A program made the position numbers and the translations under genes. Under the pieces are notes generated by a model. It worked only from the letters and a program-made list of their open reading frames with translations. It was not told the DNA's origin and made no database searches. A stretch of 64,000 bases of DNA, taken from Nocardia sp. NBC_00565 (GTDB lineage Bacteria; Actinomycetota; Actinomycetes; Mycobacteriales; Mycobacteriaceae). Location of the stretch: the NCBI RefSeq assembly GCF_036345915.1, contig NZ_CP107785.1:9610001-9674000 (forward strand). Direction: 5' to 3'. The first letter of the stretch is position 1. Each line of letters begins with the position of its first letter. This document shows positions 1 through 64,000 of the stretch, piece after piece.

Positions 1-750
<750 letters not shown>

Positions 751-792
751 TCACCTTTCTTCGGGTCCGCGTGCGGGGCTGTGCACGGGTTT

Positions 793-1335
793 TCAGGGCT
801 TATGCGGTTGCAGGGCTTGCAGGACTTCGTCGCACCATTCGACGAATCCGGACTCCGCACGGATACCCGCGCGCAGGACGAGGTACTGGTGCAGCGGGGT
901 GCCGGAGAGCTGATCCGGTGCCGGGAAGTCACGTTTCTCGATGAGGCGGAACAACTCGAGGCGCTGGTTGTGCTGGTCGCGATGGCGGACGACCTCGACG
1001 CAGAGCGCGCCGATATCGCCGTGCGCGGCGGCGCGGATCTTCACGCCGAGTTCGTTGCGCGGCATCTCGGTATCGGTCGGCGCGGCGATCCAGCGGGCCA
1101 GTTCGGTGCGACCCGCCTCGTTCACCGAATAGACCTTCTTATCCGGCCTGCCCTCCTGGACGACGGCCTCGCTGCTCAGCCAGCCGGATTCCTCCATGCG
1201 CTTGAGTACCCGGTAGATCTGCTGGTGGGTGGCGCGCCAGAAGAAGCCGATGGACTTGTCGAAGCGGCGCGCCAGCTCATAACCCGAACCAGCGCGCTCG
1301 GTCAGCGATACCAGCAGCGCATGCTCGAGTGCCAT
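793..1335 (-). CDS. PadR-family transcriptional regulator
   Basis: 180 residues. The N-terminal winged helix (residues 1-75) has the PadR pattern: MALEHALLVSLTERAGSGYEL, then a recognition segment around THQQIYRVLKRMEESGW and a wing with GRPDKKVYSVNEAG. The C-terminal half is helical and resembles the Vir_act_alpha_C dimerisation domain of the AphA subgroup. It lies directly upstream of the FadH-like gene on the same strand. A perfect AphA-type palindrome sits 28 bp upstream of the start codon, suggesting autoregulation together with the reductase. The inducer is unknown; an acyl-CoA or aromatic acid is a guess from the family. Confidence 0.85.
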   Translation of the reverse strand: MALEHALLVSLTERAGSGYELARRFDKSIGFFWRATHQQIYRVLKRMEESGWLSSEAVVQEGRPDKKVYSVNEAGRTELARWIAAPTDTEMPRNELGVKIRAAAHGDIGALCVEVVRHRDQHNQRLELFRLIEKRDFPAPDQLSGTPLHQYLVLRAGIRAESGFVEWCDEVLQALQPHKP

Positions 1336-1362
1336 GGCGCAAGGTTATCGTTACACCCAGTA

Positions 1363-1382
1363 CTATGCAACTCAGTGCATAG
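1363..1382. promoter_or_regulatory. Probable PadR/AphA-type operator
   Basis: Perfect inverted repeat CTATGCA-N6-TGCATAG just upstream of the PadR gene. It fits the published AphA consensus TATGCA-N6-TGCNNA, and AphA belongs to the PadR family. Its placement between the PadR start and the divergent transporter gene suggests autoregulation. Confidence 0.65.
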
Positions 1383-1608
1383 CGTTCCGAGGCGAAACCG
1401 CGCTGGCGCGCGGTCTTCGCTCCGGCCCACCGACGTCGGAATGCGTTGGCCCGGCAGCCCTGTATGCCGACGTGGTTGGGTTGTGTCGCCCGTGCCGGCG
1501 CGCGCATCCGCCCGGCCTGCGGGCGTTGAGCGGTCGGCCAACGTAGTCGTGCCGCCCAAAGACGTGGGCGGCGTCGAGTGTTGGGCCGCCCAGCGGCGCG
1601 ATCGCGAT

Positions 1609-1614
1609 TAGGCT
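1609..1614 (+). promoter_or_regulatory. Putative -10 box of a leaderless transcript
   Basis: TAGGCT (TANNNT class) ends six bases before the ATG of the MFS gene, and there is no Shine-Dalgarno sequence between. This spacing is typical of leaderless actinobacterial mRNAs. No convincing -35 was seen. Confidence 0.4.
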
Positions 1615-1620
1615 GCGCGC

Positions 1621-2949
1621 ATGACCGAGGTAGACGCGCGGGCGACTGTCGGGCAGGCGGCCGGGCGTGGGCAAGTGGTGGCGTGGGGGTTGTGGGATTG
1701 GGGGTCCTCGGCGTTCAACGCCGTGATCCTGACCTTCGTCTTCTCGGTGTACCTGACCGATAAGGTCGGTGACGATCTGCCGGGCGGGGTGTCGCCGAGC
1801 GCGTGGCTGGGGTGGGCGCTCGGTTTCGCGGGGTTCGTGGTGGCGCTCACCGCGCCGGTCAGCGGGCAGCGCTTCGACGCGAGCGCGAAACGCAAACGCT
1901 CCCTTGGGGTTTTGACCGCGCTGACCATCCTGTCGATGACGCTGATGTTCTTCGTCCACGACAACTATCACGACTTCTGGATGGGTCTGGTACTGCTCGG
2001 CTTCGGCTCGGCGTTCTTCGAACTCGCGGGTGTGCCGTACAACGCGATGCTGCGCCAGGTCTCCACCCCGGCCGATGTCGGGCGGGTCTCCGGATTCGGC
2101 TGGGCCATGGGCTATTTCGGCGGCATCTTCATCCTGCTGATCAGCTATTTCGGTTTCATCTCCGGCCACGGCGACAACCGCGGCCTATTCGGTGTGCCCG
2201 TCGATGATGGGACCAACATCAGGTTGGTCGCCATGCTGGCCGCCGTGTGGTTCGCGGCTTTCTCGCTCCCGGTGTTGTTCGCCGTACCCGAATTGCCACG
2301 CACCAACGCCGATCCCGGTGCGGAAAAGGCGGGTTTCTTCGGCTCGTACCGGGTGCTGTGGCGGGATCTGCGCGAACTCTGGGTCGTCGATCGCCGCACC
2401 GTCGCCTTCCTGATCGCCAGCGCGATATTCCGCGACGGTCTGGCCGGGGTGTTCACCTTCGGCGCGATCCTGGCGGTGCGGGTCTACGGCATCGCCGACT
2501 CCGATGTGCTGCTGTTCGGTATCGCCGCGAATGTCGTGGCGGCGCTCGGCGCGGTCACCGCGGGCCGCTTCGACGATCGCGTCGGCCCGAAGATCGTGAT
2601 CGTCATATCCCTGGTTGCCATGGTGATCTGCGGCATCGCGCTACTGGTCGTCTCGGGTCCGGTGATGTTCTGGATCTTCGGTCTACTCCTGACCATCTTC
2701 GTCGGCCCCGCCCAATCCGCCGCCCGATCCTTCCTCACCCGCCTGGCACCACCCGGTCGTGAAGGCCAGATGTTCGGCCTCTATACCACCACCGGCCGCG
2801 CCGTATCTTTCCTCGCCCCAGCCCTTTTCGGCTTCTTCGTCTGGGCTTTCGACAGCGACCGCGCCGGCATCATCGGCATCGTGGTCGTCCTGGCCATCGG
2901 CCTCGCTGCCTTACTTCCCGTCCGTGGGCCGGATCGTGCCGTGCTCTAA
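1621..2949 (+). CDS. MFS transporter, UMF1 / Atg22-like family
   Basis: 442 residues with about twelve hydrophobic segments. The N-terminal WGLWDWGSSAFNAVI stretch is characteristic of the UMF1 (Atg22-like) branch of major facilitators, as is the conserved GVPYNAMLRQ segment near residue 140. The intracellular loop after the first helices carries the basic KRKR motif. Members are thought to export small solutes such as amino acids, but the substrate cannot be read from sequence. It stands alone: the next gene is convergent, and upstream lies the divergent PadR gene. The start at 1621 is favoured by the TAGGCT box six bases before it. Confidence 0.85.
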   Translation: MTEVDARATVGQAAGRGQVVAWGLWDWGSSAFNAVILTFVFSVYLTDKVGDDLPGGVSPSAWLGWALGFAGFVVALTAPVSGQRFDASAKRKRSLGVLTALTILSMTLMFFVHDNYHDFWMGLVLLGFGSAFFELAGVPYNAMLRQVSTPADVGRVSGFGWAMGYFGGIFILLISYFGFISGHGDNRGLFGVPVDDGTNIRLVAMLAAVWFAAFSLPVLFAVPELPRTNADPGAEKAGFFGSYRVLWRDLRELWVVDRRTVAFLIASAIFRDGLAGVFTFGAILAVRVYGIADSDVLLFGIAANVVAALGAVTAGRFDDRVGPKIVIVISLVAMVICGIALLVVSGPVMFWIFGLLLTIFVGPAQSAARSFLTRLAPPGREGQMFGLYTTTGRAVSFLAPALFGFFVWAFDSDRAGIIGIVVVLAIGLAALLPVRGPDRAVL

Positions 2950-2985
2950 CTACTTGTCGGTACCGAGCGGTCATGCTCGCTGTCG

Positions 2986-3804
2986 TCAGCGTGTGCCGAG
3001 CAGCAGCGTCTGGGTGCTGCGCCCGATCGGGCCCTTCTCATCGAATAAGCGGGATTCGGTCAGGCCGATGCCGCTGCGTTCCGGATAGGTGACCGCGTCC
3101 AGGCACACCCATTCGCCGACCGGCTCGCGATGCAGGGTGACCGTGAGATCGGTGTTGATGAAGAAGTATCGGCCCCATGGCAGGACGGAGCTGACGCCGT
3201 TGCCGAAGTCGGCGGCGGCGAGGGTCCGCTCCAGCGGGCTGGGCGAGGTGCCGGCCACGATCGGATAGCGCAGGCGAATCCAGCACACGGCCGGGCCCGG
3301 GTTCCGGAAAGCGCCTGAGACGAAACGGTATTCGACGCCGGTGTGGAATCCGACCGGCTGATCGCTCGGGAAGCTGTGATCCGGGCTCTGCGGCACCGTG
3401 TCCGGACCGGGCTGGATACCGGTCGGCAGCACTTCGGCCGGCACGTCCAGTTCCGGCTCGGCCTGCCGCAGCCGCCAGGCGCTGGCCTTCAGCGCCGGTC
3501 CCTGGTCGGAACTCAGCGTGGCCTCGATCAGTTCGACACTGCGCCCGGGCTGGGTGACTCGTGCCGCGGCCCGGATGACTCGCGCCTCGGCCCGCAGCGG
3601 TGCGATCGGCACCGGCCCGAGAATCTCCACCGCCACCCGTGCGACCCGGCACTCCGGTTCCGGTCGGCACCGCTCGATCACATGCCCCAGCAGCGCCGAC
3701 GGCGGCCCGGCGTGCTGAGCGTCCGGCGACCATGGCCCCCGAGTGAATTCGGTGGAATGGAACAGATCCGGATCCGAGGAGTCGGGCACGTAGAAGCCAT
3801 CCAT
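2986..3804 (-). CDS. Acyl-CoA thioesterase domain protein (TesB-like / 4HBT_3)
   Basis: 272 residues arranged as two hot-dog halves. The first half (about 1-115) contains GPWSPDAQHAGPPSALLGHV followed by strands VARVAVEILGPVPI and ARVTQPGRSVELIEATL. The second (about 150-272) ends with LTVTLHREPVGEWVCLDAVTY. This matches the actinobacterial TesB-like thioesterase family thought to hydrolyse acyl-CoAs. A TAGGCT -10-like box lies nine bases before the start codon, so the message may be leaderless. It is convergent with the transporter gene and appears monocistronic. The substrate chain length is unknown. Confidence 0.75.
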   Translation of the reverse strand: MDGFYVPDSSDPDLFHSTEFTRGPWSPDAQHAGPPSALLGHVIERCRPEPECRVARVAVEILGPVPIAPLRAEARVIRAAARVTQPGRSVELIEATLSSDQGPALKASAWRLRQAEPELDVPAEVLPTGIQPGPDTVPQSPDHSFPSDQPVGFHTGVEYRFVSGAFRNPGPAVCWIRLRYPIVAGTSPSPLERTLAAADFGNGVSSVLPWGRYFFINTDLTVTLHREPVGEWVCLDAVTYPERSGIGLTESRLFDEKGPIGRSTQTLLLGTR

Positions 3805-4038
3805 AGTGTCTGGAGCCTAGGCGGCGTTCAAGAATTCGGTGTTCTGGCGAGGGGGATGGCTACCTGGATGGTGGCTTCGTAGCGGACGGCGAGCAGCCCG
3901 CGAGCCTGGCCGTTCAGCCGTCGAGGCGCCGGTCGAAACGCCACCTGGCGCCTGAATGCACCGCCGACGCGCATGAGGCCTCTTGCGAGGGCCGTGGCGG
4001 TAATGGCGAGAGGTACTTGTCTATGAGACAGTGCCGTC

Positions 4039-4518
4039 GTGGCCAATCCTCAGCACCTGACCAATCCCGAGGCGCTGTACCAAGCTGTGGCGGAACGGCG
4101 TCTTCAATACGAGAACCTGCTCTGGCAGGTGCCCGCCGTCAGTCTGACCGCCCAAGCTTTCTTGTTCAGCGTCGCGCTGACCCAGGACATCGACTCTTTT
4201 CCGCAGATTCTGGCCGGTTTGCTCGCGATGACCGTGTCGGTCATCTCGATCATGCTCATGGCTAGCCATAGACGAGCCGAAAGCCGGGATGCTCAATGGC
4301 TGGAGCGCTTTGAGCAGCAGGAACTGGGCGCGGGCGCTTGGGGTGCACACGGCGCAGCATTCCGGTCGCAGAAAATCGCGGATCCCGACGCCGGCTGGTT
4401 TGCCAACCTGATAAACCTCAGGCTCATGTTCCAGGTGTGGGTCGTCGGTCTCGGAATGTTCGGCCTCGTAGCCATCTTGATGATCGTGAAGACCGTGATA
4501 ATTATCGCCGTCTCCTGA
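4039..4518 (+). CDS. Small membrane protein, unknown function
   Basis: 159 residues starting at GTG. Three hydrophobic segments are visible, roughly at 32-50, 57-75 and 134-157, with an amphipathic N-terminal stretch and a cytoplasmic-looking loop of about 55 residues between segments two and three. I do not recognise a named family. An inverted repeat TGTCT-ATG-AGACA at 4018-4030 lies just before the start and could be part of the promoter or an operator. Codon use resembles its neighbours, so it is probably a real chromosomal gene. It is flanked by genes on the opposite strand and is likely transcribed alone. Confidence 0.6.
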   Translation: MANPQHLTNPEALYQAVAERRLQYENLLWQVPAVSLTAQAFLFSVALTQDIDSFPQILAGLLAMTVSVISIMLMASHRRAESRDAQWLERFEQQELGAGAWGAHGAAFRSQKIADPDAGWFANLINLRLMFQVWVVGLGMFGLVAILMIVKTVIIIAVS

Positions 4519-4576
4519 CTCGGGGCCAAGGCGCGGGCTCGTCGGGCTGGGGCATGGTCCTGTTCGTGGGCCCGGC

Positions 4577-5278
4577 CTACTCTCGGCTTCGACGGGGTGA
4601 TACGTGTTGACCAGTGGCGAGGATGAACACACTGATCACCAACACCCACGCCGGGAAGACCAGAGTTACCCAGAAACTGAAGCTGAAGACCAGCAGCAAG
4701 GCCAGGGCGAGCAGGTAGGTGGTCACCACCAGCCATCGTGGCATCAGGCCGGTGCGCAACCAGATCGTGCCGAGCGAAATCATGAACACCCCGGCCATGC
4801 GCAACACGTAGACGTTGTTGATCTGCAGCATCACCTCACGGCCGAAGTAGACGATCTCGCCCTGGGAAGCGTCCGAGTGCCGGGAGATGGCAAGGATACC
4901 GCCCGCTATCCCCGTCGAGGCGAAAATCATGGCCAGGAACAGCAGCCCGCTGCCCAGGAATACCGTCGAGAAGAAGCGGTCCTCGAGATCTCCGAGCTGG
5001 TCGCGGACCACGCCGATGAACCACAGGAACGCGATGCCCGCGAAGGGCATCAGCACCAAGGCGACGGAGATTCGTGATCCGCTGCGTCCCACCCACGCGG
5101 TCTCCGAGAAGGGGTCGTCGGGGAGCGCGGTGTGCACCAGCGCGAGGGTGGACGAGAAGAGCGCGGCGAAGACGATGCCGGCGACCGCCGCCGCACGCGG
5201 CGTCCTGAGCTGGTGGAACTGCATCCCGCTCTGCGTATCGGCCATAAACAAATCTAATGCGAACTCGCCTTTCGCCAT
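4577..5278 (-). CDS. Hypothetical integral membrane protein
   Basis: 233 residues with about six membrane segments: near 33-50, 71-90, 105-130, 155-172, 180-200 and 205-225. The loop VRDQLGDLEDRFFSTVFLGSG between segments two and three is charged and looks conserved in character. The C-terminal tail is basic (HVSPRRSRE), as expected for a cytoplasmic end. I know similar uncharacterised membrane proteins from mycobacteria and nocardiae but no function. The start could be at 5278 or at an internal ATG at 5245, which would remove a hydrophilic leader of 11 residues. It is convergent with the preceding membrane protein gene. Confidence 0.65.
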   Translation of the reverse strand: MAKGEFALDLFMADTQSGMQFHQLRTPRAAAVAGIVFAALFSSTLALVHTALPDDPFSETAWVGRSGSRISVALVLMPFAGIAFLWFIGVVRDQLGDLEDRFFSTVFLGSGLLFLAMIFASTGIAGGILAISRHSDASQGEIVYFGREVMLQINNVYVLRMAGVFMISLGTIWLRTGLMPRWLVVTTYLLALALLLVFSFSFWVTLVFPAWVLVISVFILATGQHVSPRRSRE

Positions 5279-5368
5279 TGCCGAATCAGCCGAGTCGGTG
5301 ATCCATCGGCTGTTCAGCAGGAGCCGCGTGGACGCTCCGTGCTGGCGCTCGAGCCGGAGGCCGGCTGG

Positions 5369-5989
5369 CTAGCGGTCCTTCGAGGGCCGCCAGGCGCTCA
5401 TGCCGAGGGCGATGAGGCGGACCTGGCGGATGGTGCGGTCGATGATGGCGGGGTGGTCGCGGGGGGTGGCGGCGACGTAGTCGGCGATGCAGTCGGCGAC
5501 GGTGGAGACGATCAGGTCGGCGGCCAGTTCGAGGTCCTCGGGAGGCCAGGAGTCCAATTCGGGAATGCGGGACAGGTCGACGACCAGTTCGCGGACGATC
5601 AGTTGGAGTTCGAGGGCGATGGCCTGCTGTAGGGCCGCCGAGCCGCCGCGGCGTTCGCGGGTGATGAAGCCGAACAGTTCGCGTTTGGTGGCGACCTGCT
5701 CGAAGACGAAGCGCACGGTTTCCGAGAGCCGGGCGTCGGGGGTGCGGCGCAATTGCCGCAGGGCCAGGCGCAACGCGCGGATACCCTCGTCGACCAGGGC
5801 CGCGCCGAGATCGTCGAGTGAGGCGAAGTGGCGGTAGAACGCGGTCGGCACGATGCCCGCGGAACGGGCGATTTCACGCAGGCTCAGCGCACCGAAGCCG
5901 CGCTCGGCGGCGAGCGCAAGCGTGCCGTCGAGCAGGGCCTGCCGGGTGCGCTCCTTGCGTTCCATCCGGGTAGCTGCGGGCTCGCTCAT
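5369..5989 (-). CDS. TetR-family regulator, DesT/FabR-like
   Basis: 206 residues from ATG 5989; an upstream ATG at 6016 is possible. The helix-turn-helix (about residues 20-65) reads SLREIARSAGIVPTAFYRHF, and the PTAFYRHF recognition helix is typical of the DesT/FabR branch that senses the saturated-to-unsaturated acyl-CoA balance. The C-terminal ligand domain is all helical. The gene is divergent from the ferredoxin reductase/desaturase operon, the expected target of such a regulator. A DesT-like palindrome lies in the shared intergenic region. A short hairpin AGCCGG-AGG-CCGGCT at 5352-5366 follows the stop codon and may end transcription. Confidence 0.85.
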   Translation of the reverse strand: MSEPAATRMERKERTRQALLDGTLALAAERGFGALSLREIARSAGIVPTAFYRHFASLDDLGAALVDEGIRALRLALRQLRRTPDARLSETVRFVFEQVATKRELFGFITRERRGGSAALQQAIALELQLIVRELVVDLSRIPELDSWPPEDLELAADLIVSTVADCIADYVAATPRDHPAIIDRTIRQVRLIALGMSAWRPSKDR

Positions 5990-6059
5990 CGCAGTGAGCA
6001 TACATCCGTTCACCATTCGTCCATTCCATGGATGTAGTTCGGGTCACATCAATTGCTGG

Positions 6060-6090
6060 TTGACAGTGGACCCGGTCCATCAGTCACACT
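6060..6090 (+). promoter_or_regulatory. Putative promoter of the desaturase operon
   Basis: A perfect TTGACA -35 at 6060-6065 is followed after 19 bp by CACACT at 6085-6090 as a weak -10. The -10 overlaps the left flank of the TetR operator, which would suit repression by occlusion. Confidence 0.35.
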
Positions 6091-6095
6091 TGTTG

Positions 6096-6113
6096 AGTGT
6101 ACAGGCGTGCACT
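6096..6113. promoter_or_regulatory. Probable DesT-like TetR operator
   Basis: Near-perfect 18-bp inverted repeat AGTGTAC-N4-GTGCACT (6 of 7 pairs). It has the same arm length and spacing as the DesT operator AGTGAAC-N4-type palindrome. An overlapping repeat ACACT-N5-AGTGT spans 6086-6100. It lies between the divergent TetR and desaturase genes. Confidence 0.6.
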
Positions 6114-6245
6114 GAAATCTTCGCCGAAGAAGATCGGGCGCACGCCACCGTCGGACAAGCAGCGGCACCCAGCGGCGTGAGCCCCTGGTCCGGAGGCGGC
6201 CGTCACGCAGGACCCGCGCACGCCGCACATTGAACGGAGAACCTC

Positions 6246-7304
6246 ATGGTGGGACTCATCGATCTGGTGCAAACCCTGACCACCCCGCACCCACTCGACC
6301 GCTACCTGGAACTCGTCCGCCCCACGCTGACGGCCCGGGAACTGCGCGCGGAGATCACCCATGTCCGCCGCTCGGTACCCGGATCGGTGACGCTCACCCT
6401 GCGTCCGACCCGGCAGTGGCGCGGCCACGCCGCCGGGCAATACGTGCAGATCGGGGTCGTGATCGACGGCATCCGCCACATCCGGTGCTACTCGCCGGTG
6501 AACCCGGAGGGCCGCCGGGACCGCCATATCCAACTGACCGTCAAGGCGCATCCGGGCGGACTGGTATCGCAGTACCTGTACCGCAACGCCGTGCCCGGCA
6601 TGGTCGTCAGCCTCGAACCCGCCGCCGGCGTCTTCCGGCTGCCCGAGCCGCGCCCCGAACGGGTGCTACTGATCAGCGGCGGCAGCGGTATCACACCGGT
6701 GCTGTCCATGCTGCGCACGCTGGCGGAGGAGGGCTATCCGGGCGAGCTCGCCTTCCTGCACTACGCGAAATCGCCCGAGGCGGTGCCACATCGCGCGGAG
6801 CTGGAGGTGATCGCGCAGGCCAACAAGAACTTCCGCATCGAGATGCGCCATCCCGGCGACGGCTCCGGTTATTTCGATTACGACCAGCTCGAACGCGTCG
6901 CACCATGGTTCGCCGACGGCGAGACCTACGTCTGCGGGCCGCAGGGCCTGATGGCCGCGGTGCGCAAGATCTTCGAGGCCGAGCAGCTGAGCGATCGGCT
7001 GCATGCCGAGGAGTTCACCCTGGCCACCACGCCCGTCGACGCGGACGAGGCATTCGGCACGGTCAGCTTCTCGGCCAGCGGGAAGAACGCCGAAAACAAC
7101 GGCGCCGTCCTATTGGAGCAGGCCGAGGCCGCCGGTCTGACACCGGAGTACGGCTGCCGCATGGGTATCTGCTTCTCCTGCACCGCGGTTCGGCGCACCG
7201 GCTGCACCCGCAACGTGCGCACCGGCGAAACCAATAGCGATCCGGACCAGCCCATCCAGCTCTGCATCAACGCGCCCGTCGGCGACGTCGAGATCGATAT
7301 CTGA
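6246..7304 (+). CDS. Ferredoxin reductase, electron donor to the acyl-CoA desaturase
   Basis: 352 residues. After a short N-terminal helix come the flavin domain (about 40-145, with the RCYSPVN FAD motif), the NAD(P)H domain (about 145-260, with ISGGSGITPVLSMLRTL and CGPQG), and a C-terminal plant-type 2Fe-2S domain. Four cluster ligands are visible around C304, C309, C312 and C340. The order flavin-NAD-2Fe-2S equals mycobacterial Rv3230c, which passes electrons to the desaturase DesA3. The desaturase follows after 20 bp in the same operon, so the role is well supported. The start has an ACGGAG ribosome site. Confidence 0.9.
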   Translation: MVGLIDLVQTLTTPHPLDRYLELVRPTLTARELRAEITHVRRSVPGSVTLTLRPTRQWRGHAAGQYVQIGVVIDGIRHIRCYSPVNPEGRRDRHIQLTVKAHPGGLVSQYLYRNAVPGMVVSLEPAAGVFRLPEPRPERVLLISGGSGITPVLSMLRTLAEEGYPGELAFLHYAKSPEAVPHRAELEVIAQANKNFRIEMRHPGDGSGYFDYDQLERVAPWFADGETYVCGPQGLMAAVRKIFEAEQLSDRLHAEEFTLATTPVDADEAFGTVSFSASGKNAENNGAVLLEQAEAAGLTPEYGCRMGICFSCTAVRRTGCTRNVRTGETNSDPDQPIQLCINAPVGDVEIDI

Positions 7305-7324
7305 AAAGCTAAGGGGACCAAGCA

Positions 7325-8509
7325 ATGACAATTTTGACCGAAACGAAAGACGGCCCGCTCGTACTGAGCCCGGACCAGGTCGAGGAACTCGGCCGCGCCC
7401 TCGACGACCTGCGCGCCCGCATCGTCGCCGATCTCGGCGACAGCGATCGCGAATACATCTACTCGATCATCAAGGCACAGCGCGGTTTCGAGATCGCCGG
7501 TCGCAGCCTGATGTACCTGGGCTTCCTGCCGCCGTTCTGGTTGGCCGCGGTCGCCGCGCTGAGTGTGTCGAAGATCCTGGACAATATGGAGATCGGCCAC
7601 AACGTGATGCACGGCCAGTACGACTGGATGCGTGAGCGCGGCCTGAATTCCCGTGAGTTCGAATGGGATACGGTTTGCCCGGCGGACCAGTGGAAGCATT
7701 CGCACAACTACCTGCACCACACATACACCAACATCCACGGCATGGACCGCGATATCGGCTACGGCATCCTGCGCATGGACGAGAGCCAGAAGTGGAATCC
7801 GCTGCGCCTGGGCCAGCCGCTCTACGCCTTCGGGCTGATGGTGCTGTTCGAATGGGGCGTGATGGGCCATGACCTGGAGGTGGAGAACATCATTCGGGGC
7901 AAGCGCTCCTGGTCCGATATCAAGAAGCTGGTAAAGGGCCAGTGGCGCAAGGCCGGTCGGCAGGTCCTCAAGGACTACGTCGTGTTCCCGGCGCTGACCG
8001 GTCCGCTGTTCGTCAGCACGCTCGCCGGAAACGTCACCGCGAACCTGGTGCGCAACCTGTGGGCCTTCTCCATCATCTTCTGCGGCCACTTCCCCACCGG
8101 CGTACAGACGTTCACCGAAGCGGAGACCGCGGAGGAGACCCGCGGCGAGTGGTACGTCCGCCAGATGCTCGGCTCGGCAAATATCACTGGCAGCAAGCTG
8201 TTCCACATCATGTCCGGTAATTTGTCGCATCAGATCGAACATCACCTGTTCCCGGACCTGCCCGCGAACCGCTATCCGCAGCTGGCGCCGGAGGTACGGG
8301 AACTGTGTGAGAAGTACGGTTTGCCGTACAACACCGGTTCGCTGGGTCAGCAAGTCGGCTCGGTCTGGATGAAGATTTTCAAGCTCGCGCTGCCGCCGTT
8401 CTTAGTAGGGAAGGAGTCCACGCCCGGTGTTATCGTGATGCGACAGCAGGTCGTTTCGAGCGACCTGCAAGCAGTCGCTAGCGGAAACACAACCGAAGTG
8501 GGCGTGTGA
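7325..8509 (+). CDS. desA3: Membrane acyl-CoA desaturase, DesA3-like (delta-9 stearoyl-CoA type)
   Basis: 394 residues. The three histidine boxes of membrane di-iron desaturases are present: H92-N-V-M-H96, H127-N-Y-L-H-H132, and H-Q-I-E-H-H near residue 301-306. Hydrophobic stretches flank the boxes. The enzyme inserts a cis double bond into long-chain acyl-CoA, giving oleate-type precursors of membrane lipids. It is paired with its reductase upstream and likely controlled by the divergent TetR. The mycobacterial counterpart is Rv3229c. The start has an AAGGGGA ribosome site. The gene symbol is by analogy with M. tuberculosis. Confidence 0.9.
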   Translation: MTILTETKDGPLVLSPDQVEELGRALDDLRARIVADLGDSDREYIYSIIKAQRGFEIAGRSLMYLGFLPPFWLAAVAALSVSKILDNMEIGHNVMHGQYDWMRERGLNSREFEWDTVCPADQWKHSHNYLHHTYTNIHGMDRDIGYGILRMDESQKWNPLRLGQPLYAFGLMVLFEWGVMGHDLEVENIIRGKRSWSDIKKLVKGQWRKAGRQVLKDYVVFPALTGPLFVSTLAGNVTANLVRNLWAFSIIFCGHFPTGVQTFTEAETAEETRGEWYVRQMLGSANITGSKLFHIMSGNLSHQIEHHLFPDLPANRYPQLAPEVRELCEKYGLPYNTGSLGQQVGSVWMKIFKLALPPFLVGKESTPGVIVMRQQVVSSDLQAVASGNTTEVGV

Positions 8510-8830
8510 ATGATCGGGAAATTCGAAAGTAACAAGGATCTAATTCAGGAATTGACTTCCTCGGGCGCGCGGCATGTCGGAAATATTGCGAGCATCATTA
8601 CCGGCACCGTCGCGGAGGTCACTCGGGAGATCGGTGAGTGGATCACCGACGCCATCGAGATGAACGAGGCCGCGGAGGCCGCCCGTAAGGATGCCGCGGT
8701 GCAGCGGGTGGATGACGATCTCGACTATGTCGCGGACGAGGCCGATGTCTCTTATGACGCAGAGGTCGAGCCCGCGACGGAGTTCGTCGAGGCCGAGGTG
8801 GTCGAGCCGGAGGCAGAGCGCCCCCGGTGA
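8510..8830 (+). CDS. Small acidic protein abutting the desaturase gene, unknown
   Basis: 106 residues. The ATG follows the desaturase stop codon with no intervening base, which suggests translational coupling. Residues 1-55 look like a helical, weakly amphipathic region (GARHVGNIASIITGTVAEVTREIGEW), and residues 60-106 are very acidic and probably disordered. No membrane segment or known domain is evident. Its position as last gene of the reductase/desaturase operon suggests a role with the desaturase complex or its turnover, but that is only inference. Its stop codon touches that of the convergent DUF4254 gene. Confidence 0.65.
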   Translation: MIGKFESNKDLIQELTSSGARHVGNIASIITGTVAEVTREIGEWITDAIEMNEAAEAARKDAAVQRVDDDLDYVADEADVSYDAEVEPATEFVEAEVVEPEAERPR

Positions 8831-9367
8831 TCACCACACCGGCAGCCTGCGCCGGTGCTCGGCGACATCGGTGATCAGATCCCGGTACCCGTCGGCCAGC
8901 TCGGCCAACCGGCTCCACTGCAGCTGGGCGTCATCGTCCAGCTGCAGTGGATGCGGCGGGTCCACGGGTGCCGACATTCCCAATGCGCGTTGTGCCGCAA
9001 CCCATTTCGATGCCATTCGATCGATGACGGCGCCGAGGGTCTCGGTGTGCAGTGAGGCGCCGGCGCGGTGCTGCACATTCGTGGCGACCCAGCTGTCGAT
9101 GCAGTGGATCAGCTCCGTGCGGTGCAGATCGAGATCGTCGACGAGTTGCAGGCACTGCGCGACACCCGCGCTCGAGGTGTTCGGCGCATGCGCCGCCTGC
9201 AGCGCGTTGTGCCTGCGTTCATGGCATTCGACCAGTTCCCGCGCCACACTGAGGACGCGGTGTCGGTGTCGATTCGGATCGTCGGGCTCACGAAATGCGC
9301 GCAATAGCGCTATTGCCGATGGCAGCTCGTCGGTTCCGATACGGTCTGCGGCGTATTCGGTAGGCAT
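8831..9367 (-). CDS. DUF4254 domain protein
   Basis: 178 residues from ATG 9367; longer upstream in-frame starts give a Pro/Gly-rich leader that looks non-coding. The segment LPSAIALLRAFREPD at the start and the helical core ARELVECHERRHNALQAAH resemble DUF4254 proteins common in nocardiae and mycobacteria. A later segment LVDDLDLHRTELIHCIDSWV with paired His residues also fits. The function of the domain is unknown. It is convergent with the desaturase operon and its stop codon immediately adjoins that operon's last stop codon. Confidence 0.65.
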   Translation of the reverse strand: MPTEYAADRIGTDELPSAIALLRAFREPDDPNRHRHRVLSVARELVECHERRHNALQAAHAPNTSSAGVAQCLQLVDDLDLHRTELIHCIDSWVATNVQHRAGASLHTETLGAVIDRMASKWVAAQRALGMSAPVDPPHPLQLDDDAQLQWSRLAELADGYRDLITDVAEHRRRLPVW

Positions 9368-9697
9368 GATGCACGCCCCTGCGGTGACGATTGGTGTGTC
9401 TGGATACGCCAGGGCCGAGGGGGATTTCGGGGAGGGGCACCCCTCGGCTCCGGCGCAGTCCCGCGGTCGGACGCCAACCCCCATAATCCACCAGCACGGC
9501 AAAGTAACCGGGAAATCCGCGACGATGCGATGAGGAAGACACCCGAGAAAATCGGGACACTTTCAGGAAAGCGCGATAGTCGGAACGATGCAATAGAATG
9601 GTGTAGAAACAGATAAGCTGCCGGGAAATCGTTATGATCCGTTACGGATCGGTCACATGGGCATCAACCTTCATGCCGTTCTGGAATCTCTGAGCGC
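9368..9697. other. Gene-free stretch with a short palindrome
   Basis: 330 bp without a convincing gene. The AT content rises towards the right. A perfect palindrome GATCCGT-T-ACGGATC lies at 9636-9650, followed at 9657 by an ATG opening a 31-codon ORF that overlaps the next gene in another frame. This is probably the promoter/operator region of the 9.7 kb gene. Confidence 0.4.
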
Positions 9698-10084
9698 ATG
9701 GGCAGCAACCACTTCCGGCGAGGCGCACGCGCGCGGTCGTTCGATGGACTAGCCTGGATCTTTGTGCCCGCCTATGTGTCTTCGCCCGAGTTGACATTCG
9801 GGTTCATGTTCGCGCTGGAAGACCCCGAGCGAATCGCCGAGGTCGTGCGCACACTCATCCTCCGCAAGACGGTGTCGGTATTCCGGCTCGCGCGGCTGTC
9901 CGACGATGACGGGCCGCCCGAACGCTATGTCGTGAACTGGGCGGTGATTCCGCAGATTTCGATCACCACCAGCGCACCGGATCCGGACGAGTTGGAAGCC
10001 GGCCAGATCATGCTGGTGAACGCCTTCCTCGGTGAGGAGGGCGAGGTGAGCCTGTACTCGGCCCAGGGGCAGACGCCGAGCTAA
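9698..10084 (+). CDS. Hypothetical protein, unknown
   Basis: 128 residues. From about residue 19 the protein looks well folded: alternating hydrophobic strands (LAWIFVPAYVSS, LTFGFMFALE), a helix (PERIAEVVRTLILRKTVSVFRL) and another strand (RYVVNWAVIPQISITTS). The first 18 residues (GSNHFRRGARARSF) are atypical and there is no ribosome site before ATG 9698, so the true start may be a downstream GTG or the N-terminus may be altered. I do not recognise a family. It may belong with the small ORF 140 bp downstream on the same strand. Confidence 0.45.
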   Translation: MGSNHFRRGARARSFDGLAWIFVPAYVSSPELTFGFMFALEDPERIAEVVRTLILRKTVSVFRLARLSDDDGPPERYVVNWAVIPQISITTSAPDPDELEAGQIMLVNAFLGEEGEVSLYSAQGQTPS

Positions 10085-10225
10085 CTCCCCGTTTGGAACG
10101 GCAGCTCTTCACAGTCTGCTATCAGTTGACGATCAGTGATCTATCAGAGCGGACCGGCAGGGTGGCTGATATCGGCAACCCCAGAAGGATTGTCGGCGAA
10201 TTGAATCCAACGTGGAGGTTGTTTC

Positions 10226-10342
10226 ATGATTCCGGTCATCATCGATACTGGTAGCGCCGCTCTGTCCGGCCTGCTCAACACCGGTAGCGTTGCTGCCGCA
10301 GGCATTTTCAACACCCTGTTCACCGGGTCCTTCGGCGGATAA
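10226..10342 (+). CDS. 38-residue hydrophobic small ORF with an internal repeat
   Basis: ATG at 10226 preceded by GGAGG with good spacing, ending at TAA 10340-10342. The peptide begins MIPVIIDTGSAALSG and has a second NTGSVAAAG copy, so two NTGS/DTGS-AA blocks alternate with aliphatic runs (VII, LL, IF, LF). It ends TGSFGG. There is no charged residue except one Asp. It could be a small membrane peptide, a secreted peptide or a leader. No processing enzyme is recognised next to it. Reality of the gene rests on the ribosome site and composition only. Confidence 0.4.
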   Translation: MIPVIIDTGSAALSGLLNTGSVAAAGIFNTLFTGSFGG

Positions 10343-10553
10343 GGCTCGCAAGGAACAACTTTCGGACCGCGGTGCTCGACCCTGATAAGGCACCTGATGT
10401 CAGACGAAGATCGTATTATTTGCTCCCCCAACAGATTTCGTCACTTCTGACCTGCGTCACTTCGGGCTGATGTTGCACCAGATGCAACAAAATTTCGCCG
10501 TCCTGCATCCTCAGATCCTCGGACTAATTTCGAGTCCCGGCACCCAGCCGCGT
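10343..10553. other. Non-coding stretch with an inverted repeat
   Basis: About 210 bp between the small ORF and the end of the epoxide hydrolase gene. It holds a perfect inverted repeat TGTTGCA-N5-TGCAACA at 10471-10489, which could be a regulator site or a weak hairpin. Nothing else was recognised. Confidence 0.35.
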
Positions 10554-11726
10554 TCACCGATTAGCGGCCAGCACTGCCGCGAGGCCTTCTTGCAGGTCCT
10601 TGACGAAATACTCGGGAACCTCCAGCGACGGGAAATGTCCGCCGGTTTCGGGCGAACTCCATCGGACGATCTGTCGGTACCGCTCCTGTGCCCAGGGGCG
10701 CGGATACTTCTCGATGTCGCGGGGATACATGCTGATTGCTGACGGGACGTCGACCCGAAGTTCGGGGTCGAGCGAGTTGTGGCTTTCGTAGTAAATGCGG
10801 GCCGACGATGCGCCGGTCCGCGTCAGCCAGTACAGGGTGACGTCGTCAAGAACGCTGTCTCTGGAAATCGTCTCGAACGGGCTATCTTCGGTATCTGTCC
10901 ACTCAGCGAACTTGTCAAGGATCCAGGCAAGAAGCCCGACCGGTGAGTCGACGAGCGAGTAGCCGATGGTCTGCGGTCGGGTCGCTTGCTGCTTCGCGTA
11001 CGCCGCGCGGTGGCGCCAGAAATCGCGGGTTTCCTCGGTCCACTTGCGCTCGACCGCCGTCAGCCCGTCCGTTGTCAACCCGGGCGGCGCCTCCGCGAAC
11101 GTTGTGCGGATGCCGAGAACGTGCGCCGGGAACCTGCCGCCGAGAACCGTGGTGATATTACCTCCCCAGTCGCCGCCGTGGGCTGCGAACTTGCTGTAGC
11201 CGAGCCTTCCCATCAGTTCCACCCATGCGGCCGCGATCTTTTCGGTTCCCCACCCGGTGGTGGCCGGCTTGTCGCTGTAACCAAAGCCTGGTAGCGATGG
11301 AACCACGACGTGGAACGCTGGCGCGTCTGCATCTTTCGGATCTGCCAGCTCGTCTACTACATCGATGAACTCAGCAATGCTGCCTGGCCAGCCGTGCGTC
11401 AAGATCAGAGGAGTGGCATCTGCGCGCGCGGATCGGCGGTGTAGGAAGTGGATTCCCAGATCATCAATGGTCGTGCGGAACTGGCCGATTCGGTTAAGGC
11501 GCTCTTCGAACGACCGCCAGTTGTACCCGGTGCGCCAGTAGTTCACGACATCGACGAGGTCGGCGAGAGGAACGCCCTGTTCCCATCGGCGAGGGTCGGG
11601 CGCGGCGCGATAGACCGTCTCAGCCTCCGGCAGCCGCGCCGCGGCCAGTCGCGCGCGCAGATCGTCGAGGTCAGCGTCTGTTGCGTGGGCTTCGAATGCT
11701 TGCACGTCGCTGGTTGGACGGGGCAT
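10554..11726 (-). CDS. Epoxide hydrolase, alpha/beta fold with EHN N-terminal domain
   Basis: 390 residues. Residues 1-100 form the EHN domain of microsomal-type epoxide hydrolases (DADLDDLRARLAAARLP and the WRTGYNWRSFEERLNRIGQF lid region). The alpha/beta-hydrolase core follows: the oxyanion motif HGWPGS near 111, nucleophile elbow HGGDWGG near 183 with Asp as nucleophile, and catalytic His in TGGHFPSLEVP near 365. These enzymes hydrolyse epoxides to diols in xenobiotic or lipid metabolism. The gene is divergent from the CGNR regulator, with repeats in between that may serve as operators. Confidence 0.85.
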   Translation of the reverse strand: MPRPTSDVQAFEAHATDADLDDLRARLAAARLPEAETVYRAAPDPRRWEQGVPLADLVDVVNYWRTGYNWRSFEERLNRIGQFRTTIDDLGIHFLHRRSARADATPLILTHGWPGSIAEFIDVVDELADPKDADAPAFHVVVPSLPGFGYSDKPATTGWGTEKIAAAWVELMGRLGYSKFAAHGGDWGGNITTVLGGRFPAHVLGIRTTFAEAPPGLTTDGLTAVERKWTEETRDFWRHRAAYAKQQATRPQTIGYSLVDSPVGLLAWILDKFAEWTDTEDSPFETISRDSVLDDVTLYWLTRTGASSARIYYESHNSLDPELRVDVPSAISMYPRDIEKYPRPWAQERYRQIVRWSSPETGGHFPSLEVPEYFVKDLQEGLAAVLAANR

Positions 11727-11768
11727 GAGACCTCCTGGCCATCGGGGAACCGGCTACGACCTATCGCG

Positions 11769-11786
11769 AACTGGCTAAGACGGTTC
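11769..11786. promoter_or_regulatory. Operator-like repeat, copy 1
   Basis: AACTGGCTAAGACGGTTC, matching copy 2 at 14 of 18 positions. It lies in the 103-bp gap between the divergent epoxide hydrolase and CGNR regulator genes. Confidence 0.45.
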
Positions 11787-11810
11787 TAACATGTCTTCAT
11801 GCCAGCGTGC

Positions 11811-11828
11811 AACCAGCTAAGGTGGTTC
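11811..11828. promoter_or_regulatory. Operator-like repeat, copy 2
   Basis: AACCAGCTAAGGTGGTTC, containing a perfect inverted repeat AACCA-N7-TGGTT. It ends one base before the ATG of the CGNR regulator, so a bound protein would cover the translation and probably transcription start. Spacing from copy 1 is 42 bp, four helical turns. Confidence 0.5.
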
Positions 11829-11829
11829 C

Positions 11830-12405
11830 ATGCGTGCCGAGTTCCCTGACTTTCGCCTCGGTAACGTGCTAGCGACCAGCTTCACGGCGACTCTGACGGA
11901 GCGTCATGGCGACGCTGTGGAGCGCATTCCCACGCCGCAGCGACTCGTCGACTGGCTGGCAGTGAACGGCCTTGCCGTGGAGTCGTGCACCACTGCCCAG
12001 CTCGAACTCGCTCGGGAACTGAGGGAATCAATTCACGCCGCCGCGACAGCGGCCGCGATCCAAGACGCTCTCCCTGCGTCTGCTGTCCAAGTCATCAATG
12101 ACTGCAGCATTCAGGGTCGGGCGGCGGCTATCCTGACGCCCGAGGGCAATCGGCAATGGCGACTTAGCTCGGCTTCCTGCGTAGAAGATGCCCTAGGCGT
12201 AATCGCCGCCGACGCGATCAGCATCATCGCAGGCGAACGAGACGGAAAATTGGCCTTGTGTGCATCGCCAACCTGCCAAGCCGCCTTTTTCGACACCAGT
12301 CAAAGTCGCACCCGCAAATGGTGTGACATGAACACGTGCGGGAATCGTCAGAAGAAGGCGCGCTTCAATGCCAACCAGCGCAAAAACCCCAGATCAGCGG
12401 AGTGA
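11830..12405 (+). CDS. ABATE / CGNR zinc-finger regulator
   Basis: 191 residues. The N-terminal two thirds (about 8-140) match the ABATE domain, a predicted stress- or ligand-sensing fold. The C-terminus holds the CGNR zinc finger: C-A-S-P-T-C near 150, followed by RKWCDMNTCGNRQKKARF, the signature that names the family. Such proteins are taken to be transcriptional regulators. It is divergent from the epoxide hydrolase and the operator repeats lie between, one abutting its own start codon, so it likely controls both genes. No ribosome site precedes the ATG, consistent with a leaderless message. Confidence 0.8.
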   Translation: MRAEFPDFRLGNVLATSFTATLTERHGDAVERIPTPQRLVDWLAVNGLAVESCTTAQLELARELRESIHAAATAAAIQDALPASAVQVINDCSIQGRAAAILTPEGNRQWRLSSASCVEDALGVIAADAISIIAGERDGKLALCASPTCQAAFFDTSQSRTRKWCDMNTCGNRQKKARFNANQRKNPRSAE

Positions 12406-12837
12406 TCGTTACCTTCGATACATCGAGGTGGGCCCCATGTCTGCGACACATCTGTCGCGTTGGGTGTACCCCAACGGCATCACGCCAACCCTGCGCGCGG
12501 TGGAGCAGGTCCGAACAGATCATGGATATTGGGGATTATCCATGATTTATGCGTAATGCGCTGTCTGACAGTACTATTCGGGCAGAATTACGTCACCGTG
12601 ACGCATTGGCTTCTGCGCGGCCCGGCCGCACCGCGCGGCAGAGGATAGTTCAGCGGACTACGGACATGGTCGCCAACGCTGCGGTCCGCACCGACTCGAC
12701 TCGAACTCTCATGTTTTCCAGTCTCGGCGGCAAGACATGACGTGAGCGTGCCGGACGGGCACCGGACGATTTCGCCGGGGCGTTGTCCGCACCATCAACA
12801 AGGCCGTTGCGTCTTGCGATTGCCAGAAGGAGGAACA
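12406..12837. other. Gene-poor stretch with a perfect 10-bp dyad
   Basis: About 430 bp with only short, unconvincing reading frames. A perfect inverted repeat with 10-bp arms (ATCATGGATA and TATCCATGAT) and an 8-base loop spans 12519-12546. It lacks a T tract, so it is either a weak terminator for the CGNR gene or a regulator site. The stretch looks like eroded accessory DNA. Confidence 0.4.
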
Positions 12838-12969
12838 GTGAGCAAGGCGATCAAACACAAGGTCCACACAAGCCGCGTCGGGAAGTGGTGGGAGATCACC
12901 ATTCCGGACGTGTACGGACAAGATCCATGCGGGCAGGCAGGTGCGACACCTCACCGACGTTGGCTATGA
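12838..12969 (+). pseudogene. HicB-like antitoxin fragment, apparently frameshifted
   Basis: A GTG start follows a strong AGAAGGAGGA ribosome site. The frame encodes MSKAIKHKVHTSR then GKWWEITIPDVYGQ, resembling the start of HicB-like proteins (a strand, WW, P-E/D-x-x-G), and then degenerates and stops at 12969. Reading one base forward after GGACA gives IHAGRQVRHLTDVGYEAR, which fits the following QAR-R-L-x-x-V helix of the family. One extra base near 12920 would therefore explain the break. No HicA partner is seen. It may be a decayed toxin-antitoxin remnant or a sequencing error. Confidence 0.4.
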
Positions 12970-13075
12970 AGCGCGCACCAGTTCACAGGCCCGATCAGTC
13001 CGGCTCGTACTGCCTCGTACGGCCGAGATCTGCATGTCTTGGCACACTGTCGGCACACTGAAAGCTGCCGATGAC

Positions 13076-13930
13076 CTACGCGTCCATGAGCGTGGTGGCC
13101 GTGAGCCACACGACCGCCCGGTTGAGGCGTTCGGAATGAAGGGAGCACATGGCATCGAAGAATTCGATTTGGCTCGTTGCCTCCTTCAGGAGCCGGTCCG
13201 CGTCACGGATATACTGCCGCGTTTCCTCGATTGTGGCCGGACTGTCCGGAAGTGCCTTGTTCTTGTGCCCGCTGACGACGTGGCGCGGTGTGAGGCGTGC
13301 GACCGCATCGAGCGCATGGAGCCACTTTTCCCGTCCGCCATCCGCAGATTCGGAGAGGTAGGCGTGCACACCGTTGTATACGACATCGCCAGCGACGACG
13401 AGCCCGATCGAGGGAACGTGAAGTACGGTGGTGCCGTCGGTATCGCTGTGCCCGACTTCGACGGAGCGCAGAGTGTTGCCCTCCAGCAGGAACCCTTGTG
13501 GTGGGACGGGCCGTGCGAGCACGGGAGTCGGCGGGATTTGGCCGGGGAACAGGTTGTCCCACCGTTCCTTTCTGAATTCGGCAGAACCCTCCTGCCGCAT
13601 GAGACGGATGCTGTCCTCGCCAGCGAGCACTACGGCGCCAGGGAAGCGCTCGACCAGAGGGCCGGAGCCGAACCAATGATCACCGTGCCCATGCGTGATG
13701 TAGATGTGTTCAAGGTGCTTGCCCGACTGTTCGACCCAGTCACCCACCTTCTGGGCCTGCTCGATCGTCAGCGGGGGATCGACCAGTACTGCGTTGTTCT
13801 CCCCATAGATCAGCGTGGTCGACATTGGCGACCAGGAGAACAGCTCTCCGTTGGGGATGGGATCCGTGACGCTTGTGGGGATCGGATCGGAAATGAAGAC
13901 TTCGTACGCCAAATCGGCCTGGGAGACCAT
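13076..13930 (-). CDS. MBL-fold metallo-hydrolase
   Basis: 284 residues. The metal site motif TH80-G-H82-G-D84-H85 is intact, followed by a His near 160 (EVGHSDTDG), Asp in VVAGDVVYNG near 185 and a His in VVSGHKNK near 220, completing a dinuclear site. The fold is that of stand-alone metallo-beta-lactamase-like hydrolases, related to quorum-quenching lactonases and other small-molecule hydrolases. The substrate is unknown. It is the distal gene after the SnoaL-like gene on the same strand, 75 bp apart, and both diverge from an HxlR regulator. Confidence 0.8.
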   Translation of the reverse strand: MVSQADLAYEVFISDPIPTSVTDPIPNGELFSWSPMSTTLIYGENNAVLVDPPLTIEQAQKVGDWVEQSGKHLEHIYITHGHGDHWFGSGPLVERFPGAVVLAGEDSIRLMRQEGSAEFRKERWDNLFPGQIPPTPVLARPVPPQGFLLEGNTLRSVEVGHSDTDGTTVLHVPSIGLVVAGDVVYNGVHAYLSESADGGREKWLHALDAVARLTPRHVVSGHKNKALPDSPATIEETRQYIRDADRLLKEATSQIEFFDAMCSLHSERLNRAVVWLTATTLMDA

Positions 13931-14005
13931 CTCTACTACGCCCCTTTTCTGTGTGGTGGTTGCCTGGTGGCACCTCGAGGGGAACGGACAGCTCTGCCGC
14001 CCCTC

Positions 14006-14620
14006 TCACCTCGGGACCATGACGTCCCAGTGCTCGACGGCTCGCCCGTCCGCAACCCGGAACAGGTCGTGGAACACGAAGTCGGCACCCGCGAAGACGC
14101 CCACCGAGCGGACGTAGGCGAAATTTCCCTCGGCAACGACGTTCAGCACGTCGGAGTACCTGAGGGACTGTCCGGACTTCGCCAACTCACCCAGTGCTGC
14201 GGCCAGTCCGCTGATGCCGTCGGCAAAGCGGGGATTGTGCTGGATGTAGGACTCGCCCGCCAAGTAGTGGTCCAGGTCGGAGAAGTCGTTGTCGACCAGA
14301 ATCGTGCGCACCGTCTCTTCCGCCACCCTGCGCGTGGCGTCCGTGTCGGCCGCGGCGTTGATGACGGCGACGCCGTCGACCTGGGTGTGACCGTTGGCGG
14401 TCGTTTCCACGATCGACTCCTGGTCACCCCAGTGGTCGGCGATCTTTCCGTCCGCGATCTGCCAGAGATCGAAGGCTGCAGCCTGGCCGCCGGGGAACGT
14501 GGCGGTGGCGTGAGTCACGACGAAGTCTCCCTGTGCCAGCACGCGGTGCACCTGGTTCTTGCACCCAGTGGTGTCGTCGATGGCCGCGAGGACGACCTGT
14601 TTGTTGGCTTCGTTGCTCAT
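14006..14620 (-). CDS. Tandem SnoaL-like (NTF2-fold) protein with shortened first domain
   Basis: 204 residues from ATG 14618-14620. The second half (about 96-204) is a full SnoaL-like domain with SYIQHNPRFADG, FVFHDLFRVADG and EHWDVM motifs. The first half has the same ending (FPGGQAAAFDLWQIADGKIADHWG) but passes straight from ANKQVVLAAIDD to NQVHRVLAQGDFVVTHA, lacking about 45 residues that hold the YxQHNP segment. The protein therefore looks like a tandem two-domain member with an in-frame internal deletion. It may bind or isomerise a small polar substrate. It forms an operon with the MBL-fold gene and is divergent from HxlR. Confidence 0.7.
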   Translation of the reverse strand: MSNEANKQVVLAAIDDTTGCKNQVHRVLAQGDFVVTHATATFPGGQAAAFDLWQIADGKIADHWGDQESIVETTANGHTQVDGVAVINAAADTDATRRVAEETVRTILVDNDFSDLDHYLAGESYIQHNPRFADGISGLAAALGELAKSGQSLRYSDVLNVVAEGNFAYVRSVGVFAGADFVFHDLFRVADGRAVEHWDVMVPR

Positions 14621-14710
14621 GACGTTCGCCTCTTGTCGTTCAAAAGCGGGGTTTGACTGTAGTAGGGCCGCACCGGACCCCGTTGAGGGCGGCGGCTCGA
14701 CCGGCGAAGT

Positions 14711-14731
14711 GAGTACAAAAAATGTACTGAC
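14711..14731. promoter_or_regulatory. HxlR-type operator, copy 1
   Basis: GAGTACA-N5-TGTACTGAC: a perfect AGTACA/TGTACT dyad in the divergent intergenic region. The second copy lies 44 bp downstream with the same flanks (GAG and GAC), four helical turns away. Confidence 0.55.
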
Positions 14732-14752
14732 TGCTGACGCTAGGCTAGCACA

Positions 14753-15214
14753 GTGAGTACTGAATTTGTACCGACACCTCGTGTCTGTTCTGTGACTGAC
14801 GCGATAGCTGTCGTCGGGGAACGCCATTCGCTGCCGATCGTGCGCGAGCTGCTGTACGGCAATCGGCGTTTCTCCGAGATTGCCGACTCCGTCGGGCTTT
14901 CCCGGACGCTGCTGTCCGCACGGCTGCGTCGGCTGGAGACGGCCGGCGTCGTGGAACGGCAGCGTTACAGCGAGCATCCGCCGCGCGACGAATACGTCCT
15001 CACGGAGGCGGGCCAGGCCCTGCTCCCCGTGCTCGCCGCCCTCAAGGAGTGGGGCGACACGTACTGCCGGGATGGCATCGCCACAGCGGAGTTCCAGCAC
15101 CGATGTGGCGCCCTCCTGCATACCCGAGCGGACTGCGCCGCGTGCGGCGAGGAGATCCGCTTCCAGGACCTGACCGTGGCGGGAGGCACACACCCGCCGG
15201 AGATACGAACCTGA
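14753..15214 (+). CDS. HxlR-family transcriptional regulator
   Basis: 153 residues from GTG 14753. Residues 11-100 carry the HxlR winged helix: CSVTDAIAVVGERHSLPIVR, then NRRFSEIADSVGLSRTLLSARLRRLETAGVV and a wing YSEHPPRDEYVLTEAG. The N-terminal Cys before TDAIAVV corresponds to the redox-sensing Cys of HypR/YodB-type members. The C-terminus has three further Cys (HRCGALL, DCAACGEE) that could bind metal. Divergent MBL-fold and SnoaL-like genes are its likely targets, through the two TGTAC dyads. A thiol- or quinone-responsive detoxification switch is a reasonable inference. Confidence 0.85.
   Translation: MSTEFVPTPRVCSVTDAIAVVGERHSLPIVRELLYGNRRFSEIADSVGLSRTLLSARLRRLETAGVVERQRYSEHPPRDEYVLTEAGQALLPVLAALKEWGDTYCRDGIATAEFQHRCGALLHTRADCAACGEEIRFQDLTVAGGTHPPEIRT
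14755..14775. promoter_or_regulatory. HxlR-type operator, copy 2, overlapping the HxlR start
   Basis: GAGTACT-N5-TGTACCGAC, sharing the GAGTAC and TGTAC half-sites of copy 1. It begins two bases into the GTG start codon of the HxlR gene, so binding would block its expression. Confidence 0.5.
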
Positions 15215-15280
15215 GCCGCCCCGGGTCTCGTACACTCCGGCCCGGAACCTCGCACCATCCGCTGATATTTCCGAAGGCGA

Positions 15281-16369
15281 TCACGCCCAGTGTCCCAGAG
15301 GGACTGTCGGAACGTCGATCCGTACACGCCCGCGCACCCGCCGAGTCCATGTGGGGTCCGCGATGATTGGCCGCACGACTGGGTCGGCATCCTGTATCGG
15401 CGTCAGACCGGGTGGGTGTGTGGCCCGGAAATTCGCTCGGTAGCTCAGGGGTGGCACACCGGTCTGGCGTACGAAGTGGGGGCGCATGGCGGTGGCGTTC
15501 GCGAATCCCGCATGGCGAGCAACGATTTCGACGGTGGTGTCCGTAGTTTCGAGAAGCTCGCGGGCATAGCGTACTCGCGCATTGAGCAGCCATTGCAGCG
15601 GCGTGGTCCCGATCTGGGATCGGAAGTGCCGGTTGAGGCTTCGCACGCTGAGTGCAGCGTGGTCGGCGATGTCGGCGAGGGTCAGGGGGCGGTGCAGGTT
15701 GGCGTTCATCCATTGCAAGGTGTCGCCGAGCATAACGTCGGTGTCGGGCGGGGCAGGGTGGGTGATGAACTGTGCCTGCCCGCCCTGGCGCTGGGGCGGC
15801 ATGACGGTGTGGCGTGCGGTATCAGTGGCGACTGCGGCGCCGAGATCGCGGCGTACCAGATGGAGGCATAGGTCGAGTCCGGCAGCCACGCCCGCGGACG
15901 TGCACACCGTGCCGTCCTCGATGTAGAGCACCGTCGGATCGACATCGACCTGTGGGTATCGCTTCGCCAATGTGTCGGCGTGCTCCCAATGCGTGGCGGC
16001 ACGGCGGCCGTCGAGCAGCCCAGCGGCAGCCAAGATGAAGGCGCCGGTACACACCGACGCGATGCGTGCGCCGCGCGCGTGCGCCGCGCGCAATGCGTCC
16101 AGCACCTTCGGCGGCGGATCGGCGTGTGTGGGCGCACGGCCGGGGACGACGATGGTGTGTGCGTCGGCGAGCGTGGCCAGATCCCAGTCGGTGCGCAAAT
16201 CGAGTGCGCCGAAAAGGGAATCGGTGCGCGCCCGACGTCCGGGCGCGACGATACGAACTTCATAGGTGGGTACTGCCGTGAGGAGGTTGGCGGTGCCGAA
16301 CACCTGGCCGGGGACTGCGAGTTCGAAGCCGACCACCTCGTCGAGCGCGAGAACTGCGACGATCTTCAT
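15281..16369 (-). CDS. GlxA-family AraC-type regulator with DJ-1/PfpI domain
   Basis: 362 residues. Residues 1-190 form a class I glutamine-amidotransferase-like DJ-1/PfpI domain with the elbow IASVCTGAFILAAAGLL near 106. Residues 215-315 are an AraC/XylS pair of helix-turn-helices (LTLADIADHAALSVRSLNRHF and VARHAGFANATAMRPHF). About 45 residues follow the usual end (LSYRANF); this arginine-rich extension is unusual and could result from a late frameshift. The gene is divergent from the SnoaL/HD-domain pair, which are its likely targets. Members often regulate catabolism of nitrogenous or carbonyl compounds. Confidence 0.85.
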   Translation of the reverse strand: MKIVAVLALDEVVGFELAVPGQVFGTANLLTAVPTYEVRIVAPGRRARTDSLFGALDLRTDWDLATLADAHTIVVPGRAPTHADPPPKVLDALRAAHARGARIASVCTGAFILAAAGLLDGRRAATHWEHADTLAKRYPQVDVDPTVLYIEDGTVCTSAGVAAGLDLCLHLVRRDLGAAVATDTARHTVMPPQRQGGQAQFITHPAPPDTDVMLGDTLQWMNANLHRPLTLADIADHAALSVRSLNRHFRSQIGTTPLQWLLNARVRYARELLETTDTTVEIVARHAGFANATAMRPHFVRQTGVPPLSYRANFRATHPPGLTPIQDADPVVRPIIADPTWTRRVRGRVRIDVPTVPLGHWA

Positions 16370-16463
16370 GGCCAGATCATAGCGGTATTAGTCTTTCTAG
16401 CCACTTTCGGGGTGCGTTCGATCCCACCAGAATCGGGGGTGCCGAACGGAATGGAGTCTTCAC

Positions 16464-16865
16464 ATGACAGGTCAACCCACCGCGAACAGTGCGGCCCCCG
16501 CCAAGTTCGCTGAAACGCCGCAACGGCTCGCGGAGCTTTTCGTCGAACGTCTGGCTGCCGGTGACCTCGACGGCTTGGTCGAGCTTTATGAAGCAGGGGC
16601 ATTGTTCGCGCCGAACCCGGCGACGGAGGTCAGTGGCAGTGCCGCGATCCGCGAGCAGCTGGTCGGCTACGTGAGTGGCGGTGCTCGGATCACCCTCGAT
16701 CTGCGCAGGATCGCAGTGATCGAGGACATCGCGCTGATGTCGAGCGACGCCACGGTGGTCGGTTTCGGTGAGCAGCCGCTGGTCACGACGACCACGGAGG
16801 TTGCACGCCGCCAGCAGGACGGTCGATGGCTCTACGCAGTCGACCACCCGTTCTTCAATCACTGA
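16464..16865 (+). CDS. SnoaL-like / YybH-type NTF2-fold protein
   Basis: 133 residues with the NTF2-like pattern: N-terminal helix LAELFVERLAAGDLDGLVELYEAGALF, then strands with GSAAIREQLVGYV and DATVVGFG, ending RRQQDGRWLYAVDHPF. The conserved D-G-R-W-x-x-x-x-D-x-P end is typical of the SgcJ/EcaC/YybH group. Catalytic function is unknown. It is first in an operon with the HD-domain protein 83 bp downstream and divergent from the GlxA-type regulator. Confidence 0.75.
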   Translation: MTGQPTANSAAPAKFAETPQRLAELFVERLAAGDLDGLVELYEAGALFAPNPATEVSGSAAIREQLVGYVSGGARITLDLRRIAVIEDIALMSSDATVVGFGEQPLVTTTTEVARRQQDGRWLYAVDHPFFNH

Positions 16866-16948
16866 CCTTGGCGGAACTCGGCGGTACTGTCGCCTATCGA
16901 AACGGTGGCGACACGGGTTCGGCCAGCTGCTCCTTGGAAAGGAAAATC

Positions 16949-17629
16949 ATGACCACCGACGCTAACGCGCGATCGGAATTCAGCGTGCCGACGACGGAGT
17001 TGGCTGTCGCCGCCGATGAACTGGCCCGATCGGTGTCACCGGAGTTCATCTACAACCACGCTATGCGCGGCTACTTGTTCGGGCGTGAGGTCGCGGCAGC
17101 GATGGGTATGCGGGCCGGTGTCGACTACGACGACGAACTCGTGTTCCTGGCGTCCATCTTGCACGACCTGGGCGCGACCGAGCACGCCAACGGCAACCAG
17201 CGCTTCGAGGTGGATGGCGCCGATGCCGCCGCTGAGTTCCTTACCAGCCTGGGTCTGGACCAAGATCGTGTGAAGCTGGTGTGGAATGCCATTGCACTGC
17301 ACACCAGCGACGGTCTGTGTCACCGCTTTGGGCCCACGGAAGCAGTGACCCAGATGGGGATCGGAGTCGACATCATCGGGCGGTTCCGGGACAAGCTCTC
17401 ACCGGAATTCGCGGACCGGGTGCACGCGGCATATCCACGCTACAACCTGGGGTATGCCCTGTCCGAGACGATTGCCAACCAGGTGCACGCGAACCCCGCG
17501 AAGATGGCATCGCCGATGAGCTTCCCCGCGCACGTGTATCAGCTGCAATACCCGGACCACGCCGCCAGGGTCACCTGGCACGACATTCTGGACGCGTCAG
17601 GGTGGGCCGATAAGCCGATAGCGCGCTGA
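16949..17629 (+). CDS. HD-domain phosphohydrolase-like protein (cyanamide-hydratase-like group)
   Basis: 226 residues from ATG 16949, preceded by a GGAAAGGAAA ribosome site. The HD motif is in LASILHDLGATEHANG near residue 72, with an upstream His in YNHAMRGYLFG and a downstream His in NAIALHTS, giving the metal ligands of HD enzymes. The arrangement SPEFIYNHAMRGYLFGREVA resembles fungal and bacterial cyanamide hydratase/urea-type HD proteins, so hydration of a nitrile-like substrate is possible but not proven. It is cotranscribed with the SnoaL-like gene. A perfect hairpin follows the stop codon. Confidence 0.75.
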   Translation: MTTDANARSEFSVPTTELAVAADELARSVSPEFIYNHAMRGYLFGREVAAAMGMRAGVDYDDELVFLASILHDLGATEHANGNQRFEVDGADAAAEFLTSLGLDQDRVKLVWNAIALHTSDGLCHRFGPTEAVTQMGIGVDIIGRFRDKLSPEFADRVHAAYPRYNLGYALSETIANQVHANPAKMASPMSFPAHVYQLQYPDHAARVTWHDILDASGWADKPIAR

Positions 17630-17637
17630 CCGCTGGT

Positions 17638-17668
17638 GACGGTGTCGCGATGATATTGCGACACCGTC
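17638..17668 (+). terminator. Strong hairpin after the HD-domain gene
   Basis: Perfect 11-bp inverted repeat GACGGTGTCGC / GCGACACCGTC with a 9-base loop, beginning eight bases after the stop codon. It has no T tract, a common form of actinobacterial terminator. A second short palindrome, TCGCCGAG-tc-CTCGGCGA, lies at 17682-17699. Confidence 0.55.
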
Positions 17669-17844
17669 CGGTCATCGCACCTCGCCGAGTCCTCGGCGAA
17701 CCTGTGGAACAATCGCACTGAAAGTGTCTTTCCGATCCGGCCTTGATTGTGGTGTGGTAACTCCAATCATCCCAGGTCAGAAGGCACTTTCTTCATTTCG
17801 ACAACCTCGATGTTCCGCTGTCTCAGGTCGAATCAGAACTTGTT

Positions 17845-18066
17845 GTGGATGATTTCGGCGATGCTCACGACGTGCAAGTGCGAGCGGCGCGCATCGCCGA
17901 ACTGAAGGCGGACATCGAGCGAGTGTCGGAACAGCTCGCGCAGGAGCAGCGCGCGCTCGTGAAAGACCTACGGCGCGAGGATGTTCCGGAATCCGACGTC
18001 GCGTCGCTCATCGGTGTGAGTCGGCAACGGGTCGGCCAGCTGGCTCAGTCTCCGAAGATGGCCTGA
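17845..18066 (+). CDS. Small coiled-coil/helix-turn-helix protein
   Basis: 73 residues from GTG 17845; the frame is open further upstream without a better start. Residues 12-45 form a charged helix (AARIAELKADIERVSEQLAQEQRALV) suited to a coiled coil. Residues 46-68 read EDVPESDVASLIGVSRQRVGQL, a helix-turn-helix of the kind found in small actinobacterial DNA-binding proteins. The partner and target are unknown. The 200 bp before it has short inverted repeats (GAAAGTGTC and GGCACTTTC) but no transposase remains I can identify. Confidence 0.5.
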   Translation: MDDFGDAHDVQVRAARIAELKADIERVSEQLAQEQRALVKDLRREDVPESDVASLIGVSRQRVGQLAQSPKMA

Positions 18067-18275
18067 ACATCACGTTGGCCGCCAGTGCGTAGCTCAGGGC
18101 GGACTGGTATTTGTGACAGCGACCGCGAAATCTTCCCTGGCGCTCCGGACTGTCTCAGGAGCGCCGTCAGCCGTGCCGGCATAGCCCCGCCGATCACCGG
18201 GGTCGCACCCACGTTGTCCTCTGTTCTCTCGGTCTCGGTGACCCGCGCAACCTGGAGACAACTGGTGGTGTGGGC

Positions 18276-18469
18276 TCAAGTGGGTTCGTCGTAGTCTGCC
18301 GGCCAGCCGTCTTCGCCCACTTCGGATAGGGAACCGTCCGCGCGTTCGAAAGCATGACGCTATCCACTGGGGCGAGTTCGAGTTTGAACCAAGTGTCTTC
18401 ATGGAAGGCGGCGAGTAGTGCTTGCACCGATGGTGCGATGTCGCCTCGCTGGGGCTGGATCTCGGACAT
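18276..18469 (-). pseudogene. Small unknown protein, frameshifted near its end
   Basis: The ATG at 18469 lies five bases after the stop codon of the preceding gene. About 50 residues read normally (VQALLAAFHEDTWFKLELAP through RTVPYPKWA) and then the frame turns into Arg/Pro/Thr-rich sequence running to 18194. Inserting one base after AAGTGGGC gives PKWAEDGWPADYDEPT and a stop at 18276-18278, a plausible acidic end. The 194-bp span is one base short of a whole number of codons. Third gene of a small operon; function unknown. Confidence 0.45.
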
Positions 18470-18474
18470 CCGCC

Positions 18475-18786
18475 TCACGCTTCCAACGGGTTGGGCAGAT
18501 TCTTTGGGCTGAGCACAGCTCCCCAATAGTCGTGCTGGACGGCGTCCCACAGATCGGAGTCCCTGGGGAGCAGTTCCCTGGCATCGGCAAGGTCCGGGGA
18601 CGCGTCGAACAGAATCGTTCCCGGCTGCGCACCCGGAAGCGGCGTGCGTGACGGCAGCCGATGGGCGGTGAACGACTCGCAGGGGAACTGCACCCGCAGA
18701 ATGCGGGCGGAACTCCGGACCAGCTGCCAAACCGCGACCTTGCGGCCGTCTCGGGTTTGCGTGGTCCGCAACGCATCCCGCCGCAT
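18475..18786 (-). CDS. Hypothetical protein, second gene of a small operon
   Basis: 103 residues. It begins MRRDALRTTQTRDGRKVAVW, continues with a basic/hydrophobic strand-rich stretch (LVRSSARILRVQFPCESFTAH) and ends with a helical acidic part (DADARELLPRDSDLWDAVQH-type). The ATG overlaps the stop of the upstream gene as TGATG, implying translational coupling. I do not recognise a family. Small unknown genes of this style often accompany XRE/DUF397 modules in nocardiae and streptomycetes, and such a module lies on the other strand 450 bp away. Confidence 0.5.
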   Translation of the reverse strand: MRRDALRTTQTRDGRKVAVWQLVRSSARILRVQFPCESFTAHRLPSRTPLPGAQPGTILFDASPDLADARELLPRDSDLWDAVQHDYWGAVLSPKNLPNPLEA

Positions 18787-18977
18787 CACGCGACACCTCC
18801 GTTGGCACGCCCGATGCCGGGGGAATCGCCACCCCGGCACCGGGACGTTTCTGCGGGCTGATCTGCCCATTCCTGGATGGCATCGGCGAATCGCTCGACC
18901 ACATCAGCCGGAGCGCCGCTGTAGATAGCTGGTGGCCCGACGAACGGGTCTCGCTGTGGAAGCTCTCCGCTCGGCAT
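18786..18977 (-). CDS. Hypothetical small protein, first gene of a small operon
   Basis: 63 residues from ATG 18977, with a GGGAGG ribosome site six bases upstream. The middle, AIYSGAPADVVERFADAIQEW, looks like a real amphipathic helix. The last 20 residues (RCRGGDSPGIGRANGGVA) are low in structure. Its TGA overlaps the next ATG. No family is recognised. The coding start faces the XRE-type gene, so the 265-bp space between holds both promoters. Confidence 0.5.
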   Translation of the reverse strand: MPSGELPQRDPFVGPPAIYSGAPADVVERFADAIQEWADQPAETSRCRGGDSPGIGRANGGVA

Positions 18978-19242
18978 CTGCCGACCTCCCGGACCTCGAC
19001 GACTGTTAGGTGCGCCCGGCCCCGACAACCCCTGGATATCCTCGGGTGGATGCGGACTGCCTGAGGGGCAAGCTGGCCGTTCTCCCTGCCGGGCGCACAT
19101 CGAGCACACACTGTGCGATCGTCGAGGACGCCCGAAATTGGATGATCCATTGCAAGTCGTCAGAATTCCCTGCGCGAGGTCCGGCGACTGCGGCACGATC
19201 ATCCGAGAACCGATCCACCGTCATCCAGCCAGGAGGCTCGTG

Positions 19243-20196
19243 TTGTCCACAAACGACTCAGCGACGACAGGCGAACGGAAATCCAAGGCGCGGTCCAAGC
19301 AGCCCGCCAAGCCGACCGCAGAAGTCGGCTCGACCGTTCCCCGGCGGCAGCTCGGCCGACATCTGCGGGAGCTTCGCCAACAGACCGGGATGTCGATCGC
19401 CGAGGTCGCCAAACTGATCGAACGCGGGGCGACCACTCTCCAGCGGCTCGAAGCGGGTACCGCTGATCGCATCCGCTTGTGGGATATCGAGGCGCTGTGC
19501 CGGGTGCTGGGTGCCGACGAGACGACCACCGACGCGCTGAAGGGACTCGCGCAGCAGGGCAATACCGAGAGTTGGTGGCATGAATACGGGGATCTGATCC
19601 CGAAGGACTTCGATGTGTACATCGGCCTGGAATCGGCGGCGAGCAAGCTCACGTCGTTTCAGGAACTCGTCCCGGGACTGTTTCAAACCCCCGGCTACGC
19701 CGAGACCCTGATCCGTGCGGTGTTCCCTGAGGAGCCATCCTCTGAAATCACTCGCAGGGTGGAGATGAGGATGCACCGCCAAAGACTCATCACGCGAAAG
19801 GGGCGGCCCGCTGCCGTCGATGTCATCCTGGATGAATCAGTCCTGCGCCGAATGGTCGGAAGTCCGCGAATCATGGCCGACCAGCTGCGCCACCTGGCCG
19901 ATCTCAGCACAAAGCCCAACATCACCGTGCGGGTCTTGCCCTACGTTGCTGGTGTTCCGTTGGGGGACCTGACCGGCCCGTTCACCATCGTCGACTTCGC
20001 CCCGGACGCCAAAGGCAAGCATGAACCATCGGTGGTCTACGTCGAGAACTTCACGGGTGCCATGTACCTCGAGGGCCTGGGAAGTGTCAGTCGATATCGT
20101 GCGGCCCACGAGACCATAGGTCGGGTAGCGTTGGGTGCGCAGCCAAGTAGGGACCTGCTTCGCAGGGCAGCAAGGGAGTATGAGCGTGAGCGTTGA
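19243..20196 (+). CDS. XRE-type regulator with DUF5753 (Scr1 family)
   Basis: 317 residues from TTG 19243, six bases after AGGAGG; GTG 19240 is an alternative. Residues 35-90 form an XRE helix-turn-helix (LGRHLRELRQQTGMSIAEVAKLIERGATTLQRLEAG). Residues 115-310 match DUF5753, the effector-like domain of actinobacterial Scr1-type regulators, with FQELVPGLFQTPGYAETLIRA and VLPYVAGVPLGDLTGPFTIVDF. These proteins nearly always sit next to a DUF397 gene, as here, where the two overlap by 17 bp. The pair is described as toxin-antitoxin-like or developmental regulators. Confidence 0.85.
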   Translation: MSTNDSATTGERKSKARSKQPAKPTAEVGSTVPRRQLGRHLRELRQQTGMSIAEVAKLIERGATTLQRLEAGTADRIRLWDIEALCRVLGADETTTDALKGLAQQGNTESWWHEYGDLIPKDFDVYIGLESAASKLTSFQELVPGLFQTPGYAETLIRAVFPEEPSSEITRRVEMRMHRQRLITRKGRPAAVDVILDESVLRRMVGSPRIMADQLRHLADLSTKPNITVRVLPYVAGVPLGDLTGPFTIVDFAPDAKGKHEPSVVYVENFTGAMYLEGLGSVSRYRAAHETIGRVALGAQPSRDLLRRAAREYERER

Positions 20197-20392
20197 CCTG
20201 TCCGGGGCTCGGTGGTTCAAGAGCAGCTTTAGCGGGGGCAGCCAGGACTGTGTGGAGGTCGCCTTCCTTTATGACGGCCACGTCGGCGTGCGGGACTCCA
20301 AGAACCCGACCGGTCCCGCGCTGATGTTCACGCCTGGCGAGTGGGAAGCCTTCACGGCTGGTGTAGCCGATGGAGAGTTCAACCGCCCGTAA
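20180..20392 (+). CDS. DUF397 protein, partner of the XRE regulator
   Basis: 70 residues from ATG 20180 with AAGGGAG upstream. The sequence is a textbook DUF397 domain: WFKSSFSGGSQDCVEVAF, VGVRDSKNPTGPALMFTPGEW and a final aromatic-rich helix. DUF397 proteins are small binding partners of adjacent Scr1/XRE regulators, and the bld-type pairs of Streptomyces are examples. Translation is probably coupled because it begins within the last codons of the upstream gene. A strong terminator follows. Confidence 0.85.
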   Translation: MSVSVDLSGARWFKSSFSGGSQDCVEVAFLYDGHVGVRDSKNPTGPALMFTPGEWEAFTAGVADGEFNRP

Positions 20393-20413
20393 GGCCTATC
20401 GCCCCCAGAACCG

Positions 20414-20442
20414 AAGCGGCCCCCACATGGGGGCCGCTTTTT
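20414..20442 (+). terminator. Intrinsic terminator of the XRE/DUF397 operon
   Basis: Perfect 11-bp stem (AAGCGGCCCCC / GGGGGCCGCTT) with a 4-base ACAT loop, followed by a run of five T at 20438-20442. This is the clearest rho-independent terminator in the window. Confidence 0.85.
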
Positions 20443-20601
20443 CGTGTCCGCGAGGAAATCGCCTTGGGCGGCACAGCGTTTGCGCACCTTTTCGTTGGCA
20501 TGTCGGTATCTGAACGTGGTGTGAGCGGATGTTCAGTACGGGACAATCGGGACATTCCTCACTTGTTCGAGGCATCGAAGCACCTGGAAGGAGCATCGAT
20601 T

Positions 20602-21273
20602 ATGGAGCCCGAGAACACTGTCAAATCCGTGAGTGCGGTCAATCCGGTTCGTGTCCGAGGAGATCTCGATCCCGAGTTGTCGCGGTGGATGTGGCTGGTC
20701 AAGTGGATCCTGGCCATCCCGCACGCCATTATTCTGATATTTCTCTACATCGCGTATGTGATCGTCTCGGTGATCGCTTTCTTCGCGATCCTGTTCACCG
20801 GGCAGTATCCGCGGGCGCTGTTCGACTTCAACGTCGGTGTCATGCGCTGGGGTTGGCGGGTCGGCTTCTACGCCTACTCGGTGCTCGGCACCGATAAGTA
20901 CCCGCCGTTCAGCCTGGCCGCGGATCCCGACTATCCGGCGGATCTGGAGATCGACTATCCGGAGCAGCTGAGTCGTGGTCTGGTGCTGGTGAAGTGGTGG
21001 CTGCTGGCCATCCCGCACTACCTGATCCTCGGCGCGGCCTTCAGTGCGGGCTTCGGTGAGAAGTACTCGGGCGGGCTGAATCTGGGCAACATCCTGGTGC
21101 TGATCGCGGTGGTGGCCCTGCTTTTCACGGCGGTCTACCCCAAGGGTCTGTTCGACTTCCTGCTCGGCCTGCACCGGTGGGCGATCCGGGTCGGTGCGTA
21201 CGCCTCGCTGATGCGAGACGAATACCCGCCGTTCCGGCTCGATCAGGGCGCGCGCGAACCCGAAAACAACTGA
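20602..21273 (+). CDS. DUF4389 membrane protein
   Basis: 223 residues from ATG 20602 with a GGAAGGAG ribosome site. The protein shows an internal duplication: each half has WLVKWILAIPH / LVKWWLLAIPHYLI, then a membrane segment, then YPRALFDFNVGVMRW / YPKGLFDFLLGLHRW and a YPPF-x-L motif. Four membrane segments are evident. This is the DUF4389 family, common in actinobacteria and of unknown function. It stands between the DUF397 terminator and the convergent ABC exporter. Confidence 0.85.
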   Translation: MEPENTVKSVSAVNPVRVRGDLDPELSRWMWLVKWILAIPHAIILIFLYIAYVIVSVIAFFAILFTGQYPRALFDFNVGVMRWGWRVGFYAYSVLGTDKYPPFSLAADPDYPADLEIDYPEQLSRGLVLVKWWLLAIPHYLILGAAFSAGFGEKYSGGLNLGNILVLIAVVALLFTAVYPKGLFDFLLGLHRWAIRVGAYASLMRDEYPPFRLDQGAREPENN

Positions 21274-21310
21274 ATATCAACAGAATCGGGAGCCGGGCAG
21301 GCAGGGTCGG

Positions 21311-22300
21311 TCACCAGTCGGATTCATAGATCCGACGGACCACATCCTCGATGTCCGGCTCCTCTATGGAAAGGTCGCGCACCTCGGCGCGATCGGAGAC
21401 GGCGGCGAGAACCTGTGCGGCGGTGGTCGCTTCGGCGTCGAAGGCCAAACGCTGCCGCATCCCATCGCCCTCGCTGGTCAGCAGTTCGGTGCGCGGCACG
21501 TCATCGAGATTGCGGGTCGGTTCGGCCAGATCGACGACCAGTACCCGCCGGGCGCCGACGCGCACCGCGAGTCCGGTCAGTGAACCGTCGTACACCAGAG
21601 TGCCGCGGTCCACGACGAGTACCCGATCGCAGAGTCGTTCGATATCGCCCATATCGTGGGTGGTGAGCAGCAGTGTGGTGCCGCGTTCGGTGCGTTCGGT
21701 GCGTAGGAATTCGCGTAGTCGCTGTTTCGACAGCACATCCAGGCCGATGGTCGGCTCGTCGAGGATGATCAGTTCGGGGGAGTGCAGCAGGGCCGCGGCG
21801 ACCTCGGCGCGCATGCGCTGCCCGAGCGAGAGTTGGCGCACCGGGGTATCCAGCGTCTCGGCCATCTCCAACTGTTCTACCAACTCGTAGGTGCGTTTAT
21901 GTGCCACATCGGATTCCAGCCGGTGGATCGCGGCCAGGATCGAAAACGATTCGCGCAGTGGCAGATCCCACCACAGCTGTGAGCGCTGCCCGAAGACCAC
22001 TCCGATGCGGGCGGCGAGTTCGCGCCGCTGGCGAACCGGATCGAGACCGCAGGTGCGCACGGTGCCCGCGGAGGGGACCAGGATGCCGGTCAGCATCTTG
22101 ATCGTGGTGGACTTGCCCGCACCGTTCGCGCCGATGTAGCCGACCGCCGAGCCACGTTCGATGCGAAAGGTCATTCGGTCGACCGCGGTGAGTGTTTCGC
22201 GGGTGCGTCGCCCGCGGTGTCCGTTCTTGCGATGCAGGATGAATTGTCTTGTCAGATTCTCGATATCGATGATCGAGTCCGGTAACGCGCTTTCCGCCAC
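21311..22300 (-). CDS. ABC-2 exporter ATP-binding protein
   Basis: 329 residues. The nucleotide-binding domain has Walker A GANGAGKSTT near 65, the Q-loop, signature LSLGQRMRAE near 160 and Walker B LIILDEPTIGLD near 178. The C-terminal 90 residues form a regulatory tail typical of DrrA/NatA-like subunits. It works with the two permeases immediately upstream; its start lies one base after the permease stop. Similar three-gene systems with DUF990-type permeases are annotated as drug, viologen or peptide exporters. The substrate is not deducible. Confidence 0.9.
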   Translation of the reverse strand: MAESALPDSIIDIENLTRQFILHRKNGHRGRRTRETLTAVDRMTFRIERGSAVGYIGANGAGKSTTIKMLTGILVPSAGTVRTCGLDPVRQRRELAARIGVVFGQRSQLWWDLPLRESFSILAAIHRLESDVAHKRTYELVEQLEMAETLDTPVRQLSLGQRMRAEVAAALLHSPELIILDEPTIGLDVLSKQRLREFLRTERTERGTTLLLTTHDMGDIERLCDRVLVVDRGTLVYDGSLTGLAVRVGARRVLVVDLAEPTRNLDDVPRTELLTSEGDGMRQRLAFDAEATTAAQVLAAVSDRAEVRDLSIEEPDIEDVVRRIYESDW

Positions 22301-22301
22301 G

Positions 22302-23135
22302 CTATCCGCCGCCTCCCTGATAGTGCCGAGTTCCTAGTCGCCACAAGCCGAGGGCGAGCAGCCACACCCAGAGCGCTGCCAACGGTGCCAACCAGGCCAG
22401 CCAGGACGGCAGCAGCGGCGGGCCGGGCACGTGCAGAAGTGCGATGGTCGGTAGATACGCCGTGAACGCGACCGGTATGGCGAAGCCGAACACCAGCTTC
22501 AGCGACGTCGGAAATACCGAAGCGGGTTGCATGGCGGCGAAGGAGCCGCCATAGGTGAAGCTGTTCGTCAGTTCGGCACCGTCGATCAGATAGAACTGCG
22601 CGCCTGCCGCGCAGACGAACAGGCCGCCGAATAGCGCGATGCCACTCATCAGCGTAGTCATCAGCAGGCCCAAAGTCGGGAGGCTCCAGTCGATATCGTT
22701 GCGCATCAAACCGAGTCCGAGCACGATGATCGCGACCGAGGCGCGGGCGAGCCGGCGCAGCGAGATATCGCTGGTGATGAGTTGCAGCAGCAGTGGCTGG
22801 GGTCGCAGGTAGTAGGCGTCCAGCACGCCGAGCCGGATCAGTGTAGGCAGCGAATCGAGGTGCCCGAAAAGCACCTGGGCCAGTGCGAATCCGGTGTTGC
22901 TCAGGCCGAACAGCAACAACGCGCCGTTCAGGTCGAGCCCGCCGAGCATTCGGACATTGTGGTAGATGACCCACACCTCGGCGAATTCGACGATGCCGAT
23001 CAGGAAGGCGCTGAATATTTCACTGGCGAAAGACAATCGGTAGGCGCGCTGAGCCTGCATCCGGGACCGCAACACTGCCGCGTACGGGGTGTACCAAGTA
23101 CCGACCGGTACGGGCGTATACGGGGGCTCAGCCAC
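22302..23135 (-). CDS. ABC-2 family permease (DUF990-like), second subunit
   Basis: 277 residues from GTG 23135, overlapping the stop of the upstream permease by 8 bp. Six hydrophobic segments are visible. A segment FGHLDSLPTLIRLGVLDAYYLRPQPLL matches the other permease at the equivalent place (MGPPLELVDRVKNGDVAIDFLRPVDV), identifying the two as distant paralogues. Together they form the membrane part of a heteromeric exporter energised by the ATPase downstream. Confidence 0.85.
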   Translation of the reverse strand: MAEPPYTPVPVGTWYTPYAAVLRSRMQAQRAYRLSFASEIFSAFLIGIVEFAEVWVIYHNVRMLGGLDLNGALLLFGLSNTGFALAQVLFGHLDSLPTLIRLGVLDAYYLRPQPLLLQLITSDISLRRLARASVAIIVLGLGLMRNDIDWSLPTLGLLMTTLMSGIALFGGLFVCAAGAQFYLIDGAELTNSFTYGGSFAAMQPASVFPTSLKLVFGFAIPVAFTAYLPTIALLHVPGPPLLPSWLAWLAPLAALWVWLLALGLWRLGTRHYQGGGG

Positions 23136-23982
23136 CCTGTACCTCCAGCCTGCGGCGTCCGGCCGCCACCAGCACCCGGCCGATCGCACCGACCGCGAGA
23201 ACCCAGAACACCTGTGTGGCAAGGACCATCACGGATTCCATCCCGGTGACCCGGCCCGACAGGATGTCGATCGGCGATTGCAGAATCGACGGAAACGGGG
23301 TGGCGTGCGCGGCGGTGCGCAGCCATGCCGGGAACATGTGGACCGGCACGAACAGCCCGGCCAGAAACGTGCCGCAAATCTGGTATAGCACCCGGATGCC
23401 GCGTGTTTCTACTACCCAGAATCCGATCAATCCGACGGCGAACAGGCATAGAAATGACAACGCTACGGCCAGCACCACACTGGTCAGTCCGAGCACATAT
23501 GGTCCGGGTGTGCCGGGCATGGCGAGCCCGAAAGTGAAGACGCCGACCAGTACGCTTGGCAAGCCACGCGGCAGGATCGTGCAGGCGGCGCGGCCGAGAT
23601 CGATAGCGAGATAACTGAATTGGACATCGACCGGACGTAAGAAGTCGATCGCGACATCGCCGTTCTTGACCCGATCCACCAATTCCAGTGGTGGTCCCAT
23701 GAATTGGGTCGCGCCGAGCAGGCCCTGGGACAGCCAGACGTACGCGCCGATCGATCCCGCGTCGTAACCACCGAACTCGCCGGAGCCGCGCACGGCGGCG
23801 ATCATGACCGCGGCGCGCACGAAACCGAACACGCAGTTTGTGAAGAGTCCGGCGAACATCGCGAGTTTGTACTGGGATTGGCGTCGGAAACCGGCGCGGG
23901 CCAGGTAGAGGTACACGCGCGCCGTGCGGAGCGCATGCACTGCGGCAAGCTGCAATCCGTCCCCCTCCGCTATGCCGCGCAC
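23128..23982 (-). CDS. ABC-2 family permease, first subunit
   Basis: 284 residues with six membrane segments after an amphipathic N-terminus (LYLARAGFRRQSQYKLAMF). The cytoplasmic loop NGDVAIDFLRPVDVQFSYLA is the coupling element typical of these permeases. It is the first gene of the three-gene exporter operon. The start at ATG 23982 is reasonable, but no strong ribosome site precedes it. Function as in the partner subunit; substrate unknown. Confidence 0.85.
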   Translation of the reverse strand: MRGIAEGDGLQLAAVHALRTARVYLYLARAGFRRQSQYKLAMFAGLFTNCVFGFVRAAVMIAAVRGSGEFGGYDAGSIGAYVWLSQGLLGATQFMGPPLELVDRVKNGDVAIDFLRPVDVQFSYLAIDLGRAACTILPRGLPSVLVGVFTFGLAMPGTPGPYVLGLTSVVLAVALSFLCLFAVGLIGFWVVETRGIRVLYQICGTFLAGLFVPVHMFPAWLRTAAHATPFPSILQSPIDILSGRVTGMESVMVLATQVFWVLAVGAIGRVLVAAGRRRLEVQGG

Positions 23983-24151
23983 AAACGGCTAACTCTACGG
24001 CGCGCGAGCGGACGCGCGGAAGGTGTGCGCGCGTTTTTTGGAAAAGTGCGACAAACCCGATACGCCGATGTTAGAAACACAGTCACTTCAGATTTGTTTG
24101 CGTTGCTCCGAGTAGGCCCGAGTCGCTCGTGCACGACAGGAAGGATCGTCG

Positions 24152-25408
24152 ATGACTGTCGTCCAGATGACCGTTTTCGAGGCACTCGAATCGAATGTGC
24201 GCGGGTACTGCCGGTGCTGGCCGACCGTCTTCGATACCGCCAGCGGCGCTTGGCTACGCGATGAGAACGGCAAGGACTACCTGGACTTCTTCGCGGGCGC
24301 GGGCGCGCTGAACTACGGGCACAGCAACCCGATTCTCAAGCGGGCGTTGCTCGACTACATCGCCGGCGATGGGATCATCCACAGTCTGGACATGTCGACG
24401 GTGGCCAAGCGGCGGCTGCTGGAGACCCTGCGCGACACGATCTTCGGGCCGCGCGGGCTGGACTACAAGGTGCAGTTTCCGGGGCCGACCGGTGCGAATG
24501 CCGTTGAAGCCGCGTTGAAGTTGGCCCGGAAGGTCACCGGTCGCCAGACCGTGCTCAACTTCACGAACGCGTTTCACGGGATGTCGCTCGGCGCTTTGTC
24601 GGTGACGGGCAATGCCGCCAAGCGTGCCGGCGCCGGGGTGCCGCTGGTGCACGTGATGCCCATGCCCTATGACGGCTACCTCGACGAGGCCGACGATCTG
24701 CGCTGGATGCGGCGCGCATTGGACGATCCCTCCTCCGGTCTGGACAAGCCTGCGGCGGTGATCGTGGAGACGGTGCAGGGTGAGGGCGGGGTGAACGTCG
24801 CGCGCGCGGAATGGCTACGGCAATTGGCCGAATTATGTGCGGCGCGCGGCATTTTGCTGATCGTCGACGATGTGCAGATGGGTTGCGGACGGACCGGTGG
24901 GTTCTTTTCGTTCGAATCGGCCGGTATCACTCCCGATATCGTGACGCTGTCCAAATCGATCGGCGGCTACGGATTGCCGATGGCGCTGGTGCTTTTCAAG
25001 CCCGAACTCGATCAGTGGGCGCCCGGCGAGCACAACGGCACCTTCCGCGGCAACAACCCGGCGTTCGTCACGGGGCGGGTTGCGCTCGAGCACTACTGGT
25101 CCGACAGCACACTGGAACTCGCGACGCTGGCCAAAGGCGAACGCACGGCGCGCGCCCTTGCCGAAATCGCGGCGGTGTTTCCCGGTGTGTCGACCCGTGG
25201 CCGCGGGCTGGTGCACGGGGTGGTCTTCGAGGACGCGTCCCGAGCGGGCAAGGTATGCCAGCTCGCCTTCGAACGCGGACTACTGATGGAAACCTCGGGC
25301 TCCGCCGACGAGGTGGTAAAGCTGTTGCCGCCGTTGACCATTACCGACGACGAACTGGACCATGGTCTCGCCGTACTCGCCGCAGCGATCGAGGTCATTT
25401 GCGGATAG
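24152..25408 (+). CDS. ectB: Diaminobutyrate-2-oxoglutarate transaminase (EctB-like), orphan
   Basis: 418 residues. Class III PLP aminotransferase with the EctB signature start (TVFEALESNVRGYCRCWPTVF), DFFAGAGALNYGHSNP, FPGPTGANAVEAALKLAR, and the PLP lysine in TLSKSIGGYG near 268. EctB converts aspartate semialdehyde to L-2,4-diaminobutyrate, the first step to ectoine. No ectA, ectC or ectD lies next to it, so it may serve ectoine synthesis in trans or supply diaminobutyrate for a siderophore or peptide. AGGAAGG precedes ATG 24152; ATG 24167 is an alternative. The stop is adjacent to that of the convergent transpeptidase. Confidence 0.85.
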   Translation: MTVVQMTVFEALESNVRGYCRCWPTVFDTASGAWLRDENGKDYLDFFAGAGALNYGHSNPILKRALLDYIAGDGIIHSLDMSTVAKRRLLETLRDTIFGPRGLDYKVQFPGPTGANAVEAALKLARKVTGRQTVLNFTNAFHGMSLGALSVTGNAAKRAGAGVPLVHVMPMPYDGYLDEADDLRWMRRALDDPSSGLDKPAAVIVETVQGEGGVNVARAEWLRQLAELCAARGILLIVDDVQMGCGRTGGFFSFESAGITPDIVTLSKSIGGYGLPMALVLFKPELDQWAPGEHNGTFRGNNPAFVTGRVALEHYWSDSTLELATLAKGERTARALAEIAAVFPGVSTRGRGLVHGVVFEDASRAGKVCQLAFERGLLMETSGSADEVVKLLPPLTITDDELDHGLAVLAAAIEVICG

Positions 25409-26077
25409 TCAGTCGCGGTGCGCGATCCCGATATTGATCACCGGACGCGCGCTCGGATCCAGCCACCGCAGTACGGTCCGCAGATCGGCCGCCGCGATCG
25501 CGACGCACCCCGCGGTCGGTCGCCCCGTCTCGACATGCAGGAAGAAGGCCGAGCCCGCACCCGCGACAACAGGTTGGCGGTTGTAGTCGATCACGACCGC
25601 GTGCTCATACGCCGGACCGGCCGCCCCGAGGTTCTCACTGGACTGCTCGTCGAAATCGCAAGCGCCCGTTTCGCAATGCGCGTACTGGTTGTAAGTCGGC
25701 GCGTCGACATCCGAAACCCACCAGTCCGAGCTGCCCACCTGTCGATACGGAAGTCCGCTCTCGTTGTCCGGCGCGATCCCAAAGGCCTCGCTGAGCGTCC
25801 ACACACCGGCGGGAGTGTGCGCGGAGCTTTCACTGGCCTGCCCGACCCCATCCCGCCCGACAAACGCCCGCACCGGCCCGATTTCCGCGCGCCACCCATC
25901 CGAAAAGTGTTGCCACGCGGTCAGTGTCGCGGTTGTCGCGGAGGCTTTGTCCGCGACAACGGTAATGACCTGTGTCGCGTCACCGCGGTAAGGCAGCGGC
26001 ATAGCGGGCTTCGAATTGCTGGTGCACGCGCTGACCGCGGCCAGCAGCACGATGACCGCCAACAGCCGTTTCGACAA
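25409..26077 (-). CDS. L,D-transpeptidase-like lipoprotein (YkuD fold)
   Basis: 222 residues. A lipoprotein signal peptide ends in the lipobox LAAVSAC with the acylated Cys18. The catalytic YkuD motif is recognisable near the C-terminus: H159-A-V-V-I-D-Y, H181 in AFFLHV, and GRPTAGC191-V-A-I with the nucleophilic Cys. The domain is shorter than classic mycobacterial LdtMt enzymes and lacks their Ig-like domains, matching the secreted YkuD-only group with four extra Cys (C136, C140 may pair). It probably acts in peptidoglycan cross-linking or maintenance outside the membrane. Confidence 0.75.
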   Translation of the reverse strand: MSKRLLAVIVLLAAVSACTSNSKPAMPLPYRGDATQVITVVADKASATTATLTAWQHFSDGWRAEIGPVRAFVGRDGVGQASESSAHTPAGVWTLSEAFGIAPDNESGLPYRQVGSSDWWVSDVDAPTYNQYAHCETGACDFDEQSSENLGAAGPAYEHAVVIDYNRQPVVAGAGSAFFLHVETGRPTAGCVAIAAADLRTVLRWLDPSARPVINIGIAHRD

Positions 26078-26265
26078 CTGATACCTCCGGAAAAGTGTGG
26101 GCGGCAGTGCCAGGCAGGTCGACCCTACTGTGCGCTCGAACTGTTCTCAGGGATGGCGAGAGCGTGGTCGGCTCATGGGATCCAGTGGGCGCTGACCTGC
26201 GGATGAATCGGGACTTGTGTCAATCGGTGACGCGGGGGAATGTCTGAAGTAAGGAGTCGCCGAGG

Positions 26266-26307
26266 TGGCTCTGCCGTAGCAGGCCGTGGCGGCTCTGCCG
26301 TAGGAGG
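26266..26307 (+). repeat. Two-copy 24-bp-period repeat containing the ribosome site
   Basis: GGCTCTGCCGTAG occurs at 26267-26279 and 26291-26303, period 24. The second copy is extended as GTAGGAGG and supplies the ribosome site of the next gene; the first reads GTAGCAGG. It may be a recent duplication. Confidence 0.6.
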
Positions 26308-26315
26308 TGGTAAAG

Positions 26316-26909
26316 GTGTCGACGTTGCCGGTGCGGATGTGGCGGGTGCAGCCGTGGAACCCGAGTCCGCTGATGCGGGTATCGGATCGGGTGCAAGGGC
26401 TCGTTCGGATCCTGGTCGTATTGGTGCTGCTGCTCGGGGTACCCGCGGCCGCGGCGTCCGGGACGGCGGCCTATAGCTCGGCCGCCGAGCAGATCCGGGC
26501 CGAGAATGCGACGAAAACTGCGGTCTCGGCGACGGTCATCGGAACTCCGGTGCGGATGCAGGTGGCCGATCGCAACGGCACCACGGCCGAGCACTACCAG
26601 GCGGCGGTCACCTGGGATCGCGACGGAAAATCCGGCAGGGCGACGATCGTCGTCCCGGATACGGCGCAAGCGGGTGCGGCCGTGCCCCTGTGGCTCGGTC
26701 CGGACGGGCAGCCGACCGCCGCTCCTCAGCGATCCAGTGCCGCCGCCATCCGCGGTATCGGAGTCGGCGCGACGGTACTGATCGAGATCTGGGTCGGCGC
26801 GGCGGCGGTCCTGTGGTCGACCGGGTGGGTGCTCGACCACCGGCGGCATGCGCGCTGGGACCGGGAGTGGCGGCAGATCAGTCACCCGACCGGACACGGC
26901 AGTCAGTGA
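26316..26909 (+). CDS. Rv1733c-family membrane protein
   Basis: 197 residues from GTG 26316, eight bases after GGAGG. An N-terminal WNPSPLMRVSDRVQGLVRIL leads into membrane segment one (about 30-50). An extracytoplasmic domain of about 90 residues follows (ATVIGTPVRMQV, AAVTWDRDGKSGRATIVVP). Segment two is at about 150-175, and the tail is basic. This matches the mycobacterial Rv1733c family of two-pass membrane proteins known as a dormancy-related antigen; the biochemical role is unknown. It is monocistronic. Confidence 0.7.
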   Translation: MSTLPVRMWRVQPWNPSPLMRVSDRVQGLVRILVVLVLLLGVPAAAASGTAAYSSAAEQIRAENATKTAVSATVIGTPVRMQVADRNGTTAEHYQAAVTWDRDGKSGRATIVVPDTAQAGAAVPLWLGPDGQPTAAPQRSSAAAIRGIGVGATVLIEIWVGAAAVLWSTGWVLDHRRHARWDREWRQISHPTGHGSQ

Positions 26910-27044
26910 CCGTTCGGGGTGCCGAGGGTCGGCTGGCTCACACTCTGCGCTTTTTGCCGCGATTCATGGGATGCTTGTCCAGTGAGATCAGGCTTATCGA
27001 CGTGATCCGCTTGGCTCATCTACAGAAAAGAATGAAGTAAAGCA

Positions 27045-27248
27045 ATGACTCAAGGCAGTGTGAAGTGGTTCAACGCCGAAAAGGGCTTCGGTTTTATCGC
27101 ACAGGACGGTGGCGGCCCTGACGTCTTCGTGCACTACTCCGCCGTATCCGGCTCGGGATTCAAGTCCCTTGAAGAAGGACAGCGCGTGGAGTTCGAGGTC
27201 GGACAAGGACAGAAGGGCCCGCAGGCCCAGGACGTCCGCGCAATCTGA
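27045..27248 (+). CDS. cspA: Cold-shock protein, CspA family
   Basis: 67 residues. Both RNA-binding motifs are intact: KGFGFI near 15-20 and DVFVHY near 29-34. The start [17 protein letters not shown] and end [11 protein letters not shown] are typical of actinobacterial CspA. It acts as an RNA chaperone. A clear terminator follows. The 130-bp leader has no strong ribosome site, and cold-shock leaders are often regulated by RNA structure. Confidence 0.95.
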
Positions 27249-27263
27249 TCGACGCGGCTAGGT

Positions 27264-27294
27264 AAAGCCCCGCGCCCTCCGGGTGCGGGGCTTT
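27264..27294 (+). terminator. Terminator of the cold-shock gene
   Basis: Stem AAAGCCCCGC / GCGGGGCTTT (10 bp) with an 11-base loop that can extend by three G-C pairs. It ends in TTT, and the reverse strand starts with AAA, so it may also serve the convergent DUF5666 gene. Confidence 0.75.
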
Positions 27295-27311
27295 CGCGTG
27301 TTCCGGGGTAG

Positions 27312-27947
27312 CTATGAACTGGGGCGGCGCTGCTGGCCGTCCATCGGTTGACCCATACCCGGTCCGCCCATAGCCGGTCCGCCCATGCCGCCGTTCGCCT
27401 GCGGGCCCGCATCGGGGGTGGTGCCCGTGGTTATCGCGGTCGCCGTGGCCGTTCCGTCCTTCTCGGTGCCGCGAATGCTCACCGTGTCGCCGACCTTGAC
27501 CGAGGCCGACGTGGTCGTCGCGGTGATGGTGTAGGTGTGGGAGTAGTCGTCGGCGCTCTTGGCGGTGACGGAGGTGCTGGATATCGCGGTCACGGTTCCG
27601 GTCTGGGTCAGTTCGGTGGTGTAGCCACCGTTGCCGTCGGAGACGACGAACTGGCCGTGCAGCGCTGGTCCGGACATCATGGCGCCGGAACCGGTCGATC
27701 CGTTCTGACCGCGGCTGCCCGCGGCGCCGTTCATGCTCATACCGGGTCCGCCGCCCGGACCGCCGAAGCCGCGATCGCTACTGGTGTGGTGCGCGGCGGC
27801 GTAGATCGCGCCGCCGCCTGCGACGGCGATCACAGCGGCGATGCCGACGGCTGCCAGGGTCTTCTTCGTCGACCACGCGGGCGCGGACTGTGGTGCGCCC
27901 CAGACGTGTTCGCCGTCGGACGGGGGTTGCTGGCCGGGGTTGGTCAT
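27312..27947 (-). CDS. Membrane-anchored DUF5666-type protein
   Basis: 211 residues from ATG 27947, with AGAGGAG upstream. Layout: short cytoplasmic N-terminus with WSTKKT, one membrane anchor (about 31-51), a Gly/Met-rich linker (GGPGGGPGMSMNGAAG), a compact beta-rich domain (about 105-175) with GTVTAISSTSVTAKSADDY and VKVGDTVSIRGTEKDGTA, and a Gly/Met/Pro tail. The GTV-x-x-(8)-V-K-VGD-V pattern fits DUF5666, a small OB-like extracytoplasmic domain. It is divergent from the two-component system, with CACAG arrays facing both ways, so it is probably part of that regulon. Met-rich stretches could bind copper, but that is speculation. Confidence 0.7.
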   Translation of the reverse strand: MTNPGQQPPSDGEHVWGAPQSAPAWSTKKTLAAVGIAAVIAVAGGGAIYAAAHHTSSDRGFGGPGGGPGMSMNGAAGSRGQNGSTGSGAMMSGPALHGQFVVSDGNGGYTTELTQTGTVTAISSTSVTAKSADDYSHTYTITATTTSASVKVGDTVSIRGTEKDGTATATAITTGTTPDAGPQANGGMGGPAMGGPGMGQPMDGQQRRPSS

Positions 27948-28015
27948 TGTGCGGATGCTCCTCTGCGGTACTGACCGGGCGGCTGTGCGCGCCGCCGTTG
28001 GATCAACCCTGGTTC

Positions 28016-28059
28016 GCCGACTTAGGAGCGAGCTGTGGACGAGGTCAGGATCGACTGTG
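28016..28059 (-). promoter_or_regulatory. CACAG 11-bp repeat array facing the DUF5666 gene
   Basis: On the minus strand, four 11-bp units: CACAGTCGATC, CTGACCTCGTC, CACAGCTCGCT, CCTAAGTCGGC. The order mirrors the plus-strand array 10 bp away. Direct repeats at 11-bp steps are usual for OmpR-family response regulators. Confidence 0.5.
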
Positions 28060-28069
28060 CCGTGGCGCT

Positions 28070-28113
28070 CACAGCTGGCACATAGACATCGCACAGCTAC
28101 ACCCAAGAACGGG
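28070..28113 (+). promoter_or_regulatory. CACAG 11-bp repeat array facing the response regulator gene
   Basis: Four 11-bp units: CACAGCTGGCA, CATAGACATCG, CACAGCTACAC, CCAAGAACGGG. A CATGAT -10-like box at 28118-28123 follows, ending six bases before the ATG, so the array sits in the -35 position as expected for an activator. Confidence 0.6.
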
Positions 28114-28129
28114 TCGGCATGATGCGAGA

Positions 28130-28879
28130 ATGTCCACGATGACCACCGGAAACAGTCCAGCCGAACGCGCCGTCATGCGCCGTGCCGACGGCAGCGCCAT
28201 CAGCGTGCTCGTCGTCGACGATGAGCCGGTGCTGGCCGAAATGGTGTCCATGGCGCTGCGGTACGAGGGCTGGGACGTCACCACCGCCGGCGACGGGCGC
28301 ACGGCCGTCACCAAGGCGCGCGAGACGCGCCCGGACGTGGTGGTGCTCGATGTGATGCTGCCGGATATGACCGGGCTCGAGGTGCTCGGCAAATTGCGTC
28401 AGCAGATACCGCACCTGCCGGTGTTGCTGTTGACGGCGAAGGACTCGGTCGAGGATCGCATCGCCGGCTTGACCGCGGGCGGCGACGACTATGTGACCAA
28501 GCCGTTCAGCATCGAGGAGGTGGTGCTGCGGCTGCGGGCGCTATTGCGCCGCACCGGGGTGACCACCGAGGACAGTGGCGCCCAGATCGTGGTCGGTGAC
28601 CTGGTGCTCGATGAGGACAGCCACGAGGTCACCCGGAGCGGTGAGCTCATCACGTTGACCGCTACCGAATTCGAGCTACTGCGCTACTTCATGCGCAACC
28701 CCAAGCGGGTCTTGAGCAAGACGCAGATTCTGGATCGGGTCTGGAGCTACGACTTCGGCGGGCGGTCCAATATCGTCGAGCTGTACGTCTCGTATCTGCG
28801 CAAGAAGATCGACGGCGGACGTGCGCCGATGATCCACACGCTGCGCGGTGCCGGATATGTCCTCAAGCCCGCGGGCTGA
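28130..28879 (+). CDS. OmpR-family response regulator
   Basis: 249 residues from ATG 28130. Receiver domain (about 24-140) with the acidic pocket DDEP, phospho-acceptor Asp in VVVLDVMLP near 73 and Lys in VTKPFS near 123. The C-terminal winged helix (about 152-247) has LTATEFELLRYFMRNPKRVLSK and SYLRKKIDGG, ending in RGAGYVLK. The sensor kinase gene overlaps its 3' end, so the two are a cognate pair. The CACAG array just upstream suggests autoregulation. Leaderless translation is likely because there is no ribosome site. Confidence 0.95.
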   Translation: MSTMTTGNSPAERAVMRRADGSAISVLVVDDEPVLAEMVSMALRYEGWDVTTAGDGRTAVTKARETRPDVVVLDVMLPDMTGLEVLGKLRQQIPHLPVLLLTAKDSVEDRIAGLTAGGDDYVTKPFSIEEVVLRLRALLRRTGVTTEDSGAQIVVGDLVLDEDSHEVTRSGELITLTATEFELLRYFMRNPKRVLSKTQILDRVWSYDFGGRSNIVELYVSYLRKKIDGGRAPMIHTLRGAGYVLKPAG

Positions 28880-30377
28880 CGCGTTGCGATCGCCGCGTCG
28901 CTGGTCGCTGCGGGCTCGCCTGCTGGTCGGCCAGGTGTTGTTACTCGTGATCGTGGTCGTCGGTATCGGTGCCGCGACAGAGCTTGCGCTGCAACAGTTC
29001 TTGGTGCACCAGCTCGATACCGAACTGATCGATATGCAGCGACGCTCACTGGCGGACGTCGGTGGGGGACCGAGTCTCGGGCCGCCGCCGGGTGGACAGG
29101 CACCAACTCCGCCGCCGCGGCCGCCGTCGCAAGGGCCCGGCCCCGATTTCCTGGACCGGCGCGGCATTCAACCCGATACGGTCGGCGCGCTCGTCAACCA
29201 GGGCAGCGTCACCGCGGGCAAGATCGGCGCCGACGGCACTCAGACAGCGCTGTCGGATACGGCGCGACAGCAGCTCGCAGCGGTGGCCACCGGAAAATCG
29301 GTCACCGTCGATCTCGACGGCCAAGGTCGCTACCGAGTGGTCGCGGACTCGACCTGGGAGGGTAAGACCGTCATCACCGGTTTGCCGTTGGCGTCGGTCG
29401 AGGCGACCTTGATGCGGGTGCTGCTGATCCTGGTGATCGGCACCGCGGCCGTCCTGATCGTCGCGATCACGGTGGGGATCTGGCTGATCCGGCGCGCCCT
29501 CGCACCGCTGGATCGCGTTGCGGCCATCGCGACCCGAGTCGCCGATCTGCAACTGGATCGCGGCGAAGTGGCGCTGCCCGTTCGGGTTCCGGCCGCGGAC
29601 GCCGATCCGCGCACCGAGGTCGGTCAGCTCGGCTCCGCGGTCAACCGGATGCTCGATCACATCACCAGCGCGTTGTCGGCGCGGCACGACAGCGAGACCC
29701 GGGTCCGGCAATTTCTCGCCGATGCCAGCCATGAGCTGCGCACACCGCTGGCCGCGATCCGCGGCTATGCCGAACTGGCCCAACGCAAGCGGGCCGAGGT
29801 GCCCGCCGATGTGGCCAATGCGATGGGCCGAGTGGACTCCGAATCCCGGCGGATGACCGGGCTGGTCGAGGACATGCTGCTGTTGGCGCGACTGGATTCC
29901 GGACGCGGGCTCGAGCACGAGCCGGTCGATCTGACCCAGCTGACGGTGGACGCGGTGAGTGACGCGCATATCGCCGGTCCCGAGCAGCAGTGGGATCTGG
30001 AACTGCCGGATGAGCCGGTAGTGATCACCGGCGACGCGGCCCGGCTGCATCAGGTACTGGCGAATCTGCTGGCCAACGCGCGCACCCACACCGGGCCCGG
30101 TACCACCGTGGTCACCTCGTTGGATTTCGACGGCGACCGGGGTGCGGTGTGGCGGGTGACCGATGACGGGCCCGGCATTCCGGCCGCACTGCAACCGGAG
30201 GTCTTCCAGCGCTTCGCCCGGGGCGACTCCTCGCGTTCGCGGCGGGCGGGCAGCACCGGCCTCGGGCTGGCGATCGTCGCCGCGGTGGTGCAGGCCCACG
30301 GCGGGGACATCGTGGTGGACAGCGCGCCGGGGCATACCGAATTCACCGTGCGCCTGCCCGGTGACGTAGCGGACTGA
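28857..30377 (+). CDS. Sensor histidine kinase
   Basis: 506 residues from ATG 28857 (GTG 28848 possible), overlapping the regulator gene by 23 bp. Membrane segment one is at about 21-42; an extracytoplasmic domain of about 130 residues begins with a Gly/Pro-rich stretch (GPPPGGQAPTPPPRPP); segment two is at about 180-206. HAMP follows (about 207-270), then HisKA with the phospho-His in DASHELRTPLAAI near 297. The ATPase domain shows LLANARTHTG near 400, DDGPGIP near 434 and GSTGLGLAIV near 464. The unusual proline-rich sensor suggests a cell-wall location. The signal is unknown. Confidence 0.95.
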   Translation: MSSSPRADALRSPRRWSLRARLLVGQVLLLVIVVVGIGAATELALQQFLVHQLDTELIDMQRRSLADVGGGPSLGPPPGGQAPTPPPRPPSQGPGPDFLDRRGIQPDTVGALVNQGSVTAGKIGADGTQTALSDTARQQLAAVATGKSVTVDLDGQGRYRVVADSTWEGKTVITGLPLASVEATLMRVLLILVIGTAAVLIVAITVGIWLIRRALAPLDRVAAIATRVADLQLDRGEVALPVRVPAADADPRTEVGQLGSAVNRMLDHITSALSARHDSETRVRQFLADASHELRTPLAAIRGYAELAQRKRAEVPADVANAMGRVDSESRRMTGLVEDMLLLARLDSGRGLEHEPVDLTQLTVDAVSDAHIAGPEQQWDLELPDEPVVITGDAARLHQVLANLLANARTHTGPGTTVVTSLDFDGDRGAVWRVTDDGPGIPAALQPEVFQRFARGDSSRSRRAGSTGLGLAIVAAVVQAHGGDIVVDSAPGHTEFTVRLPGDVAD

Positions 30378-30380
30378 GCG

Positions 30381-30413
30381 CACAGCGACCTCACAGCCAC
30401 GCCCAAGGTGGCA
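30381..30413 (+). promoter_or_regulatory. CACAG 11-bp repeat array before the first glycosyltransferase
   Basis: Three units at exact 11-bp steps: CACAGCGACCT, CACAGCCACGC, CCAAGGTGGCA. The core CACAGCCACGCCCAAGG matches CACAGCTACACCCAAGA of the regulator promoter at 14 of 17 positions. It begins four bases after the kinase stop codon and ends 27 bp before the next ATG. Confidence 0.6.
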
Positions 30414-30440
30414 ACCACGTCGGGTCACCAGGATCGAAGT

Positions 30441-32435
30441 ATGACTACGACCTTGCTGGACGTTCGGGCCCCGGCACCACCATCGCCGGTACCGTCGATC
30501 GGACGGAGTCAGCGGTGGCAGCGGTTGTCGCTGGTGCTGCTGTTGGCCGCCACCGCGTTGCTGTACATGTGGGATCTCGGTGCGAGCGGCTGGGCCAACG
30601 ACTTCTACGCCGCGGCCGTGCAGGCCGGATCACAGAGTTGGCAGGCGATGCTCTTCGGATCCAGCGACGCCGCCAATGCGATCACCGTGGACAAGACACC
30701 CGCTGCGCTATGGGTGATGGATATCTCGGCGCGACTGTTCGGCTTCAATTCGTGGAGCATGCTGGTGCCGCAGGCGCTGGAAGGTGTTGCGGCCGTCGGG
30801 GTCCTGTACGCGGCGGTGCGGCGGGTCGCTGGTCACTGGCCGGGGATCCTGGGCGGTGCGGTACTGGCGTTGACACCGGCGGCGGCTTTGATGTTCCGCT
30901 TCAACAATCCCGATTCGCTACTCGTTCTGCTGCTGACCGTCGCCGCCTACTGCGTGCTGCGGGCGATCGAAAAGGACAGCGGCGCTTGGTGGTTGCCCTT
31001 GGCGGGAGTGGCGGTCGGGTTCGGCTTCCTGGCCAAGATGATGCAGGCGTTCCTGGTGTTGCCCGCATTCGCGGTGGTGTTCCTGCTCGCCGCACATGTG
31101 CCGCTGCGTACGCGGATCATCAGGTCGGTGGTCGCGGTGCTCGCGATGGTGGTGTCCGCGGGCTGGTATCTGGCGCTGGTTGCATTGTGGCCCGCGTCCT
31201 CGCGGCCGTACATCGGTGGGTCGCAGCACAACAGCATCCTCGAATTAGCCTTGGGCTACAACGGTTTCGGCCGGTTGACCGGTAACGAGACCGGCGGTCT
31301 CGGCAACCTGAACTCCGATGTCGGGTGGGCGCGGCTGTTCGGATCCGAGATGGGCGGCCAGATCGCTTGGTTGCTGCCCGCGGCGCTGATTCTCGGCGTT
31401 GCCGGACTGTGGATCACGCGGCGGGCCCCGCGCACCGACCGCACCCGGGCGGCGCTGTTGCTGTGGCTGGGCTGGTTGATCGTCACCGGCGTGGTGTTCA
31501 GCTTCGCCAATGGAATTCTGCATCCCTATTACACGGTGGCGCTGGCCCCCGCGATCGCCGCGACGATCGGCATCGGTGCGGCCCTATTCTGGCGGCGCCG
31601 CAACGACATTCGGGCGACAGCGGTGCTGTCCGGTGCGCTCGTGGTGACGACTCTGCTGGCGTGCGTCCTGCTTTCCCGAACCAGCGACTGGCTGCCGTGG
31701 CTGAGCCCGGTGATCGCCGTGGCCGGTGTCGGATCGGCGGCACTGCTGCTGGTGGCGGGCAGGTTGCCGAAGGCCATCGCGAGCGTTGTGCTGGCGCTCG
31801 CGTTGGCCGCGGGGCTGGCGGGGCCGGGCGCGTATGCGCTGGCGACCGCGGCGACGACGCACAGCGGGGCGATCCCGTCGGCGGGGCCTGCCGGGGCAGG
31901 TCGGTCGTTCCCCGGCGGCCGACCCAGTGCGGGCACACCGTCCGGCAACAGTGACGGCGGTGGCACAGGGGCACCGACAGGCAGCACGGACGGTGGCACC
32001 GGCACCGGCACCGGCACCGGCACCGGGAACGTCGGTGGTGGTCGCGGCCCGATGGGCGGGCTGCTGGGCGGCGTGACGCCGGGTGCGAACCTGACCGCGG
32101 CGCTGACCGCGAACGCCGGCGACTACACCTGGGTCGCGGCCACGGTCGGATCCAACAACGCCGCCGGTTACCAGTTGGCCACCGGGGATCCGGTGATGGC
32201 CGTCGGCGGTTTCAACGGCACCGATCCGGCCCCCACTCTGGCCGAATTCCAGGATGACGTGGCGCAGCACAAGATCCACTACTTCATCAGCGCCCAAATC
32301 ATGGGCGGCATGCGCGGATCCTCCAGCGGCAGCCAGGCCGCGACCGAAATCGCCGCCTGGGTCGCGGCCAACTTCACCGCCCAGACCATCGACGGCGTCA
32401 CCGTCTACGACCTCAGCGGCGGCACGGTCGGCTGA
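30441..32435 (+). CDS. ArnT/GT39-like polyprenyl-linked glycosyltransferase, paralogue 1
   Basis: 664 residues. After a membrane segment at about 31-48 comes the GT39-type loop SGWANDFYAAAVQAGSQSW with its acidic residue and NAITVDKTPAALWVM. About a dozen membrane segments follow to residue 465. Then come a low-complexity linker rich in Gly/Thr and a soluble C-terminal domain (about 540-664) with YTWVAATVGSNNAAGYQLATG, GGFNGTDPAPTLAEFQDDV and HYFISAQIMGGM. This layout is that of YkcB-like mannosyl/glycosyltransferases that use polyprenyl-phosphate sugars on the outer face. It shares the same architecture with the protein at 33.7 kb. Confidence 0.85.
   Translation: MTTTLLDVRAPAPPSPVPSIGRSQRWQRLSLVLLLAATALLYMWDLGASGWANDFYAAAVQAGSQSWQAMLFGSSDAANAITVDKTPAALWVMDISARLFGFNSWSMLVPQALEGVAAVGVLYAAVRRVAGHWPGILGGAVLALTPAAALMFRFNNPDSLLVLLLTVAAYCVLRAIEKDSGAWWLPLAGVAVGFGFLAKMMQAFLVLPAFAVVFLLAAHVPLRTRIIRSVVAVLAMVVSAGWYLALVALWPASSRPYIGGSQHNSILELALGYNGFGRLTGNETGGLGNLNSDVGWARLFGSEMGGQIAWLLPAALILGVAGLWITRRAPRTDRTRAALLLWLGWLIVTGVVFSFANGILHPYYTVALAPAIAATIGIGAALFWRRRNDIRATAVLSGALVVTTLLACVLLSRTSDWLPWLSPVIAVAGVGSAALLLVAGRLPKAIASVVLALALAAGLAGPGAYALATAATTHSGAIPSAGPAGAGRSFPGGRPSAGTPSGNSDGGGTGAPTGSTDGGTGTGTGTGTGNVGGGRGPMGGLLGGVTPGANLTAALTANAGDYTWVAATVGSNNAAGYQLATGDPVMAVGGFNGTDPAPTLAEFQDDVAQHKIHYFISAQIMGGMRGSSSGSQAATEIAAWVAANFTAQTIDGVTVYDLSGGTVG
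31995..32024 (+). repeat. Five in-frame GGCACC hexamers
   Basis: GGCACC repeated five times, encoding alternating Gly-Thr in the linker before the C-terminal domain of glycosyltransferase 1. The repeat could vary in length by slippage without breaking the frame. Confidence 0.9.
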
Positions 32436-32461
32436 GTCGAGCACAACCAAGGGAGAACGAA

Positions 32462-33400
32462 ATGGATTACGCCACAACGGATATCGTCCGCCCGTTCCGC
32501 ACCGCGGTGGTGCCCGCCGCAGGCTTGGGCACCCGCTTCCTGCCCGCCACCAAGTCGGTGCCGAAGGAACTGCTGCCGGTGGTCGACACACCGGGCGTCG
32601 AGTTGGTGGCCGAGGAGGCCGCCGCCGCGGGCGCCGATCGGCTGGTGCTGGTCACCGCACCCGGGAAACAAGGCGTCGCAGCGCATTTCGCCACGGATCG
32701 GGAGCTCGAGCACGCGCTCGCGGAACGCGGGAAATCGGCGCTGCTGGAGAAGGTTCGCAACGCTCCCGGCCTGCTGGCGGTGCGGACCGTGCTCCAGGAA
32801 CGTCCGCTGGGGCTCGGGCACGCCGTGCTGCAGGCCGAGCGCGTGCTCGCCGCGGACGAGAGTTCGGTCGCCGTTCTGCTGCCAGACGATCTGGTGCTGC
32901 CACGCGGCGTGCTGGACACGATGGCGCGCGTGCGGCGTAGGCGGGGCGGCAGCGTACTGTGCGCGATCGACGTTCCGGCGGATCACGTCGGCGCCTACGG
33001 CATCTTCGACGTCGAGCCGGTACGTGACGCTGCTGACCCGAATGTGCTGCGGGTCAACGGAATGGTCGAGAAACCGGCGGTGGGACAGGCCCCCTCGACC
33101 TACGCCGCGGCGGGCCGCTATCTGCTCGATCGCGCGATCTTCGACGCACTGCGCCGGATCGAACCGGGCGTGGGTGGCGAGCTCCAGCTAACCGATGCCA
33201 TCGCCCTGCTCATCGCCGAGGGACATCCGGTGCACGTCGTCGTGCACCGCGGCATTCGGCACGACATCGGCAATCCGGCCGGATATCTGCGTGCCGCAGT
33301 GGATTTCGCGTTGGCGCGGGAGGAGTACAGCGCGGAGTTACGCGACTGGCTGCTGGACCGGCTCGGCGTGGACCGAACCAGGCAGGCCGGAGCCGCGTGA
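32462..33400 (+). CDS. galU: UTP-glucose-1-phosphate uridylyltransferase
   Basis: 312 residues. The nucleotidyltransferase signature PAAGLGTRFLPATKS with the following PKELLPVVD is at residues 19-45. Further motifs are PLGLGHAVLQA, LLPDDLVL, the GAYGIFDVEP strand and GMVEKPAVG, all as in GalU. It would supply UDP-glucose, a donor for sugar-phosphate carriers. It starts 26 bp after glycosyltransferase 1 with a GGGAGA ribosome site, so they are cotranscribed. This is functionally consistent with an envelope glycosylation pathway. Nocardiae usually have another galU elsewhere, so this may be a dedicated copy. Confidence 0.9.
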   Translation: MDYATTDIVRPFRTAVVPAAGLGTRFLPATKSVPKELLPVVDTPGVELVAEEAAAAGADRLVLVTAPGKQGVAAHFATDRELEHALAERGKSALLEKVRNAPGLLAVRTVLQERPLGLGHAVLQAERVLAADESSVAVLLPDDLVLPRGVLDTMARVRRRRGGSVLCAIDVPADHVGAYGIFDVEPVRDAADPNVLRVNGMVEKPAVGQAPSTYAAAGRYLLDRAIFDALRRIEPGVGGELQLTDAIALLIAEGHPVHVVVHRGIRHDIGNPAGYLRAAVDFALAREEYSAELRDWLLDRLGVDRTRQAGAA

Positions 33401-33727
33401 CCAGCCCGCGGAAGGGCCGCCACGCTCCCAGCCACGGGAACGGCTCGAGTACAGCCGTGTCCCGCCGGTCCTGGCCGGCCTGATGACGGCGGCCTGGTTG
33501 ATCCAGAGAGTGGGTTACCGACCGCTCGAACTGTGCGTGTGAGAGCGGCGCGGGTTCACAGGCGGTGCATAGCTTGGACAAAGAGTCGGCCCACGCCGCA
33601 GTCCCAACATTGGACATGACTACCGCGACCCGAGGAGCAAGCGAGGGTTCGCGCGGTACCGCATCCGACGAACGCGCCGGTCGGCACCGTCCCACCCATT
33701 GAATCGATAGCCGACAGAGGATTCGAT
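33401..33727. other. Intergenic region with a third CACAG array
   Basis: 327 bp without a gene between galU and glycosyltransferase 2. It holds an array of three 11-bp units at 33557-33589 (CACAGGCGGTG, CATAGCTTGGA, CAAAGAGTCGG). Nothing else was recognised apart from a run with CGGGAACGG inverted bits. Confidence 0.5.
33557..33589 (+). promoter_or_regulatory. CACAG-type array before the second glycosyltransferase
   Basis: CACAG, CATAG and CAAAG units at 11-bp steps. The first two have the same order as units one and two of the regulator promoter array. The gene start is 138 bp downstream, so a leader or a second element lies between. Confidence 0.4.
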
Positions 33728-35764
33728 ATGACGATCACCGAAGCGCCGCCGCGGCGCACCACCCACCGTGCCGAGCCGGAGAAGCCGGCGCGAGCGACCC
33801 GATTGCTGTTCGGCCCACCGGATCAGCCACGCTGGGCCCGACCCGGACTGTGGACGCTGCTGATCGCCACCGCCGTGCTCTACCTGTGGGGACTGAGCAA
33901 ATCCGGCTGGGCCAACGACTTCTACGCCGCCGCCGTGCAGGCGGGCACACAGAGCTGGAAGGCGCTGCTGTTCGGCTCGCTGGACGCGGGCAACGCCATC
34001 ACGGTCGACAAGCCACCGGCATCGCTGTGGGTGATGGGCCTGTCCGGCAGGCTCCTCGGGTTCAGTTCGTTCTCGATGCTGTTGCCCCAGGCGCTGATGG
34101 GAGTCGCCTCGGTCGGCCTGGTGCACGGTGCGGTGCGGCGCTGGAGCGGTCCGGCGGCCGGTCTGCTGGCCGGTGCGGTGCTGGCGCTGACTCCTGTCGC
34201 GGCACTGATGTTCAAGTTCAACAATCCGGACGCGTTGCTGGTGCTGTTGCTCATCGTGGCGGCATATTGCACGGTCCGTGCGACCGAACACGGCAGTGGA
34301 CGCTGGCTCGCATTGGCCGGTGTGGCAGTGGGTTTCGGCTTTCTCACCAAGATGATGCAGGCGTTCCTGGTGCTGCCCGCGCTCGGTCTGGTGTTCCTGG
34401 TCGCCGCGCCGATCGGGTTCTGGCGTCGAATCGTCAAGCTGCTCGGCGCATTCGTGGCCATGGTGATCTCGGGTGGCTGGTTCGTCGCCCTGGTCAGCTT
34501 GTGGCCGACGGACTCCCGGCCGTACATCGGCGGATCGACCGATAACAGTCTGCTCGACCTCGCCCTGGGCTACAACGGTCTCGGCCGCGTCCTCGGCGGT
34601 GAGGGCAACGGCGGTGGCGGCGGTGGCGGTGGCGGTGGCAACACCGGTTTCGGCGGCAGCACTGGAATCACCCGCATGTTCGGTGACTCGATGGGCACCG
34701 AAATCTCCTGGCTGCTGCCCGCGGCGCTGATCGGTCTGGTCGCGGGACTGTGGTTCACCCGCCGTACCCCGCGCACCGGACGCACCCGCGCGGCGCTATT
34801 GCTCTGGGGCGGTTGGCTGCTCGTGACCGGTGTCGTGTTCAGCTACATGCAGGGCACCATGCACCCGTACTACACGGTGGCGCTCGCGCCCGCCATCGCC
34901 GCGGTAGTGGCGATCTCGGTGACCGAGCTGTGGCGCGGCCGCCAATTCCTGACAGCCCGTATCGCCCTCGGCGCCATCTCCGCGACCACCGGAGTCTGGA
35001 ACTACATCCTGCTCGACCGCACACCCGACTGGTATCCGGCGCTGCGCTGGATCATCCTGGTCGGCTCGATCGTGATCGCCGCGATCATGATCGTCGGCGC
35101 GCACCAACTGCGTAAGTTCACCGCCGTCGTGGTCATCGCCGGTCTGCTGTTCGGGCTGGCGGGAACCACCGCGTACACGATCGAGACCGCCGCGACGGCG
35201 CACAGCGGCTCCATCCCTACCTCCGGCCCGAATACCGGTCGCGGATTCGGCGGCGGACCCGGCGGCGGAGGCAACGCGCCGGGCGGAATGTCCACGGAGG
35301 CAGGCGCTTCCGCTCGACCGGCGAACGGCGCCACAGACGCGCCGACAACGGCGTCCGGTACGGAGGATCAAGCCGCGGCGGATCCGAGCGGTGCGGGCGG
35401 CGGTCCGGGCAACGCGAGTTCCAACAACACGGAGTTGCAAGAAATGCTGAAGAAGACCGACACCCGTTGGGCCGCGGCGACGGTGGGCTCGCAATCGGCC
35501 GGCAGCCTCGAACTCGCCACCGCCACCTCGGTCATGGCGATCGGCGGATTCACTGGCAGCGACAATTCACCGACGCTGGCCCAGTTCCAGCAGTACGTCG
35601 CCAACGGAGACATCACCTACTTCATCTCCGGCGGCGGCATGGGTGGTGGCCGAGGCGGCGATGCCAGCAGCTCGAGCGAGATCACCGCATGGGTCCAAGC
35701 CCACTACACCGCCACCACCGTCGGCGGGAGCACGGTCTACGACCTCACCCAGCCGACCTCCTGA
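33728..35764 (+). CDS. ArnT/GT39-like glycosyltransferase, paralogue 2
   Basis: 678 residues with the same plan as paralogue 1. The N-terminal segment and GWANDFYAAAVQAGTQSW loop are near 55-75, multiple membrane spans run to about 480, and a soluble C-terminal domain carries RWAAATVGSQSAGSLELATA, GGFTGSDNSPTLAQFQQYV and TYFISGGGMGGG. Two differences stand out: a poly-Gly insert (about ten Gly, residues 292-306) in an extracytoplasmic loop, and a Gly/Ala/Ser-rich linker of about 90 residues. It probably transfers a sugar from a polyprenyl carrier to a surface acceptor. An AGAGGA ribosome site precedes ATG 33728. Confidence 0.85.
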   Translation: MTITEAPPRRTTHRAEPEKPARATRLLFGPPDQPRWARPGLWTLLIATAVLYLWGLSKSGWANDFYAAAVQAGTQSWKALLFGSLDAGNAITVDKPPASLWVMGLSGRLLGFSSFSMLLPQALMGVASVGLVHGAVRRWSGPAAGLLAGAVLALTPVAALMFKFNNPDALLVLLLIVAAYCTVRATEHGSGRWLALAGVAVGFGFLTKMMQAFLVLPALGLVFLVAAPIGFWRRIVKLLGAFVAMVISGGWFVALVSLWPTDSRPYIGGSTDNSLLDLALGYNGLGRVLGGEGNGGGGGGGGGGNTGFGGSTGITRMFGDSMGTEISWLLPAALIGLVAGLWFTRRTPRTGRTRAALLLWGGWLLVTGVVFSYMQGTMHPYYTVALAPAIAAVVAISVTELWRGRQFLTARIALGAISATTGVWNYILLDRTPDWYPALRWIILVGSIVIAAIMIVGAHQLRKFTAVVVIAGLLFGLAGTTAYTIETAATAHSGSIPTSGPNTGRGFGGGPGGGGNAPGGMSTEAGASARPANGATDAPTTASGTEDQAAADPSGAGGGPGNASSNNTELQEMLKKTDTRWAAATVGSQSAGSLELATATSVMAIGGFTGSDNSPTLAQFQQYVANGDITYFISGGGMGGGRGGDASSSSEITAWVQAHYTATTVGGSTVYDLTQPTS

Positions 35765-35799
35765 GCTGAGCACGGGGACCTTCCGCTGACTGCGGACCA

Positions 35800-35861
35800 G
35801 GTGTCAGTCGAGGGCCGTGGGTCGGGCGCGCTGAGCGCCCGACTGGCCATCGACTGACACC
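35800..35861. other. 62-base nested hairpin between convergent units
   Basis: Outer perfect 12-bp stem (GGTGTCAGTCGA / TCGACTGACACC), one mismatch, five more pairs, a 3-base bulge, an inner perfect 9-bp stem (GTCGGGCGC / GCGCCCGAC) and a 5-base loop: 26 pairs in total. It lies 36 bp after glycosyltransferase 2. It may be a bidirectional terminator or a structured RNA; no T tract is present. Confidence 0.75.
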
Positions 35862-35866
35862 TTGCT

Positions 35867-36385
35867 GTGTCCAGAGTTCGCGGAATACGGCGTGGTGGCG
35901 GGCGAGTGAAGTGCGGCCTGCTCGGCGTCGCCGACGCCGAGGCCGGCCAGGATGCCGTTGAGCGCGATACTGGCGTAGGACTCCGGGGCGAGCGCCGGCA
36001 TCGTTCCGGGCGGCAGTCCGAGACGTTGGTCGCCGGCTTGCCGGAACAGTTCTTCGCCGGCCGGGTCGAGCTCGTCGACGACTTTGCGAATATCCCGCCG
36101 CTGAGCGAGTTTCTGTAGATCCCGCGCGGTGTAGCTGACTTGATAGCCGGGCGCGTCGATGAAGGCCAGGATGCCGGTCTCGACAGCCGGGGCGAGGTGG
36201 ACGAGGAAATGCGTGAGTTCGGCAAGGCGGTGGCGTCGGTACGCGAACACCTCCGCGTGGGGGCGCCGAGTTCGAAACAGCGTTCGTCGAATACTCAGGG
36301 ATGGGGTCGGAGATGGCGACCGCGTCGGCGTAGAGCAGGTGGTGGGTGAGCGCGGCGATATGGGCGTGCGCGGGTTCTCGCGGTC
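35867..36385 (-). pseudogene. Broken gene of unknown family, at least one frameshift
   Basis: Two minus-strand frames carry good protein-like sequence that join only with a frame change near 36260. Upstream part (about 36262-36380) gives AHIAALTHHLLYADAVAISD and PIPEYS. Downstream part (35880-36260) gives HAEVFAYRRHRLAELTHFLV, LAPAVETGILAFIDAPGYQV and ESYASIALNGILAGLGVGDA. Composition elsewhere in these frames is Ser/Pro/Arg-rich noise. No intact start is seen and the 3' end runs into the large hairpin. The helical character and YASIALNGIL are reminiscent of regulator ligand domains, but I do not recognise the family. Confidence 0.45.
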
Positions 36386-36489
36386 AGGTGTGTGAATCGA
36401 GCAACAGAATCGGCTCGAGCGCAACGGTTCCTCGAGGGCCCCACTCGATCGACGATGGGAACGTTCGATCGAGGTGAAGGTGAATTCGG

Positions 36490-37650
36490 ATGGCGGTGGC
36501 AGCGGGCAATAGCGCGGGGGCGGTTCTGCGGGCGGTGCTGGAATCGGGCGTGGCGACGCGGACCGCGATCGCACGGGTGGCCGAGCTGTCACCGGCGACG
36601 GTGACCACGCAGGTGCGGGCGCTGGTGGCGGCCGGGTTGCTGGTCGAACATCCGGAGACGGCGAGCCCGGCCGGGATGGGGCGGCCACATTCGCCGCTGG
36701 GGTTGAACAGCGCTGGCAATGTGGTGATCGGAGTGCATATCGCGGCCGGGCACGTCACTGTCGCGGTGCTCGATATCGCCGGTACAGTACGGCTCTCGCA
36801 TCGCCTGCCACACTCGAGTCTGGATCCGGACGAGATTCTCGACGCGGCGGCCGCCGAGGTGCGGCGGTTGCGGGCCGAACTCAGCGAGCGGGTGATCGGG
36901 CTGGGGGTGGCGATCGGCGGGTGGGTCGACAGTACGGCGGGGGCGGTCGTCGATCATATTTCCCTGCGCTGGCGCAATGTCGCTGTGCGACAGTATCTTT
37001 CCGAACGAACCGGACTTCCGGTCAGTCTGGACAGCCATACCAGGGCGCTGCTGCACGCGGAGCAGTTGTTCGGGACGGCGCGTACCGCCGCGGCGACGGT
37101 GGCGCTGTTCGCGGGCAATGTGATCGATGTGGCGTTCGCGGTGCACGGGCGGGTGCATTACGGTCCCCGGTCGGCCGCCGGGGCGATTACCCGGCTGGCC
37201 GGTGGGGAGGCCGAGGCGGCGCTGGCCGAATGCACCGATCGCGCCCTGGTGGCGCGGGCTCGGCGGGAATCGCTTGCGGTGAACGGTATTTCGGATCTCA
37301 TCGCCGTCGCCGAGCGGGACGAGGCGGCGCGCGAACTGTTCGCGGATCGGGCCAGGGTGCTCGGCCGGGTGGTCGCGGTGCTGATCGACCTACTCGATCC
37401 GGATGCGGTGGTGATCGTGGATCCGGCGCTGATGCGGGTGCCGGGGGTGCGCGCGGCGTATCTCGATGTGGTGCGACGGTTCTCGTCGTGTGAGCGGCCC
37501 GAGGAGATCGTCACGGGGTCGTCGTTCATCGGGCGGGCACTGGAAACGGCGGCCGGCACCGTGGTGTTGCAGCAGTTGTTCACCGATCCGCTGGGGGTGG
37601 TTGCCGCGGCCGCGCCGGTCCCCGCGATCACGGCCTTTTATTCCGAGTAA
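36490..37650 (+). CDS. ROK-family transcriptional regulator
   Basis: 386 residues. Residues 10-70 are a MarR-like winged helix (AVLRAVLESGVATRTAIARV and LSPATVTTQVRALVAAGLLVEH). The ROK actin-like fold follows (GVHIAAGHVTVAVLDIAG, GLGVAIGGWVDS, LIDLLDPDAVVIVDPAL). The usual ROK zinc motif (G-H-x-x-x-x-x-x-G-x-x-C-x-C-G) is absent from the segment after VHYGPRSAAGAITRL, which has only one Cys. Sugar kinase activity is therefore unlikely. It probably controls the monooxygenase/ABC operon 300 bp downstream on the same strand. Confidence 0.8.
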   Translation: MAVAAGNSAGAVLRAVLESGVATRTAIARVAELSPATVTTQVRALVAAGLLVEHPETASPAGMGRPHSPLGLNSAGNVVIGVHIAAGHVTVAVLDIAGTVRLSHRLPHSSLDPDEILDAAAAEVRRLRAELSERVIGLGVAIGGWVDSTAGAVVDHISLRWRNVAVRQYLSERTGLPVSLDSHTRALLHAEQLFGTARTAAATVALFAGNVIDVAFAVHGRVHYGPRSAAGAITRLAGGEAEAALAECTDRALVARARRESLAVNGISDLIAVAERDEAARELFADRARVLGRVVAVLIDLLDPDAVVIVDPALMRVPGVRAAYLDVVRRFSSCERPEEIVTGSSFIGRALETAAGTVVLQQLFTDPLGVVAAAAPVPAITAFYSE

Positions 37651-37951
37651 TTTTAAGTCGAACGAATGTTGCCAGATCGCAACGTCTTACGGGACAGTCG
37701 GTGTATGGGAAAGCACGCACCCGCCATCCGGTTCGAAATCCTCGATTGTCGCCGCCGTTCGGATTTCCGTAATGCATTCCGGCGTTTGCCGTAGAGGGTC
37801 GAAATTGCGAACCACCATTCGCCGAATAGGACTGGCCGCCGCACCGTCGCCCTTCCCTTCGAACTTCCCGCCGAGCGCGATCCGGGCGCCCCGGAATTAC
37901 CTACTGACCGCGCTGGGCGTCGTCCCGGCCGGTATCTGAAAGGACTCCCGC
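37651..37951. other. Leader region before the monooxygenase/ABC operon
   Basis: 301 bp with no convincing gene. A TTG-started frame at 37806 encodes a 44-residue basic peptide beginning LRTTIRRIGLAAA and ending 13 bp before the next start; it could be a leader peptide but lacks a ribosome site. No riboswitch was recognised. Confidence 0.3.
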
Positions 37952-39295
37952 ATGTCGAAACAACTGCACCTCAACGCATTTCTGATGTCCACCGGGCACC
38001 ACGAGGCGTCGTGGCGGCTCCCGGAATCGGATCCGCATTCGAACACCAAGATCGAGCACTATGTGCGTCTCGCGCAGATCGCCGAGCGCGGGAAGCTGGA
38101 TTCCATCTTCTTCGCCGACAGCCCCGTGCTGTTCGGTGACACCGGACGCCGCCCCAGTGGCAAACTCGAGCCCACGGTGCTGCTCACCGCCATTGCCGTG
38201 CAGACCTCCCGGATCGGTCTCATCGCCACCGCATCCACCAGCTACAACTCGCCGTTCAACCTGGCGCGCCGGTTCGCCTCCATCGATTGGGTGTCGAATG
38301 GACGGGTCGGCTGGAATATCGTCACCACCGCCGGAGGCGACGCGGCCCGCAATTTCGGACTCGACGACGTCCCCGACCACAGGCTGCGCTACGAGAAGGC
38401 CGCCGAATTCGTCGAGGTCGCGACGAAGCTGTGGGACAGCTGGGCCGATGACGCGGTGCTTGCCGATAAGGAATCCGGTGTCCACACCGATCCCGACAAG
38501 GTGCGCAAGATCGAACACGAGGGCCGGTTCTTCAAGGTGGCGGGGCCGCTGAATCTGCCGCGCTCGCCGCAGGCGTATCCCGTTCTGGTGCAGGCTGGTT
38601 CGTCCGAGGATGGTAAGGAGTTCGCGGCGCGCCACGCCGAGGCCGTATTCACCGCGCAGCAGACCCTCGAGGACGGTCTGGCGTTCTACGCCGATGTGAA
38701 GCGCCGCGCGATCGCATTCGGCCGGGATCCGGAATCCATCAAGATCCTGCCCGGCATCGTGCCCGTCATCGGTGACACCGAGGAACATGCCCGGGAGCTG
38801 GACGCCGAACTGGAGCGGCTGATCTCGCCCGAATACGCGAAGCGTCAACTCGCCCACAACTGGGGCATTCCGGTGGACGATCTCGACCTCGACAGTGAGC
38901 TGCCCGACGATCTGCCCACCGAGGACGAGATCCAGGGGGCGAAGAGCCGGTTCACGCTCATCGTGAATCTCGCACGGCGCGAACGGCTTACCCTGCGTCA
39001 GCTGATCGGCCGCCTCGGTGGCGGACGCGGTCATCACACCTTCGCGGGCACCGCCGAGCAGGTGGCCGACACCATCGAGGAGTGGTTCACCCGCGGCGCG
39101 GCCGACGGATTCAACATCATGCCCGCGGTGCTGCCGTCCGGTCTGGAGCGGTTCGTGGACGAGGTGGTGCCGATCCTGCAGCGGCGCGGGCTGTTCCGCA
39201 CCGAGTACACCGAGACCACGCTGCGCGGCCACTACGGCCTGGCGCGGCCGGCGAACCAGTTCTCGGGAGCGGATGCGCTGGTGGTCGCCGGATGA
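37952..39295 (+). CDS. NtaA/SnaA/DszA-type FMN-dependent monooxygenase
   Basis: 447 residues. Luciferase-like TIM barrel of the NtaA/SnaA/DszA group: N-terminal LNAFLMSTGHHEASWRLPES, KLDSIFFADSPVLF, TSTSYNSPFNLARRFASIDW and GRVGWNIVTTAGGDAARNFG are family hallmarks. These enzymes use reduced FMN from a partner reductase to cleave C-N or C-S bonds, for example in nitrilotriacetate or dibenzothiophene sulfone. It is translationally coupled (ATGA overlap) to the fused ABC exporter, which is an unusual partner because importers are commoner. A GAAAGGA ribosome site precedes the start. Confidence 0.9.
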   Translation: MSKQLHLNAFLMSTGHHEASWRLPESDPHSNTKIEHYVRLAQIAERGKLDSIFFADSPVLFGDTGRRPSGKLEPTVLLTAIAVQTSRIGLIATASTSYNSPFNLARRFASIDWVSNGRVGWNIVTTAGGDAARNFGLDDVPDHRLRYEKAAEFVEVATKLWDSWADDAVLADKESGVHTDPDKVRKIEHEGRFFKVAGPLNLPRSPQAYPVLVQAGSSEDGKEFAARHAEAVFTAQQTLEDGLAFYADVKRRAIAFGRDPESIKILPGIVPVIGDTEEHARELDAELERLISPEYAKRQLAHNWGIPVDDLDLDSELPDDLPTEDEIQGAKSRFTLIVNLARRERLTLRQLIGRLGGGRGHHTFAGTAEQVADTIEEWFTRGAADGFNIMPAVLPSGLERFVDEVVPILQRRGLFRTEYTETTLRGHYGLARPANQFSGADALVVAG

Positions 39296-42200
39296 GTTCG
39301 GACTCCGGCTGTTTCGACGCCGCGGCCTCGGATTCCGGGGCCGCGGAGCCGAATTCCCATCCCTCGAACACACAGTCCACCGGCTGGATTCGGTATCTGC
39401 TGCGGCGCTGTGCGGCGCATCGGCGGACGGTGCTCACCGCTGGCATCGGATCGGTGCTGGCGGCGGTGCTGACCGCGGTCCTGCCGCTGATCGTGCGGCA
39501 TATGGTCGATACCCTCACCACCACCGAGGCATCGGTGCTGCCATGGATCGCGCTGCTGCTCACCGTCGGCGCCGTGCGATTCGCCGCCGGATATCAGCGC
39601 CGCACCGGATCCTCGCGACTGTCGCTGGATGTGCAGCACGATCTGCGCCGCGATCTGTTCGCGGCGCTGTTGCGCCTCAATGGGCGGCAGCGCTCCGGCT
39701 TGTACACCGGGCAGGTGGTGAGCCGCGCCATTACCGACGTGACGCTGATCCAGATGTTCCTGCAACTGGTTCCGCTGGTCTCCGGAAACGCGATACTGCT
39801 CGCGGTGTCGCTGGTACTGATGTCGACGATGTCACCTGCCCTGACGGCGATCGCGCTGCTTGTGGTCCCGGCGCTGTGGCTGATCACGACACGCAGTCAG
39901 CGCGAACTGTTCCCGGCCAACTGGGATGCGCAGGCGCGGGCCGCCGAGGTCGCCATGCGGGTGGAGGCCGCGGTGACGGGCGTGCGGGTGGTGAAGGGGT
40001 TCGGTCAGGAATCCCATGAGCTGGATCAGCTGGCCGACTCCGCCCGCGACCTGTACCGGTCGCGGTTGCGGATCACTCGGATAACCAGCCGATTCACGCC
40101 CACCATGCAGGCGATTCCGGCGGCGGGGCAGGCGCTGGTGCTCATTGTCGGCGGACTGCTCGCGCTGCGGCAATCCATCACCCTGGGCACCTTCCTGGCC
40201 TTCATGACCTATCTGGGATCCTTCGTCCCGCCGATCCGGATGTTCGCCATGCTGCTCACCGTCAGTCAGCAGGGGAAGGCGTCGCTGGATCGGGTGCGCG
40301 AGGTGATCGAGACTCCGGTCCCGGACCAGGCGCGCGCCGCCACCCCCGCGTCCCCGATCCGGCCGAGCGGTGCGCCGCGTATCGAATTCCAGGGTGTGCG
40401 TTTCGGATTCGAGGATCAGCCGCCGGTGCTCGACGGGCTCGACCTAGTGGTCAAACCGGGCGAGACCATGGCGATCGCGGGTGCGGCGGGCTCCGGAAAG
40501 TCGATTCTGGTGCAGCTGCTGCCACGGCTGTTCGATCCGGATGCGGGCCGAATCCTGCTCGACGGCAACGATATTCGGGACCTGCCGCAGCTGCGCGGCC
40601 AAGTGGCCATGGTCTTCGAGGACACCTCGCTGATGGCGGATACGGTGCGCGCCAATGTGTCCTATGGGCGTCCGGACGCCGACGACGACCAGGTGTGGCA
40701 CGCATTGCACCTCGCCGCTGCCGACGAATTCGTGGCCGCGCTGCCCGACGGGCTCGACACACTCATCGGTGAACGCGGACAGCGGCTGTCCGGCGGGCAG
40801 CGGCAGCGGCTCGCCCTGGCCCGCGCGCTGATCACCGATGCCCCCATCCTGGTGCTCGATGACGCCACCTCCGCCATCGACGCCCAGGTGGAGGAACAGA
40901 TCTTCGCGCGCATCGCCGCCGAGGTCCGGCGCCGCACCACTATCGTTGTGGCACACCGCATCTCAACGCTTGCGCTGGCCGACCGGGTGGCGGTGCTGGA
41001 CGGCGGAAGGATCGCCGAACTGGGTTCGCTGCACGAACTGCAAAGCTCCGGCGAGCTGTTCCGGACCCTCTTCACCCCGCCCGATCCGGCCAGTATCGCG
41101 GCAGATCTGGATACCGCGGCGGAATCCGTGCCCACCGCCGGACTATGGGTGGACACCGAGACCGACGGCGACGAGACCCGGGCGCTCGAGCAGATGGCGA
41201 AGGCCTTCTCGCAACGCGCGGCGAGCTCCCCGGGAGCCGTGGGCGGGCAGCTGGGCGGCGGCATGATGTCGAGCGCACCGCCCAGCGGCGACGTGCGGGC
41301 GCTGATCGACAAGCTGCCGCCGGTCACCGGGGAACCCGATGTGCCCGAACACTTTTCGCGCACCCCGGATACCGCATTCGATCTGCGCGGACTGCTGCGG
41401 CCGTTCGCGTTGCCGCTGCTGGCCGGGTTGGGGCTGGTGGCGCTGGACGCGCTGGCGCAGATTGTGATTCCGTTCCTGGTGCGCTACGGCATCGACCATG
41501 GTGTGCTGACCGGTGCGCGCGATGTGTTGTTGATCGCGGCGGGTCTGGCGCTGCTGGTGGTCGTGGTGGACTGGGCTATCACCGTCGCGCAGGTGCGGGT
41601 GACCGGCCGCGCCGGCGAACGGCTGCTATACGGGTTGCGGGTGAAGGTGTTCGCGCAGCTCCAGCGCCTGGGTCTGCAGTTCTACGAGCGAGAACTGGCC
41701 GGGCGCATCATGACTCGGATGATCACCGATGTCGACGGTCTGTCCACTTTCCTGCAGACCGGCTTGGCGGTCGCCCTGACCAGCACGCTCACCATCGCCG
41801 GGGTGATCGTCGCGCTGGTGGTGATCGACCCCGGGCTGGCGCTGGTGGTCCTGCCCCTGATGCCGGTGCTGGTGGTGGCGACGATCGCGTTCCGCCGGGC
41901 CTCGGTGCCCGCGTACAACCTTGCGCGCGAACAGGTCAGCGCCGCCAATGCCTACCTGCAGGAGAACGTCGACACCATCGCGGTGACCCAGGCATACCGC
42001 CGGGAGGCGGTCAATCAGCGCGAATTCGACCGCCGCTCTTGGGGCTACCGCGATGCGCGGCTGCGCAGTCAGACGCTGATGGCGGTGTTCTTTCCGTTCA
42101 TCGAGATCATGTCGGTGCTCGCCACCGCCGCGGTACTCGCGGTCGGTGTGCACCAGGTGCGCGAGAGCGCGCTCACCGCAGGCACTTTGATCGCGTTCCT

Positions 42201-43125
42201 GCTCTATATCGACCTGCTGTTCGCGCCGATCCAGCAGCTGTCCCAGGTCTTCGACAGCTACCAGCAGGCGGTGGTCGGCGTGCAGCGGCTCGCGGTCCTC
42301 ATGCGGGAACCGGTCACCACCCCGGATGCGGATCAGGCGCAGCCGGTGCGGCGCCTCGCCGGTGAAATCGAGTTCCGCGGTGTCGGTTTCGCCTACGACC
42401 GCGACGGGAAACGAGTCCTTTCCGATATCGATCTGCGCATCGCGCCCGGCCAGAAGGTGGCGGTGGTCGGCGAGACGGGCGCGGGCAAATCCACTCTCGT
42501 GAAGCTGCTCGCGCGCCTGTACGACACCACCGACGGTGCCGTCCTCGTCGACGGCGTCGACATTCGGCGCTACCGATTGCGCGACTACCGCAAGCGGCTC
42601 GGCGTCGTACCGCAGGAACCGTTCCTGTTCGGCGACACCGTGCACGCGGCCATCGCCTACGGCAAACCCGCCGCCACTCCGGCCGAAATCGAATGGGCCG
42701 CAAGGGCGGTCGGCGCACACGAGATGATCGCCGCCCTGGAACACGGCTACCGCCAGCCGATCGGCGCACACGGCGCGAGCCTGTCGGCCGGCCAACGGCA
42801 ACTGCTCGCGCTGGCCCGCGCCCAACTGGTGGAGCCCGACATCCTCATTCTCGACGAGGCCACCGCATCGCTGGACCTGGCCACCGATGCCAGGGTTCGC
42901 GCGGCCGTCGACGTCCTGACGGCCGGACGCACCACCGTCGTGGTCGCCCACCGATTGGCCACCGCCGCCGACGCCGACCTGATCGTCGTGGTCGGCGAGG
43001 GCCGTCTACTGCAGACCGGCCGTCACGACGATCTGCTCACCGCGGACGGACCGTACCGGCGGCTCTGGGCGGCATACGTGGGCGAGGAGGTGAGCGCGGC
43101 ACCGCCGGTGCGATCAGGTCGCTGA
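39292..43125 (+). CDS. Fused double ABC exporter (two TMD-NBD halves)
   Basis: 1277 residues starting at the ATG of an ATGA overlap with the monooxygenase gene. Half one: TMD about 30-330, Walker A GAAGSGKS near 398, signature LSGGQRQR near 500, Walker B ILVLDDATSAID near 520. Half two: TMD about 690-1000, Walker A GETGAGKS near 1061, signature LSAGQRQL near 1164, Walker B ILILDEATASLD near 1184. The catalytic Glu after Walker B is Asp in half one and the signature is altered in half two, so one ATP site is degenerate. Mycobacterial homologues occur as fused or paired multidrug or lipid exporters. The substrate is unknown. Confidence 0.9.
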   Translation: MSSDSGCFDAAASDSGAAEPNSHPSNTQSTGWIRYLLRRCAAHRRTVLTAGIGSVLAAVLTAVLPLIVRHMVDTLTTTEASVLPWIALLLTVGAVRFAAGYQRRTGSSRLSLDVQHDLRRDLFAALLRLNGRQRSGLYTGQVVSRAITDVTLIQMFLQLVPLVSGNAILLAVSLVLMSTMSPALTAIALLVVPALWLITTRSQRELFPANWDAQARAAEVAMRVEAAVTGVRVVKGFGQESHELDQLADSARDLYRSRLRITRITSRFTPTMQAIPAAGQALVLIVGGLLALRQSITLGTFLAFMTYLGSFVPPIRMFAMLLTVSQQGKASLDRVREVIETPVPDQARAATPASPIRPSGAPRIEFQGVRFGFEDQPPVLDGLDLVVKPGETMAIAGAAGSGKSILVQLLPRLFDPDAGRILLDGNDIRDLPQLRGQVAMVFEDTSLMADTVRANVSYGRPDADDDQVWHALHLAAADEFVAALPDGLDTLIGERGQRLSGGQRQRLALARALITDAPILVLDDATSAIDAQVEEQIFARIAAEVRRRTTIVVAHRISTLALADRVAVLDGGRIAELGSLHELQSSGELFRTLFTPPDPASIAADLDTAAESVPTAGLWVDTETDGDETRALEQMAKAFSQRAASSPGAVGGQLGGGMMSSAPPSGDVRALIDKLPPVTGEPDVPEHFSRTPDTAFDLRGLLRPFALPLLAGLGLVALDALAQIVIPFLVRYGIDHGVLTGARDVLLIAAGLALLVVVVDWAITVAQVRVTGRAGERLLYGLRVKVFAQLQRLGLQFYERELAGRIMTRMITDVDGLSTFLQTGLAVALTSTLTIAGVIVALVVIDPGLALVVLPLMPVLVVATIAFRRASVPAYNLAREQVSAANAYLQENVDTIAVTQAYRREAVNQREFDRRSWGYRDARLRSQTLMAVFFPFIEIMSVLATAAVLAVGVHQVRESALTAGTLIAFLLYIDLLFAPIQQLSQVFDSYQQAVVGVQRLAVLMREPVTTPDADQAQPVRRLAGEIEFRGVGFAYDRDGKRVLSDIDLRIAPGQKVAVVGETGAGKSTLVKLLARLYDTTDGAVLVDGVDIRRYRLRDYRKRLGVVPQEPFLFGDTVHAAIAYGKPAATPAEIEWAARAVGAHEMIAALEHGYRQPIGAHGASLSAGQRQLLALARAQLVEPDILILDEATASLDLATDARVRAAVDVLTAGRTTVVVAHRLATAADADLIVVVGEGRLLQTGRHDDLLTADGPYRRLWAAYVGEEVSAAPPVRSGR

Positions 43126-43275
43126 CGGCGTTCTGACCGATCCGCTGTTTGCCGCTCGGCGGGGATGCGCCTCGTCGAGATGGGCGAAACTGGCCGTCCG
43201 TGAAACTACCGTCCGCGTCCCCCACCGGCGTCGATGCACTGTAAACCCTTGCGGTGCAGCCGATCCGGGCCTGGC

Positions 43276-44409
43276 CTAGGTCGTAGCGTCGAGTGGTGGG
43301 CGGTGTAGGACGAGCTTGGTGGTACGGCTGGTGTAGGCGTGGGGTGCGTCGTCCCAGTCGGCGAGCAAGGTGGTGACGTGTTCGGCGGGGAAGTCGGTGC
43401 GGGCGATGAAGTCGAGCAGGTCGGGTAGGACGGGGCGGACGTGGGAGACGCTGATGTGGAGGGTGGCGTCGTTGGCGTACATATGCATCAGCGGCACCTT
43501 GGTGCCGGGCGGCAGGTAGTACCCGACCGGAGTGCAATATCCGCCGGGTGCCAGGGCACGCAGTGCGAGATCGACGCCGGCGGCGGTCGAGGTAGCTTCG
43601 ACGGCGATGTCGTAGCGGCGGCCGGGAATGTCGGAAGCACGTAGTCGACCTTTGCCGGCCGTGGGATGCACTGTGGCCCCGAGCTTTTCGGCGATCTCGA
43701 GCCGTTCGGGTCGATGGTCGACGTAATCGACGGTTGCGCCGTTGGCGACGGCGAGCCCAGCGGCGTAGAGGCCGATGCTCTGGGCGGCACCGGCGAGCAC
43801 CAGCACCGATCCACCGGGCCGCTGGGCCAGCGGCGGCACGACGCAGCGCCACGCGTCGGCGAGGTTGTCGCTGGCGGCCGCCACCCGCAGCGGGTCCAAT
43901 CCAGGAGGCAATTTGACGAGCATGTGGTCGGCGTAGGGGATACGCAGCGCGTCGGCGACCATGCCGCCCCATTGGCCGCTGGCCGGACCGAATCCGAACG
44001 CGGCCAGGGTGCTGGTCCGCGTGGTCGAGCACTTCGCGGTCAGCCCGCGGGTGCATTCGAGACAGGATCCGCAGGAGATCGCCCATGGCACCACCACCCG
44101 ATCACCGCGGCGGAGCGAGGTCACCTCGGGGCCGGTCTCGATGACCTCGGCGATGGCTTCGTGGCCGATGCCGAACGGCCCCCGGAACGGGACCGGTCCG
44201 CAGATGCTGGCCACGATCGGGTCGATCAACCCGGTGCGCATCCCGAGTTGCATGGCGCGCGATACGTGGCGATGGATGGGCAGGGTGTCGCCGTCGCAGC
44301 GGGCCGCGACGAACGGGCGCACGATCGCATCGCGCGGATCCCGAAGGACCGGATCGGGTCGCTCACGCCATTCCAGCCGACCGGTACGGATGAACTGCAG
44401 TTCACGCAT
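43276..44409 (-). CDS. Zinc-dependent alcohol dehydrogenase
   Basis: 377 residues from ATG 44409; it overlaps the upstream tautomerase gene by 8 bp. Medium-chain dehydrogenase fold: GIGHEAIAEVIETG (catalytic zinc His-Glu) near 80, the structural zinc Cys cluster CGSCLECTRGLTAKC near 112, and a Rossmann segment VLVLAGAAQSIGLYAAGLAVANGA near 190. The first catalytic Cys appears as A-R-C-D-G-D near 37. The Rossmann glycine motif is G-A-A-Q-S-I-G, deviating from the usual GxGxxG. It probably oxidises an alcohol in the same pathway as the tautomerase. Confidence 0.85.
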   Translation of the reverse strand: MRELQFIRTGRLEWRERPDPVLRDPRDAIVRPFVAARCDGDTLPIHRHVSRAMQLGMRTGLIDPIVASICGPVPFRGPFGIGHEAIAEVIETGPEVTSLRRGDRVVVPWAISCGSCLECTRGLTAKCSTTRTSTLAAFGFGPASGQWGGMVADALRIPYADHMLVKLPPGLDPLRVAAASDNLADAWRCVVPPLAQRPGGSVLVLAGAAQSIGLYAAGLAVANGATVDYVDHRPERLEIAEKLGATVHPTAGKGRLRASDIPGRRYDIAVEATSTAAGVDLALRALAPGGYCTPVGYYLPPGTKVPLMHMYANDATLHISVSHVRPVLPDLLDFIARTDFPAEHVTTLLADWDDAPHAYTSRTTKLVLHRPPLDATT

Positions 44410-44833
44410 CCGCCCGCTGACCCTTCGCCAGCGCGGCCAGTTCGGCGAACCGCACCACATTTCCGGCCGCGCCCCACGTGCCCTCGGGCTGTTCGTGAAT
44501 CAGCACCCACACCCGCAGTCCATCCGCATCGGAAAGCCCCGCGGCCGTGAGGACATCGGTGGTCACCGCGGTGATCAAGCCCGCTTTCCGGCGCTCGGAC
44601 AGCGCCCCTTCGGGCACCGTGACATCGACTCGGAATCGCGGCAGATCGTCCTCCGCGCTGCCGAACGCGCCATCAGGCACCTCATCCACCCGGCTCCAGG
44701 CCAGGCTGCGGAAGAACGCGGTGTCGGGTGCGCCTTCCCACTGCAGCAGCGTTGTCTCGAGCGTCTTGCGCAGCTCGGTTCGACGCTCGGCGGTGAGGAC
44801 GCCGCCGGGCAGGGTCAGCTGGATCATCGGCAT
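44402..44833 (-). CDS. 4-oxalocrotonate tautomerase-family protein
   Basis: 143 residues from ATG 44833. The chain begins M-P-M-I-Q-L-T-L-P, placing the catalytic proline of the tautomerase superfamily at position 2, exposed after Met removal. The length equals the fused (two beta-alpha-beta units) type; the second unit begins near RFRVDVTVPEGALSERRKAG and reads VRVWVLIHEQPEGTWGAAGN at the end. It is first in the operon with the alcohol dehydrogenase and is divergent from a TetR regulator. The substrate is unknown. Confidence 0.8.
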   Translation of the reverse strand: MPMIQLTLPGGVLTAERRTELRKTLETTLLQWEGAPDTAFFRSLAWSRVDEVPDGAFGSAEDDLPRFRVDVTVPEGALSERRKAGLITAVTTDVLTAAGLSDADGLRVWVLIHEQPEGTWGAAGNVVRFAELAALAKGQRADA

Positions 44834-44870
44834 AGCTAGAACTCCATTCGATGTCGGAAAACCAGGACTT

Positions 44871-44884
44871 ATAACGACCGTTAT
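44871..44884. promoter_or_regulatory. TetR operator, copy 1
   Basis: Perfect palindrome ATAACG-AC-CGTTAT between divergent tautomerase and TetR genes. Confidence 0.65.
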
Positions 44885-44903
44885 AGGAGTTGGACGGTAC
44901 GCT

Positions 44904-44917
44904 ATGACAGTCGTTAT
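44904..44917. promoter_or_regulatory. TetR operator, copy 2
   Basis: ATGACAGTCGTTAT, matching copy 1 at 10 of 14 positions and lying 33 bp (three helical turns) from it. It overlaps the possible ATG 44904 of the TetR gene. Confidence 0.5.
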
Positions 44918-45512
44918 GAGCAAGAGGGAGGCGGACGTGGCGGAGTCGCGCGAGCGAATGGTGGCCGGTGCGGCGGATATGATCCGCCGCCGAGGCTTGA
45001 ACGCGACCAGTGTGCGAGAGCTGGCCAAACACGCCCAGGCCCCGCTCGGGTCGACCTATCACTACTTCCCCGGCGGCAAGTCGCAACTGGCCACCGAGGC
45101 CGTCCGATTCGCCGACGCACTGGCCGCTCGCAAACTCGCCAGGGAACTGCCCGCGGGCCCGGCGGCCGGGCTGCGGGCGTTCGTGGACATGTGGCGAAAT
45201 GTGGTGATCGACAGCGACTTCCGGGCGGGATGCCCGGTGCTGGCGGTTGCGGTAGAGGAACCCGCCGACAGCGACGACGCGCCTCAGCGGGCCGCCGCGC
45301 AGGCCTTCCGGAACTGGATCGAGCTGTTGGCCGAGTCGTTGCGCGAGCACGGCGCCACCGACGCGGATGCCGAACAGACCGCCACCTTGATCGTGGCCGC
45401 CATCGAAGGCACCGTGGCCATGTGTCGAGCCGAACGCAGCACCCGCCCGCTCGATCAGGTCGCCACCCGCCTCGAGCGCGTCATCGAAGCGCTCGTCGGC
45501 GACCCGAGCTAG
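44904..45512 (+). CDS. TetR-family regulator (LfrR/YxaF-like)
   Basis: 202 residues from ATG 44904, or 198 from ATG 44916. The DNA-binding part reads RERMVAGAADMIRRRGLNAT and SVRELAKHAQAPLGSTYHYF followed by PGGKSQLATEAV, the GSTYHYFPGGK style of the YxaF/LfrR group that often regulates drug efflux or oxidoreductase genes. The C-terminal domain is TetR_C-like with FRAGCPVLAVAVE. It is divergent from the tautomerase/dehydrogenase operon; the two palindromes imply control of both directions. Confidence 0.9.
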   Translation: MTVVMSKREADVAESRERMVAGAADMIRRRGLNATSVRELAKHAQAPLGSTYHYFPGGKSQLATEAVRFADALAARKLARELPAGPAAGLRAFVDMWRNVVIDSDFRAGCPVLAVAVEEPADSDDAPQRAAAQAFRNWIELLAESLREHGATDADAEQTATLIVAAIEGTVAMCRAERSTRPLDQVATRLERVIEALVGDPS

Positions 45513-45711
45513 TCCTGCGCGGGGCGACGCCTGCCGGTGTCAGTGGCGCGACCCGCACGCGATCAGAATGTATCGGCGCTCTCGACTGCCTCGTAGAACT
45601 CCGAGGTCGGTGGCCCCTGGACCCCAGCGTTCTCGGTTACCTGGGCGATCTTCGCATTGTCCTGGAAAACCAGGCGGTGGTCGGTGTCAATCAGCATGCG
45701 GTGGTGTGGGG

Positions 45712-45924
45712 GTGTCGGACACCGTGACGAGTTCACGGCACGAGGAGATCCTGGCGGTCGCGCTGGAGATGCCCAGCGGCCTGACCCCGTACGCCGCGGC
45801 GACCGCGCTGCTGGCCCTGCTGGACGGGACGCAGCAGCAATGGCTGCTCGACCGGGAGCAGACCGACCACCCCGAGATCATGCGAGCTGTGCTGACAGTG
45901 CTGTTCGGAACCGACACCGAGTAG
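45712..45924 (+). pseudogene. C-terminal remnant of a TetR-family regulator
   Basis: 70 residues from GTG 45712. The sequence LTPYAAATALLALLDGTQQQ followed by WLLDREQTDHPEIMRAVL is the last part of a TetR ligand domain. No helix-turn-helix precedes it: the upstream 190 bp in the same frame encodes Arg/Pro-rich non-protein-like sequence. It is therefore a truncated gene. The remnant is convergent with the acyl-CoA ligase gene, and a full copy may once have regulated that operon. Confidence 0.55.
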
Positions 45925-45939
45925 GCCCGATCCATTCGG

Positions 45940-47730
45940 TCAGGCCGGTTCGTGCACCTCGGAACCGATTCCTGCGTTGTACATTTCGGCGATTTCGGTG
46001 GCGTATTTGTCGGTGATGATCCGGCGCTTCAGTTTCATCGTCAGAGTCATCTCGTCGCCGCCGGGCTCCCAGCATGTCGGCAGGATGCGGAATCGTTTGA
46101 CCTGCTCGGCCCGCGACAGTTTGGTATTGCCAGCGGCGACGCCCTTCGCGATCTGCCGAATGATTTCGGTGTCGGCCGCCAGTGCCGAGCCGTCGGGCAG
46201 GCCGCGCGCCGCGGCATCGGAACTTTCGGCGTCGAGCACGATCAGCGCGGTGTTGTAAGGCTGCCCGTCGCCGATCACCGCGATCGCGCCGATCAACGGG
46301 GTCGCCGCTTTGATGGCGTTCTCGATATTGCTCGGTGACATGTTCTTGCCGGCGGCGTTGATGATCATTTCTTTCTTGCGGTCGATGATCCGCAGGAACC
46401 CGTCGTCATCGATGGTGCCGATATCGCCGGTGCGCAACCATCCCTCGGGGTCGATCGCCTCGGCGGTCTTGTCCGGCTCACCGCGATAGCCCTTCATGAC
46501 CAGTGGGCCGTGGATGAGCAGTTCGCCGTCGGCGGCGATTTTCGCCTGCATACCGGGCAGCATCCGGCCGACGGTGCCCAGCTTGGCCTCCTCCGGACGG
46601 CTGACGCTGCAGATGCAGGTGAGTTCGGACATGCCCCAGATCTCGGCGATCGGAATGCCAAGTCCGGCAAAGAATCCCAGGGTCTCGGGTGGAATCGGCG
46701 CGGCGCCGGATATCGCCCACCGGATCCGATCGAAGCCGAGCCTGGCGCGCAGCTTCGACAGGACCAGTTCGTCGGCCTTTACCCAGTCGGCCGCCACCGT
46801 CTCCGGCACCGGTTCGCCCGCGAGTTGATGTGCACTGCGCTCGGCGGCTACCGCCAGCGCCCACTGCATGGCCTGGCGGCGGGATTCATCCGGCTCGTTC
46901 GCGACGACGAATTCGATTGCCGCCCTCAGCTTTTCCCAGACACGTGGTACCGCACCCCAGATCGTCGGCCGCAGCTCGGCCAGCGCGGGTGCGATCTGCT
47001 TGGCATCGGCGACACAGGTCACCTGGGTGCCGAAGACTTCTTGCAGGTACAGCGCGGTGAGCCGGTCGGCGATGTGCGCGGCCGGCAGATAGGAGGTGAT
47101 GGTGTCGCCGAACCGGATCCCCAGGACCGCCTCGACCGAATAGGCCTCGAACAGCAGGTTGGCATGCGTCGTTTCGACGCCCTTGGGGTTTCCCGTGGTG
47201 CCGGAGGTATAGATCAGCGTCGCGATGTCATCGGGCCGCACATCTCGCCATGCCGTCTCGAAGTCGAAGTCCGCCCTGCCCGCGGTCAGCAGCTCGGGCA
47301 CGGACAGTGTCCCCGTGGGTGCGTCGTCCACGCATACGATGTGGTCCAGCTCGACTCCGCTCGCCCTGAGTCGATCGACGTACTGCGGTTCGCACAGCAC
47401 CACCCGCGCGCCCGCGTTGTTCAGCACGTGCGCGAGCTGTTCGGCGGAGAGCGTGTTGTACACCGAGAACGAGGTGGCGCCGAGGTGTTGTGCGCCGATT
47501 TCCAACGGGTAGAAGTCGATTCGGTTCGACATCATCAACGCGACCGTATCGCCGCGACGCACCCCGAGCGCTGCCAGACCCGCCGCGACCAGCCGAACCC
47601 GGTCCGCGTACTCGCGCCACGTCATAGTGTGCTCGTCGCCGGGCGTGCGCAGCGCGATGGCGTCGGGTGCGATGGTCGCGATGTGCTGGAAAGCGGCACA
47701 CAGGGTGTCGAAGCGATGGTTGGTCGTCAT
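45940..47730 (-). CDS. fadD: Long-chain fatty-acyl-CoA ligase (AMP-forming)
   Basis: 596 residues from ATG 47730. AMP-binding enzyme with the P-loop YTSGTTGNPKG near 173, motif AISGAAPIPPETLGF, WGMSELTCI near 340, GWLRTGDIGTIDDDGFL near 425 and RKKEMIINAAGKNMSPSNIE with the adenylation/thioesterification hinge near 445. The length and the TMKLKRR-type C-terminus fit FadD15-like long-chain ligases. It is the last gene of the operon that also has a flavin monooxygenase and an SDR. The start codon overlaps the stop of a degenerated lipase as ATGA, so coupling survives. Confidence 0.9.
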   Translation of the reverse strand: MTTNHRFDTLCAAFQHIATIAPDAIALRTPGDEHTMTWREYADRVRLVAAGLAALGVRRGDTVALMMSNRIDFYPLEIGAQHLGATSFSVYNTLSAEQLAHVLNNAGARVVLCEPQYVDRLRASGVELDHIVCVDDAPTGTLSVPELLTAGRADFDFETAWRDVRPDDIATLIYTSGTTGNPKGVETTHANLLFEAYSVEAVLGIRFGDTITSYLPAAHIADRLTALYLQEVFGTQVTCVADAKQIAPALAELRPTIWGAVPRVWEKLRAAIEFVVANEPDESRRQAMQWALAVAAERSAHQLAGEPVPETVAADWVKADELVLSKLRARLGFDRIRWAISGAAPIPPETLGFFAGLGIPIAEIWGMSELTCICSVSRPEEAKLGTVGRMLPGMQAKIAADGELLIHGPLVMKGYRGEPDKTAEAIDPEGWLRTGDIGTIDDDGFLRIIDRKKEMIINAAGKNMSPSNIENAIKAATPLIGAIAVIGDGQPYNTALIVLDAESSDAAARGLPDGSALAADTEIIRQIAKGVAAGNTKLSRAEQVKRFRILPTCWEPGGDEMTLTMKLKRRIITDKYATEIAEMYNAGIGSEVHEPA

Positions 47731-48129
47731 GAGGTTCTTTCGGTCCGAGTGGTCGCGTCGAGGATGTCGGTGACGAAGCGGGCGGCCGCGCGATAGGCGG
47801 TCCGTGCTTCCGGGACGAGTGCGGGCATGGCGTGGAAGACGTGCATCTGGTCGGGCCACACGGCCAGTTCGCATACCGCCATTCGAGCTGACCGGCGTGC
47901 GCTCCGCCAATCGGCGCACGGTCAGCGCCGACGCCTGACGCAGCGTCCGGGCGCGAAATGACCCGCGCAGGGGATCCGGCGCATCCGATCTCGACCGGAG
48001 GAGAACCGTTCGGACGGTTCCGAGTCCGGCAATGGCCACCGCGGCCGCGATCGCGGTACGACTGATGTTCAGCGGGGCGGCAACTCGATCGCCGTCGTGG
48101 TCGTACAGCGGCTCCGGGCGGCTGGTCAC
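47727..48129 (-). pseudogene. Alpha/beta hydrolase (HSL/LipR-type) remnant with a large internal deletion
   Basis: The start GTG at 48129 overlaps the SDR stop (GTGA) and the stop at 47727-47729 overlaps the ligase start. The N-terminal part (about 80 codons: SRPEPLYDHDGDRVAAPLNI) and the C-terminal part (VCELAVWPDQMHVFHAMPAL, VPEARTAYRAAARFV) are in different frames and meet near 47885. The C-terminal part carries the catalytic His region of hormone-sensitive-lipase family esterases. The oxyanion HGGG and GDSAGG regions are missing, about 170 residues. The original gene was therefore a LipR-like esterase lost by deletion. Confidence 0.65.
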
Positions 48130-48998
48130 TGCCGACTCTCCAGTCTGCGGATCAGCTGGGCGACCCGTGGGTCGCGGGTGAGTCGGTGATCCAGCGCGAT
48201 ATTCACGATGCCGCGCAGCAGCGCGTATGGCTCCCAGCCGGTCGGTGCGATGGTTCGGGCGGCCCGGCGGTCGATGCCGCCGGCGATCACGCGCGCGGCT
48301 TCGGCCGCGGTGATGCGGACGTTGAGCGGCCAGGGCAGCAGGCTGTCGAGTGCACGACCCAGATCGTCGCGATCGAGTGTCGCGTGGGTCATTTCCGTGT
48401 CGACGATGCCGAAGTAGGAGACGCCCGCGGTGGCGCCGTGCGGCGCGAGCTCCACGCGCAGTGCCCGGCCGAGTTGTTCGACGCCTGCCTTGCTGACCAT
48501 GTAGGGCGCGCCGCCCATACCGGGCGCGAAGGCGGCGCACGAGGAGATGACCGCGATATGTCCACGCGCCGCGACGATGTGGTCGAGCGCGGGGTGGACG
48601 GTGTTGAACACACCGGTCAGGTTGATATCGATGACGCGATCGAAATCGCGTCCGGCCATGGTGCGCAGCGTTGCCGGTGCCGGTACGACCCCCGCGTTGG
48701 CGACCACGACGTCGAGCCCGCCGAAGTGTTCGACGGTGCGCGTGATCGCCTTCGCCATGCCTTCCCGGTCCGCTACATCCGCACCGATCGCCACTGACCG
48801 GTGCCCGAGCGTCGCAGCCGCGGCCTCGGCGCCGGTCTCGTCGATATCGACCACCGCGATCGAGGCGCCGCGCCGATGCAGAATCGTGGCGAGTTCGCGG
48901 CCGATACCTTGGGCCGCACCGGTGATGAGCACGGCCTTACCGTCCACGTCGTAGTGCGGGGCGAGCAGGCGTAGCGGGTTGAGCTGTCCGATATCCAT
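48126..48998 (-). CDS. Short-chain dehydrogenase/reductase (SadH-like)
   Basis: 290 residues. Rossmann glycine motif TGAAQGIG near 27, NAGV near 102, catalytic Ser in ISSCAAF near 150 and Y-M-V-S-K near 166, the complete SDR triad. The C-terminal 90 residues (VRITAAEAARVIAGGIDRRA) extend beyond the minimal SDR, as in the SadH group of mycobacteria. In the MymA operon SadH acts beside a flavin monooxygenase, and here the monooxygenase is directly upstream with a TGATG overlap. It likely reduces or oxidises a long-chain carbonyl intermediate. Confidence 0.9.
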   Translation of the reverse strand: MDIGQLNPLRLLAPHYDVDGKAVLITGAAQGIGRELATILHRRGASIAVVDIDETGAEAAAATLGHRSVAIGADVADREGMAKAITRTVEHFGGLDVVVANAGVVPAPATLRTMAGRDFDRVIDINLTGVFNTVHPALDHIVAARGHIAVISSCAAFAPGMGGAPYMVSKAGVEQLGRALRVELAPHGATAGVSYFGIVDTEMTHATLDRDDLGRALDSLLPWPLNVRITAAEAARVIAGGIDRRAARTIAPTGWEPYALLRGIVNIALDHRLTRDPRVAQLIRRLESRQ

Positions 48999-50461
48999 CA
49001 GGCGCGCACCTCATAGGAGTCGGCGTCGAATCGGCTGGTGCGACGGCGGTATTCGAAGCTCCAGTTGGGGTACAGGCCAGCGTTGCGGCCGTCCGGAGTT
49101 TGGTAGTAGCCGGTGCAGCCACCGGTGACCCAGACCGTTTCCGCACTGCGCCGCGCCATCTCGTCCAGGAAGGCGTCCTGTACTTGCGGCTTCACCTCCA
49201 CGCGGCGCGCACCGCTCGCGCGCATCGTGGTCAGGGCGTCCACGATGTAGGCGATCTGCGATTCGATCATGAAGATGGCGGATTGGTTGCCCGCGGCGCC
49301 GAACGGTCCGAGGGTGCAGAAGAAGTTCGGGAATCCGGCGAGGGTGGCGCCGAGATAGCTTTGCGGCTGCTTGCGATAGAGCTCGGCCATCGATAGCCCG
49401 TCGCGGCCGATGAATCGTTCGAATGCGCTGGGGATAGCGGTGAATCCGGTGCCGTAGACGATCGTGTCGACAGCGCGTTCGGTGCCGTCGCGCAGCACGA
49501 TCGAGTGCGGCCGTACTTCGGCGATGCCGTCGGTGACGACCTCGACATTGGGCTGGTCCAGTGCGGGGAGATAGGAGTCGGAGAAGATCGCGCGCTTGCA
49601 GCCGATCATGTAGTCCGGGGTGAGCGTGCGGCGTAGTCGCGGATCCCGGACTTGCCGCCGTAACTGCAACCGGCCCAGCAGTTCATAGGGGTGCCGGAAG
49701 CGCTTGTCGACGAATCCGACCAGACCGAAGCCCTCGATGGCGGTGAACCAGCTACCGCGAATCAGCTTGCCCGCCAGCGGGATCTGCCGTAGCAGCAAGC
49801 GCTCCAAACCGACGGTACGTCGGTCCATGCGGGGCACGATCCACGGCGCGGACCGCTGGAAGAGGGTGAGTGCGGCGACCTTCGACTGGATTTCGGGCAC
49901 GAATTGCACCGCCGATGCTCCGGTGCCGATCACCGCGACCCGCTTGCCGGTGAGGTCGTAGTCGTGGTCCCAGTGCAGTGAATGGAAAGCCTTGCCCGCG
50001 AAGGTGTCCAGGCCGGGCAGCGACGGATACTTGGCCTCGGCGAACAGGCCGGTTGCGGAGATCAGGAAGTCGGCGGTGAATGCGCCTCGAGTGGTATCGA
50101 TACGCCAGCGCGAGGCTTTCTCATCCCAGCGTGCGTCGAGCAGTTCGGTATCGAATCGAATATGGTGCAGCACATCGTGTTTCGTCGCAACCGAGCGGAG
50201 GTAGTCGAGGATCTCCGGCTGCCTGCCGTACTTGCGCGACCAGTTCGGATTCGGCGCGAAGGAATAGCTGTACAGCTGCGAGGGCACATCACAGGCGCAG
50301 CCGGGGTAGGTATTGGCCTGCCAGGTGCCACCGAGGTCGTCGGCCCGCTCCAGGATGACCAGATCGTCGAATCCGGCCTGTCGCAACTTGATCGCGAGTC
50401 CGATGCCGCCGAAGCCGGCGCCGACGATCGCGATCTGTCGGTGTTCGGTCGAGGTAGCCAT
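48998..50461 (-). CDS. Flavin-containing Baeyer-Villiger-type monooxygenase (MymA-like)
   Basis: 487 residues from ATG 50461. FAD motif GAGFGGIG near 15, Baeyer-Villiger fingerprint F-A-G-K-A-F-H-S-L-H-W-D near 155, and NADP motif GTGASAVQF near 176. This fits mycobacterial EthA/MymA-type enzymes that insert oxygen into ketones or S-oxidise thiocarbonyls. It is coupled to the downstream SDR. The gene order monooxygenase, lipase remnant or SDR, acyl ligase resembles the M. tuberculosis mymA operon, which remodels envelope fatty acids at low pH. Confidence 0.9.
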   Translation of the reverse strand: MATSTEHRQIAIVGAGFGGIGLAIKLRQAGFDDLVILERADDLGGTWQANTYPGCACDVPSQLYSYSFAPNPNWSRKYGRQPEILDYLRSVATKHDVLHHIRFDTELLDARWDEKASRWRIDTTRGAFTADFLISATGLFAEAKYPSLPGLDTFAGKAFHSLHWDHDYDLTGKRVAVIGTGASAVQFVPEIQSKVAALTLFQRSAPWIVPRMDRRTVGLERLLLRQIPLAGKLIRGSWFTAIEGFGLVGFVDKRFRHPYELLGRLQLRRQVRDPRLRRTLTPDYMIGCKRAIFSDSYLPALDQPNVEVVTDGIAEVRPHSIVLRDGTERAVDTIVYGTGFTAIPSAFERFIGRDGLSMAELYRKQPQSYLGATLAGFPNFFCTLGPFGAAGNQSAIFMIESQIAYIVDALTTMRASGARRVEVKPQVQDAFLDEMARRSAETVWVTGGCTGYYQTPDGRNAGLYPNWSFEYRRRTSRFDADSYEVRA

Positions 50462-50492
50462 TGCTAGCGGGTCCTTCCGTGCGGCACCGGCA

Positions 50493-50993
50493 TCAGTTCC
50501 TCGCTCGGGTGCGGACCCGGCGGGCGATGCCCGTGGCAATGGTCGAGGTGAGGAGTCGGTTCGCGGGACCGGCCAGCGCCAGCAGCGGTCGCAGCGCGGA
50601 GCTGCCCTCGAGAGCGAATGTCCAAGTCAGGCGGGTGCCTTCGGCGTGCGGTGTGAGCACGATGTCTTCGGCGAAGCGCCGCAGTCCCGGAATGGACGCG
50701 GAATCGACGGTGAAGGTCATCCGCTTGCCCTCGTCCCATCGGTAGAACCGCTCGTCCAGCCGTACCGCGCCGCCGAGGGTGACGGTGCGGGTGGTGCCGA
50801 CGCCGAACGGGCGCGGTGCGGTCCATGCCGCGGCGGTGATCACGGCCGACCACGACACCAGCGCGTCATCCGCGGTCAATGCGGTCCATACGGCCGCGGG
50901 ATCGGCCGCGATATCGACGGTGTGTATGTAACGTCGAGCGGCGGTCGTGAGGAAGTCGTCGTCGGATTCGGCGAGTGCATAGCGTTGTGCCAT
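50493..50993 (-). CDS. SRPBCC-family protein (START-like lipid binding)
   Basis: 166 residues from ATG 50993. The domain begins with RYIHTVDIAADPAAVWTALT, a hallmark of the polyketide cyclase/SRPBCC fold, followed by a long strand-rich centre (TRTVTLGGAVRLDERFYRW, KRMTFTVDSAS) and the ending helix LRPLLALAGPANRLLTSTIA. Such proteins bind hydrophobic ligands. It lies between the monooxygenase and ferredoxin reductase of the same operon and may carry or cyclise the substrate. Confidence 0.8.
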   Translation of the reverse strand: MAQRYALAESDDDFLTTAARRYIHTVDIAADPAAVWTALTADDALVSWSAVITAAAWTAPRPFGVGTTRTVTLGGAVRLDERFYRWDEGKRMTFTVDSASIPGLRRFAEDIVLTPHAEGTRLTWTFALEGSSALRPLLALAGPANRLLTSTIATGIARRVRTRARN

Positions 50994-51019
50994 GGACGTT
51001 TTCGTCCCTTCGAATGGGG

Positions 51020-52057
51020 CTACAGGTCGAGGACCAGTGCGTCGCCCGCCGCGCGGGAGACACAGGTGAGCATGTGGTCGGTGCGTTCGGTGTCGAGCAG
51101 ACTCAGGTCGCGGTGATCGATATCGCCGGCCAGGACCCGCGTTTTGCAGGTGCCGCAGAAGCCCTGCTGGCAGGAATAGACGGCATCGGGCACCGTGCGC
51201 CGGATCGCGGCGAGTGCGGTCTCCTGTGCGCCGACCCGGATCGTGCGCCCGGTGCGGGCCAGGGTGATCTCGAATTCCCGGCCGTCGGTCACCGGCGGCG
51301 CGGAGAAGCGCTCGGTGTGCAGCGAGCCGGTCGGGTTGATGGTGAACATGGTCCGCTGCGCGGCGGCCAGTACGGGCGGGGGACCGCAAACGTACACGGC
51401 CGCACCGGGTTCGGCGCGTTCGATCAACTCCGCGATATCGGGCACCCCGAATTCGTCGTCCGGGCGGATCTCCGCACCGGGCAGTTCATCGAGGAACGGC
51501 ATCGATGCCCGCGACCGCCCGAGATAGACCAGGTGCCCGCGTGCGCCGGCGGCCTCGACCATCGGCAGAATCGGGGTGATGCCGATACCGCCCGCGATGA
51601 ACAGGTACGACGGCGCCTCGACGAAGGTGAACGCATTACGCGGTCCACGCACCCGCAGCACGTCACCGCCGCGCACATCCCGGTGCATCTCGATCGATCC
51701 GCCGCCGCCGCCGTCGGCGATGCGCCGCACCGCGATTCGGTAGCGGGAGCGATCGTTCGGGTCGCCGCACAGTGAGTACTGCCGATGCTTACCCGAGGGC
51801 AGGAAGACATCCAGGTGTGCGCCCGGCCGCCAGGTGGGTAGCGGTGCACCGGCCGCGTGCAGCGTGAAGGAGCGCACGTCCTCGGCCTCCACCGTCACCC
51901 GGTCCACGACCAGATCCAGGGCGAATCCGTCGCGGCGCACCGGATTCGATGAGGACAACAACGGTGCGGTGGGCCCGGAGACGAAGACCTGCTTGTAGGC
52001 GTCTATGACGGCCCCCAGCATCCGCAGGCTCGGCGGTGGGGTGAATTCCTTTGCCAT
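51020..52057 (-). CDS. Ferredoxin reductase (FAD, NAD, 2Fe-2S)
   Basis: 345 residues. FAD domain with RQYSLCGDPNDRSRYRIAVR near 92, NAD domain with IAGGIGITPILPMVEAA near 153 and CGPPPVLAAAQR, and a C-terminal 2Fe-2S domain with ligands in C-Q-Q-G-F-C-G-T-C near 302 and a final Cys in HMLTC. It is a phthalate-dioxygenase-reductase-like single-chain electron donor. The most likely acceptor is the adjacent PF10118-type metal-dependent protein, with which it is commonly paired in mycobacteria; this pairing is inference. Confidence 0.9.
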   Translation of the reverse strand: MAKEFTPPPSLRMLGAVIDAYKQVFVSGPTAPLLSSSNPVRRDGFALDLVVDRVTVEAEDVRSFTLHAAGAPLPTWRPGAHLDVFLPSGKHRQYSLCGDPNDRSRYRIAVRRIADGGGGGSIEMHRDVRGGDVLRVRGPRNAFTFVEAPSYLFIAGGIGITPILPMVEAAGARGHLVYLGRSRASMPFLDELPGAEIRPDDEFGVPDIAELIERAEPGAAVYVCGPPPVLAAAQRTMFTINPTGSLHTERFSAPPVTDGREFEITLARTGRTIRVGAQETALAAIRRTVPDAVYSCQQGFCGTCKTRVLAGDIDHRDLSLLDTERTDHMLTCVSRAAGDALVLDL

Positions 52058-52070
52058 CGTTCTCGTTTCC

Positions 52071-52955
52071 TCAGTGCCGCGCGGCGGGGGAGTGCGCGAG
52101 GTAGCGCAGCGCCTTGTCCATCGGACCCAGCTGGGAGGGGTGAAAGCCCGGGCGCAGGTACCGTGGCATCTCGGTGAAAAATGTTGTCCAGCTGGGGATT
52201 ACGCCACGCTTGGTGGCGCTGGTGAACTGCAGGCCCCAGAATCGGCCCTTATCCGCCGACGGATCCTTCCGGTACAGATAGGCGGTCGAGACGATGAACA
52301 GCGGCAGCAACGTGGCGGTCGCGAGGACCGCGGTGCGCGCCCGGCGGGCGTAGCCGCCGTCCACATGCATATACGCGTCGAATACGACGCTGCGGTGCTC
52401 GACCTCCTCCGCGCCGTGCCACCGGACCAGGTCCAGCATCGCCGGATGCATGCCGCGTTCTTCGAGGATGTCCGCGTTCAGCAGCCACTCGCCGATCACC
52501 GCGGTGAAATGCTCCATTCCGGCGAACAGCCCGAGTCGTTCCTTCAGCCACTCCTGTCGGGCGCGGCCGGTGAGTCCGTGGCCGCCCAGGAGACGGTCCA
52601 CCAGCCACCCGATCTTGGATACGTAGGAGTCGACGTCCAGCCCGATCGACTGCAGATGTGCGCGGGCCCGTTCGTGACTGGCCGCATGCATGGATTCCTG
52701 GCCGATGAAGCCCTGCACCTCCTCCCGCAGCCGCTCGTCATCGATGAACGGCAGTGCCTCCGCGAGGCATTGGGCCATGGCTCGCTCGCCCTCGGGGAGC
52801 ACCAGATGCATCACGTTGACGATGTGGGTCGCCAGGACCTCGCCGGGGATGTAGTGCATCGGAACCGAGCCGAAGTCGAAATGAACGTCTCGGGCATTGA
52901 TCGCGTGCACTTCGTCCCGGTACGGGCGCCGCGTCGCGCCAGCCTTCTCAGCCAT
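52071..52955 (-). CDS. Metal-dependent hydrolase, PF10118 family
   Basis: 294 residues from ATG 52955, or 301 from GTG 52976. Helical protein rich in conserved His/Glu pairs: HINARDVHFDFGSVPMHYIP-type start, FIGQESMHAASHERA near 100, FTAVIGEWLL near 150, and WHGAEEVEHRSVVFDAYMHV near 182. These E-x-x-H pairs suggest a di-iron centre as in membrane-associated oxygenases, although the family is named metal-dependent hydrolase. It is the first gene of the operon and is divergent from the TetR regulator. With the reductase it may form an oxygenase on long-chain lipids. Confidence 0.8.
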   Translation of the reverse strand: MAEKAGATRRPYRDEVHAINARDVHFDFGSVPMHYIPGEVLATHIVNVMHLVLPEGERAMAQCLAEALPFIDDERLREEVQGFIGQESMHAASHERARAHLQSIGLDVDSYVSKIGWLVDRLLGGHGLTGRARQEWLKERLGLFAGMEHFTAVIGEWLLNADILEERGMHPAMLDLVRWHGAEEVEHRSVVFDAYMHVDGGYARRARTAVLATATLLPLFIVSTAYLYRKDPSADKGRFWGLQFTSATKRGVIPSWTTFFTEMPRYLRPGFHPSQLGPMDKALRYLAHSPAARH

Positions 52956-52988
52956 GCGTCGAATGTACAGATCCACAAAATGTATTGC

Positions 52989-53024
52989 AATGTTGCAGCA
53001 ACAGTTTGTTCCAGAATGTTGCAG
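52989..53024. promoter_or_regulatory. Operator candidates between the TetR gene and the lipid operon
   Basis: A perfect palindrome TGTTGC-A-GCAACA at 52991-53003 and a direct copy of AATGTTGCAG at 53015-53024, 26 bp from the first. They lie between the divergent start codons and are AT-rich compared with the surroundings. Confidence 0.5.
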
Positions 53025-53044
53025 ATTATCCGGATATTGCTACC

Positions 53045-53668
53045 GTGGAGACTGTGTCAGCCACGACCACGCCATCGGTGCGCCCGAAGGATGCCGACGA
53101 CAGCATCGAATCGCAGATCCTGGACGCGGCCCTGGTCCAGTTCGAGAAGGTCGGTGTCAAGAAGACGACGATCGAGGACGTTGCCCGGCAGGCGGGGGTG
53201 GACCGTGTCACCGTCTACCGGCGCGTTGGCTCGCGCGACGACTTGGTGCAGGCCGTCGTGAGCCGCGAGGTCCGCGTGGTACTGGCCGAGGTGGCGCAGA
53301 TCGCCGAGCGGCACGAGGATATCGGCGATCTGGTCGCCGATATCCTCGTCACCGTTCTCACCAAGTGGCGCAATCACCCACTCGCGCAGCGCATGCTGGC
53401 GATCGAACCCGAACGGGTCATCACCAAGCTCACCACCGAAGGCGCAACGGTATTCACGCTGTCGGTCGCGACGACCGCCGCCGCGCTGGAACGCGCGACC
53501 GCCCGCGGACTGATGCCCGAAACCCCGGACCTACTCACCCGCGCCGAAGTCGTCTGTCGCGTCGTGCACTCCCTCATCCTCGCTCCGCACGGCGGCGTCC
53601 CCCTCGAATCCACCCCCGAACTCACCGCCTTCGCCCGGACCTATCTGCTCCCGATCATCGTCGGCTGA
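53045..53668 (+). CDS. TetR-family regulator of the MymA-like operon
   Basis: 207 residues from GTG 53045, with GTG 53054 as an alternative. The helix-turn-helix is VKKTTIEDVARQAGVDRVTVYRRVGSRDDLVQAVV, typical TetR_N. The C-terminal domain is unassigned. The gene faces the seven-gene operon starting at 52955 and the intergenic palindromes fit its binding. The effector is unknown; a fatty acid or ketone is expected from context. In M. tuberculosis the analogous operon is controlled by the AraC-type VirS, so regulation differs here. Confidence 0.85.
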   Translation: METVSATTTPSVRPKDADDSIESQILDAALVQFEKVGVKKTTIEDVARQAGVDRVTVYRRVGSRDDLVQAVVSREVRVVLAEVAQIAERHEDIGDLVADILVTVLTKWRNHPLAQRMLAIEPERVITKLTTEGATVFTLSVATTAAALERATARGLMPETPDLLTRAEVVCRVVHSLILAPHGGVPLESTPELTAFARTYLLPIIVG

Positions 53669-53675
53669 ACCTCTT

Positions 53676-55253
53676 TCAGGGGGTGCCGAACCAATGGGTG
53701 AGCGCTTCTCGCAGCGCGAGCGCGGCGGTGTCGGTGGGTTCGTCGATGGTCGCGGCCCAGGCGATGTGGGCGTCCGGGCGGATCAGTAGGGCATCGGCTG
53801 GTCGTTGATCGGTTTTCGCGGTGCGGATGTCGATGCGGTGCTGCCAGTCTCGGGCGATCTCGCGGAGTTCTGGGCGGTCGGCGAGGTCGAGGAGGATGGG
53901 CCGTGCGGTGTGCATGAGTTCGGCGACGCTGGTTGTGCCCTGGTCGGTGTACAGGGTGAGGTCGGGTGCGAAAGTGCCGGTCAATGCGTGTTGGTTGGGG
54001 TTGGGTAGCGGGTAGCGGATGTCGGTGCCGCCGACAAGAGCTCCCATGCGGCGCAAAGCCGGCTCGTCGACGAGCAGTTCCTGGAAGACTTCCCGCAGTG
54101 CTTCGGCGGCCGAGTCGTGTCCGCGCCGCAGTGCCACCTGGGCTCGGGTCTGTAGCAGTGCACGTGCGCCGGCGAAGTGGCGTTCGTCGTGATAGGTGTC
54201 CAGCAGGCCGGTCGGCGCCCAGCCGTGGATATCGGCGCCCAGCTTCCAGGCAAGGTTGACCGTGTCGAGCATGCCGAGGTTGATGGCCGCGCCGGTGGCG
54301 GGCAACAGGTGGGCCGCATCGCCGGCCAGCAGGATCCGCCCGTCGCGGTATCGCTCGGCCTGCCGGTCCTTGAAGGTGAAGCGCGACAGCCGAATCGGAT
54401 CCGTCATCGGCAGATCCGCGCCGAGCACGCGGCGAACGCTGTCGGCGAGCTCGGTCAGGGTCAGCGGCTCGTCGTCGTCGTATTCGGTGGACTCGTTTTC
54501 GGTGGTCATCAGGCTCAGACCCCGGTCGGCGACCGCGAACGCGAACACACCGCGGTCTGTTCGGGTGAAACCCGCATGGATCCTGCCCAGCCCGGGGACG
54601 TCGATGTCGCCGTTGTCGAGCACGGTCACCGAATCGGGCACAGTGACCTGGGCGAGCCGGTTGACCTCCGGATATGTGGTGCCGGGGAACGGGATACCGG
54701 CCAGGTCGCGAATCCGGCTGCGCCCGCCGTCGCAGCCCACCAGGTATCGGGCGGTGACCCGGTAGGGTCCGTCCGGCCCGCGCACGTCCGCGGTCACCGT
54801 GGCATCGTCCTGGCTCACCCCGACCACCTCGTGTCCGCGGCGGATGTCGGCGCCGAGTTCGGAGGCACGTTCGTCGAGCAGTCGCTCGATTTCCCGTTGT
54901 GGGAGCGGCATCGCCCGCATCGGGGGATCTGCCAGCTGTGTGAAGTCCAGTTCCAGAGTGCCGAACGGGAATCGGGGAGCTATGTCGGGGTCGCTGCTGG
55001 CCGCTTCGAATCGGTCCAGCATGCCTCGGTAGCGCAGCAGGTGCAGGATCCGCCCGCCGATACCGCTGGCCTTCGGGGTATCTCGGGGCTGCGGGTGCCG
55101 TTCCAGTACCAGCGAGCGCACGCCGGCCAGGCGCAGCTCACCGGCCAGCATCAGGCCGGCCGGCCCGGCGCCCACAATGATCACCTCGGTGTCCAATACT
55201 TGCCGCTCTCCTCGGAGTCCTTCGTCGCTTCCCCGGTCGTCGACAACACGCAT
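53676..55253 (-). CDS. FAD-dependent aromatic hydroxylase (PheA/TfdB type)
   Basis: 525 residues from ATG 55253; a TTG at 55196 with a GAGGAG ribosome site is a strong alternative giving 506 residues and starting just before TEVIIVGAGPAGLMLAGEL. FAD motifs: GAGPAG, then GCDGGRSRIRDLAGIPFPG near 175 (DG motif), and GRILLAGDAAHLLPATGAAI near 315 (GD motif). The C-terminal thioredoxin-like domain (about 400-525) matches the phenol hydroxylase/anthracycline-hydroxylase family. It hydroxylates aromatic rings in catabolism or polyketide tailoring. It appears monocistronic. Confidence 0.85.
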   Translation of the reverse strand: MRVVDDRGSDEGLRGERQVLDTEVIIVGAGPAGLMLAGELRLAGVRSLVLERHPQPRDTPKASGIGGRILHLLRYRGMLDRFEAASSDPDIAPRFPFGTLELDFTQLADPPMRAMPLPQREIERLLDERASELGADIRRGHEVVGVSQDDATVTADVRGPDGPYRVTARYLVGCDGGRSRIRDLAGIPFPGTTYPEVNRLAQVTVPDSVTVLDNGDIDVPGLGRIHAGFTRTDRGVFAFAVADRGLSLMTTENESTEYDDDEPLTLTELADSVRRVLGADLPMTDPIRLSRFTFKDRQAERYRDGRILLAGDAAHLLPATGAAINLGMLDTVNLAWKLGADIHGWAPTGLLDTYHDERHFAGARALLQTRAQVALRRGHDSAAEALREVFQELLVDEPALRRMGALVGGTDIRYPLPNPNQHALTGTFAPDLTLYTDQGTTSVAELMHTARPILLDLADRPELREIARDWQHRIDIRTAKTDQRPADALLIRPDAHIAWAATIDEPTDTAALALREALTHWFGTP

Positions 55254-55402
55254 TTCGGTACTCCCATTTCCACAGGTTCTGGACAGGCCAGCCATTCTGC
55301 GGCACCACCCGGGTCTTGCCGCAAGCCCCCGGGTGCGCTATATGTTAGGAGGGAGATGGTAACGGGGGCCGTTTCACTATGGGGTCGGCGAGAAGGCCGC
55401 CG

Positions 55403-55651
55403 TCAGGCCTGCAGGGTGCGTGCCATCGCGGTGAGTGCGTCGTCGCGTGGCATCGCCAGCAGTGCGTCGAAGACCATTCGGTAGTGCTCACTGGGTATAT
55501 AGGTGGGCCCGTTGCGGAGGTTCTCCAGAGCCATACTCGCGACATCGTCCGGCGACATCAGGTCCTGCAGGGTGGCAGGGTCGATGCCCTGCAGCCGTGG
55601 GGCTTCGGTGTCGGTCGCGCCCGGAGGCGAATCTGCCAGGTGGCGTTCCCC
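55403..55651 (-). pseudogene. C-terminal remnant of an SDR oxidoreductase
   Basis: About 75 residues: PPGATDTEAPRLQGIDPATL, QDLMSPDDVASMALENLRNG and PTYIPSEHYRMVFDALLAM. The P-G-x-T-x-T-E followed by M-S-P-D-D-V-A is the usual end of SDR proteins after the catalytic Tyr-Lys. The N-terminal 180 residues (TGxxxGIG, NAG, YxxxK) are absent; upstream in this frame is non-protein-like sequence. It lies just after the Rieske gene on the same strand and was probably cotranscribed with it. Confidence 0.65.
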
Positions 55652-55695
55652 GTTCGAGTCCGATGACGCGATCTTGTCGCCGAGGTGCAAGTCGT

Positions 55696-56043
55696 CTATT
55701 CGACCATGATGTCCTCCTCCGAAATCGACACCGTGCCACGTCCGAGTGGCCACACCTTGGTCAGCGTCTCGAATATCGTGCCGAGCCCGGGGATCTTCGC
55801 GAAGATCTGTTGCGGTCCGCGAACCATGTGCCCACTCTGTACGTCGTAGGCCGCCTGATGCCACGGACAGACGAGTCGGCCGTTCTCGATCGACCCACCC
55901 GCGAGATCGGCCCGCAGATGCCGGCATCGACGCGTGACCGCGAAGTATTCGCCGTCGATGTTTCCGACGGCGTACGGGCCCGCACCGGTCACGGTCCCAG
56001 GGGGAAGGTCGGCGATCGGGCACACCTTGATCTGATTTGTCAT
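55696..56043 (-). CDS. Rieske 2Fe-2S ferredoxin
   Basis: 115 residues from ATG 56043. The Rieske ligands are C40-R-H42 and C59-P-W-H62, with IENGRLVCPWHQAAYDVQSG as in dioxygenase ferredoxins. It would shuttle electrons to an oxygenase. The C-terminal 40 residues (IFAKIPGLGTIFETLTKVW) extend the usual 100-residue ferredoxin. No oxygenase terminal component is next to it; the nearest oxidoreductases are the FAD hydroxylase and the truncated SDR, so the partner may lie elsewhere or be lost. Confidence 0.8.
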   Translation of the reverse strand: MTNQIKVCPIADLPPGTVTGAGPYAVGNIDGEYFAVTRRCRHLRADLAGGSIENGRLVCPWHQAAYDVQSGHMVRGPQQIFAKIPGLGTIFETLTKVWPLGRGTVSISEEDIMVE

Positions 56044-56420
56044 GGTTTCTCCCGTTCGAGCCAAAAGAAGTGGATCTGGGGGACAGCATCGAGCCGGTGA
56101 TCGCTGGCAACGTCAGCGGCTACGGGTGCGCCACCGCGTACATCGCGGCGACACCGGTCGGCGCCCAGGCCGACGAGCGGGCTCATCACCATCGAGTTCA
56201 ACAGTAGATTCCGGCCGCGGTGTCGGTGCCGAAACGGGGCCAGCGAGGCAGTGGCAATTGAGCTGGTTGTGGGCTGACCGGTGACATGGCCGTCGTCGAG
56301 TCGGGTACGTTGACCCAAGTCGAGTACGTGCACGGCGATGCCCCCGAACAGGGCGGATCATGGCGCGACGAACTCGGCGGGCGATCGACGGCACGGCACC
56401 TTCTCCGAAGGAGCAGCGCT
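56044..56420. other. Gene-free stretch between divergent Rieske and molybdenum hydroxylase genes
   Basis: 377 bp. Short frames on both strands exist but none is protein-like for more than about 20 residues. It must hold the two divergent promoters. No clear operator palindrome was seen. Confidence 0.35.
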
Positions 56421-57248
56421 TTGGATCTCAATACGATCACCGATATCGTTCGGCGACCGTCCGACCGACCGGGCGCGGCCTGGCGCAACGGTGACGCCTG
56501 GCTGGCCGGGGGAACGTGGTTGTTCTCGACCGAGCAGCCGGATCTGCGCCGTCTGATCGATCTCACCGCACTCGGCTGGGACAGCCTGGTGCCGAGCGCC
56601 GACGGTCTCGAGATCGGCGCGACGTGCACCATCGGTGAACTGAATGCCTTTGCGCCGCCGAGTGACTGGCCCGCCGGCGCCCTGTTCAGCACGTGCTGCG
56701 AGGCGTTCCTGTCATCGTTCAAGGTGTGGAACGCGGCGACGGTGGGCGGCAATATCTGCCTGTCGCTGCCCGCGGGCCCGATGATCACGCTGACGGTCGC
56801 GCTCGAAGCCACATATACCGTGTGGGCCGCCGATGGTTCCGAGCGCACGATCGATGCCGTCGATTTCGTCATCGGCGACCACCGCAACGTCCTCGCGCCC
56901 GGCGAGATCCTGCGGCGCGTCGACATCCCGGTCTCCGCGCTGCGCAAGCGTTACGCGTACCGGCGCTTCACCCTGACGCGGCTGGGCCGCTCGACACTGT
57001 TCATGATCGCCACCCAGTCGCCGGGGACCGCGGACCTGATGCTCACCATCACGGCGGGCACCACCCGTCCGGTGCGCTTGGCGTTCGACCGGATGCCCGG
57101 CGCCGAGGCGCTGCGGCAGCGCATCGATGCCCTACCCGATGATCTGTGGTTCAGCGATCCGAACGGCAAACCCGACCACCGGCACCACCTGGCCGGGCAC
57201 TTCGCCGAGGAGATCCGCGTCGAGCTCACTGAAGGCGGTCCCGGGTGA
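56421..57248 (+). CDS. Molybdenum hydroxylase FAD subunit (CoxM-like)
   Basis: 275 residues from TTG 56421, seven bases after GAAGGAG. The FAD-binding fold of the xanthine dehydrogenase family is visible: AWLAGGTWLFSTEQPDLRRL near 25, LEIGATCTIGELNAFAP near 60, and KVWNAATVGGNICLSLPAGP near 95 (the T-V-G-G-N FAD motif). C-terminal CO_deh_flav_C follows with RFTLTRLGRSTLFMIAT. It couples electron flow from 2Fe-2S centres to NAD or another acceptor. The stop overlaps the next start as GTGA. Confidence 0.85.
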   Translation: MDLNTITDIVRRPSDRPGAAWRNGDAWLAGGTWLFSTEQPDLRRLIDLTALGWDSLVPSADGLEIGATCTIGELNAFAPPSDWPAGALFSTCCEAFLSSFKVWNAATVGGNICLSLPAGPMITLTVALEATYTVWAADGSERTIDAVDFVIGDHRNVLAPGEILRRVDIPVSALRKRYAYRRFTLTRLGRSTLFMIATQSPGTADLMLTITAGTTRPVRLAFDRMPGAEALRQRIDALPDDLWFSDPNGKPDHRHHLAGHFAEEIRVELTEGGPG

Positions 57249-59971
57249 CGTACACCGTGAACGGCGCCACCTTCGAGGACGAGCCGAATCCCGGTCAATG
57301 CCTACGCACATTCCTGCGCTCGCTCGGCCAGCACGGTGTCAAGAAGGGATGCGACGCAGGCGATTGCGGCGCCTGCACGGTGTGGCTGGACGGCGATCCC
57401 GTGCACAGCTGCATCACGCCCGCGTTCCGCGCCGAGGGATGTGCGGTCACGACGATCGAGGGTCTGGGTTCGCCAACGGACCTGCACCCGATGCAGCGGC
57501 AGTTCCGCGACGCTCCCGGCTTCCAGTGCGGCTTCTGCACCGCGGGCATGATCATGACCACGGTGGCGCTCACGGACGCCCAGAAGCGAGATCTGTCGCG
57601 TGCGCTGAAGGGCAACCTCTGCCGCTGCACCGGCTACCGGGCGATCGAAGATGCGGTGCACGGTGTCGCCGAGATCGAGGTCGCGCTGCCGGGTCGGGCC
57701 GTCGGCACCAGCGTCGGCGCTCCGGCGGGCACCGAGGTGGTGACGGGTCGCGCCGAATTCACCATGGACACCGCGATCGAGGGCATGTTGCATCTGAAGG
57801 TGCTGCGCTCGCCGCACGCCCATGCCCGCATCATCTCGATCGACACCACCGCGGCGCTCGCGGTTCCCGGTGTGCATCGCGCGTACACCTGGGAGGATGT
57901 GCCGCGCAAGCGGTTCACGACCGCGATACACACCGATCACCTCGTCGATCCCAGCGATACCTACATCCTCGACAACGTGGTGCGCTTCGTCGGTCAGCGA
58001 GTGGTCGCGGTGGTGGCCGACACCGTCGGGGCCGCGGAAGCGGGTTGCCGCGAGGTGATCGTCGAGTACGAGGTGCTGCCCGCGGTCTTCGACCCGGAAG
58101 CGGCGATGGCCGACGGCGCTCCCCAACTGCACGGCTCGCACGACCCCTTTGTGCGGGATCCCGAGCACAACATCCTGCTCGAGATCCACGGGCATGTCGG
58201 TGATGTCGAGGCGGGATTCGCCGAGGCCGACGTGATCCACGAGGGCACCTATTTCTCGCCGCGCGTGCAGCATGCGCATCTCGAGACGCACGGATCGATC
58301 GCGTGGCTCGACGACGGTCGCCTGCACGTTCGCACCAGCTCCCAATCCCCGTCGATCGCCAAGGACAAGCTCAGCTACCTCTTCGACCTGCGTCCGGATC
58401 AGCTGCGCGTGTTCTGTCAGCGGGTCGGCGGCGCGTTCGGCGGCAAGCAGGAGGTCATCACCGAGGATTTGGTCGCCCTTGCCACATTGGACACCGGCTG
58501 GCCGGTGTGTTTCGAGTTCACCCGCGAAGAGGAGTTCACGACCGCCTCGCCGCGCCATCCGATGTCGCTGACGGTCAAACTCGGCGCACGCGCCGATGGC
58601 ACGCTCACCGCGATCCAGGTCCGCAATGTGTCGAATACCGGCGCATACGGAAACCACGGCGGCGAGACACTGTTCGCCGGTGGGACCGCCGTCGCGACCT
58701 ACCGCTGCCCCAACAAGAAGTTCGACGCCTATTCGGTCTATACGAACACGGTGCCCAGCGGCGCGCTGCGCGGTTACGGCATGACCCAGCCCGCGTTCGC
58801 GATGGAGTCCGCCATGCACGAGCTGGCGGTCGCGCTCGATATGGATCCGCTCGAGCTGCGGCGGCGCAATATCGTGCGTCCCGGAGATGCCCTCGTAGCA
58901 TTCGACGACGGCCCGGACGACGTCATGTTCAGCGAGGAGGGCCTCGGCCGCTGCATCGATCTCGTCGATGAAGCACTGCGGCGCAACACCGCCGAGCCGC
59001 CACCGGGAGGCGGGTGGCTCATCGGCACCGGCACCGCCAGCTCGCTGCACGAGACCGCGCCCCCGACCGACCATCTCTCCGCGGCCTGGCTGACCCTCGA
59101 TGACGACGGCAGCTACGAATTAGCCGTCGGCACCGTCGAATTCGGCGAGGGCACCTCGACCGCGCACGTGCAGATCGCGGCCAACCAACTCGGCACCACG
59201 CCGTCACGGGTGCGCCTGGTGCAATCCGATACCGACCGGACGGGCTTCGATACCGGCGCGTTCGCCAGCGCCGGACTCTTCGTCTCCGGGAACGCGGTGC
59301 TGCGGGCAGCCGACGCCCTGCGCGATCGCATCCTGTTTCTGGCGGCCGAATATGCGGGCGTCGATATCGCTTCGTGCGCGATGGACGACACCGAGGTCGT
59401 CTGCGGTGACCGCCGCATATCGCTGTCGGAGCTGATCGAGGTGGCGCGCCGACGCGGCATCCGATTGACCGAGGCCCGCAAGGCATTCGGGTCGCCGCGC
59501 AGCGTCGTCTTCAACACCCACGGCTTCCGGATCGCAGTGCACCGGATGACGGGGGAGATCCGCATCCTCTACAGCGTGCACGCCACCGATGCCGGACTCC
59601 TCATCAACCCGGCGCAGGTGCGCGGCCAGATCGAGGGTGGCGTCGCGCAGGGCATCGGCTTCGCACTGACCGAGAACTTCCACGTCGACGAGAACGGCGT
59701 CATGGTCAACCCGAACCTGCGCAACTACCGCATCCCGACCTACGCCGATATTCCCCGCACCGAAGTACTGACGGTCGACTCCGCCGATTCCGTCGGGGCG
59801 ATGCGCTCGAAAGGTATGGCGGAGTGCTGTATCAACCCGGTGGCACCGGCGCTGGCCAACGCGCTCGAGAATGCGACGGGGATCCGATACCGCGCGCTGC
59901 CGCTCACTCCAGAGCGCATCTATCGGCGGCTCATCGCGAACGCACCGGTTCCGACGCGATCCGAGCCGTGA
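57245..59971 (+). CDS. Molybdenum hydroxylase with fused 2Fe-2S and Moco domains (MOP-like)
   Basis: 908 residues. Residues 1-75: plant-type 2Fe-2S with C36-x4-C41-x2-C44-x11-C56. Residues 80-150: second 2Fe-2S domain with CGFC near 95 and NLCRCTGY near 128. Residues 160-908: aldehyde-oxidase-type molybdopterin domains with RVGGAFGGKQE near 395, VPSGALRGYGMTQPAFAME near 505 and the catalytic Glu region SKGMAECCINPVAPALANAL near 860. The order and length match Desulfovibrio gigas aldehyde oxidoreductase (MOP, 907 residues), but here a separate FAD subunit precedes it. The substrate may be an aldehyde or N-heterocycle. Confidence 0.9.
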   Translation: MTYTVNGATFEDEPNPGQCLRTFLRSLGQHGVKKGCDAGDCGACTVWLDGDPVHSCITPAFRAEGCAVTTIEGLGSPTDLHPMQRQFRDAPGFQCGFCTAGMIMTTVALTDAQKRDLSRALKGNLCRCTGYRAIEDAVHGVAEIEVALPGRAVGTSVGAPAGTEVVTGRAEFTMDTAIEGMLHLKVLRSPHAHARIISIDTTAALAVPGVHRAYTWEDVPRKRFTTAIHTDHLVDPSDTYILDNVVRFVGQRVVAVVADTVGAAEAGCREVIVEYEVLPAVFDPEAAMADGAPQLHGSHDPFVRDPEHNILLEIHGHVGDVEAGFAEADVIHEGTYFSPRVQHAHLETHGSIAWLDDGRLHVRTSSQSPSIAKDKLSYLFDLRPDQLRVFCQRVGGAFGGKQEVITEDLVALATLDTGWPVCFEFTREEEFTTASPRHPMSLTVKLGARADGTLTAIQVRNVSNTGAYGNHGGETLFAGGTAVATYRCPNKKFDAYSVYTNTVPSGALRGYGMTQPAFAMESAMHELAVALDMDPLELRRRNIVRPGDALVAFDDGPDDVMFSEEGLGRCIDLVDEALRRNTAEPPPGGGWLIGTGTASSLHETAPPTDHLSAAWLTLDDDGSYELAVGTVEFGEGTSTAHVQIAANQLGTTPSRVRLVQSDTDRTGFDTGAFASAGLFVSGNAVLRAADALRDRILFLAAEYAGVDIASCAMDDTEVVCGDRRISLSELIEVARRRGIRLTEARKAFGSPRSVVFNTHGFRIAVHRMTGEIRILYSVHATDAGLLINPAQVRGQIEGGVAQGIGFALTENFHVDENGVMVNPNLRNYRIPTYADIPRTEVLTVDSADSVGAMRSKGMAECCINPVAPALANALENATGIRYRALPLTPERIYRRLIANAPVPTRSEP

Positions 59972-59981
59972 GGAGACTGCG

Positions 59982-60953
59982 ATGGACGCCGGGAAGCGTA
60001 CCGACACTGCGGCGACGGTCATCATCGGCCAGCAGGTGCGCCCAGGGTTCGAGAAAGCCTTCAAGACCTGGCAGGAGGACCTGAACGCCGCGGCCTCGGG
60101 CCATGCCGGATTCATCGGCGCCGAGATCGTCGCCCCCACCGCTGTGCAGCGGGAGTGGATCGTGGTCTACCGCTTCGACTCCGTCGGTCATCTGCAGGAC
60201 TGGATCAACAGCGCCATCCGTCAGGAGTTCCTGGACCGCGGGCAGCAATACTTCGACGGTCCCGCCACCCAGCAGGTCATCAGCGGCGGCACGCGGCCCG
60301 TGGATCCTCTCGTGACGGTCGTGGTCACCCATCGCGTGACTCCCGAGAGCGTCGCGGATTTCCTTGCGTGGCAGGCTCATTTGAGCCAGGAGGAGGCAAA
60401 ATTCGAAGGCTTCCGCGGTTCCGAGCTGTTCCGCCCCATCGAGGGTGTTCAGGACGAGTGGACCGCGCTCTACCGCTTCGATACCGCGGCGAATCTGGCC
60501 ACGTGGCTCACCTCGACGCGGCGCGAGGAGCTCCTCGCCGAGGGCGAGAAGTTCAGCGACTTCGAATTGCGTACCATCGAGAACTCTTTCGGCAGCTGGT
60601 TCGCCTTCGACGAGCACGGCACCGAGACCGCCGCTCCGTCGGATACCAAGACCGCCGTAGCGGTATGGGTCGGCCTCTACCCGACCGTCGTGCTGCTCAC
60701 CCTCGCATTGTCACCGTTGCAGATGCCGCTCTGGCTGGGGTTGCTCATCGGCAACCTGCTGTCCAGCTTCGTGATGACTTTCCTCACGATGCCGTACTAC
60801 GTGAACCGGCTGCTGCGGCGGTGGCTGTGGCCGCCCTCGGATGCGCTGGCCGCCAAGACGAACCTCCAGGGCATCGCCGTGGTCGCCGCACTCAACCTGG
60901 TCTGGGTCGTCATCTTCTACGTGGTGACGACCCAGCTCTGGACGCTGCCCTGA
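59982..60953 (+). CDS. Membrane protein with two antibiotic-biosynthesis-monooxygenase (ABM) domains
   Basis: 323 residues from ATG 59982, 10 bp after the hydroxylase gene. Two ABM-like ferredoxin-fold repeats are at about 12-100 (TVIIGQQVRPGFEKAFKTWQ, EWIVVYRFDSVGHLQDWINS) and about 110-200 (TVVVTHRVTPESVADFLAWQ, EWTALYRFDTAANLATWLTS). The C-terminal third has about three membrane segments with YYVNRLLRRWLWPPS between. ABM domains act on quinone-like substrates. In this operon it may anchor or supply the molybdenum hydroxylase at the membrane, which is inference. Confidence 0.8.
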   Translation: MDAGKRTDTAATVIIGQQVRPGFEKAFKTWQEDLNAAASGHAGFIGAEIVAPTAVQREWIVVYRFDSVGHLQDWINSAIRQEFLDRGQQYFDGPATQQVISGGTRPVDPLVTVVVTHRVTPESVADFLAWQAHLSQEEAKFEGFRGSELFRPIEGVQDEWTALYRFDTAANLATWLTSTRREELLAEGEKFSDFELRTIENSFGSWFAFDEHGTETAAPSDTKTAVAVWVGLYPTVVLLTLALSPLQMPLWLGLLIGNLLSSFVMTFLTMPYYVNRLLRRWLWPPSDALAAKTNLQGIAVVAALNLVWVVIFYVVTTQLWTLP

Positions 60954-61415
60954 CCGATCCGACTCCGGCTATCGGCCACCGAGCGGTGCGGGTCCAGTCG
61001 CTGCGGGAATCGTGCTCAACAGCGTCGATGTCAGGGTTGTGGCCTGAGGGTCGGCACTCAGGAAACTGACCGGGATCTGGGAACTCATCGGATCGGATAC
61101 CGACCGGTCGCCCCCGGTCGATCCGGCACTCACCGCAGGCTGGACTCGCGATGTCCTCCGGGCGGGGACGAATCGATGGCGGGACGGATCGCCGTCAGCC
61201 CTGCGCTGATCGTTGCAGCCCGAAAGGGCCGCGCCTGGGCATGACCCTGATCGCTCCATTCGGAAGGTGTCATGCCCCGCCGCAACTCGAATCGGACCGC
61301 TGTCAGGCGAATAGCGCTACACTGCAACAAGATTCGATGTGCGACGGCGCGCCGAGGGTGACGTCTTCGATGTGGTCGGCCAATGTGTTGTGCAGGATCG
61401 ACTCGACGGGACACC
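60954..61415. other. Gene-poor stretch before the ATP-grasp gene
   Basis: 462 bp. On the minus strand a GTG/ATG frame ending at 60969 encodes up to 54 Ser/Thr-rich residues (MSSQIPVSFLSADPQATTLT and further), without a clear ribosome site. On the plus strand nothing is convincing. The region holds the promoter of the ATP-grasp gene. Confidence 0.35.
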
Positions 61416-62390
61416 ATGAACGAGATTGTCGTCATGACCGATTTCAGTTCGACCGAAGGCAGTACCGTTCACCTGCGGCAGGCCGTGGAGCTGCTGACCG
61501 GACGAACCCCGGCGGTGGTGGATGCCCGGCACTTCTACGATGACGCCCCGGTTGCGGCACAGCTGCATGGAACGACATTGACGTTGCAGGCGCCCGGCAC
61601 AGGAAGAGACCTTCGCCCCTCGGTGATCGTCATCTACGAGATCCCGCCCGCGGATCGATGCCGGTTCACGCGCTTCCAAGCGCTCCTCGGCCGCAGCACG
61701 ACCGTCAGCTTCGGCGACCAGCGGTCGTGGCGAAGCGCCACCGACAAACACGAGATGGTCGGCAAGTTCACCGAAGCCGCTATCCCCCAAATGGATTCGG
61801 TCCTGCTGGACAACCCGGGTCATACCGGAGCAATGGACGCTTTTCGACGGCTCGGAGGTGACGTGTGGGCCAGGCCCGCCGTCGGCTTCGGCGGTCGAGA
61901 CGTCTTCCACCTCACCTCCCCGCAGCACCTGGCGGCCGCCACGCGGCATTTCTCGAGCATCGGTGGTCGCTGGCTGCTCACCCAGGACGCACGCAATATC
62001 GACGCGCAGGGCAGACGTCACCAGTACCGGGTCGTCGTCCTGGGCGAACGGATACTGCGTGTCTGCGAACACGTTCAACACAACCCCGACGCACCCTGCA
62101 ACGAGGCGCAGGGCGCCGTCTCCACCGTGCTGCCCGTCGACGCCCTACCCCGGCACCTGCTCGACCTCGCGGTGAAAGCCACTCGCGCACTGGGCCTTCC
62201 ATTCGGCGGAGTCGACCTGGCCGCCGAGAACGGCGGCGTGGTCTTCGAGGTCAACGTGCACCCGGTCCTGGACGTGCCGCACGGATACCACACCGTCACA
62301 GTCCCATTCGTCCACGCACACCTGAACCGCCACCCCCACTACCCAACCGTCGGCACCGGTTCGCTGACCACGGGGAATGAAGAAGTCTGA
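61416..62390 (+). CDS. ATP-grasp (RimK-like) carboxylate-amine ligase-type protein
   Basis: 324 residues from ATG 61416. The N-terminal pre-ATP-grasp part (1-100) begins MNEIVVMTDFSSTEGSTVHL. The ATP-grasp core follows: a Lys in DKHEMVGKFTEAAI near 122, a glycine loop VGFGGRDVF near 160, YRVVVLGERILRV near 205, and the metal-binding E-x-N in VVFEVNVHPVLDVP near 285. Such enzymes join a carboxylate to an amine or thiol via acyl phosphate. No obvious substrate gene or peptide precursor lies beside it. Peptide-modifying and peptide-bond-forming ATP-grasp proteins have this size. Confidence 0.75.
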   Translation: MNEIVVMTDFSSTEGSTVHLRQAVELLTGRTPAVVDARHFYDDAPVAAQLHGTTLTLQAPGTGRDLRPSVIVIYEIPPADRCRFTRFQALLGRSTTVSFGDQRSWRSATDKHEMVGKFTEAAIPQMDSVLLDNPGHTGAMDAFRRLGGDVWARPAVGFGGRDVFHLTSPQHLAAATRHFSSIGGRWLLTQDARNIDAQGRRHQYRVVVLGERILRVCEHVQHNPDAPCNEAQGAVSTVLPVDALPRHLLDLAVKATRALGLPFGGVDLAAENGGVVFEVNVHPVLDVPHGYHTVTVPFVHAHLNRHPHYPTVGTGSLTTGNEEV

Positions 62391-62592
62391 TTCATCCCGT
62401 TTAGGGAGGGGGTCTGGGTGGTATCTATCGGTGGCGGGTGTGGGGAGCCTGCATACCTTGGGCTACTCGCAGGGCCGACTGTCCGGGAAGGCGACAACTG
62501 AATCGGCACGATCCCTGCCCGTGACTCAGGGGACCGGCCCGGCGGATGATTCCGCGTACGACCGACAGAGGGGAAAGGACGTGCGCGGTACC

Positions 62593-62621
62593 CGCCTGTC
62601 CGCGTAAAACACGAACAGGCG
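62593..62621 (-). terminator. Possible hairpin terminator after the tRNA
   Basis: Inverted repeat CGCCTGT / ACAGGCG with a 15-base loop that itself can pair partly. It starts 10 bp after the 3' end of the tRNA on the minus strand. Confidence 0.4.
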
Positions 62622-62631
62622 AGCCATGAGG

Positions 62632-62705
62632 CGCCCCCGGCAGGAATCGAACCTGCGACCTAGGGATTAGAAGGCCCTTGCTCTATCCAACTGAGCTACG
62701 GAGGC
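62632..62705 (-). tRNA. tRNA-Arg (UCU)
   Basis: 74 bases that fold as a cloverleaf: acceptor GCCTCCG / CGGGGGC with discriminator G, D arm GCTC / GAGC, anticodon loop CTTCTAA, variable AGGTC, and T arm GCAGG-TTCGAAT-CCTGC. The anticodon TCT reads AGA/AGG arginine codons. The anticodon stem AGGGC / TCCCT has a C-U mismatch at its loop-closing pair. CCA is not encoded. Confidence 0.95.
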
Positions 62706-62914
62706 AGTGGGTTCCACCATGGCCGACATTGGCCGTGCTGTCCAGCGCGGCAAGTATACCGAGCGTCCAGATGGCTAGGTTCTTAGCATTAGCAACATTT
62801 CAGCCACCTACCGGCAATGGGCCAAGCGAGTCGCGGCATGATCGACATCGCACCTCCGATCAGTAAGCCACCCTATCGGCCCAAACCCCTCCGGGCCACG
62901 CATTAACGGCCGAC

Positions 62915-62920
62915 TACGCT
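62915..62920 (+). promoter_or_regulatory. Putative -10 box of the CopD gene
   Basis: TACGCT (TANNNT) ends seven bases before the ATG at 62928 with no Shine-Dalgarno in between, so the message is probably leaderless. Confidence 0.45.
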
Positions 62921-62927
62921 CGGACTC

Positions 62928-64000
62928 ATGTCGTCACTGCAGGACCCGCCCATTGCCCCTGATCTCGAAGCGGGGAACTCGGGTCCCGGAGCGACCTTCG
63001 TCACACTGACCGCGCTGGCCGGAGCGATCGCGGCGGTGGTCGCGGCGATGATCGTCGGCCTCTCGGCGGCGCAGGCGCTGACCCTGCTCGGCATACCCGA
63101 TCCTGGACCGCTGACCACCTACGGCCTGCCCGCCATCCGGGCACTCGCGGATCTTGCCGCGGCACTGACCGTCGGCTCGTTGCTGTTCGCCGCATTCCTG
63201 GTGCCGCCGCAGGCGAACGGTCTGCTCGATGTCGGGGGGTACCGCGCGGTCCGGCGCGCCTCGAACTTCGCCCTGGGCTGGGCCTGCTGCGCGGCGCTGC
63301 TCATCCCGTTGACGGTGTCGGACACCACCGGGCAGCCGGTGAGCCAGGTTTGGCGGCCGGAACAACTCTGGCGTGCGATCGGCCAGGTGGAGCTGGCTCA
63401 GGCGTGGCGCACCACGGTGATCTTCGCGCTGATCGTCGCGGTGGGCTGCCGACTTGCGCTGCGCTGGGGGTGGACCCCGGTGCTGTTCGGCGGTGCGATC
63501 GTGACCATGATGCCGCTGGCGCTCACCGGCCACTCGTCGGCCGGCGGCGCGCATGATCTGGCGACCAACAGCCTGATCCTGCACCTGGTTTCGGCCGCGG
63601 TGTGGGTCGGTGGATTGTTCGCGGTGTTGGCGTACGCGATGCGCGGGGGCGCGCATACCGATGTCGCGGCCCGGCGGTTCTCACTCACCGCCAGTATCGC
63701 CTTCGTGGTGATCGGCGTCAGCGGTGTGATCAATTCTTGGGTGCGGGTGCCGTGGAGTGATCTGTTCACCACCACCTACGGCCGACTGGTGATCGCCAAG
63801 GCGTGTGCGCTTGCGGTGCTCGGCGTGTTCGGATATTTGCAACGCCGCGCCAGCCTGCCGGGCCTTGCCGCGAACCCGCGGGACCGCGCCGCGCTCATCC
63901 GATTCGGTGGTGCGGAGGTGCTGGTCTTCGCGGCCACCATGGGCCTGGCCGTCGGGTTGGGGCGAACGCCGCCGCCACCGCCGACGAGCGTGCCGACACC
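62928..64000 (+). CDS. CopD-domain membrane protein, cytochrome oxidase assembly/copper resistance (C-terminus cut off)
   Basis: At least 357 residues, running off the right edge. Many membrane segments: about 22-48, 70-90, 105-125, 150-170, 180-195, 210-230, 245-265, 280-297. The CopD part shows LALTGHSSAGGAHDLATNSL (His pairs for copper) and LHLVSAAVWVGGLFAVLAY, hallmarks of CopD/PcoD. Actinobacterial members continue into a CtaG-like cytochrome c oxidase assembly domain after residue 330, so the full protein is probably about 650 residues. It acts in copper uptake or delivery at the membrane. Confidence 0.85.
   Translation, partial: MSSLQDPPIAPDLEAGNSGPGATFVTLTALAGAIAAVVAAMIVGLSAAQALTLLGIPDPGPLTTYGLPAIRALADLAAALTVGSLLFAAFLVPPQANGLLDVGGYRAVRRASNFALGWACCAALLIPLTVSDTTGQPVSQVWRPEQLWRAIGQVELAQAWRTTVIFALIVAVGCRLALRWGWTPVLFGGAIVTMMPLALTGHSSAGGAHDLATNSLILHLVSAAVWVGGLFAVLAYAMRGGAHTDVAARRFSLTASIAFVVIGVSGVINSWVRVPWSDLFTTTYGRLVIAKACALAVLGVFGYLQRRASLPGLAANPRDRAALIRFGGAEVLVFAATMGLAVGLGRTPPPPPTSVPT

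What the first reader, a model, noticed from the sequence alone, without database searches (positions are those of the whole stretch)
27312..35764. Compact envelope-glycosylation regulon marked by 11-bp CACAG arrays
The sequence shows arrays of 11-bp direct repeats (CACAG units, often followed by CATAG or CCAAG) before four predicted transcription units: the DUF5666-type gene (minus strand, 28016-28059), the response regulator (28070-28113), glycosyltransferase 1 (30381-30413) and, weaker, glycosyltransferase 2 (33557-33589). The two divergent arrays have the same four-unit order. OmpR-family regulators bind direct repeats at 10-11 bp steps. The array in front of the regulator occupies the -35 position before a CATGAT box. 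Together, sensor, regulator, two polyprenyl-sugar glycosyltransferases, UDP-glucose synthesis and a membrane-anchored beta-domain protein look like one surface-modification circuit with its own feedback. The acceptor and signal are unknown.
Basis: partly seen in the sequence, partly recalled or inferred. Interest (0 to 1): 0.75.

Follow-up and report, generated by a model that had tools for sequence, protein, structure and literature searches.

The report
TcrX operator arrays controlling envelope glycosyltransferases
In a Nocardia genome, four neighbouring promoters share the same four-step DNA landing strip, probably for an acid-sensing regulator called TcrX; the same strip sits before TcrX genes and sugar-transfer genes in other actinobacteria, and may be the TcrX recognition site that tuberculosis researchers looked for and did not find.

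Summary
Each of four promoters (RR, GT1, GT2, divergent DUF5666-like gene) carries a gapless array of four 5-bp units at an exact 11-bp step, the last unit starting 15 nt before the -10 hexamer. A profile built only from other Nocardia species ranks these sites 1-4 of 127,926 strand-positions in the window and 1, 2, 4 and 13 in the whole 9.7-Mb genome. Public records name the regulator's relatives TcrX. Such arrays precede tcrX and/or YkcB/YkcC-type glycosyltransferase genes in Nocardia, Mycobacterium, Streptomyces, Actinoplanes and others, and the small proline-rich gene inferred to be Rv3706c in four of four mycobacteria. Published work showed TcrX binding to the Rv3706c promoter but found no consensus (PMC10883919). 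PhoP-clade regulators share the architecture; the codes differ at unit position 3 (A/T in 20 of 21 TcrX arrays, 0 of 11 PhoP arrays), alongside Leu versus Ser/Thr in the recognition helix. Binding by this regulator is inferred, not shown. The GalU-like gene is a local insertion; signal (in Nocardia) and acceptor are unknown.

The parts
28070..28107 (+). Four-unit array of the RR (tcrX) promoter: CACAG-CATAG-CACAG-CCAAG, 11-bp step
   Evidence: held-out PWM 36.1; rank 3 of 127,926 by units alone; like arrays at the RR of five Nocardia genomes that gave no training sequence and at eight mycobacterial tcrX genes
28118..28123 (+). -10 hexamer CATGAT, 15 nt after the start of the last unit; ATG 6 nt downstream, so a leaderless mRNA is likely
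   Evidence: NANNNT at offset 15 in 33 of 38 arrays, at 14 in 5
28006..28061 (-). Divergent array plus -10 (CAGGGT) of the DUF5666-like gene: CACAG-CTGAC-CACAG-CCTAA
   Evidence: PWM 20.1; rank 4 of 127,926; 35-43 in L046-L048 (training rows), L140, L147, L149, but only 18-25 in L137/L138
27312..27947 (-). Divergent DUF5666-like protein (211 aa) with one hydrophobic, probably membrane-anchoring stretch near its N-terminus
   Evidence: PF18914 19.6 bits, below the cut-off of 27; 373 homologues found, 120 listed, those named mostly Nocardia; anchor read from the sequence
28130..28879 (+). TcrX-type OmpR-family response regulator (249 aa), recognition helix NIVELYVSYLRKKI
28848..30377 (+). Sensor histidine kinase (HAMP, HisKA, HATPase), in the place of TcrY; the listed start gives 509 aa
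   Evidence: next to the RR in relatives
30379..30434 (+). GT1 promoter: CACAG-CACAG-CCAAG-ACCAC array, -10 CAGGAT; start codon 6 nt after
   Evidence: PWM 33.4; genome-wide rank 2, E 0.0013
30441..32435 (+). GT1: GT-C lipid-linked-sugar glycosyltransferase (PMT_2 + YkcB_C)
32462..33400 (+). GalU-like nucleotidylyltransferase, 26 nt after GT1, no array; apparently a lineage-specific insertion
33555..33610 (+). GT2 promoter: CACAG-CATAG-CAAAG-CCCAC array, -10 CAACAT
   Evidence: PWM 36.6; genome-wide rank 1, E 7e-5
33616..33702 (+). Possible 28-codon leader ORF starting 5 nt after the GT2 -10
   Evidence: sequence; conservation not tested
33728..35764 (+). GT2: second YkcB-type GT-C glycosyltransferase

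Best explanation
The arrays are operators for the adjacent TcrX-type response regulator. Phosphorylated TcrX would bind as a head-to-tail oligomer, one protomer per 11-bp unit (about -60, -49, -38, -27), in the way solved for M. tuberculosis PhoP. The last protomers replace the -35 contact and recruit RNA polymerase at the -10 placed 15 nt after the start of the last unit. This activates tcrXY itself, the divergent DUF5666-like gene, and two YkcB-type GT-C enzymes that move a polyprenyl-phosphate-linked sugar onto a surface acceptor. Shown here: the arrays, their phasing, their conservation, their link to tcrX and to YkcB/YkcC genes, and their presence before the proline-rich gene inferred to be the proven TcrX target Rv3706c. 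Inferred: binding, activation (rather than repression), phosphorylation dependence, and the glycosylation output.
For: Window promoters recovered as top sites by profiles that never saw them. Chains of three or more units within 200 nt upstream of RR occur at spacing 11 in 12 of 30 named TcrX-like loci, 4 of 7 Nocardia RR promoters not in training (one of the 7, L147, is nearly identical to a training row; another, L148, is a second copy in a training genome) and 1 of 50 more distant RRs; at every other spacing from 5 to 21 the counts are 0 of 30 and 0 of 50, and 0 of 7 except one at spacing 9. Of 18 such chains in 776,830 strand-bases, 12 precede RR, 5 precede GT genes, 1 is elsewhere. RR/array co-occurrence in 59 Nocardia genomes at E<=0.001: 11 of 12 vs 2 of 47; 5 of 6 for RR-positive genomes that gave no training sequence. 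Array before tcrX in eight mycobacterial loci and before the small Pro-rich gene in four of four, whose M. tuberculosis counterpart promoter binds TcrX in EMSA (PMC10883919). TcrX-type and PhoP-type arrays differ at unit position 3, together with the Leu vs Ser/Thr helix difference.
Against: No binding or expression data for Nocardia. PhoP-clade regulators use the same architecture. At E<=0.05 also 16 of 47 genomes without the RR have a profile match. Two genomes without the RR have matches at E<=0.001: G026 (the dioxygenase promoter) and G056 (a GT2-like array with no known gene of this set within the fetched 3 kb). The site at 5391840, third in the genome, belongs to a dioxygenase gene whose array is also found in relatives without TcrX. 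The genome-wide mycobacterial profile R2 (E<=1) did not list the Pro-rich promoters; they were found by a targeted look. The second Pro-rich gene shows no array in the two loci inspected. M. arupensis tcrX has no array, and 18 of 30 named TcrX-like loci fail the strict chain test. PMC10883919 assigns the TcrX site to a mirror repeat and found no consensus. In three of six mycobacterial genomes the only R2 site at E<0.05 is tcrX's own promoter, which does not explain a 70-gene regulon.
Confidence: 0.8

Rival explanations
1. The arrays are bound mainly by the PhoP orthologue of this genome (8314938, 56% identical to the RR), and the local RR is only one of its targets or shares the sites.
For: M. 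tuberculosis PhoP recognises TCACAGC-N4-TCACAGC with strict 4-bp spacing and binds tri- and tetra-repeats (PMC4832192). PhoP orthologues carry the same four-unit architecture at their own promoters: this genome's and five others. PhoP-type arrays precede the other two YkcB genes of this genome.
Against: TcrX-family autoregulatory arrays carry A/T at unit position 3 (20 of 21) where PhoP-family arrays do not (0 of 11). Matches at E<=0.001 track the TcrX orthologue in 59 genomes.
Confidence: 0.3
2. The arrays are TcrX repressor sites: occupancy down to -27 blocks RNA polymerase.
For: Units cover the -35 region in the four window promoters and the 16 aligned relatives.
Against: Exact phasing to the -10 in place of a -35 hexamer is typical of activated PhoB/PhoP-class promoters (established knowledge, recalled). 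M. tuberculosis tcrXY is positively autoregulated and Rv3706c is activated by TcrXY (PMC10883919).
Confidence: 0.1
3. Chance or compositional repeats in GC-rich DNA.
For: CACAG pairs at 11 bp also occur elsewhere: of the roughly 100 pairs listed (of 203 in the genome, spacings 6-21) 10 had this spacing, little above an even spread of about 6, and the tool's reversed control pattern was more frequent than CACAG pairs (470 vs 203).
Against: Full four-unit arrays are ranks 1-4 in the window and at the top genome-wide; column-permuted profiles give 5-30 hits against 66; conserved across genera.
Confidence: 0.02

Closest known systems
M. tuberculosis PhoP operator (TCACAGC-N4-TCACAGC) and PhoP tandem-oligomer DNA complex (PMC4832192)
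   Same: 7-bp motif plus 4-bp spacer, direct repeats, oligomers of 2-4; PhoP is the RR's best match in the PDB (263 bits)
   Different: The TcrX clade has Leu where PhoP has Ser/Thr in the recognition helix, and units tolerate T/A at position 3 (CATAG, CAAAG, CCAAG); four phased units here
TcrXY two-component system of M. tuberculosis (PMC10883919)
   Same: Relatives of the RR are named TcrX; 80-85% identity to the RRs of eight mycobacterial loci; RR-HK order; autoregulation
B. subtilis ykcBC operon, in the YclJ and YrkP regulons (PMC5836110)
   Same: YkcB-type GT-C enzymes under response regulators (OmpR family: recalled); YkcC makes the lipid-linked sugar
   Different: Other regulators; in the window no YkcC lies beside the GTs (one is near 7006560 with a PhoP-type array; further copies were not searched)
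C. difficile HexRK-hexSDF (PMC10128005)
   Same: Two-component system controlling a local envelope glycolipid pathway
   Different: Different enzymes and phylum; analogy only

Membership tests
OmpR/PhoB-family direct-repeat operator (PhoP type) | Tandem direct repeats of a 7-bp motif with a strict 4-bp spacer (11-bp step) | tested here: met
   only spacing 11 stands out
OmpR/PhoB-family direct-repeat operator (PhoP type) | Bound cooperatively by the response regulator | not testable with these tools
   needs EMSA or footprint
TcrX response regulators | Falls in one clade with mycobacterial TcrX, apart from PhoP | tested here: met
   37-row clade 99/93, PhoP side 14 rows 90/82; names TcrX. The M. 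tuberculosis TcrX sequence itself was not in the tree
TcrX response regulators | Acid-induced and phosphorylated by its kinase | not testable with these tools
   published for M. tuberculosis (PMC10883919)
PhoP (M. tuberculosis type) | Orthology to PhoP | tested here: not met
   another gene of this genome (8314938) groups with PhoP
YkcB-type GT-C glycosyltransferases (PF13231 + PF24878) | Both domains over curated cut-offs | tested here: met
   both GTs
YkcB-type GT-C glycosyltransferases (PF13231 + PF24878) | Transfer of a polyprenyl-linked sugar to a surface acceptor | not testable with these tools
   literature for B. subtilis only (PMC11081497 passages)
GalU equivalog (TIGR01099) | Score over cut-off 326.8 | tested here: not met
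   238 bits
DUF5666 (PF18914) | Score over cut-off 27 | tested here: not met
   19.6 bits in the window; 29.0 and 26.6 in two orthologues

The most novel reading that the evidence does not exclude
The four-unit CACAG/CATAG array is the TcrX operator across actinobacteria, including mycobacteria where a published screen found no consensus. TcrX and PhoP form a pair of regulators reading the same 4 x 11-bp promoter grammar, told apart by one base (unit position 3: T/A vs C) and one helix residue (Leu vs Ser/Thr at the PhoP Ser216 position). The ancestral output of TcrXY is lipid-linked envelope glycosylation. The published mirror-repeat site is one array unit plus the -10 box: in M. asiaticum the perfect 7-bp mirror repeat GTCATAG/GATACTG is unit 3 plus the -10.
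Probability: 0.65. Interest if true: 0.8.

Novelty: new variant of a known kind. Interest (0 to 1): 0.7.

Why it matters
TcrXY is an acid-sensing system needed for persistence of M. tuberculosis, yet its published study reported no binding consensus and called its mechanism possibly atypical (PMC10883919). A conserved, phased operator makes its regulon predictable in many genomes and gives a simple specificity rule against PhoP that can be tested with purified proteins. It also links this system to surface glycosyltransferases in several actinobacterial families, which suggests what the system originally controlled.

Tried and rejected
First guess that the regulator is TrcR (recalled) was dropped: relatives are named TcrX. 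Chance repeats rejected. GalU as a core part rejected. The dioxygenase site at 5391840 was first taken as a fifth TcrX target. Its array occurs in relatives with and without TcrX: of 25 genomes with the gene (4 with TcrX, 21 without), 23 upstreams score above 10 and 17 above the maximum (15.4) of 1000 mononucleotide shuffles (99th percentile 8.3). It is mostly PhoP-type, so it is not claimed. A tree with own-genome paralogues translated on the wrong strand was discarded and rebuilt. There, own rows L003, L006, L007 and L008 gave no recognisable helix, L003, L004, L007 and L008 sit on long branches, and L005 came out empty and was dropped; of the own-genome rows only L002 (PhoP) and the window RR are relied on. 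CACAG pair counts genome-wide were uninformative (about half of the 203 hits listed). Structure prediction of the DUF protein was not obtained.

Biases to know: the 16 training promoters come from six genomes with near-duplicate pairs. Many of the 38 arrays used for -10 phasing were found with a profile that includes the -10; those not selected that way are the four window arrays (15 nt) and the mycobacterial tcrX arrays of L153, L154, L156 and L157, found by reading the upstream DNA (14 nt). Arrays of related species are not independent, so the Fisher value overstates significance. The Rv3706c identity of the Pro-rich gene rests on gene order recalled from M. tuberculosis (asd two genes upstream), not on a sequence comparison.
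Full report
What is in the sequence. The window lies at 9610001-9674000 of a single-contig 9.71-Mb genome of the genus Nocardia. The genus comes from the closest named hits: N. mikamii 88% identical with the same gene order and N. suismassiliense 93%. The locus reads: divergent DUF5666-like gene, response regulator, histidine kinase, YkcB-type glycosyltransferase GT1, GalU-like gene, second YkcB-type glycosyltransferase GT2.

The array. Aligning the four window promoters with 16 from six related genomes shows one grammar without gaps. There are four 5-bp units at 11-bp steps, starting about -60, -49, -38 and -27. The -10 hexamer (NANNNT) begins 15 nt after the start of the last unit. RR and GT1 start codons lie 6 nt after the hexamer, which predicts leaderless messages. 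Across 38 arrays that were not in the training set, NANNNT is found at offset 15 in 33 and at 14 in 5 (L153-L157, the mycobacterial tcrX promoters), and start codons peak 6 nt after the offset-15 hexamer (24 of 38; 6 more at 7 nt). Many of those arrays were found with a profile that includes the -10, so this count is partly selected.

Is it more than chance? A profile made only from the 16 relatives gives the window promoters 36.6 (GT2), 36.1 (RR), 33.4 (GT1) and 20.1 (DUF) bits; the next best in the window is 11.3. The same scan over the window and 32 loci gave 66 hits above 9 (the 16 training rows among them), against 5-30 for 20 column-permuted profiles. Scored on the units alone, the four are ranks 1-4 of 127,926 strand-positions at spacing 11 (19.8-28.9; the next, 17.1, lies inside a gene at 26815), and no other spacing from 8 to 15 gives anything above 13.7. 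In the whole genome the profile's hits are GT2 (E 7e-5), GT1 (0.0013), a dioxygenase promoter at 5391840 (0.0019), RR (0.025) and a YkcC-YkcB operon at 7006494 (0.054). The rest are at E 0.1 or worse; of these, DUF is rank 13 (0.95). The tool scored 150 of 8229 first-look candidates, so weak sites may be missed.

Who binds it? The regulator belongs to a clade of 37 of the 56 tree rows (support 99/93), apart from a PhoP-side group of 14 rows that holds M. tuberculosis PhoP and another gene of this genome. Public names for its relatives are TcrX: N. gamkensis at 90% identity to the window RR, and M. simulans, M. avium and M. decipiens records at 93-100% identity to the M. simulans RR (itself 80% identical to the window RR). 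In 59 Nocardia genomes the RR orthologue occurs in 12. Profile hits at E<=0.001 occur in 11 of those 12 and in 2 of the 47 others; among the six RR-positive genomes that gave no training sequence, 5 have a hit. The sixth (G025) still has an array before its RR (PWM 27.6). At E<=0.05 the figures are 11 of 12 and 16 of 47; the extra sites looked at include PhoP promoters (five genomes), dioxygenase promoters (two), a YkcC promoter, and in G001 a tcrX-like promoter directly before a kinase gene with no RR match between. Among 80 named loci, chains of at least three units upstream of the RR occur at spacing 11 in 12 of 30 TcrX-like loci (62% identity or more) and in 1 of 50 more distant RRs. At any other spacing from 5 to 21 they occur in none of these 80. 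Of 18 chains in 776,830 strand-bases of the 30 loci, 12 lie before RR genes, 5 before glycosyltransferases, 1 elsewhere.

Wider circuit. TcrX-type RR-HK pairs with YkcC and/or YkcB genes within the fetched stretch (7 kb or less each side) are seen in 12 of the 30 TcrX-like loci: Nocardia, three Mycobacterium entries, Mycolicibacterium chubuense, Amorphoplanes, Actinoplanes, Acrocarpospora, two Streptomyces, Kitasatospora papulosa and a Propionibacteriaceae MAG. In these 12 a profile hit above 15 stands before a GT or YkcC gene, weak in two (15.3 in L167, 15.7 in L178). In the own genome all four YkcB_C genes have an upstream array: GT1 and GT2 of TcrX type, the other two (7007898, behind its YkcC gene, and 6228350) of PhoP type. 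In one relative (G045, L044) most of GT1 is missing, with its 5' end next to its 3' end, so that the GT1 promoter now precedes GT2.

Link to published TcrX work. I read the abstract and sections 6 and 9 of PMC10883919 in full and passages of the rest. TcrX of M. tuberculosis binds its own promoter and those of Rv3706c and Rv3705A. The assigned site is a 7-bp mirror repeat whose second half overlaps the putative -10. The other promoters lack it, and a genome-wide screen found no consensus. The array stands before tcrX in eight mycobacterial loci, not in M. arupensis. In M. simulans, M. shimoidei and two other mycobacteria I fetched the region downstream of asd. Its small proline-rich gene (taken as Rv3706c by gene order, which is recalled) carries the array in 4 of 4. 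These were the only chains found in about 31 kb on both strands. A genome-wide search with the mycobacterial profile R2 at E<=1 had not listed these sites, so they are weaker than tcrX's own. The next proline-rich gene shows no array in the two loci inspected. In M. asiaticum the mirror repeat GTCATAG/GATACTG is unit 3 plus the -10, and in three other mycobacteria a direct repeat GCGCATA joins unit 2 and the -10. So the published BS1/BS2 may be one array unit and the promoter box; this is an inference for M. tuberculosis, whose promoter I did not read.

TcrX versus PhoP. PhoP-clade genes carry the same four-unit architecture at their own promoters, and M. tuberculosis PhoP binds tri- and tetra-repeats more tightly than pairs (PMC4832192: passages, section 13). 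In 21 TcrX-family autoregulatory arrays 20 have at least one unit with A or T at position 3; in 11 PhoP-family arrays none has (rows related by descent). All 37 TcrX-clade rows carry Leu in the recognition helix where all 14 PhoP-side rows carry Ser or Thr. In the PhoP-DNA structure this residue (Ser216) and Asn212 sit at the middle bases of the motif. The dioxygenase gene has a mostly PhoP-type array in genomes without TcrX, so it should be counted as a PhoP-type target.

Output. YkcB-type enzymes are GT-C transferases of polyprenyl-linked sugars, and B. subtilis ykcBC belongs to the YclJ and YrkP regulons (PMC5836110 and PMC11081497, passages). The acceptor is unknown. The GalU-like gene is a local insertion: it is missing from the GT1-GT2 interval of seven relatives, scores below the GalU cut-off, and is one of three such genes here.

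Print status. Searches for TcrX with 'promoter' (43 papers, 25 listed), TcrX with 'direct repeat', TcrXY with 'glycosyltransferase', TcrXY with Rv3706c and Rv3705A, TrcR with 'direct repeat', YkcB with two-component, and Nocardia with PhoP and glycosyltransferase showed no paper on this operator or circuit (open-licence PMC library only, judged from listings). The 2011 paper on inverted repeats at tcrX was seen only as a reference.

Noticed in passing
33616-33702: Possible 28-codon leader ORF whose start lies 5 nt after the GT2 -10 hexamer; could be a leaderless upstream ORF.
   Followed up: no
L044 about 4397-4610 (G045): Most of GT1 is missing: its 5' end lies next to its 3' end, and the GT1-type array now precedes GT2.
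   Followed up: partly
L120 (G001:C2:265450): A tcrX-type array and promoter directly before a kinase gene (75% identical to the window HK), with no RR match in the fetched stretch.
   Followed up: no
L115 (G056:C32:99790): A GT2-type array (CACAG-CATAG-CAAAG-CCCAA) in a genome without the RR orthologue and with no gene of this set matched in the fetched 3 kb; possibly a relic.
   Followed up: no
L046 6788-7762: A gene resembling Rpn-family nuclease/transposase proteins (label recalled, not searched) sits between GT1 and GT2, where the window has the GalU-like gene: possibly a site of repeated insertion.
   Followed up: no
G000:C1:191314-191453: Tandem repeat of 15 bp containing CACAG (CACAGTTTCGACAGC), unrelated to the 11-bp arrays.
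   Followed up: no
L096 3931-4881 (G000:C1:5391930): Lipoprotein-like intradiol dioxygenase gene (PF00775) with a four-unit array and TAACGT -10, conserved in most of the 25 Nocardia having the gene, mostly PhoP-type.
   Followed up: yes
L246 around 1529 (minus), Mycobacterium sp. MFM001: Array CACAG-CACAG-CTCAT-GAAAG before what looks like a multi-pass membrane protein gene (E 0.002 with R2).
   Followed up: no
26307-26909 and 27045-27248: Rv1733c-family membrane protein and a cold-shock protein next to the locus.
   Followed up: no
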